Below are positions 1 through 26,122 of a stretch of DNA of 26,122 nucleotides, piece by piece; positions within the stretch are counted from its first letter, which is position 1; each line of letters opens with the position of its first letter. The stretch is taken from the IMG/VR virus record IMGVR_UViG_3300036791_000195, positions 1 through 26,122 of that record, one strand, 5' to 3'. The notes under the pieces were generated by a model. The model searched no databases. It was not told the origin of the DNA and saw only the letters and a list, made by a program, of their open reading frames with translations. Source of the DNA: a virus. Both the position numbers and the translations under genes were made by a program.

Positions 1-20
1 AGAAAATCTGTGTAACTCAT
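1..20 (-). CDS. start of next baseplate gene (partial)
   Basis: An ATG at 20-18 overlaps the stop codon of the hub gene as ATGA, and AGGA lies about five bases upstream of it (CCAGGAACATG). Only six codons are visible (M S Y T D F) before the window ends. The position directly after the tail hub gene suggests a baseplate protein of a contractile tail, such as a gp5, gpV or gp25-type protein. That assignment is inference from gene order only; the sequence here is too short to identify the product. Confidence 0.55.
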
Positions 21-2053
21 GTTCCTGGCCAGTGTCGTGGTTTGAACCTAGGATCACCATCAGCATCAGCTTGACCATTGCGGCCCCATGGTAATACAGC
101 AGGTCCGACACCAGGTCGCCAACCACTATGTGAAGTGTTAGCTTGCATATGTCCAACTGGTGCAGGTAACTTGAATTCAAGGAACACATGTCCAGTTGGA
201 CCTGGAATTGGATTTACCCATACTGTCATCATTTGACCTGGACCCGAAACTCCCCAACCTATGAAGTCAGCAGCAAGGGGTGCAGGTAGTATGTTTGCTG
301 CATGGAGACAAGCTGACACGTAACCAGAACAGTCATATCCACCACCGTTAGGTGAGAATGCCGAGTTATGTCCACCAGCATATACATAGGGCATTCCCTG
401 GTTACTAATTTGTACTGCTTTAGCGTACACTTGATCAACCAGCTTGTTACCACTTGCAGCTACTCCAACACCAGGATCACCCTTGATAGTAACTGAAGTG
501 GTGGAAGGTGCAGGTTCAGGCAGTGGCGGTTGTGGAAGGTGAAGAGTAATAGTACCTATGTTGGAGAACAATGGTCGTTCTACCTGCCACACCAGCCACC
601 TACCATCAGCAGGACCAGAGTTTTCAATTACAATCACTACACCAGGTGGAGACTGCCACCTATCAAAGTGTGCAGTCACTGTACACTCAGACACCTTCTT
701 ACCAGTGTCGATGTTATAGTCAATCGTGTCAATTCCCTCAGTCTGTTCACTGATTGTGTCAAAGGGAATCGAGTTGATTAGCGTGACATCATCTTCCCAA
801 TAGAGAGTGTTATCCACCATGAACGCACGAAAGTTCACTTCTTTCGCAAGACGTGTAATCGCTGACCATGAATCCTCTTTTTGGCCACTGACACCACGTG
901 TAAATGCATATGCATTCAACTCAGTGAAAGTGACACTGCTACTACCTTCACTGGTTCCCCAAAGCTTCAAAGTGTTCTTTGCTTCAGCTTCCCATTGTGC
1001 ATAGTAAGATGCACCAGCGCCGCTAGCTTGCACACACTGCACCAGATCAGCTAGTGCCTGACTTGGGTTACGTTGATAACACTTGATTGCAACATTGAAG
1101 TACGCAGTTGCGTCACCTGGAACTCCATTATCCATTGCCGGCCAGGATGAGCGTTGTCCACCAATGTATTTCTCTTGACTGAACAAACCCATACCGAGTG
1201 TCGGGCTATTCAGAATAGTTACATCTGACTCCTGTGTAATGCACATTATCGAAGATACCAATACTGGATATGGCATCTTCATTGACTCACCAGTTTGAAG
1301 TACCTGTGACATGTAATCTAGCTGCTGTGGAGTTGCACGTGCGTGCTTCACTGTTACTGCTGCACCAGGTGCGAAACCCTTACCTTTAGTTGCTTGCGTC
1401 TGTGTCTTGGTCGGAAGCTGTTTAGTGTTCTTGATAGGTTGCACTGAGTGCAGTTCACTCGAAAAGAACTGAACACCACCTGGCATAGTGGTGACTTCAT
1501 CACACATTGCCTTGACTGCCATTGCACGGGTGAACGTTGCAGTACGTGTCCATGACTTCTGTTTGGTGTATCTACGCAGTTCATGTACTGCACGGTTCTC
1601 AAACGTCAGAGTGAATGTGTCAGCCTGTTTGTCACATGCAACTAAGCAGAAGTCACGTTCATCCAGTGTCGCGTAAACTTCATTCCACGTGTCAGGTATT
1701 ACTATGTGGCGTCTTTGACCATGGACTGTAGTCATAATTACAGGCTTGTTTGCACTAACCCAATTCTTCAACAGGTTTTTCACTAACACTCTACTTGCAT
1801 CTTCAACGTCAAATTCAAGTGTTGCAGCACCTTCCATTGTCTCAGTTATCTTACCGTCCAGAATAGCCTGAGACAAATCGTCACTGATCAGTACATCGTT
1901 GATTAGTATCGAAGAGAGATCAGGATCAATTGGGTAAGGCAATAATGACGGTACAGGTGCTTGCACATTAGCAGCAGTCTTCTTTTTCTTAGGTGGTGGA
2001 AGCTTCTTAGTTGTCTTAGCAGGATGCTTTACAAACTGTGTATAACTTGGCAT
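17..2053 (-). CDS. baseplate hub protein with two peptidoglycan hydrolase domains
   Basis: A 678-residue tail protein. After a Lys/Pro-rich N-terminus, residues about 40-240 and 380-520 look like the split beta-rich domains of gp27/XkdQ-like hubs. Between them, about 243-365, lies a lysozyme/transglycosylase-like segment with a candidate catalytic Glu in CITQESD (about E275) followed by LGMGLFSQ. The C-terminus, about 542-678, is an NlpC/P60 peptidase: YDCSGYVSA gives the nucleophile Cys (about C575) and GHVFLEF the His (about H622). The protein probably sits at the tail tip and opens the cell wall during DNA entry. The ATG at 2053 is chosen because it falls one base after the stop of the LysM gene; an in-frame upstream TTG would overlap that gene. 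Domain types are recognised from motifs; the hub role is inferred from gene order. Confidence 0.82.
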   Translation of the reverse strand: MPSYTQFVKHPAKTTKKLPPPKKKKTAANVQAPVPSLLPYPIDPDLSSILINDVLISDDLSQAILDGKITETMEGAATLEFDVEDASRVLVKNLLKNWVSANKPVIMTTVHGQRRHIVIPDTWNEVYATLDERDFCLVACDKQADTFTLTFENRAVHELRRYTKQKSWTRTATFTRAMAVKAMCDEVTTMPGGVQFFSSELHSVQPIKNTKQLPTKTQTQATKGKGFAPGAAVTVKHARATPQQLDYMSQVLQTGESMKMPYPVLVSSIMCITQESDVTILNSPTLGMGLFSQEKYIGGQRSSWPAMDNGVPGDATAYFNVAIKCYQRNPSQALADLVQCVQASGAGASYYAQWEAEAKNTLKLWGTSEGSSSVTFTELNAYAFTRGVSGQKEDSWSAITRLAKEVNFRAFMVDNTLYWEDDVTLINSIPFDTISEQTEGIDTIDYNIDTGKKVSECTVTAHFDRWQSPPGVVIVIENSGPADGRWLVWQVERPLFSNIGTITLHLPQPPLPEPAPSTTSVTIKGDPGVGVAASGNKLVDQVYAKAVQISNQGMPYVYAGGHNSAFSPNGGGYDCSGYVSACLHAANILPAPLAADFIGWGVSGPGQMMTVWVNPIPGPTGHVFLEFKLPAPVGHMQANTSHSGWRPGVGPAVLPWGRNGQADADGDPRFKPRHWPGT

Positions 2054-2054
2054 A

Positions 2055-2714
2055 TTACGGTTTGGGTAGTTTGATCCACATACCAACCCTTGGATGAAGT
2101 GGATTGTGTAGTTTGTTCAGTGTAGCTATAGCGTGCCAGTGTGCCTGATCACCGTAAAAGTACGCTGCAATCTTTTGCAGTGAGTCACCCTTCTTGATTC
2201 TGTACTTGTGAGGTATCGGCACAGCAGGTAAGTGTTCTTTAGCTTGTAGCACCTGATCAGGTATGTACTCCCAAAGAGTTACAGTACACTCCTGGCGTGT
2301 ACGTCGCCGATCATTGTTGATAGTGTAATCACCCCACGCAATTGTTGCCACTACCCATTGCCTGTGAGGGTCGTGTACATGGTCATGTGGAATTGCACCA
2401 TTGGCGTACACTCTTGTAATTGGTGTACGTGGCTTGTTAGGTAGCTTCTCTGCCAGTCTCTCAAGGTGAGCGATATTCGCTTCAACTGAATTCATTGCAC
2501 TACGTCTAGCAAAGTTGAATCTCAAGTCATCAAATACAACTGGAATCTGTAACTCGTAAGATGGTCCACCTTGCCACTCAGTAATTGACAGTTTCCACTT
2601 ACGCTGTACCTGTTGCCATCCTTCAGGATCATGTTGTACAACAACAGTAGGTCCAGCTAGCTTGACATCAAACTGTAACTTGATTTCAAGTGAGTGGAAT
2701 GTAACGTATATCAT
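2055..2714 (-). CDS. LysM-domain baseplate/tail protein
   Basis: A 219-residue protein. Its last ~50 residues form a LysM domain (YRIKKGDSLQKIAAYFYGD, then WHAIATLNKL, ending in WIKLPKP). The first ~165 residues are beta-rich and unassigned. Proteins of this kind (XkdP-like, gp53-like) lie between the tape measure and hub genes in many contractile-tail phages. They help join tube to baseplate, and LysM may bind peptidoglycan or other baseplate proteins. The ATG at 2714 overlaps the tape measure stop as ATGA, with AGG about ten bases upstream. The stop lies one base before the hub start. LysM is clear; the exact baseplate role is inferred. Confidence 0.8.
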   Translation of the reverse strand: MIYVTFHSLEIKLQFDVKLAGPTVVVQHDPEGWQQVQRKWKLSITEWQGGPSYELQIPVVFDDLRFNFARRSAMNSVEANIAHLERLAEKLPNKPRTPITRVYANGAIPHDHVHDPHRQWVVATIAWGDYTINNDRRRTRQECTVTLWEYIPDQVLQAKEHLPAVPIPHKYRIKKGDSLQKIAAYFYGDQAHWHAIATLNKLHNPLHPRVGMWIKLPKP

Positions 2715-4705
2715 TGCCGTGCCTGTTTGTCACTAGTGAACTTACCAACTGCACGTGCAATTTCCTGACGTTGAATTTGTACCGAGATGATGAATGGTGA
2801 AGGTGCCTTGTCGCCAGGTCGCACACTACCGACACTAGTAGATGAGTGCGGTTGAATTCTCGAACCGCCAGGCAAGTGCACAATTTCAGGACCAGCTTCA
2901 CCAACCAGTGCAAGTCCACTCCGCATCATTACTCCACCATGTTGACCAGTTGTTACTGATATTCCACTTGGCACTGATATTGGACCAATATGTGTAGTAG
3001 TTATATGTACTGAAATCTTACTGATCCAGTCGAACGCTGCTTTGAACGGTGAAGTAATGGCACTGATAATAGTGCTGGCAGCACTGGTGAATATGTCTTC
3101 GATCTTACCTGGAATTGACTTGATGAAGTTCCACACATCAGTTACCAATGAAATGACCTGATCATGGAACTTGATAAATATTCCGACAATCAAACCGATT
3201 GGTCCACCGAATAGTGTAATTAGCAGTACCCAGTGTGACTTCACAAAGTTGACTACTGTGTTGATCATGTCGGAAATGAAGTTGATGATCTGATCATGAA
3301 ACTTGACAATCGCTCCAATAATCAAACCAATTGGACCAAGCATTATCCCGAGTATCAGTGGCCACCACTGTTTCACAAAGTTGATGATGTCAGTAATAGC
3401 AACTGACACAGCATTCTTTATGTTCTTCCAAGCATTGGTAACCCAGTTGACAACATCCATAATTATTGGCTTGATGGACTTCCAGTGCTTGATCAGCAAG
3501 ATGACAACGATTATTACTGCCATTATTGCAAGTACCCATGGGTTCATATCAAGCAACATAAGTGCGCCCCTGAGAAGCAGTGTCGCTACTCTGGCAGCAA
3601 GTATCTGTATCTTGAACGCTAACCAAGCTATTCCAAGGAGTATTACTGCATCACGTACTATCATCAACTGAGTGTGATGTTCCTTGAAATACTTAGTAAC
3701 TGCATCAATAATACTGCCAAGTGTCTTGAATGCAGGGTTCATATTCTTTGCAATGACAGCATACAGCTTCATCACAAGGTCAAACACTTTGAACAGTATA
3801 GGTGCGAGGTTCTCGGCGAACTGCACCTTCAATCCTTGTGTCGCCAAGCTGAGTTTCACTTGTGCTTCATGCAACTTCATTGCATTCTTAGTTGCGTTAC
3901 TATTCAATGTAACACCATATGCAGCAGCTTCTTTACGCTGATCTGCTAGTGCCTTTGAACCCTGACTAATGATTGGCATCATTGCTTGCCAGTTACGACC
4001 AAACAGCTTAGTAGCCAGTGCAGTTTTACTTACACCAGGTGGCATCTTATTGAACCCGTCCATCACTAAGCCTAGCTCAGCGTTCATATCCTTACTGTGA
4101 CCCTTCAAGTCATTCATACTAATACCCATTGACTTGAATTCTGCAACAGCTTTTGCGCCACCCTTACCGCCACCAAGTGCTGACTGTGCCTGTGTAGCAA
4201 CAGTTTTCATTGTCAAACCAAATGCACGGGCATTTACACCATATGCATTTGTTACTGCCTGCCAAGTCGCTGCATCCTGCGTACTCATGCCAGTTACTTT
4301 GTGGAGTGACTCTGCATTCCTGGCTAGCTCAACAGTGCTAGTAACAGCATCCTTGACACCAGCAATTGACAGTCCACCAAGTGCCATAGCTGCTATCTGG
4401 CCAACTGGACCACCTGGTATCAGTGACTTCTTTCCGATACTTGACATACTTTTTTCCATACCACTAAGTGAACTGCTAACTTTACTTTTCATACCAGACA
4501 ATGCAGCAACTGTACTATGCGCAGCTTCTTTTATCCTACCTACTACACCTGGAATTCTCTCCAGACTTGTTGTAGCAATTTGTGCAGTTTCTTTTGATGC
4601 AGTGCCAATCTTCCTAATTGATACAGCAGCTTCTTCTGTACCTGCAACAAACGATTGCAGGTCTTTTAGCCTGATAACAATTTCTACAGTGTCGTCTTCA
4701 GCCAT
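2711..4705 (-). CDS. tail tape measure protein
   Basis: A 664-residue protein that sets tail length and is probably expelled during DNA entry. The N-terminal ~330 residues are Ala/Ser-rich, helical and tape-measure-like. Hydrophobic stretches follow at about 350-410 (including WVLAIMAVIIVVILLIKHW). A repeated module then appears twice, each with a GPIGLI core and KFHDQ. The C-terminus has the familiar GLALVGEAGPEIVHLPGG motif. At about 0.15 nm per residue this length would fit a tail of roughly 100 nm, which is a family rule and not a measurement. The ATG at 4705 follows the stop of the frameshifted chaperone by three bases, and a weak GGCGG lies upstream. The gene lies directly downstream of a -1 slippery chaperone, the standard arrangement. 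Confidence 0.92.
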   Translation of the reverse strand: MAEDDTVEIVIRLKDLQSFVAGTEEAAVSIRKIGTASKETAQIATTSLERIPGVVGRIKEAAHSTVAALSGMKSKVSSSLSGMEKSMSSIGKKSLIPGGPVGQIAAMALGGLSIAGVKDAVTSTVELARNAESLHKVTGMSTQDAATWQAVTNAYGVNARAFGLTMKTVATQAQSALGGGKGGAKAVAEFKSMGISMNDLKGHSKDMNAELGLVMDGFNKMPPGVSKTALATKLFGRNWQAMMPIISQGSKALADQRKEAAAYGVTLNSNATKNAMKLHEAQVKLSLATQGLKVQFAENLAPILFKVFDLVMKLYAVIAKNMNPAFKTLGSIIDAVTKYFKEHHTQLMIVRDAVILLGIAWLAFKIQILAARVATLLLRGALMLLDMNPWVLAIMAVIIVVILLIKHWKSIKPIIMDVVNWVTNAWKNIKNAVSVAITDIINFVKQWWPLILGIMLGPIGLIIGAIVKFHDQIINFISDMINTVVNFVKSHWVLLITLFGGPIGLIVGIFIKFHDQVISLVTDVWNFIKSIPGKIEDIFTSAASTIISAITSPFKAAFDWISKISVHITTTHIGPISVPSGISVTTGQHGGVMMRSGLALVGEAGPEIVHLPGGSRIQPHSSTSVGSVRPGDKAPSPFIISVQIQRQEIARAVGKFTSDKQARQ

Positions 4706-4708
4706 GAA

Positions 4709-5481
4709 TTATCCGCCAAACATTTTAGCGACACAGTTAGCGATACGCTGTGCGAGGTTATCGTCACGTTGTTCTTGTAACTTGAACACCTGTTCAGTAA
4801 CAGCTTGCATCAGTAAGCGTTCCATAGGGTCACTGACCGTAAGGAATCGCCATGCTGAAAGTCCAGCTAATTGCACCTTAGCAGCTTCAGTTACTTCTGA
4901 TTCTTGACGTACTAGCCTAAAAAATCTTCATCTGCTGTACGGGTTTTATCAGTCATCCACCTTGACAGTATGATGTTTGCTTCGATGACTTTGTGTTCTG
5001 AACCGTACACTCCCAATACAACTTCTCGCGAGTCATCGGCAGGATAGTCAAGGATACGAGACAGTTCAAGTGACTTGAAATTCACTTGCTTACTCTTGTT
5101 GATCGGATGCACACCAGGTGCGTATGACCCGTCCTTATTCACCCACTCACTACCAGCTTCCTTGCGGATCAGTATGTTCTTTGATGATGCAATGAGTGTG
5201 TCAAGTGACGCCAACAGGTTAGTACCGATACCGTTCACATTCTTTGTTTCACGTCTTACTTCACGAGCAATATGTTCAGTCACTTCTGAACTGATGTAAG
5301 CATACTCAACAGCCATCAAGCCTTTGTAACCAGGCACTTCCATTACCTTACTAGTACCAAATAAGTCAACAGCTTCAGTACGGAGTTGCTTCAGATTGTC
5401 AAGGAGTGCATCTTGAGTTTCATCGTCAACTTCACCGTTAGTAATTACTCCACTTACAGTAGTGAGTTCATCATCTGCCAT
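4709..5481 (-). CDS. tail assembly chaperone, -1 frameshift fusion product
   Basis: This is the long form of the tail chaperone, made if ribosomes slip -1 at 4924-4918. The 0-frame codons GAT TTT TTA GGC TAG contain a heptamer T TTT TTA placed exactly in the X XXY YYZ register. After slippage, reading resumes at AGG (4918-4916) and stays open for 69 codons (RLVRQESEVTEAAKVQLAG... to ...CVAKMFGG) up to TAA at 4711-4709, three bases before the tape measure start. This gives 188 + 69 = 257 residues. The downstream frame has no ATG near its beginning and would otherwise leave about 200 bases unused in a very compact operon. Lambda G/GT and P2 E/E' show the same logic between tube and tape measure genes. 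Confidence 0.85.
4912..5481 (-). CDS. tail assembly chaperone, short (0-frame) form
   Basis: A 189-residue product that ends at TAG 4914-4912 just after the slippery heptamer. Family members bind the tape measure protein and help recruit tube subunits, and they are absent from the virion. No domain is recognisable beyond general character: an acidic N-terminus (MADDELTTV...), a central helical part and an ending of KTRTADEDFLG. The ATG at 5481 is chosen over an in-frame TTG at 5496 because AGGAGA lies at the right distance upstream and the TTG start would overlap the tube gene. The assignment comes from position between tube and tape measure plus the frameshift site. Confidence 0.82.
   Translation of the reverse strand: MADDELTTVSGVITNGEVDDETQDALLDNLKQLRTEAVDLFGTSKVMEVPGYKGLMAVEYAYISSEVTEHIAREVRRETKNVNGIGTNLLASLDTLIASSKNILIRKEAGSEWVNKDGSYAPGVHPINKSKQVNFKSLELSRILDYPADDSREVVLGVYGSEHKVIEANIILSRWMTDKTRTADEDFLG
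4918..4924 (-). promoter_or_regulatory. -1 programmed frameshift slippery site
   Basis: The minus strand reads TTTTTTA in 0-frame phase T TTT TTA, two codons before the TAG stop. P- and A-site tRNAs can both re-pair after a one-base backward slip. I did not identify a strong stimulatory stem-loop or pseudoknot just downstream, although many phage sites work without one. Confidence 0.83.
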
Positions 5482-5488
5482 GTCTCTC

Positions 5489-5911
5489 CTAGCCAACAGT
5501 TAGATTATTCAGTTCAATAACCACCTGAAGAATTGCAGCGTTGTTAGCGTTTGAGTCAACCTTTGGATCAGTTACAGTTTTGAGTATGCCGTTACCAATG
5601 ATTGGACTGCCGTAAGGTTGGTATGATCTATCAAGTGGCTGTTTCTGTACCTCACATACTCCCTGACCTGTCTTGTCCAGTAGAAACCCGATGATCGGAT
5701 TGTCACGTGACAGTCGATAGTTCCTACCGATAGTCAAGTCAGTGTAAACAGTTGGTCCGCCTAGTGACTCTTCAGTTGCTACTCCACCTGACCTGTACTT
5801 GACACTGTTAGTGTCCTTGTCTCCACCAGCCCAAGAATCCCACACACCAAGGTCAGTGCCATCAATACTCAAATGAACAAGAAATAGGTTTTCGCGTGAA
5901 CCGTCACTCAT
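5489..5911 (-). CDS. tail tube protein
   Basis: A 140-residue beta-rich protein (MSDGSRENLFLVHLSIDGTD...) directly downstream of the tail sheath and upstream of the chaperone, the standard place for the inner tube of contractile tails. It contains DLGVWDSWAGGDKDTNS near residue 20-40 and a C-terminal strand ILQVVIELNNLTVG, as expected for the tube fold shared with Hcp. The ATG at 5911 is preceded by AAAGGAG at good spacing; the GTG one codon earlier is less favoured. Its TAG stop lies within the ribosome-binding region of the chaperone gene. I recognise it from context and size, not from a signature motif. Confidence 0.78.
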   Translation of the reverse strand: MSDGSRENLFLVHLSIDGTDLGVWDSWAGGDKDTNSVKYRSGGVATEESLGGPTVYTDLTIGRNYRLSRDNPIIGFLLDKTGQGVCEVQKQPLDRSYQPYGSPIIGNGILKTVTDPKVDSNANNAAILQVVIELNNLTVG

Positions 5912-5923
5912 CACTTACTCCTT

Positions 5924-7045
5924 TCACGCTGCTAGTGATTCAGTAATTGGCACCTTAGCAATGTTGATAATTACCTGCTCACCCATGCTTGAAGTATGCA
6001 GTCCGACATTTGCTGCCAGAATGCCTTGTGCAAATGAAGCTGGTGTGTTCACTGATGGTCCAACATCGACACTGAACGCTTGACTAGATGTGTCACCATA
6101 CAGGTCACCATCCTGCCAGAACTGCAACAGCTTGTTAGAGATTGCACCACCAAACTTCTTTGCGACACGTTGCACTGAGTCGAGCTTACTAAATGTGAAA
6201 TTCTCAGCGATAATACTGAGTTGGAATTTTACTGCCATGACAGTACGGCTGTTGTTGAAGAATGACCAGTCACTGTCTTTTGCCTGATCAGCAAGTGAAC
6301 GCCAACCGTAAGTGCGAATGCCATTCAACATCCTACGACTGACATTGACACTTGCTTCATTCAACGTTTGCCTGTCACTGTCGGGAATGTTTGGTTGTGA
6401 CAGGTCTTGTATGTACTTGGCAATTCCCAACACACCAGCAGCAGGATCACCAGACGAGTAACCAAGTGCATCATTACGTGCGAGGTTACCTGCAACTCTT
6501 GCTGATGGTGGCACCATACGTGTAGTACCTGGTGTCAGTCCGGGTGCAACATCCCATGGCCAGAACATGCCAGAGAACCTGTCACCAGGTTGACCAGTAA
6601 GTGCAGCAGTTGCAGTTGTTAGAGTAGTTATATCAGGATCATCCACTGAATCTAGAAGTGCAATCCTGGCACCATCTGAACAGTGATTCAGCAGTGCAAG
6701 TTGAGTTACATCATCAGTCATTCCAAATGCAGTAAGTGAACCAGGTCCAAGGTCAGGAGTGAACAAATCCAATGACGCTGCTATGTCATCTGGAATTGCT
6801 GTAAGTGGTGAACCGTTGATGTATGCACGGTAACCACCTTCTCTGAAGAAGGTCTGTACACCATCCCACATTGCATTACCAGGTTGCCTCTGACCGAACA
6901 GTGACTCAAATTGGTCAATTGAATAGATCAGATCGAACCCTGGTGTAGTAACTGCACCAACAGCAAAGAGAGTTGCAATATCAACAAACTCACCTGCATT
7001 TGGCGGGGTTTCAATAATATTGACTTGATAGCCAGGTAGCGGCAT
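5924..7045 (-). CDS. contractile tail sheath protein
   Basis: A 373-residue protein. The N-terminus MPLPGYQVNIIETPP and the early segment GEFVDIATLFAVGAVTTPG match the start of phage tail sheath proteins. YSIDQFESLFGQRQPGNAMWDGVQTFFREGG is the familiar segment in which the sheath gene product scans neighbouring subunits. The C-terminal part (RRMLNGIRTYGWRSLAD..., then VDVGPSVNTPASFAQGILAANVGLH) is the conserved inner domain that contacts the tube. It polymerises around the tube and contracts to drive it through the envelope. GGGAGA lies at good distance before the ATG. It is shorter than T4 gp18 and near the short single-domain sheath class. This gene is the main evidence for myovirus morphology. 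Confidence 0.9.
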   Translation of the reverse strand: MPLPGYQVNIIETPPNAGEFVDIATLFAVGAVTTPGFDLIYSIDQFESLFGQRQPGNAMWDGVQTFFREGGYRAYINGSPLTAIPDDIAASLDLFTPDLGPGSLTAFGMTDDVTQLALLNHCSDGARIALLDSVDDPDITTLTTATAALTGQPGDRFSGMFWPWDVAPGLTPGTTRMVPPSARVAGNLARNDALGYSSGDPAAGVLGIAKYIQDLSQPNIPDSDRQTLNEASVNVSRRMLNGIRTYGWRSLADQAKDSDWSFFNNSRTVMAVKFQLSIIAENFTFSKLDSVQRVAKKFGGAISNKLLQFWQDGDLYGDTSSQAFSVDVGPSVNTPASFAQGILAANVGLHTSSMGEQVIINIAKVPITESLAA

Positions 7046-7055
7046 ACACTTCTCC

Positions 7056-7700
7056 CTATTTATTCAACTCAAGGTCAATTACAACTTGCTCAGTGTCAGG
7101 ATAACCAAGTGGATATGCATATGGATCAGACGGTACAGTTAGCACACCGTCAGGTCCACGGAAACCTTCAAATACATTGATGACATCTTCAACTTCAACA
7201 GTGAACACTAACCGTGCAGATGAAATCATCTGTTCCAGTATGGATGGCCAGTCGTCATACTTTTCATCATTCCACTCTACGTCAGATGCCCATCCTCCTA
7301 GCTCCGGCATTTGCAGCATTATCATACGTAGTGCAGCGCCATAGTAACCTGACAGGTCCTTTGCATCCTGTTCAGTACCAGCAGCCACAACTGCACCAAC
7401 AGCTATTATCCACCATGCTCTTACTGTACCGTCACCATCGCGCTTAGGTGGTTTACCTGGACTCAGACCGGTTGACACAACTGCCACGAATGGCATTGTG
7501 TCTTGTGGATTTCTGGCAAACTCTTTCTCTATCCTCCATGACTTTGGTAGCGGTAAGGTTCTAGCTGGCAACTGATGGAAGCGTTCAATTGCAGCAATGT
7601 AAGTTTCTATCCATGTTTGTAGGTGAGTCAGTACGTTATGTTCAACAGTTGCTCTATCGACAATTGTTGAAACGTCACTGTAAACATCAACTGTACTCAT
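7056..7700 (-). CDS. putative tail terminator / neck protein
   Basis: A 214-residue protein just upstream of the sheath gene. It begins with a helical stretch (TVEHNVLTHLQTWIETYIAAIERF), then PFVAVVSTGL and a central RAWWIIAVGAVVAAGTEQDAKDLSGYYGAALRMIMLQ, resembling the alpha/beta fold of tail terminator or completion proteins. It ends with strands around ARLVFTVEVEDVINVFEGFRGP. Such proteins cap the tube and sheath and join them to the neck. The ATG at 7700 overlaps the previous stop as ATGA, with AGGTGA upstream. Function is inferred from fold impression and gene order. Confidence 0.6.
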   Translation of the reverse strand: MSTVDVYSDVSTIVDRATVEHNVLTHLQTWIETYIAAIERFHQLPARTLPLPKSWRIEKEFARNPQDTMPFVAVVSTGLSPGKPPKRDGDGTVRAWWIIAVGAVVAAGTEQDAKDLSGYYGAALRMIMLQMPELGGWASDVEWNDEKYDDWPSILEQMISSARLVFTVEVEDVINVFEGFRGPDGVLTVPSDPYAYPLGYPDTEQVVIDLELNK

Positions 7701-8161
7701 ACTTCACCTGTCATGATGAAGCGCTGTACCATCTTTGTCAGTTCCTTACGTTCAATTTCAGTCAACTGTACTAGCCTACGCTGTGGCATCTTTGATGTTC
7801 CTGATTGCTGGAAACCAGCATATGAAACATCAGTACCGTAACGCAACCAGTCATCAGCAGTTTCAGCTATTGAACCTTCACCTTCACCAGTAAGTGAATT
7901 GTACAGTATCTGTGTTGCACGTTCAATCCATGGTTGCTGGCGCTTGCGAGCTTTAGCTTTGAGTGTACTCTCAGCTAACGGTGCCCAACCACCTGAACCA
8001 TGTGAACCTTCAGTAAGAAACTGTACCTGTTCAATTAGCTTCAGTACCTTCAGCATTTCATTCCATAGCTTCTCAGTAGTGCGAGCGTTATCTCGCATTC
8101 TCAGAAAGGTACGGTCGATCTGAGTTTCACCTAATACTTCAAGAGTGAATTCAAGTGGCAT
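7697..8161 (-). CDS. phage virion morphogenesis / head-tail joining protein
   Basis: A 154-residue protein resembling the phage virion morphogenesis family (Mu gpG, P2 gpS; related to HK97 gp10). The central GSGGWAPLAESTLKAKARKR is the family's typical segment (W-x-P-L-x-x-x-T), followed by QILYNSLTGEGEGS and a C-terminal GTDVSYAGFQQSG...RRLVQLTEIERKEL. These proteins join or complete the head-tail junction. The start codon overlaps the preceding stop as TAATG, and the gene's own TGA overlaps the next ATG. Good motif match; the precise place in the neck is inferred. Confidence 0.75.
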   Translation of the reverse strand: MPLEFTLEVLGETQIDRTFLRMRDNARTTEKLWNEMLKVLKLIEQVQFLTEGSHGSGGWAPLAESTLKAKARKRQQPWIERATQILYNSLTGEGEGSIAETADDWLRYGTDVSYAGFQQSGTSKMPQRRLVQLTEIERKELTKMVQRFIMTGEV

Positions 8162-8886
8162 TACCAGCGTACCCTGTTCCAGTAAACAGCAGGTGAAGGG
8201 AATGCAAATGCAATTGCAGTCTCTATTGCTTCTTCGCCAACTGTACCTCTGAGTGCTTCAATGTCAGTAGTGTACCTAGCATACAGCTTGTCATACGGAG
8301 AATTAGTTACTGCTGACTGTTCAGGGAAGTAATCCATCTCCATGTTACAAGCAGCCAGTAGTGCAATTATTCGCTTGATGGAAGGTGCATCTTCAATGGT
8401 AACTAGTGTGGCAAACTCATCCATGACTTCAACGTAAGCATCATCAATTGCTGCCAATGCTTGCGGATATGTAATTGAAGTGTTAGGAGTGAATCTACCC
8501 AATAGATTACCGTAAGTGTCACGTGTCCTGGCCATCAAGTGAGCTTGTGCAACTTCAGTTGGTGAAGGAGTAACAGCAAACGTCATGTCATCAGGTACTA
8601 GCGGATCGACACGAAATGCCATTACACCACGATCAGGGAACACTTCAGGCAAGCCACCTGACAGTGACTGTATGAATGCAGGAAATGTTCCCGTCGTGGA
8701 CAGATCAGAAGCAGTGAATTGATAAGTAACTAGTGCCTTGTCAGTGGCATCTACAGTCATGTCAAAATTCATGTCATCCACTACTAACTCAGCAGTGTCA
8801 ATGACAGGTGAGGTTCCATCTGAGCGTATGCATTGGTACGTGAACACTGGTTGTGTCGCACCAAGCTTGATAGAGAAATCCGGCAT
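8161..8886 (-). CDS. head-tail connector with N-terminal Ig-like domain
   Basis: A 241-residue protein that appears to have two parts. Residues about 1-100 (FSIKLGATQPVFTYQCIRSDG...) look like a beta-sandwich of the BppU type, more often met in baseplate proteins. Residues about 110-225 are mainly helical (TEVAQAHLMARTRDTYGNLLG, AAIDDAYVEVMDEFATLV, IKRIIALLAACNMEMDYFPEQ), like gp6/gp15 connector adaptors that ring the portal. It lies between capsid and tail genes, which supports a connector role. The ATG at 8886 follows the preceding stop by two bases. The two-domain reading is an impression from sequence. Confidence 0.62.
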   Translation of the reverse strand: MPDFSIKLGATQPVFTYQCIRSDGTSPVIDTAELVVDDMNFDMTVDATDKALVTYQFTASDLSTTGTFPAFIQSLSGGLPEVFPDRGVMAFRVDPLVPDDMTFAVTPSPTEVAQAHLMARTRDTYGNLLGRFTPNTSITYPQALAAIDDAYVEVMDEFATLVTIEDAPSIKRIIALLAACNMEMDYFPEQSAVTNSPYDKLYARYTTDIEALRGTVGEEAIETAIAFAFPSPAVYWNRVRW

Positions 8887-8888
8887 TA

Positions 8889-9356
8889 CTAACCTTGTGA
8901 GATTATGGCTGTCAGTCCGCTAATGACACTTTTACGCGAGTCACCATCTGTTGCTGCATCTTCTGCATCTAGCAACCTACGTGCTAGATTAGGGTCACCT
9001 TCAGCAGCATCAACTACTTCATGTGCAGTTGGCTTATCTTCCTTGATCCATGTCACCAGTTCATCATCTGACATGACACTGACTGAATCAACTTCTTCAG
9101 TGCCAGTGTCAGTACCATCAGATAGGATTGGTGACTGTTCAGCTTTTGCTTCTGCTTCTTCCTTCTTTCGATCCTCTTCAGTGACAAATGCATGTATCTC
9201 ATCACCACGTGTTACATCTTCTTCACGTGGAATGTCAATCGTTTCACCTTGACGCGCAGTACGTTCTACCCAATAGGTTCTACCTGGATGGAACCTATCC
9301 TCTATCTCCACCATGTACCAGAAGCCAAGATGCTTGACAGTACGTTCCGCCATCAT
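8889..9356 (-). CDS. hypothetical protein downstream of capsid gene
   Basis: A 155-residue protein in the position of a head-tail accessory gene. Three parts are visible: a beta-rich start (VKHLGFWYMVEIEDRFHPGR, then TIDIPREEDVTRGDEIHAF), a charged Glu/Lys/Ala linker around residues 60-95, and a helical C-terminus (MSDDELVTWIKEDKPTAHEV, NLARRLLDAEDAATDGDSRK). The C-terminal part resembles short helical modules often found in the gene after the major capsid protein in actinophages. Two consecutive ATGs at 9356 and 9353 are both possible starts, and AGGA lies before them. No enzyme motif is seen. Confidence 0.7.
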   Translation of the reverse strand: MMAERTVKHLGFWYMVEIEDRFHPGRTYWVERTARQGETIDIPREEDVTRGDEIHAFVTEEDRKKEEAEAKAEQSPILSDGTDTGTEEVDSVSVMSDDELVTWIKEDKPTAHEVVDAAEGDPNLARRLLDAEDAATDGDSRKSVISGLTAIISQG

Positions 9357-10375
9357 GTAATTCCTGTAACTTCAATGACAGAGAATGGGTTAGTAACGTA
9401 CATGACAGGACGGACACTTGACTGTACCCATGTCACTTCTTCTTCGGGCTCGCGCCATGTCTCAGTACCGAGTGGCTTTTCAACACGCATTTCGCCAACC
9501 TGACCTGACGCTACAACATATGCAGTTCCAGCAGGCACACGGTTAGACGAGTACACATTCAGCCCCATTGCACTGAGTAGTGCAGAGAGGTTAGCTGAAC
9601 CATACAGTGTAATCAGTGTAGCCATTTCTTGTGGATTCAACAGCCACAAGTCATAGCTGACACCTAGTTCCTGTTGGTCTGCATACTGCTGTGCTTTTGC
9701 CATGTCAGCAGCAGGGTACTCAGATGCTTGTGATGCAGTGGAACCAGCAGTTTGCACTGCACTCCATGGATGACCAGCAAACGTTTGTGTGTACTCGTTT
9801 ACTGAAGCTGCCAGTACAGTAACTGCAATCAGGTTGATCTTGCGAACCATCGTGTTTGCAAGCTGCCTGATTTGATTTGCAAACACTGACTGTTGGTTAC
9901 GGTCACGCGCTTCATCAGTGATGAATACCTTACCACCGTACTTCTCAACTTCAGCGACACGTGGACGCAACTTCATGCTAGTGACAATTGGGAACTCGCC
10001 ACCAGGTGCTACCTTTTCAACGTCACGTGCAGTATACAACTGGTTCATTGTTGCTTGATCGTACACAACAGCGCCACCAGTAACTCCACCGCCAGACGAG
10101 AAAATCATGTCGGCAATGAAACGCTGTTGTGTCAGGTCCATGATCATTTGCGTGATACGTGTTGGCTGTTGAAGCAACAGGTCAACAGTAATCAGAGTGT
10201 CAGAAAGTGTTGGCGGTCCTAGCGGGTGAGCCGCTGGTGCCATCGTAGGAGTGTATGTTGGGCTTGCTGGAAAACCAACAGCTTCTACATGCTGTGACCT
10301 TCTGCCAGCAGTGGCAGTAACAGGCTCAGCACGTGCAATCACCTGATCACCAGCTTTGACAATTCCTGGTTGCAC
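9353..10375 (-). CDS. major capsid protein (HK97 fold)
   Basis: A 340-residue protein with the organisation of HK97-fold capsid proteins. It has an extended N-arm, a spine helix region (SDTLITVDLLLQQPTRITQM), the E-loop/P-domain segment with FPIVTSMKLRPRVAEVEKYGGKVFITDEARDRN, a long helix (QIRQLANTMVRKINLIAVTVL) and an A-domain with a C-terminal strand (EEEVTWVQSSVRPVMYVTNP). It builds the icosahedral head. The start is GTG at 10375, with AAAGG about ten bases upstream; an in-frame TAA just before it rules out an earlier start. It lies after the protease/scaffold and decoration genes, as usual. Confidence 0.88.
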   Translation of the reverse strand: MQPGIVKAGDQVIARAEPVTATAGRRSQHVEAVGFPASPTYTPTMAPAAHPLGPPTLSDTLITVDLLLQQPTRITQMIMDLTQQRFIADMIFSSGGGVTGGAVVYDQATMNQLYTARDVEKVAPGGEFPIVTSMKLRPRVAEVEKYGGKVFITDEARDRNQQSVFANQIRQLANTMVRKINLIAVTVLAASVNEYTQTFAGHPWSAVQTAGSTASQASEYPAADMAKAQQYADQQELGVSYDLWLLNPQEMATLITLYGSANLSALLSAMGLNVYSSNRVPAGTAYVVASGQVGEMRVEKPLGTETWREPEEEVTWVQSSVRPVMYVTNPFSVIEVTGIT

Positions 10376-10388
10376 TATGGTTTACCTT

Positions 10389-10817
10389 TCAGTAGAGACT
10401 GACTTGTGCATCTTCACCAGCACCTGCACTTGATAGTACATAGCCACACTTGAAACCAGCAGCATGTGGTGCTGCTTGACCATTTGGTCCAACTTCAACT
10501 TCTTGACCAATAGCAATAGCAGCAGATGCAGTAACAGGTACAACCATCTTGCTGCCACGAATGACATCTACAAATGCACCATCTGCACCGTCATATGCAG
10601 CAACGCCAAAGACAGGTGTAGTTTGACCAGCGGCAGCAGGTGTAATGTGTACACAACCACCGTCTTGTGGATTAGTTGTTGCAGTTGGATCGAATGCAGG
10701 ACCAGAACGGTCACCAGGTCCTACTGTAACAAACGTCTTACCAGTGACAGCAGCCGAACACCATCCAGTGATGTTGTCGCCATCATCGTAGTAAGGGATA
10801 CATTCATTTGATGCCAT
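10389..10817 (-). CDS. capsid decoration/stabilising protein (DUF2190-like)
   Basis: A 142-residue beta-rich protein between the protease/scaffold and the major capsid gene, the place of lambda gpD-like or DUF2190 decoration proteins. It has the expected features: DNITGWCSAAVTGKTFVTVG near the start, GQTTPVFGVAAYDGADG, a VTASAAIAIGQEVEVGPNGQ turn and a C-terminal GYVLSSAGAGEDAQVSLY. Such proteins trimerise on the capsid outside and stabilise it. AGGAG lies about nine bases before the ATG at 10817. The family call is from the overall pattern. Confidence 0.66.
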   Translation of the reverse strand: MASNECIPYYDDGDNITGWCSAAVTGKTFVTVGPGDRSGPAFDPTATTNPQDGGCVHITPAAAGQTTPVFGVAAYDGADGAFVDVIRGSKMVVPVTASAAIAIGQEVEVGPNGQAAPHAAGFKCGYVLSSAGAGEDAQVSLY

Positions 10818-10820
10818 ATA

Positions 10821-12554
10821 CTATGACTCCTGAATGATGGAAGGTTGACGTTTCCTTTGAAGTTCAGGGAACAGATGTGCAGGATATGTGTTTGTGTTAC
10901 CTTCACCTTCTTCGTTAGGTGCAGCACCTAGTTGACCAACTGGAATAAGGCCAGCAGCTAGAGAGTCAACAGTTGCCTTTGTACCTTCAGGATCGGCGTT
11001 CCATGCATTACGCCAGTGGTCAATACGTGCAGGTGCGAACTTACCCTGTTGCACTGCGGCCGACAAGTAATTGTCACGGTCAGTAGATTGTTGACGATCA
11101 TATGCTTGGCGACCGAGTGCAGCGTCACTCTGCATTTGTGCAAACGTGTCACGGTCAACAACAACAGTGTCACCACGTGATGCCGCTGTCGCGCTGGTTG
11201 GAGGTTCGTCGGTACCCTCGGAAGGGGGCCTAGGAGCCTCTGAGCCGCCATCTGCGGGCATCGGATCGCTTTCTGGTGTCTCCGGCAGGGTAGGCTCGTT
11301 TTCGAGCGCAGAATTGATCTCATCCTCTGTTGCATTATCTGGCAAACCGAGTCTTTTCCGCAATGCATTTAGGTTGATGTTTGCTGTCACTTTAGATGGT
11401 GACACAGTAGACATACTCCTTACTCTTGTATCTGGACGTGATGATTCACTTGTTGTGTACACAGATGCAATTACTGCACCAGCAAAACTAGCTGCTGTAG
11501 CAGGTTGGTCCACATACTGTATCTTGACAGGAATCGGGTCACTGAAAGTTACATCGTTTTCACCCATATTGAATGGTATGCGATACAAACCTCCATCGTC
11601 ATCATCCACTATTAGCTCGTTAGGATCGAGCAACAGTGCACGTATCCACCACCAGTATTGGTCATTGTCCTGAGTGGCAACTGTGTCATAGAATGATCTA
11701 CGTACATCTTCTGCATTTGTAGAAGCTTCTAGTGTTGCAGCTAGAGAAGTTAGGCTTGCAGGTGGATCTTCTTTGAGTGAATTCTTGTACATGTTCACTA
11801 GAGTAGTTGCAGCAGCTTTCAGTGCATCTGAACAACCACCTGTAACTTGATTCACTCTACCAGCAGCAGCGTGCACACCGTTACGGTTCAGTGCACCTGA
11901 TGGTTCTCTAACAGGCAATGAGTAACGCTGCTTTGCAGTGGCATCCTTCATTGCAGCATTACACTTGCCACGATCATACACTGTTGCTTTGGTGTACTGT
12001 GCATCTGTATAGTCTGCATCAGAGAAGTTTGACCACGGTGTATCTGACACTGTTTCTGCCAACACCGTGGCATCTTTGGCCATAGTAACTCCTTCCGGTC
12101 CTGTGTCTGATAGTGATATTTGCAAATCATCCAAGGTGGATATCCCTGGCCACACTACACCTAGCAGTGCGACATCAGTAACTACGAAACGCCACTTGTG
12201 TCCAGTGACAGTTTCAACATCGAAGTTACCTTCAATCGACCTGGATGGATATGCAGTCGGCAAGATTTCAGCTAGCCAATCAGGTACACCAACGTAATCT
12301 GCCACAACAGTATTACCGTTGTTGGCTAGCGACATGTTCTTTACTACACCAAACGCTGGTTCACCATCTTGTGAATTGGTACTGAACCTGGTGTCAGAAT
12401 GACCGAGCTTCAGACGTGGTGACACAATCGCTGGATCAGACTGTGACTCAACAATGTGTGCCAAGTCTTCAGCAGTAAAGGTAACTGGACCTGTACTGGT
12501 AGGGTACTCAATTCCAGTTTCCACTATCGGCACACCAGTAAGTGTCTGTGACAT
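10821..12554 (-). CDS. capsid maturation protease with scaffold region (Mu gpI-like)
   Basis: A 577-residue protein. The N-terminal third resembles the phage I-like/head maturation protease class: TFTAEDLAHIVES, then LKLGHSD (candidate His), PSRSIEGNF (candidate Ser) and TGHKWRFVVTDVALLGVVWPG. Residues about 170-270 contain a module with WSNFSDADYTDAQY, KQRYSLPVREP and LNRNGVHAAAGRV, often linked to such proteases. The last ~200 residues, Pro/Glu/Ser-rich then helical (DRDTFAQMQSDAALGRQAYD), fit an internal scaffold. The protein would cleave scaffold and capsid arms during head maturation. Bases 11221-11280 are unusually GC-rich (39 of 60) compared with the rest. The catalytic residues are my best guess. 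Confidence 0.75.
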   Translation of the reverse strand: MSQTLTGVPIVETGIEYPTSTGPVTFTAEDLAHIVESQSDPAIVSPRLKLGHSDTRFSTNSQDGEPAFGVVKNMSLANNGNTVVADYVGVPDWLAEILPTAYPSRSIEGNFDVETVTGHKWRFVVTDVALLGVVWPGISTLDDLQISLSDTGPEGVTMAKDATVLAETVSDTPWSNFSDADYTDAQYTKATVYDRGKCNAAMKDATAKQRYSLPVREPSGALNRNGVHAAAGRVNQVTGGCSDALKAAATTLVNMYKNSLKEDPPASLTSLAATLEASTNAEDVRRSFYDTVATQDNDQYWWWIRALLLDPNELIVDDDDGGLYRIPFNMGENDVTFSDPIPVKIQYVDQPATAASFAGAVIASVYTTSESSRPDTRVRSMSTVSPSKVTANINLNALRKRLGLPDNATEDEINSALENEPTLPETPESDPMPADGGSEAPRPPSEGTDEPPTSATAASRGDTVVVDRDTFAQMQSDAALGRQAYDRQQSTDRDNYLSAAVQQGKFAPARIDHWRNAWNADPEGTKATVDSLAAGLIPVGQLGAAPNEEGEGNTNTYPAHLFPELQRKRQPSIIQES

Positions 12555-12559
12555 AGCTG

Positions 12560-14830
12560 TTACTGTCCTTCATCCACTTCGGATTCACCGTATACTGCAA
12601 CCAATGTACCTCTGCACCTAGGGCCGCCAGCGCAGTCCATGAATCCACCTGTCGGATAGTCACCGTCAGCAGCATCCAGGTCTGGATACTCAGTGCCATC
12701 AACAGCAGTACACTCGTCACAAGTATTACTGTCAAGTAGCTCTGAAGCATAAATATAATCAGGATCGCCATCGTCCATTACTTCTTTACGTCCAGAGTTG
12801 AGTGCCTGTTGCAGTGCACCACCTAGCTGATCTTCAAGGTAACTAGTGGAGAAGCTCGAGAGATATGTACCAACTGTGTCAGCAACTTTAGCTGGTGCTT
12901 GTGCAGGTGATAGGCTAAGAGCTTTACGTGCACCAGCTTCACTGAGTGAACGTGCTAGTACCTGATCAGTGGATGCTGCACGGTTGGATAGTGCTGCATT
13001 TGTTGCTGTCATGTCAGGCATTGGAATTGCTTTACCTTGACGTTTCGCTTCACCAACTGCTGACTTTGCACCTTCATTAGCCATATCCACCATATGCTGC
13101 TGAATGGTGACAGCATGTACAGGATCAGCTTGTATCTGTGACAGTATGTCAAGGTCACCTTTAGCTGCAATGATCTGTTCCTGTAACTGGCTTATCTGTG
13201 ATTGCTGACCTTTCTTTACTGCACTTACTAGAGAACCTTGTGCAGTGTCAAACAGAGTGTCAAGATGTGCATAGTCAACTGCTGCCTGTATTTCATGTGG
13301 ATAAGGTTGACGGCGCAGAGTCCGGTTAGGCAACGGCAGGAGAGAATTACTGACCGTTGCATTCGTAACTCTGCGCCGCTCATCAGTTACAGCCTTAGTA
13401 GGGGACATGACTGTAGCTGATGGCTGTGTAACAGGTTGGTTTCCATTAGATGATTGTTCACCTGTAGGTTCTTCCTGTGTAACAGGTCCGGGTTCTTCAG
13501 GCATCGGTGGTGCCTTTGGGGGTGTAACTATTGGTGGGTTAGGTTCAATTACTTCTGGTGGTGGTGTGTAACTTGGCAGTGCATATTTGTCACGGAAGTA
13601 AGACTCAAGTTCCGGATCGACATGCACTATGTTGTTACTTACCAGTGACGCCAGATCAGCAATAGACAAGTCAGGATCAGGGTTACGTTCATGCTCGATA
13701 CGTGGTGATAGCTCATCTTCACCGTAATTCCAATCCACCCAATCTTCAATGAGAAACTCTGACACTGCATCTTCAACCCACAGTGCAATTGTTTCTTGTG
13801 TCAGAGTGAAGTATTCGATGAACGATTCACCTAGTGCACGTGCACCAGATTGTGTCTGGCCAAGTTGCATGAACATCATCAGAAATGCACGTGACATTGC
13901 TTCATCATGCATTTTGATTGAGCCTACTGTGTCAGGTATACCACCTGTTGTGCCTACCAGTGTCAGCTTTGCACCAGCAGGAGTAGCTGCACCTGCCAAG
14001 TCACCTGCACGGAATGACTGTGCCAGTTGGTTCAAGTATTCAATTTGCTGCTTAGTGGCACCAACTGGTGCCTCAATCCATGGCACTCCCAAACCGTTAC
14101 GGTCATGCTTCATTGCATCCACTCGTAACAAGCGATCCTTGATCAACCAGTTCTTATAGACACAGCGAAACATACTGCGACCAAACCAGTTACCACCTTC
14201 CAGGTCCCACACCATTGGTGTCAACCGTGCAGCGGGAATTTCAGGTGAATTCAAACCTACTGCCTGCTTGATACTGACGAGTGCACCTTGTTCATCAACC
14301 TTCACCTGTGAAACTGTTGATGGCGGTCGTGGAGCAATATCCACAAGGTGCCAGAAGTTGTCACGTATCTCACCTATGTTTTCAAAGTAATAGAAACCAT
14401 AGATGGTTGCCAGTAACGCTTGACGTAGGAAGTTACCCCAATGAAACTTGTCACGTGTCCGTGGCTTGTTTTGTGCCAGTTCACCTTGAATGGGTAGGTT
14501 GACATCATCAGCAAACGCTTGCACCACTTCATCACGTGCACCGTTAGGTGCCACAAACCACTTGTATCTACGGATAGGCATAGTGCAACCGAGATACAAT
14601 CCTTGACACTGTGAGTCAGTTCGCATCTGGTGGTATGTCTTTACAGAGTTAGGCCATGTCAGTTCAGGTACATGTTCAGTCTGATCAACCCAACCTATTT
14701 CAGCCCATGGCAAAACACCACCGATGTTCACTTGTCCCATTTCACCAACAGGTGGTGGACCAGCGCCATTTGTTGACGAAACGAGTGTACGTGCCTTGAC
14801 TCTATTTATGCGAGTTGAAGAGACTGACAT
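12560..14830 (-). CDS. portal protein fused to MuF-like minor head domain
   Basis: A 756-residue protein. Residues 1 to about 420 are a portal of the DUF935/Mu gp29 type: PWAEIGWVDQTEHVPELTWP, SVKTYHQMRTDSQCQGLYLG, a wing/stem with YGFYYFENIGE, WDLEGGNWFGRS and a long crown-side segment. A Pro-rich linker (about 420-480) leads to a helical MuF-like minor head domain. This ends in a Cys cluster typical of that family: LLDSNTCDECTAVDGTEY (C704, C707), then FMDCAGGPRCRGTLV (C733, C739). Portal and MuF are separate genes in many phages, so the single chain is notable. The portal is the DNA gate and the MuF part sits inside the head or neck. The ATG at 14830 is preferred to an in-frame TTG at 14839; AAGG lies upstream. 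Confidence 0.88.
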   Translation of the reverse strand: MSVSSTRINRVKARTLVSSTNGAGPPPVGEMGQVNIGGVLPWAEIGWVDQTEHVPELTWPNSVKTYHQMRTDSQCQGLYLGCTMPIRRYKWFVAPNGARDEVVQAFADDVNLPIQGELAQNKPRTRDKFHWGNFLRQALLATIYGFYYFENIGEIRDNFWHLVDIAPRPPSTVSQVKVDEQGALVSIKQAVGLNSPEIPAARLTPMVWDLEGGNWFGRSMFRCVYKNWLIKDRLLRVDAMKHDRNGLGVPWIEAPVGATKQQIEYLNQLAQSFRAGDLAGAATPAGAKLTLVGTTGGIPDTVGSIKMHDEAMSRAFLMMFMQLGQTQSGARALGESFIEYFTLTQETIALWVEDAVSEFLIEDWVDWNYGEDELSPRIEHERNPDPDLSIADLASLVSNNIVHVDPELESYFRDKYALPSYTPPPEVIEPNPPIVTPPKAPPMPEEPGPVTQEEPTGEQSSNGNQPVTQPSATVMSPTKAVTDERRRVTNATVSNSLLPLPNRTLRRQPYPHEIQAAVDYAHLDTLFDTAQGSLVSAVKKGQQSQISQLQEQIIAAKGDLDILSQIQADPVHAVTIQQHMVDMANEGAKSAVGEAKRQGKAIPMPDMTATNAALSNRAASTDQVLARSLSEAGARKALSLSPAQAPAKVADTVGTYLSSFSTSYLEDQLGGALQQALNSGRKEVMDDGDPDYIYASELLDSNTCDECTAVDGTEYPDLDAADGDYPTGGFMDCAGGPRCRGTLVAVYGESEVDEGQ

Positions 14831-14849
14831 GGTAATCAAACCTTAGTAG

Positions 14850-15083
14850 TTACTGTTGTTCCGGAGATTCAGTGTCAGTGTCAGGTTCTTCAACTACGTC
14901 TGACGCTGCACCAGAACCAGTTGGCGACATGAACTGTGACACTTGACCATTTGGTCGTTTCAGTGACGCTGGTGGAAATGGCGCAAAGCCAGGGTTAGAG
15001 TCTGGTTGACCGTACACTGTTGATGACACTACTGGTGCAGGTTGAAATATCTGAGAGTGCATACCGCCAATTTTACCGGGCAT
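14850..15083 (-). CDS. small Pro-rich hypothetical protein
   Basis: A 77-residue protein (MPGKIGGMHSQIFQPAPVV...) between the VanY peptidase and the portal. It is rich in Pro, Ser and Gly, has an acidic end (DVVEEPDTDTESPEQQ) and shows no known domain. The ATG at 15083 is preceded by GGAG at eight bases. A longer in-frame reading from 15203 is rejected because it would run through the end of the VanY gene. It could be a small head or portal accessory protein, but nothing in the sequence decides this. Confidence 0.6.
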   Translation of the reverse strand: MPGKIGGMHSQIFQPAPVVSSTVYGQPDSNPGFAPFPPASLKRPNGQVSQFMSPTGSGAASDVVEEPDTDTESPEQQ

Positions 15084-15096
15084 TGTATCTACTCCA

Positions 15097-15705
15097 CTAC
15101 TTAGGTGCTGGTGCAAAGAATGAAAAGGCAGCGATAGACTTACCAGTTTGTCCACCCTGCCAGTTTGCCTTACCCTTACCCTGCCATGTGAACCAGATGT
15201 CACCTTCCTTGTCTACAAGAAACACATGGAAATTACCGTTGTCTGCTACACCACAACATATGTCCATTACATCCTCTTCTGTTAGTGGTGAACCGTAAGG
15301 ACCGGGATCGTTACCTGACCATACACCTGATAGGTACTTTAGGTGCCACCATTCACTAGGCGCATCACTGGTTTCCTTACTCCAGCCATATGGCTTACCT
15401 ATATGGTCAATCATTGATCGCATGTCTTGTGTTGCAACATCCACAGCTAAACCTTCACCGTGGTTACTTGTACCTGGCACCGCTGCGAGGTTACCTGTTC
15501 CATTCAAGTAATCTTGGTACAGTGCCTCTTGTTCTTCATATGTACGGTAACTGGACCTACTACCAGTTGGCAGTAACTCACAACCTAGTGCACGTGCTTC
15601 AACGTTCATACTGTTCCATGATGCTGCACAGTAATTAGCAATGGCAAGTTCACCTTGCGCAATTGGTGCAAGTTCACTGGGTAGTAGCTTTCCGTTATCT
15701 GACAT
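15097..15705 (-). CDS. VanY-type D-Ala-D-Ala carboxypeptidase/L,D-peptidase endolysin
   Basis: A 202-residue peptidase of the M15 family. TGSRSSYRTYEEQEALYQDY, VPGTSNHGEGLAVDV (zinc ligands about H82 and D89) and SEWWHLKYL (E118 and H121) complete the family's catalytic set. The last ~50 residues carry a module NGNFHVFLVDKEGDIWFTW...WQGGQTGKSIAAF, also present twice in the adjacent amidase; it may bind cell wall. No signal peptide is seen, so release would depend on a holin. Only seven bases separate it from the amidase gene, and the ATG has a weak ribosome-binding site, so coupling is likely. Substrate: stem-peptide bonds of peptidoglycan. Confidence 0.87.
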   Translation of the reverse strand: MSDNGKLLPSELAPIAQGELAIANYCAASWNSMNVEARALGCELLPTGSRSSYRTYEEQEALYQDYLNGTGNLAAVPGTSNHGEGLAVDVATQDMRSMIDHIGKPYGWSKETSDAPSEWWHLKYLSGVWSGNDPGPYGSPLTEEDVMDICCGVADNGNFHVFLVDKEGDIWFTWQGKGKANWQGGQTGKSIAAFSFFAPAPK

Positions 15706-15711
15706 AGTTAC

Positions 15712-16587
15712 TTACGCTGCAAACTGCTGGAAACCTGCAATAGTTTTACCTGGTGATCCGCCACTCCACCCTGACTCATTCTTCTTTTGGAATGTGAAAT
15801 ACGTCCGTCCGTTTTCACATGTCACAAACACATGGAAGTTACCGTTACTCTTGGCGACTTCACAAGTAACACCAATGATTTCAGATGGCACTTCACCAAA
15901 ACGCTGGAACGATGCAATGGCTTCACCAGGTGAACCACCTGACCAACCTGTACTGTTTGCAGCTTGCCAGCAGAAACTCACTACCTTACCCTTGCAACGG
16001 AATACATGAAAGTTTCCGTTCGACGCTATGCCACTTGCGATCATGTCAGTGTCCTCAGTAGCTGGTTGTTGTGCACCACCTTTTGCCATGTCTATCACAT
16101 AGTCAAACGGAAAGTTGTCACCTACATCTGAGTGACCGCCACCGCGCGGACCTAGTGACCTATGATCGCAAACGCCACGACCTGAACCTTGTGCATCTGA
16201 AGGTGACAGCTTCACAATAGGAATATTGAAATGTGCAGCTTCTTCCGCAATCCACTTGGCACAGTTCTCCAACATGACATGGTGATTGTTCATCCACTCG
16301 TCACGTGACCATGCCACAAAGCCACACAGTTCATTACTTGTGGCTACTGGATTGAATTCACTTTGTGTCCATGCCTTATTGCCACGTGACACATACTCAC
16401 CAACTGTGTTAGGAGTGTCATCAGTGCCAACTTGTGAACTGACCTGTGAGCTTGACTGTCCGAAGAAACCACCGAGTGACTGGTAAGTAAGTGCACCTTC
16501 TGCTGTGTGCAGTACGATCAACCTGACACTCGCCCCGCCACGTGACGAGTAGTTAGGTGAGGGTATCCATACTCGATTGAGTGGCAT
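15712..16587 (-). CDS. N-acetylmuramoyl-L-alanine amidase endolysin
   Basis: A 291-residue amidase_2/PGRP-type enzyme. RLIVLHTAEG carries the first zinc His (H27); later GVCDHRSLG and GGHSDVGDNFPFDYV (H142, H152/D154) supply the remaining metal-site region. It would cleave the bond between MurNAc and L-Ala. After a short linker, two copies of a ~46-residue module follow at about 186-231 and 241-291 (IASNGNFHVF...WSGGSPGEAIASFQRF and VAKSNGNFHVF...WSGGSPGKTIAGFQQF), matching the C-terminus of the neighbouring VanY enzyme. The ATG at 16587 follows the preceding stop by two bases. With the VanY gene it forms a two-enzyme lysis pair. Confidence 0.87.
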   Translation of the reverse strand: MPLNRVWIPSPNYSSRGGASVRLIVLHTAEGALTYQSLGGFFGQSSSQVSSQVGTDDTPNTVGEYVSRGNKAWTQSEFNPVATSNELCGFVAWSRDEWMNNHHVMLENCAKWIAEEAAHFNIPIVKLSPSDAQGSGRGVCDHRSLGPRGGGHSDVGDNFPFDYVIDMAKGGAQQPATEDTDMIASGIASNGNFHVFRCKGKVVSFCWQAANSTGWSGGSPGEAIASFQRFGEVPSEIIGVTCEVAKSNGNFHVFVTCENGRTYFTFQKKNESGWSGGSPGKTIAGFQQFAA

Positions 16588-16589
16588 GT

Positions 16590-16748
16590 TCAGTTACCGA
16601 ACAACTTGCGTTCAATTGCCTTACGGCGAGGATCGCCACGTGACAACCATACATAGTCACGTTCATCGTCGAGTGGCATTTGGTGCGGATCTGACGGTTC
16701 ACGTACTGGTTCAGGTGTTGGTGTCACTTCTTCGCGTTCATCGTCCAT
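16590..16748 (-). CDS. small acidic-to-basic hypothetical protein
   Basis: A 52-residue gene (MDDEREEVTPTPEPVREPSD, ending ...RKAIERKLFGN). AAGGT lies six bases before the ATG. The stop is two bases before the amidase start and its own start lies five bases after the preceding stop, as in the rest of the operon. The N-terminal half is Glu/Pro-rich and the C-terminal half basic. Its start region is a copy of that of the next upstream gene (21 identical bases). No domain is recognised. Confidence 0.6.
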   Translation of the reverse strand: MDDEREEVTPTPEPVREPSDPHQMPLDDERDYVWLSRGDPRRKAIERKLFGN

Positions 16749-16752
16749 TGAG

Positions 16753-16926
16753 TTACCTTATTCTCCTACGTCCCAAGTATGCTTGTTGGACTTCTCTTTT
16801 CCATGCTTCAGCTTCAGCTTCAGCTTCAAGCCATTTCTTTACTGTTGGAACACTACCTACTGACATGCCATTAGTTTCACAGTAGAGAACTGCTTCTCTA
16901 GTAAAATAGTCATCCTCATCGTCCAT
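16753..16926 (-). CDS. small hypothetical protein with HTH-like segment
   Basis: A 57-residue protein beginning MDDEDDYFTREAVLYCETNG. The part TREAVLYCETNGMSVGSVPT followed by VKKWLEAEAEAEAWKREVQQ looks like a short helix-turn-helix and a charged helix; four tandem GCTTCA units (plus strand 16805-16828) encode the Glu-Ala repeats. GAGAGG precedes the ATG at 16926, and the stop falls inside the ribosome-binding site of the next small gene. An earlier in-frame start would overlap the collagen-like gene and is rejected. Function unknown. Confidence 0.58.
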   Translation of the reverse strand: MDDEDDYFTREAVLYCETNGMSVGSVPTVKKWLEAEAEAEAWKREVQQAYLGRRRIR

Positions 16927-16937
16927 TGAGTTACCTC

Positions 16938-17354
16938 TCATTGAATGCAACCATAGATTGACACATGACCACCAGGATGATTGATTACAACTATACCTGG
17001 AACAAATCCACTTGGACATGACACTGCACCGCTTGGTCCTTGTGGTCCTTGTAGTCCAGGGGGACCAATTGATCCAGTGTCACCTTTAGGCCCGGTATTA
17101 CCAGTAGGGCCGGCAGTGCCAGTTGGTCCAGTTACACCTTGCGGTCCAGTTGCACCTTTAGGACCTGTTACACCTTGTGGTCCAATAGGACCACGTGGAC
17201 CAGGCTTACCAGGACGAATGTTGACAGTTACAGTTTTCACTGGTGCTGGTGGATTACTTGCACCAATAGCAGTAGCAGTAAGGAACCCGGCCGAACCCGC
17301 AAGTAACAGTGATCCTGCCATTGCAACAGTTATTTTCTTGACATGGTTAGTCAC
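16938..17354 (-). CDS. membrane-anchored or secreted collagen-like protein
   Basis: A 138-residue protein with three parts. An N-terminal signal or anchor segment ([20 protein letters not shown]) is followed by about 20 uninterrupted Gly-X-Y triplets at residues about 48-110 ([12 protein letters not shown]...). The C-terminal head of ~28 residues has two Cys (SCPSGFVPG...YGCIQ). Triplets can form a collagen triple helix. In phages such repeats normally occur in tail fibres, but here the protein has an export or anchor signal and lies between a holin-like gene and the lysins. A lysis-related envelope role is therefore possible (inference). The GTG start at 17354 overlaps the preceding stop as GTGA, with GAGG upstream. 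Confidence 0.78.
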
Positions 17355-17503
17355 TTGCGATCCTCATGCAACCCTTCTTTGAATGCATCAATCCGTGCAT
17401 CACACTGTGACTGTTCATGACTAATAACCCATTTGATAGTAAACCCTGCACCAATGATGCTTCCAATGGCAGTCGATAAAGCGGCCACGAATTCCCACCA
17501 CAT
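17351..17503 (-). CDS. holin-like small membrane protein
   Basis: A 50-residue protein ([27 protein letters not shown], then a charged tail ending ...EGLHEDRK). One transmembrane helix covers about residues 5-27, followed by a hydrophilic, charged C-terminus. This is the shape of small single-span holins or antiholins. It starts three bases after the terminase stop and its own stop overlaps the next GTG as GTGA. No clear ribosome-binding site is seen, so translation probably depends on coupling. Its place ahead of the lysins supports a holin role; the evidence is topology and context only. Confidence 0.62.
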
Positions 17504-17506
17504 ACG

Positions 17507-18973
17507 TTACAGTTGGCGAGTAAGCAAGTCATCAGTTATTCCAACAGTACGCTTCTTGTTACGTGGATCGTACTGTGGTGCTGACCAGTAATTAGCCATG
17601 TAACATGACATCATCAGTGCATCTGCCTTATCTGGTGACCGTCCTAACTGTTTCTTTGTCAACTCCTTTGGTTCAATGTAGATTCGACCTGCACTGTCAA
17701 TGGAATACTTGATCGCCAGTAACTCTGACGCCAACATATCGTCAGTGTCATCAATATCCATTGCACCTTCTTCAAACAGTTCTCTTACTGTCCACCACAT
17801 TTCAGCGCGCAGGTTCTTGAATCGTCTAGGGTTACTGGCACTAGATGATGAGTCAAATGGAATGGCGGGCCTACCCATTTCTGTAACTCGATCATATACA
17901 CCAGCACCAACACCAATAACATCAATAACGGCAGGACAAGTTTCATCCGTGTCCAGTATATACCTGCCAATCCTACCTGCCGTTTCCATTGTGTCAGATT
18001 TAGGTATAACTGTTACTGTACGTATGACACCATCCTGATTGCGCATGATGACAGTTTGATCATCACCGTAACGTGCAATGTCACAACCAAACCTACCATC
18101 GCCAAGACCAGGTAGTGACTGTTGCTGTGCACGTAACACCATCGCTGGTGTGATCAATGTATCCTCAGTTACTTCAGGAAACTCAGCTAATACTTTGGAC
18201 GTATACAACATTGAACCTTCACCCCAACGCTTCTTGCGTTCATCTACCCAAGTTTCACTTACTAGTGAGGCTGCAAGATGTTCAGATACAGGTTCACCAG
18301 TAAATGCAGGTGTGTCAAATGCTGATATCTTCATGACATGCCAGCCGCTGCCAGGTCTACAGACACGTTCAAACTCAGCAGTTGGATCGTCAGGGTTACC
18401 AATTGCCAAGACATGTGAGTCTTCATTAGTAACTAGAGTGTCAGTTGCATCCCACAACCACTTGGGTATTCCACATGCTTCATCCAATATCACTAACACG
18501 TACCGTGCATGGATACCCTGAAACGCTTGCATTGCCTTTTCAGTGTCACGGTAATCAGCAGGCTTGCGACCATATGCAATGATTTCATTGCCGATCTTCC
18601 ACATTGGCACTGCACCTGAAGTAATGCGACCATGCAACTTACCCTTAGTGTGTGCACGTGCAATCTCGCGCCACAGTACCGCTTCAACTTGCGGTTGTGT
18701 CGGTGCACTAGTAACTACAAATGCACTACCTTCAGGGTGCACTTCCAACCACCATGCAGTCAACCTGCCACCAGTCCATGACTTACCTGTACTGTGTGCA
18801 CTCTTCACTGCAACGTATCTATGATCAGCTACAGCATCCATCAGATCCATTTGCCTTGACCACATTTCTTCACCTAGTATGTCTTCACACCAGGCAACTG
18901 GATCGTAAGTGTAACTGGCATATACAGGATTGTACCTGTCAGCCAAACGTTGCAATGAGAGTGTTAGTGACAT
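17507..18973 (-). CDS. terL: terminase large subunit
   Basis: A 488-residue packaging ATPase-nuclease. Walker A is SAHSTGKSWTGG (about residues 58-69), Walker B YVLVILDEACG (about 158-168), and the coupling motif region is SHVLAIGNPDDP. The RNase H-like nuclease domain has GRFGCDIARYGDDQTV (about D298), CPAVIDVIGVGAGVYD (about D351) and a final SPDKADALMM acidic cluster. It cuts concatemeric DNA and pumps it through the portal. The ATG at 18973 is chosen because AGGTGA lies at proper distance and the stop of a small upstream gene is one base away; a GTG three codons earlier falls inside that ribosome-binding site. All expected motifs are present. Confidence 0.95.
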   Translation of the reverse strand: MSLTLSLQRLADRYNPVYASYTYDPVAWCEDILGEEMWSRQMDLMDAVADHRYVAVKSAHSTGKSWTGGRLTAWWLEVHPEGSAFVVTSAPTQPQVEAVLWREIARAHTKGKLHGRITSGAVPMWKIGNEIIAYGRKPADYRDTEKAMQAFQGIHARYVLVILDEACGIPKWLWDATDTLVTNEDSHVLAIGNPDDPTAEFERVCRPGSGWHVMKISAFDTPAFTGEPVSEHLAASLVSETWVDERKKRWGEGSMLYTSKVLAEFPEVTEDTLITPAMVLRAQQQSLPGLGDGRFGCDIARYGDDQTVIMRNQDGVIRTVTVIPKSDTMETAGRIGRYILDTDETCPAVIDVIGVGAGVYDRVTEMGRPAIPFDSSSSASNPRRFKNLRAEMWWTVRELFEEGAMDIDDTDDMLASELLAIKYSIDSAGRIYIEPKELTKKQLGRSPDKADALMMSCYMANYWSAPQYDPRNKKRTVGITDDLLTRQL

Positions 18974-18974
18974 G

Positions 18975-19082
18975 TCAGTCACCTAATGGAGACAGTAACA
19001 CAACGAGTGCAACCAAGATCACTGCCATTACAGCAAGTGTCAGTGTTGCAGTTACAACGAAATGGAGAATGTCACTCAACAT
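18975..19082 (-). CDS. tiny membrane protein
   Basis: A 35-residue reading frame (MLSDILHFVVTATLTLAVMA, then VILVALVVLLSPLGD) that is almost wholly one transmembrane helix. The start overlaps the end of the Cys-rich gene by seven bases and the stop is one base before the terminase start, so it fills an otherwise empty gap. No ribosome-binding site is obvious. It may be a single-span holin-like or regulatory peptide; function unknown. Confidence 0.5.
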   Translation of the reverse strand: MLSDILHFVVTATLTLAVMAVILVALVVLLSPLGD

Positions 19083-19276
19083 GGTTCAGGTAGCGGTGGA
19101 CAACCTGGACAACATGGTTCACTAGTGATACCAATGCGTTGCCAACATGGCCACTCGCACAGCTTGCCTTTGTCACACTGACACTTCTCAGTGCCGGTTG
19201 TAACACGAGTGCCATCTGCAAATATGACACCTGTTACAACACGACCTGGATATGAACCCTCAATAACAGTCTTCAT
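19076..19276 (-). CDS. small Cys-rich hypothetical protein
   Basis: A 66-residue protein with eight Cys, all in the second half: EKCQCDKGKLCEWPCWQ and then EPCCPGCPPLPEPC. The spacing suggests metal binding or a disulphide-knotted peptide. The first half is beta-rich (GRVVTGVIFADGTRVTTG). The ATG at 19276 overlaps the preceding TGA as ATGA and has GGGGAA just upstream. No known family is recognised. Confidence 0.6.
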   Translation of the reverse strand: MKTVIEGSYPGRVVTGVIFADGTRVTTGTEKCQCDKGKLCEWPCWQRIGITSEPCCPGCPPLPEPC

Positions 19277-19371
19277 GTTCCCCAACCATTGAAGTATGCC
19301 AGTACCACAAACACAGCAATGATGACAAGTGCAACGTCAACAATAGTAATGGTTGTTGTGCCTATCTTCAT
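19273..19371 (-). CDS. tiny membrane protein
   Basis: A 32-residue reading frame (MKIGTTTITIVDVALVIIAV, then FVVLAYFNGWGT) with a single predicted transmembrane helix. It starts seven bases after the preceding stop and its own stop overlaps the next start as ATGA, which is strong local support for it being translated. It lacks a good ribosome-binding site. Function unknown. Confidence 0.52.
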   Translation of the reverse strand: MKIGTTTITIVDVALVIIAVFVVLAYFNGWGT

Positions 19372-19378
19372 GTGTCAC

Positions 19379-19591
19379 TCACTGTGTGTATGGATATGGC
19401 TTGAACTCAGGGTATATCTTGTTGGCATCAGTGCCACGATTGTCAGGTTGACCAACGTCGCGCCAAGCAGTGAGTGCCATTATCTCGTCTGCCAACTCAG
19501 GGAAGTCAGCGATGATGTCAGCGTAACTGCCACCGCTAGTTGGCACACTGACACTGGATGGATACCGTTGGCTAGTTACTTTACCTGCCAT
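19379..19591 (-). CDS. small hypothetical protein
   Basis: A 70-residue soluble protein (MAGKVTSQRYPSSVSVPTSG... ending YPEFKPYPYTQ). It has an acidic helical middle (SYADIIADFPELADEIMALT) and a Tyr/Pro-rich end. The start overlaps the terminase small-subunit gene by 11 bases. No domain is recognised. Its place between the two terminase genes suggests a packaging accessory, but this is only position. Confidence 0.62.
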   Translation of the reverse strand: MAGKVTSQRYPSSVSVPTSGGSYADIIADFPELADEIMALTAWRDVGQPDNRGTDANKIYPEFKPYPYTQ

Positions 19592-20165
19592 TGTGACTCA
19601 CTTCTGTTGCAGTACCTTCAATCAATTCCAGGTGTTTGCGCATTGATGGACCGAGCTTTCTACGTTGATCAGGTGTCAGTGACAAGTCACTGATTACTGC
19701 TTCCAGGTAGTCACTCACCATGTCTGCTTCACGTTCTGCCAGTTTCAACTGTGCTTCTTCAATGCCGATATCCAGTGCCATCTTACTGTAACGTGCAAGC
19801 CTGTCAGTTGCAGCTTGTCGCAACAGTACCCACCTCGACAGTACCTCAGCATCACGCTTCTGTGTAATCAACTCCTTGTTACCATCAGGCATCTCTGCAA
19901 GTATTACTGTCAGTGGACGTTCAAACAGTTCATCTTCACAGAGTCTAGCTATCTGTGCATCACAGTAATCAATCTCACCGTTAGTGATCCTGATAGCTTT
20001 CAATATGGCATCATGAGGGTGGATGTCAGTTGGAGTACCCATGAATCTACCATCCACCCTAGTGAGCCATTCTTTCACTACTGACGGTTGACGCCGTGCT
20101 TCTTTGGCAGTGACTCGATCAAACATGTCACTACGGCTTCCTGTATGTCGTTTCACTGCTGACAC
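19581..20165 (-). CDS. putative terminase small subunit
   Basis: A 194-residue, mainly helical, charged protein, first in the leftward block. Features are an N-terminal basic segment (VKRHTGSRSDMFDRVTAKEARRQ), a middle with DAILKAIRITNGEIDYCDAQ, and the segment DRLARYSKMALDIGIEEAQL followed by KLAEREADMV, which resembles small-terminase-type DNA-binding proteins of actinophages. It would recognise the packaging site and load the large subunit. The GTG at 20165 is used; a GTG at 20156 or the ATG at 20126 remain possible, since the ribosome-binding site is weak for all. Identification is moderate. Confidence 0.65.
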   Translation of the reverse strand: MSAVKRHTGSRSDMFDRVTAKEARRQPSVVKEWLTRVDGRFMGTPTDIHPHDAILKAIRITNGEIDYCDAQIARLCEDELFERPLTVILAEMPDGNKELITQKRDAEVLSRWVLLRQAATDRLARYSKMALDIGIEEAQLKLAEREADMVSDYLEAVISDLSLTPDQRRKLGPSMRKHLELIEGTATEVSHNGR

Positions 20166-20291
20166 GATCCGAATAATTTACCAAGAATGTCAAATGCATT
20201 GCCTGTTACTATCGTGAACTCATAGATGACACTGTTCACTTACAGTGTGTAGTGCTAGCTATTACTGTCACTACCTGCTAATTTGGCTAGC

Positions 20292-20316
20292 ATCGGATTA
20301 TTCGGAATAATCCGAT
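20292..20316. repeat. 25-bp palindrome containing the TCGGATTAT repeat
   Basis: The arms ATCGGATTATTC and GAATAATCCGAT are exact reverse complements around one central G. The same half-site TCGGATTAT recurs at 20459-20467 and 20476-20484, and ATCCGAATAAT appears at 20167-20177. It is suited to binding a dimeric protein, either an initiator or a repressor. Confidence 0.85.
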
Positions 20317-20323
20317 AAATACG

Positions 20324-20342
20324 ACAATCCGACAATCCGACC
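20324..20342. repeat. tandem ACAATCCG repeat
   Basis: Two direct copies of ACAATCCG lie side by side (20325-20340), giving CAATCCGACAATCCGACC. They share the core AATCCGA with the adjacent palindrome and look like weaker iterons of the same binding site. Confidence 0.7.
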
Positions 20343-20361
20343 GGAACCTCAGTAACAGTGT

Positions 20362-20418
20362 CATTTTTCCTATAAACTAATAAAATGAGATTCATTCTCA
20401 TATTTACTATCATACACG
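20362..20418. other. AT-rich segment with short inverted repeat
   Basis: This stretch is clearly richer in A and T than its surroundings. It contains ATGAGA-TTCAT-TCTCAT, a 6-bp inverted repeat at about 20385-20401. Lying between two groups of TCGGATTAT repeats, it could be the DNA-unwinding element of an origin or the -10 region of divergent promoters. Confidence 0.5.
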
Positions 20419-20458
20419 TAGACACAGCATACTTTTCACCTCCCGTCCTGTCGGAATG

Positions 20459-20486
20459 TCGGATTATCGGCTTTATCGGATTATTC
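20459..20486. repeat. second group of TCGGATTAT repeats
   Basis: Two direct copies start at 20459 and 20476, 17 bases apart, with TCGGCTTTA between them; a degenerate TCGGAATG precedes at 20451. The second copy extends to TCGGATTATTC, as in the left palindrome arm, and is followed by two GCTAGCAT copies (20488-20495 and 20499-20506). A third GCTAGCAT sits at 20286-20293 beside the palindrome. Confidence 0.75.
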
Positions 20487-20637
20487 AGCTAGCATTTTGC
20501 TAGCATTCACCTTTTTCACCATGTTTCAGCAAGCACTCTGTTAGTCACTGACACATATTCGCACTTGTTACTGACGATTTGACACGGTGGTAGAGTATAT
20601 GGTGAGAAAGTCCATTTCACATCCTGACTTGGCTTCT

Positions 20638-20716
20638 TGTGGATAACTGGCAAACGCTACTCTAGAACTAGTCACTCTAGAGTAGCGTTGCCTACTATCC
20701 ACTATCGTTATCCACA
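20638..20716. promoter_or_regulatory. pair of inverted DnaA boxes flanking a long hairpin
   Basis: TGTGGATAA at 20638-20646 and TTATCCACA at 20708-20716 are exact, oppositely oriented copies of the classical DnaA box. Between them lies an imperfect inverted repeat: arms 20649-20666 and 20676-20692 (ACGCTACTCTAGA against TCTAGAGTAGCGT with flanking GGCAA/TTGCC, one unpaired A) and a 9-base loop. ACTAGTCACT in the loop is repeated at 20727-20736. Host DnaA could bind here to help start replication or to regulate the primase gene. Confidence 0.72.
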
Positions 20717-20751
20717 TACTGTCAAGACTAGTCACTTACTAAGGAAGTGTA

Positions 20752-22887
20752 ATGGAACATGAAAGAGCATTCCTTTCATTCTTTCAAGCAGGTAAAGAAC
20801 CAAGAGACGCTGCACTTGCATATGCCTCATTACGTATCTTTGTATTTCCACTTACTGAACATACCAAAGTTCCACTGCCAAATACGCATGGCTTCAAAGA
20901 TGCAACTACCAACACTGAACTAATCAAGCAATACTGGCAAGTTGGCTCACTGAACAACATAGGTATTGCGCTACCACAGTCATGTATGGTGGTAGTTGAT
21001 GTTGACCCTCGCAATGGTGGTGAAGAGAGCTTTCGTGAACTGGTAAAGAAACACGGACCAATACCTGACACGTACACAGTAAGAACTGGCGGTGGAGGTT
21101 GGCATTATTGTTATCGAGTGTCGCCAGACTTCTATGAAGACACTACACCATACGGTGACAACAAGAAACTCGCACCAGGCATAGACTTACTGATAAATGG
21201 ATATGTAGTTGCACCACCATCCGAAGTTCAAGGTAACTTGTATGCCATTGACAGTGGCAGTCCAGAGTTTGAGTTTGCGACACTTCCATTCGCTTGGCTA
21301 GATGAAGTCATCGCTAATAAGCAGCAAGATGAGTATGACTCAGGTTGGCAACATGACAATGACACGTTCACCATTGACAGTGGTGAGCGTAACAACTCGC
21401 TAACGTCACTAGCTGGCCATTTGCGTAACCTGTATCTGAATGAACGGGATATAGTCGAGATACTGCACACTGTGGCGGAAAACCATGTCACAGATTACGA
21501 TAATGACACAAAAAGAGAAATACCAATCATCGCACGCAGTATCTGTAAGCACATACCTAAAGGCATACCATTTTATGACCGTGAGGTTAGGTTACGTAAA
21601 AGGGTACACAAGCCGATACTGAATAAGGAACTGGCGCTTCATGGTCCAATAGGAAGATGGGTAAAACTAACACTTGAACACAGTGAAGCGCATCCAGCAG
21701 CGTTACTGACACAAGCGCTGACGGTATTCGGCAATATGATAGGTGCACGTGAATATGGGTTTGAAGCCCCTGGATTTACTGCTGAAGGTGCACACCACAC
21801 AACAGCACTATATACACTCATCATTGGTGAGTCAGCAATAGCAGCCAAAGGTGACTCCCTGTCACAAGTGTTACGCTTCCTGGTGCCACTTGATCCAGAA
21901 TGGCCACACAAAAGTGGCGTACAAACTGGTGAAGCAATTACTAAGGTACTGGCGGATGATGTTGAAACTGGTGAAGTGGCGACAGTTAGACATGGTGATC
22001 AGGTAGACAAGAAACTGCACAAACTCAAAGGTGGACAACCGGATAGAAGGTTGTGTGTCATCGAAGATGAGTTTGGCAGAGTGTTACATGTGGCTAAACG
22101 CGCAGGATCAACTATCAAGGACCTATACAAGTCAATGTGGGACTCAGGTTCAGCAGAACACATCACAGCGGCAGAACAGAGAAAAGTAACTGATGCCACG
22201 CTGTCATTCATTGGTCATGTCACTCCATACGAACTACGTAACGACACAACTGATGGTGACTTCCTGAATGGCTACATGAACCGCTTTCTGTTAGTGCACT
22301 CTGAACGTACACAAACATTACTTGAAGCACAAGGTCTACCAGAACGTAAGCTTGCGACACTACGTAAGGAACTGTATTGGGCATTACAGTTTGCACGTGA
22401 CGATGCACCATTTGAATATGAGTTCTCCAAAGATGCATTGGAATTACTGGTGGAGATACATCAGAAGTGGACACAACCTATAGCTGATCCAATAGTGTCA
22501 GCAATGCGTTCACGCGCACGACCTAACATAAAGCGTTTGGCGATTATATATGCAGTGTCGTGTTCACATGACCTGATTGAAGTGGCAGACCTAGAAGCGG
22601 CTGAAGCTGTGTATCAGTATCACTTCGACACAACCGAGTATCTATTCAGTCAGTTCATAGGTAACCAGAACGCGGAGAAACTGTACCAAGCATTACTCGC
22701 CAATGCAGCAGGACTCACCAAGTCAGAAGTGTACAATGAAATATTCAAGCGTGGTAGGCACGCAAAGGCACAAGCGAGTGAAGCAATGGACATTCTTATT
22801 TCACGTGGCATTGCTGTGATGGTTGAAATACACAAGCCAGGATCGCGCAAGCCTAGTTCAGTGATCAGGCTCGCACAGATACTATGA
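20752..22887 (+). CDS. primase-polymerase fused to DUF3987-like helicase domain
   Basis: A 711-residue replication protein. Residues about 20-190 are an archaeo-eukaryotic-type primase/polymerase: motif I VVVDVDPRNGG (D83, D85), motif II GGGGWHYCY (H118) and motif III GIDLLINGYVVAPPS (D145). Residues about 300-560 resemble DUF3987/helicase-like phage proteins, with a modified Walker A GESAIAAKGDS (about 359-369) lacking the standard GKS/T order and a Walker B-like LCVIEDEFG. A C-terminal winged-helix-like segment follows (LYQALLANAAGLTKSEVYNE). It would make primers and unwind DNA at the origin lying directly upstream. AAGGAAG precedes the ATG at seven bases. It is the first gene of the rightward operon. 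Confidence 0.88.
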   Translation: MEHERAFLSFFQAGKEPRDAALAYASLRIFVFPLTEHTKVPLPNTHGFKDATTNTELIKQYWQVGSLNNIGIALPQSCMVVVDVDPRNGGEESFRELVKKHGPIPDTYTVRTGGGGWHYCYRVSPDFYEDTTPYGDNKKLAPGIDLLINGYVVAPPSEVQGNLYAIDSGSPEFEFATLPFAWLDEVIANKQQDEYDSGWQHDNDTFTIDSGERNNSLTSLAGHLRNLYLNERDIVEILHTVAENHVTDYDNDTKREIPIIARSICKHIPKGIPFYDREVRLRKRVHKPILNKELALHGPIGRWVKLTLEHSEAHPAALLTQALTVFGNMIGAREYGFEAPGFTAEGAHHTTALYTLIIGESAIAAKGDSLSQVLRFLVPLDPEWPHKSGVQTGEAITKVLADDVETGEVATVRHGDQVDKKLHKLKGGQPDRRLCVIEDEFGRVLHVAKRAGSTIKDLYKSMWDSGSAEHITAAEQRKVTDATLSFIGHVTPYELRNDTTDGDFLNGYMNRFLLVHSERTQTLLEAQGLPERKLATLRKELYWALQFARDDAPFEYEFSKDALELLVEIHQKWTQPIADPIVSAMRSRARPNIKRLAIIYAVSCSHDLIEVADLEAAEAVYQYHFDTTEYLFSQFIGNQNAEKLYQALLANAAGLTKSEVYNEIFKRGRHAKAQASEAMDILISRGIAVMVEIHKPGSRKPSSVIRLAQIL

Positions 22888-23450
22888 CACCAACAGTTAC
22901 TCGCTCTTGGTGTGCATCGTCACACCATTTAGGACCGCGCTGGTTACTGGCATGCTACTTCTATCGTCATCCTACTCACAAGACAGGTCTTCAGTCTTAC
23001 TGTATGACATGCACCAAAATACACATGCGGAAAAGTAACCTCAGTAAGAAGACACTGGATAAACGGTATGAAGTCAGTCGCGTATACAAAGAACACAAAC
23101 GCCGTGAAGCTGGCATACCACCGCGCAAGTTAGTAAACCCAAGGTTTGACAGTAAGAAGCTGGCGAATTGGTTGGAACAATATCTGGTCAAAGTGGAACA
23201 AAAGAACGGTAATGACAAAGTAGGTTCGCCGAGACTGCATTTGAACGGAAAGCTACTCACCAAGTTAGACGGGGATTTCATTCGACACTTGCGTAATGGC
23301 CAACAGGTCAGGGTGACACTGAAGCGAGTAGATACTCTTGCGATCAAGTATGACCTTCCATTGTGGGAACTGGAAGAATTCGCCAGTCGGTATAAGACCG
23401 ACATACGGACGATACGTAAACATCGCCGTGACAGTCGTAAATACACATAG
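22884..23450 (+). CDS. small DNA-binding protein with Cys/His cluster and HTH
   Basis: A 188-residue basic protein overlapping the primase stop as ATGA. The N-terminus has C10, H13/H14, then HKTGLQSYCMTC (C40, C43), which fits a C-x2-H...C-x2-C zinc finger of the kind found in phage HNH-like and regulatory proteins; the first pair is altered from the usual C-x2-C. A basic coiled segment (KEHKRREAGIPPRKL) follows. The C-terminus looks like helix-turn-helix (DTLAIKYDLPLWELEEFASR, KTDIRTIRKHRRDSRKYT). It probably binds DNA in replication or gene control. No nuclease motif is visible. Confidence 0.68.
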   Translation: MTPTVTRSWCASSHHLGPRWLLACYFYRHPTHKTGLQSYCMTCTKIHMRKSNLSKKTLDKRYEVSRVYKEHKRREAGIPPRKLVNPRFDSKKLANWLEQYLVKVEQKNGNDKVGSPRLHLNGKLLTKLDGDFIRHLRNGQQVRVTLKRVDTLAIKYDLPLWELEEFASRYKTDIRTIRKHRRDSRKYT

Positions 23451-23568
23451 CTTTTCCCTGCTAATCCCGAAGAATAACTACGCCAGATATTGTGACACTT
23501 GACAAGCGCGCTAGTGTTCGTCGATCAATCAACGGGCGATTTTGCCCATACTGTAAGGAGAGAAGCTA

Positions 23569-24441
23569 GTGTCTTACCATAAGCAGAAGAAGGTCAAGGC
23601 AGGTTCTAGGGCGGAGTATGTCGAGTCAATCGTTAGGCAGTTGCAAGATGCCGACGGTGACCCGCTACTGTGGCAACAGGAGATTGTCAAGGAAGCTGGT
23701 ATTCCACAAGCTGCACCTTACACTCCTATCATGACCACTCTGGAGTATCTGGGACTGGTTGACCGTTACATCGCCGATGAAGATGAAACTGTCAATGGTC
23801 GTGGACTAGGTAAAGCCAACACTGCGTATGCATGGGTTGGTGACAGAGTGAAGATAAAGGATATCTCCAGTAAGCGTGAACGTAGGCCAGGGCAAACTCG
23901 AGAAGAGTTTGAAGAAGGTGACGATGACGCAGCAGAGTCACGCCGTAGGTCAGGGCGTTCACGTGACGATGAAGATGAGTCACCACGCCACACCAGGTCG
24001 CGTAAGCAACGTAAACCTGAACCTGATGATGAGTATGACGATGAGTATGAAGATGAAGACACTGATGATGAAGATGACGATGACGTTGAAGTAGTTAGCA
24101 CTCCTCCACGCCGTAGACAGCGTGAACCAGTTACTGCCACTCGGTCATCACGACGTTCACGTAGAAGTGAACCTGAACCTGATGAAGAGGATGAACCTGA
24201 AGAGGATGATGACACTGAAGAAGAAGAAGAAGAGACAGTGTCGCGTCGCTCTTCACGCCGTTCATCTGCATCAAGGTCAAACGGTGAGTCGCGTTCACGC
24301 CGTTCACGTAGTGATAGTGACAGTGAGTCTGAACGCCCTACTCGCAGCATCAGAGTAAAGGCAAACGCCGAAGCGGACACAGACACAGAAGAAGAAGAGT
24401 CACAACCACGGCGTCGTCCGCGCCGACGCAGTATCGCCTAG
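23569..24441 (+). CDS. winged-helix-like protein with long RS/DE mixed-charge tail
   Basis: A 290-residue protein. Residues about 12-95 look like a winged-helix DNA-binding domain (AEYVESIVRQLQDADGDPLL, IMTTLEYLGLVDRYI, NTAYAWVGDRV). The rest is low-complexity: alternating acidic runs (DDEYDDEYEDEDTDDEDDDD; EEEEEE) and basic Arg-Ser runs (RSSRRSRRS; SRRSSRRSSASRS), ending RRRPRRRSIA. It is almost certainly disordered. The GTG start at 23569 has AAGGAG eight bases upstream. The 118-base gap before it contains TTGACA at 23499-23504, a possible -35 element without a good -10. Function unknown; a DNA- or RNA-binding role is likely from the charge pattern. Confidence 0.75.
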   Translation: MSYHKQKKVKAGSRAEYVESIVRQLQDADGDPLLWQQEIVKEAGIPQAAPYTPIMTTLEYLGLVDRYIADEDETVNGRGLGKANTAYAWVGDRVKIKDISSKRERRPGQTREEFEEGDDDAAESRRRSGRSRDDEDESPRHTRSRKQRKPEPDDEYDDEYEDEDTDDEDDDDVEVVSTPPRRRQREPVTATRSSRRSRRSEPEPDEEDEPEEDDDTEEEEEETVSRRSSRRSSASRSNGESRSRRSRSDSDSESERPTRSIRVKANAEADTDTEEEESQPRRRPRRRSIA

Positions 24442-24650
24442 ACAAGCTACCACCTGTCATATCCAAAGTCATACTGGATAGAACCAGGTCACACTACACC
24501 AGTTGCAAATGCGAGTCACTCTCTATACCGTTGGAACCTGGTATCTACGTGGAAGACTTGTGGATGCTAGGTGCTGGTTGCACTGCTGGACGATGGGTAT
24601 GTCCACGGCTAGATGCAATCAGAAGGTACTATCACTCATGGAGAATGTAG
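24333..24650 (+). CDS. orphan reading frame without a clear start, -1 relative to the upstream gene
   Basis: This frame is open from after TGA 24330 to TAG 24648-24650. Its downstream half, beyond the stop of the RS/DE gene, reads like a real protein: RTRSHYTSCKCESLSIPLEP, then GIYVEDLWMLGAGCTAGRWV and CPRLDAIRRYYHSW. The four Cys (CKC, C, C) suggest a small zinc-binding fold. There is no ATG, GTG or TTG with a ribosome-binding site in the early part; CTG at 24474 is one option. Because it is in the -1 frame of the upstream gene, a frameshift fusion is also possible, but no classical slippery heptamer was found. It may instead be a decayed gene. Confidence 0.38.
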   Translation, partial: TPYSQHQSKGKRRSGHRHRRRRVTTTASSAPTQYRLDKLPPVISKVILDRTRSHYTSCKCESLSIPLEPGIYVEDLWMLGAGCTAGRWVCPRLDAIRRYYHSWRM

Positions 24651-24664
24651 TTTCAACTCACTAG

Positions 24665-24707
24665 CTGGCAAAGTGGCGTCTTCAGTTTCTATGGCGCCAC
24701 TAGCCAG
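24665..24707 (+). other. stem-loop
   Basis: Two matched arm segments form a hairpin: CTGGC with GCCAG and, inside, GTGGCG with CGCCAC, around a 16-base loop. It follows the last codon of the orphan frame. It has no T-tract, so it is more likely a processing, protein-binding or attenuating structure than a simple terminator. Confidence 0.5.
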
Positions 24708-24747
24708 TATCTACTACTTATCGTAGGACTAAAGGAGTCTTCTCGGT

Positions 24748-24903
24748 ATGCAAACCGCGCGATCCGCACGCTACCGATCCATGCGTCAGGCAACCGGACC
24801 TAGGATGCCTCTCAGACGCCACCTAAGCGCTTCTAACGCCAGTCGGACACCTACCCTTCCCGATCCCCTTACTACGGCGTCAGAACGTCTTAGAACGCCC
24901 TAG
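24748..24903 (+). CDS. possible small basic protein
   Basis: A 51-residue reading frame (MQTARSARYRSMRQATGPRM..., ending TTASERLRTP) rich in Arg, with AAAGGAG about ten bases before the ATG, one of the better ribosome-binding sites in the window. Codon use is less typical of the neighbours (CGA, CCG, CCC more frequent) and the DNA is more GC-rich. AGAACG is repeated three times near the 3' end (24882-24907). It could be a small DNA- or RNA-binding peptide, or a chance frame within a structured RNA. Confidence 0.35.
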   Translation: MQTARSARYRSMRQATGPRMPLRRHLSASNASRTPTLPDPLTTASERLRTP

Positions 24904-24949
24904 AACGCGCCAGGGCGAAATCCGCAACTGTTAGGTTGCAGATACTGCC

Positions 24950-24980
24950 AGCAGGCTGATACACCAGTTTCTGCTTTTTT
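24950..24980 (+). terminator. weak possible intrinsic terminator
   Basis: AGCAG and CTGCT can pair across a 16-base gap and the second arm runs into six T residues. The stem is short and the loop long, so the call is tentative. Confidence 0.3.
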
Positions 24981-25131
24981 CCTGCATCTGGCGTTTTCAG
25001 GCAAGCTGTAGAGGCTCAGAACTGAAGAACAACATAAGAACTAGGCGTCTTGGCGTAACTGCTGGCCTAGCGTAGTGTTTGTATGGTTGTAGGTTGCAGT
25101 ACGGAGGATGACTCTCTAGCTCCTAGTCAGT

Positions 25132-25147
25132 ACGTGGACCGACCACA
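25132..25147. repeat. ACGTGGACCGACCACA repeat, copy 1
   Basis: Exact 16-base repeat with internal GTGG/CCAC dyad around ACCGA. TAGGTTGCA lies 42 bases before it (25090-25098). Confidence 0.9.
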
Positions 25148-25346
25148 GTGACTAAACCGAGAGCAGGCGAGAACACGCCGACAGGGTAAGCTCACTACTT
25201 ACCTGTAAGCTAGGATCAAACACTGACACTCTCCCGACAGTGCGATAAGGGAGTGACACGCGAACCGGAATCAGCGATTAGCTTAGAGTTAGGTTGCACC
25301 AGTCCACTCAGTGTTTGAATATCCAAAAGAGTAATCGCAGATAGCA

Positions 25347-25362
25347 ACGTGGACCGACCACA
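25347..25362. repeat. ACGTGGACCGACCACA repeat, copy 2
   Basis: Exact copy, 215 bases after copy 1. TAGGTTGCA again lies upstream (25290-25298, 57 bases). Confidence 0.9.
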
Positions 25363-25441
25363 AGCGAGTTACAACTGAATCCCACAAATTTAGAGTAACC
25401 CTGACAGGAACACTGGACAGCTTCAGCAGTCACGCGAACGG

Positions 25442-25457
25442 ACGTGGACCGACCACA
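25442..25457. repeat. ACGTGGACCGACCACA repeat, copy 3
   Basis: Exact copy, 95 bases after copy 2 and 141 bases before the next gene's start codon. No TAGGTTGCA is linked to it; the remaining TAGGTTGCA copy is at 24932-24940. Confidence 0.9.
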
Positions 25458-25597
25458 CAGTTAGCATCGACACAGTACGCTTCACCTGTCAGGTAAAGGT
25501 TGAAACGCCATGGTGCACTCGTATTGAGTGTAAGTCGCCATGGTGTCTGCACGTTAGGCGTGCACTGAAGATGACCACTCACACTGAAGGAGACACA

Positions 25598-25888
25598 ATG
25601 AACGTTACTATCCATGGTCCCAACCTGAATGACCAGTCTAAGGGTCAGTTCCATGTTCACACTGCTAGCTGCCGTGACAACCGGAAAGAGGTTGTAAGGA
25701 ACGGTAGTGAGTATCCGATCACCATTGACGTTGACAGTGTGCAGGATGTTGTGGAGTGCATGTACAGTGACATCATCGCTGAGCATGTTGCAGATGGTGA
25801 CAATGGCATCTACTGCAATTGGGAGACTTACATTCCCGAGTTTCACTTTGCACCCTGCACCAATGACCTTGACTACGCCACCGACTAA
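25598..25888 (+). CDS. small hypothetical protein
   Basis: A 96-residue acidic protein (MNVTIHGPNLNDQSKGQFHV...). The N-terminal GQFHVHTASCRDNRKEVVRN resembles small conserved actinophage proteins with an FHVH-x3-C segment, and a helix DVDSVQDVVECMYSDIIAEH follows. The C-terminus has EFHFAPCTNDLDYATD. The His/Cys content could bind metal, but no known domain is certain. GGAGACACA precedes the ATG at 25598; an earlier in-frame ATG at 25571 has no ribosome-binding site. It is followed by a strong hairpin. Confidence 0.75.
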   Translation: MNVTIHGPNLNDQSKGQFHVHTASCRDNRKEVVRNGSEYPITIDVDSVQDVVECMYSDIIAEHVADGDNGIYCNWETYIPEFHFAPCTNDLDYATD

Positions 25889-25901
25889 CCAACTGATCAT
25901 A

Positions 25902-25926
25902 AGTGCCATCGTGCGATGATGGCACT
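25902..25926 (+). terminator. perfect 9-bp hairpin between genes
   Basis: AGTGCCATC and GATGGCACT pair exactly around a 7-base loop. There is no T-tract after it on the plus strand (CACACTCACACACTC follows), so it is either a non-canonical terminator or an RNA-stability/processing element between the two genes. Confidence 0.55.
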
Positions 25927-25957
25927 CACACTCACACACTCACTGAAAGGTAACACA

Positions 25958-26122
25958 ATGGCTCGCCGCTGCAATGGTCCGGACAGAGGTAACTCAAAGT
26001 CTCGCCGTGCACGTAAGCATTACCTGCTTGACACATTCGGCAATGGCACAACATGTGACTGTGTACACTGTGGCGACGAGTTGACATTCAACACACTAGA
26101 AGCTGACAGGGTAACCCCTGGT
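25958..26122 (+). CDS. HNH endonuclease (partial, cut by window end)
   Basis: The first 55 residues are visible and the frame is open to the end of the window. After a basic N-terminus (MARRCNGPDRGNSKSRRARK) comes GTTCDCVHCGDELTF (C33, C35, C38) and LEADRVTPG. The Cys pair plus the E-x-D-R-V/I-x-P-G motif is the start of an HNH nuclease fold; the His and Asn of the fold and the second Cys pair should follow beyond the window. Such genes in phages are homing nucleases or packaging/recombination partners. GAAAGG precedes the ATG at good spacing. Confidence 0.72.
   Translation, partial: MARRCNGPDRGNSKSRRARKHYLLDTFGNGTTCDCVHCGDELTFNTLEADRVTPG

Follow-up and report, generated by a model that had tools for sequence, protein, structure and literature searches.

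An intergenic region of an uncultured phage (20166-20751), lying between two divergent gene blocks, carries two mirror-image repeat arrays around the AT-richest DNA of its contig and, further along, a strong hairpin upstream of a primase-polymerase (PrimPol) gene. Judging from the sequences of this phage and its relatives, we lean towards reading it as a two-module replication control region, composed of a repeat/AT-rich origin and a PrimPol-linked structured leader. Mapped origins of uncultured PrimPol phages are, to our knowledge, few, and the region provides a small, testable candidate origin fragment.

All positions are those of the window, the whole stretch of 26,122 nucleotides that was analysed. 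To the left of the region, a minus-strand operon begins with a gene for a 194-aa protein (19581..20165, -; phrog_3678, unknown function) and continues with the large terminase and structural genes including the tail sheath. The 194-aa product is possibly a small terminase subunit, its gene lying a few genes upstream of the large terminase. Genome matches to the terminase are mostly actinobacterial, and our search found no close prophage. A DNA-similarity search of phage and plasmid records with the region returned 0 matches, and Rfam gave no family, its single match (25.3 bits against a gathering score of 119) running on the minus strand across the arrays. Further into the same side of the window we observed a collagen-like Gly-X-Y repeat protein with a hydrophobic N-terminal segment (16938-17354, -), similar to a 225-aa ORF at 8114 of another locus (L148).

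Inverted repeat arrays around an AT-rich centre

The initial annotation had described two groups of repeats around an AT-rich tract, and this description holds. All four copies of TCGGATTAT in the whole window (20293+, 20307-, 20459+, 20476+) fall within the region, and its 4 TCGGATTAT, 6 TCGGATT, 9 TCGGA and 2 TTATCCACA were each equalled in 0 of 2000 dinucleotide shuffles of 20166-20751. The nine TCGGA cores fall into two arrays that mirror each other across the AT-richest 60 bp; their 8-9 bp units lie on opposite strands and are oriented outward from the AT-rich centre. Read outward, array A (20308..20340, -) consists of TCGGATTG (20333-20340), TCGGATTG (20325-20332), TCGTATTTA and TCGGATTA (20308-20315), and array B (20451..20484, +) of TCGGAATG (20451), TCGGATTA (20459), TCGGCTTTA (20467) and TCGGATTA, this last unit being listed as the TCGGATTAT at 20476. 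Direct reading also revealed a perfect 12-1-12 palindrome, ATCGGATTATTC-G-GAATAATCCGAT (20292..20316), as the outermost part of array A. The segments 20305-20345 and 20446-20486 form an inverted repeat, 41 nt long with 88% complementarity; the region's top inverted match of this length scores 36, against a maximum of 31 in 300 shuffles.

The centre between the arrays (20346..20445) is 66% AT and is proposed as a duplex-unwinding element. It contains the AT-richest 60-mer of the whole contig (20351-20410, 77% AT) and a central element, AATGAGA-N5-TCTCATATTTACTAT, with a 6-bp palindrome (20384..20410; 79% three-way invariant), whose exact pattern was found only in two relatives among the viral contigs scanned. 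By eye, the palindrome at 20384-20401 looks like a Fur-type 7-1-7 operator. A sigma-70 promoter in the AT-rich centre was considered and found unconvincing, since the whole region holds 4 consensus-like sites where 2.0 are expected.

Promoter-like elements of the form TTGACA-N4/5-GGTANANT point outward from the region on both sides. The left one, TTGACA-N5-GGTAAATT (20175..20193, -), precedes the GTG of the terminase-side operon by ~10 bp and has counterparts by eye in L005 and L006, the two related contigs described below; the right one, TTGACA-N4-GGTAGAGT (20579..20596, +), belongs to the PrimPol operon. Each exact match is unique in the window, and 75% (20172-20195) and 71% (20578-20598) of the columns are three-way invariant. 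The placing of TTGACA just 4-5 nt before GGTANANT is unlike normal -35/-10 spacing, and the elements may be an overlapping regulator site. The left element would give an almost leaderless mRNA.

With the 194-aa protein as query, we found two viral contigs (L005/L013 and L006/L012) that keep the layout of the region, so three phages in all share it. The PrimPol alone, used as query of viral contigs, yielded no confirmed relative, and it was the 194-aa protein together with alignments that succeeded. The terminases of the two relatives are 91-92% identical to that of the window and their PrimPols 61-64%, while more remote phages with ~50% identical terminase are mostly without this PrimPol and the DnaA boxes. 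Conservation of the repeats in related phages had been set beforehand as a check that could refute an origin here; the layout survives in both relatives. The distance between the inner edges of the arrays is 99, 112 and 92 bp in the window, L005 and L006, and the total span 201, 204 and 196 bp. Spacing, AT-rich centre, central palindrome, promoter-like elements, hairpin and TATCCACA cores are kept in all three, and the AT-richest 60-mer lies between the arrays in L012 and L013 as well. The outer palindrome has a palindromic counterpart in L005 and one with altered letters in L006.

What has changed is the repeat itself: TCGGA occurs 9 times in the window region, 9 times in L005 and 0 times in L006, against 1, 2 and 6 occurrences of CCGGA. 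Since the array letters have changed, the arrays are only 54% and 36% three-way conserved; the DnaA-like cores reach 86-100%, and the longer stretches between named elements 21-44%. The concerted switch from TCGGA to CCGGA looks as expected for the sites of a co-evolving DNA-binding protein. Given the conserved layout, the diverged sequence and the concerted repeat change, the best reading of this part would be a sequence-specific binding array around a melting region. As in iteron origins, tandem short repeats occur beyond chance near a candidate initiator gene, AT-rich unwinding-type DNA adjoins them (the AT-richest 60-mer lying between the arrays in 3 contigs), and the repeats are conserved or co-evolving across relatives (TCGGA to CCGGA). 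A switch of the full repeat set between sister phages, with the geometry kept, is a natural experiment for the initiator and its recognition helix.

A probable structured leader and its DnaA-like boxes

Two exact DnaA boxes in opposite orientation had been reported around a hairpin upstream of the PrimPol gene, and we confirmed them as TTATCCACA at 20638..20646 (-) and 20708..20716 (+). The hairpin between them (20653..20689, +), recovered by inverted-repeat search and folding, has a perfect 14-bp stem, AACGCTACTCTAGA/TCTAGAGTAGCGTT, and a 9-nt loop. A third, degenerate DnaA-like box, TATCCAC (20695..20701, +), had been missed earlier and is a perfect TTATCCACA in L006. The first box is the 5' arm of a lower helix and the second an alternative 3' arm; because the 5' box is able to pair with either 3' box, the boxes make up the lower helix of the hairpin. 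Relative to shuffles, the fold of 20630-20725 is lower by 9.4 sd as RNA and by 8.3 sd as DNA. A terminator was rejected for this hairpin, which has no T tract and whose upstream gene is divergent. A further exact TTATCCACA at 13296 lies inside a coding region.

This leader shares traits with several origin types: more DnaA boxes than chance near a putative melting region, as in DnaA origins (here ~200-350 bp from the AT-rich centre); a DnaA box within a hairpin stem, as in the A site of the ABC primosome; and an AEP primase with a winged helix beside a conserved long hairpin, as in the RSF1010 and pRN1 type. Perfect DnaA boxes number 2 in the window region, 2 in L013, 1 in L012 and 0 in a distant relative (G001), the core being kept in the three close phages. 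Nine of the 10 columns of 20637-20646 are invariant, as is the TATCCACA core of the second box in the three phages. Across these phages 97% of the cells of the consensus structure pair, and both-sided pair changes number 3 against 1.3 in shuffles, a weak covariation from three sequences since 43 of 500 shuffles reach 3. The lower helix reads TTGTGGATAA...TTATCCACA in the window and L005 and TTGTGGATAC...GTATCCACAA in L006. The L006 change keeps the pair and weakens two DnaA boxes, while the middle L006 box is itself perfect for DnaA. Both the pairing and the letters thus seem to be under constraint.

The distant relative came from a deeper terminase alignment, which gave 80 viral loci. Among them, G001 (48,103 bases, L151) shows synteny with the window and encodes a PrimPol of ~41% identity. 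Its terminase-side divergent junction (17850-18735; L151:7440-8360) bears a different inverted array, in which ACTTACTAT recurs in places every 11-12 bp, and includes the three AT-richest places of the genome; ATTTGCAGGGGAA elements are also seen there. The PrimPol gene lies ~22 kb from this junction and is preceded by a different long hairpin, with a 16-bp inner stem, a 9-nt loop and a z of -3.0 to -4.8 depending on the stretch folded. This PrimPol-linked hairpin contains no DnaA box, and we found 0 TTATCCACA in the whole G001 genome. From this arrangement it follows that the repeat/AT-rich DNA belongs with the divergent junction and the hairpin with the PrimPol, and that the DnaA boxes characterise the three close phages. 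The split layout of G001 separates origin-linked features from PrimPol-linked ones. The single composite origin put forward in the initial annotation therefore stands in part: the layout is conserved, and within the leader nothing is better conserved than the DnaA-like cores, but with the parts ~22 kb apart in G001 and its hairpin without a DnaA box, repeats and DnaA sites as one unit are unsupported.

In L012 and G001 the sense strand has the more stable fold of the two strands, owing to its G-U pairs (5 and 8); for the window and L013, sense and antisense strands are about equal in this respect. The sense-strand G-U pairs would point to a single strand, either an mRNA leader or sense ssDNA, rather than to a duplex cruciform, and are only suggestive that the leader hairpin works in this form. 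The leader folds of remoter PrimPol phages are mixed, with nothing marked apart from Streptomyces phage JackieB (L234:2840-2934), where a 17-bp hairpin with a 9-nt loop stands directly before the PrimPol gene; this hairpin could be the terminator of the preceding gene. Pseudoalteromonas phage H40/1 (L233:2320-2935) has a similar divergent junction between terminase and PrimPol sides, with long AT-rich DNA.

Proposed mechanism, alternatives and known origins

Two proteins encoded on the PrimPol side are candidate DNA binders. The 711-aa PrimPol (20752..22887, +) is an AEP primase-polymerase with a helicase-like region and a C-terminal winged helix and is a candidate initiator; it matches PF09250 (E 6.8e-28) and primase/helicase PHROGs. 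The full-length model was discarded (mean pLDDT 38.5), and the model of the C-terminus gave a winged helix, HHH-EE, at pLDDT ~80-87. Foldseek returned winged-helix domains among the best matches to this C-terminus, none with E <= 0.001. The second candidate is a 290-aa partner protein (23569..24441, +) with a conserved N-terminal domain, residues 1-118 being 54% identical to the product of a PrimPol-adjacent gene in G001. Its tail is very long and charged, alternating between acidic and Arg/Ser stretches. A 188-residue Cys/His protein had earlier been named, beside the primase, as a possible binder; we do not prefer it because it lacks a counterpart in G001, where the 290-aa protein has one.

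Module 1 (20292-20486), with its mirror-symmetric arrays, conserved geometry, concerted motif change and AT-richest, divergent position, is the likely origin core. We infer that a phage-encoded protein, most simply the PrimPol C-terminal winged helix or the 290-aa partner, would bind both inverted arrays, that the AT-rich centre between them would melt, and that the PrimPol helicase-primase would load and prime there, probably bidirectionally. As the contig is a linear fragment, the origin may still lie elsewhere. Module 2 (20637-20717) has a strong fold, conserved in the three phages and accompanied by paired changes; the distant relative has a strong but different hairpin at the same place. 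Module 2 would act as a structured leader of the PrimPol transcript, or as the same strand in ssDNA form, three DnaA-box-like sites making up the lower helix of its hairpin. The hairpin itself may control PrimPol expression or serve as a priming or loading site. Help from host DnaA at this region is plausible but unproven: it might bind the boxes and assist opening or helicase loading, or repress the PrimPol. A bolder version, which we regard as speculative and unlikely, is a two-stage initiation that pairs a fast-evolving inverted array for the phage's own initiator with a sense-strand DnaA-box hairpin, through which DnaA would capture the strand or the transcript. If true, phage initiation or PrimPol expression would be coupled to the state of host DnaA.

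The arrays could equally be regulator operators or a centromere. In the operator case, they would serve divergent early/late promoters as a switch instead of an origin, and the leader hairpin would regulate the PrimPol mRNA. Divergent promoter-like elements do stand on both sides of the region, and the concerted motif change fits a regulator equally well. Ribbon-helix-helix regulators such as MetJ use sites of tandem 8-bp units without spacing, and the units here are similar. However, the arrays lie ~95-100 bp from both promoter-like elements without overlapping them, the contig proteins that were scanned included no recognisable repressor, and the AT-richest DNA sits exactly between the arrays in three phages, which leaves operators a possible but on balance doubtful explanation. 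Plasmid centromeres with clusters of short repeats on either side of a spacer are known, and the arrays with their spacer resemble them. A partition site of a plasmid-like prophage is nevertheless very improbable: no ParA/ParB-like gene was recognised among the genes scanned in the incomplete contig, the site adjoins replication genes, and its AT-rich spacer fits melting better.

For module 2, there is a sizeable, though less than even, chance that the DnaA-like boxes are not DnaA sites at all and are instead the RNA or ssDNA helix arms around a hairpin that controls PrimPol translation or priming, a reading that can be compatible with the repeat/AT-rich origin we favour for module 1. In each of the three phages, pairing between the 5' box and the distal box is perfect; where two of them have an A-T pair, L006 has C-G (TTGTGGATAC/GTATCCACAA), a change that weakens the DnaA match and preserves the pair. 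The hairpin that G001 has in this position, free of DnaA boxes, and the sense-strand G-U pairs of L012 and G001 point the same way. However, the box cores are invariant while the adjoining stem changes, so constraint acts on their letters and not just on their pairing; the word that stays constant is the DnaA consensus core, which is also nearly intact in the middle box. Another possibility is that initiation truly takes place at the hairpin, as a single-stranded DnaA-box site where DnaB is loaded by DnaA in the manner of the ABC primosome, the arrays being only regulatory. The DnaA box in the hairpin stem is like the described A site, but the phage has its own PrimPol-helicase and G001 manages without the boxes, and we consider this quite improbable.

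None of the known systems that we compared has exactly this arrangement. Iteron origins of plasmids and phages, of the P1 oriR type, bring together repeats, an AT-rich stretch and DnaA boxes, and the region combines the same parts. Unlike them, it has no Rep_3-type initiator that we could see, its repeats are inverted around AT-rich DNA, and its DnaA boxes lie on the far side, beyond the promoter-like element. Titles from Masai and Arai and from Carr and Kaguni, among the references of PMC3657122, concern an A-site hairpin with a DnaA box and the loading of DnaB. The likeness is the DnaA box in a hairpin stem; here, in contrast, there are three boxes with alternative pairings, they are absent in the distant relative, and a role for DnaA/DnaB is putative.

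Other parallels lie with phage- and plasmid-encoded primases. RSF1010 oriV works with the primase RepB'; its RepC iterons, its unwinding by RepA and its ssiA/ssiB hairpins are as described in PMC4234260. It resembles the region in its repeats, unwinding and hairpins with an AEP-type primase, but RSF1010 uses three separate proteins and two ssi hairpins, whereas here the PrimPol is fused, the 8-9 bp arrays are mirror images, and the hairpin contains DnaA boxes and lies downstream of a promoter-like element. The alpha protein of phage P4 is a primase-helicase whose winged helix binds short repeats (as described in PMC4234260), recalling short repeats as sites for the winged helix of a primase-helicase; the P4 alpha primase is, however, a Toprim enzyme, and the likeness concerns the winged helix and its binding to short repeats. 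In pRN1 and phage BIP-1, an AEP primase-helicase-winged-helix protein acts at a stem-loop origin beside its gene (PMC4234260). The similarity is such a protein with a long hairpin adjoining the gene. Their hairpins are downstream of the gene and without iterons, whereas here the hairpin is upstream and a separate repeat array is present.

GC skew and DnaA-box clusters in viral contigs

Cumulative GC skew, proposed earlier as a check, has its minimum near 20.5-21 kb of the window. In G001, however, skew tracks gene direction, its sign flipping with each major reversal of the genes, at three different junctions. Since coding direction explains the skew, the window minimum is not evidence of an origin, and we rejected it as such: no change beyond gene direction, as a bidirectional origin would give, was seen.

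DnaA sites had also been called uncommon in phage intergenic DNA, which our searches contradict. The pattern of three TATCCACA-type boxes occurs in at least 119 stretches of viral contigs, so DnaA boxes are not rare in such DNA, and many among the matches listed have 5 to 29 boxes within 500 bases. The 82 ORFs whose starts face the listed clusters (L021-L137) include, for terminase small-subunit families, six matches to phrog_51, five to phrog_1595 and two or three to each of the others, in a count where one protein may match several PHROG families. Among 82 random ORFs of the same loci, one matched any of the families shown. As a preliminary result, these DnaA-box clusters seem to adjoin terminase small-subunit genes more often than random ORFs of the same contigs would give.
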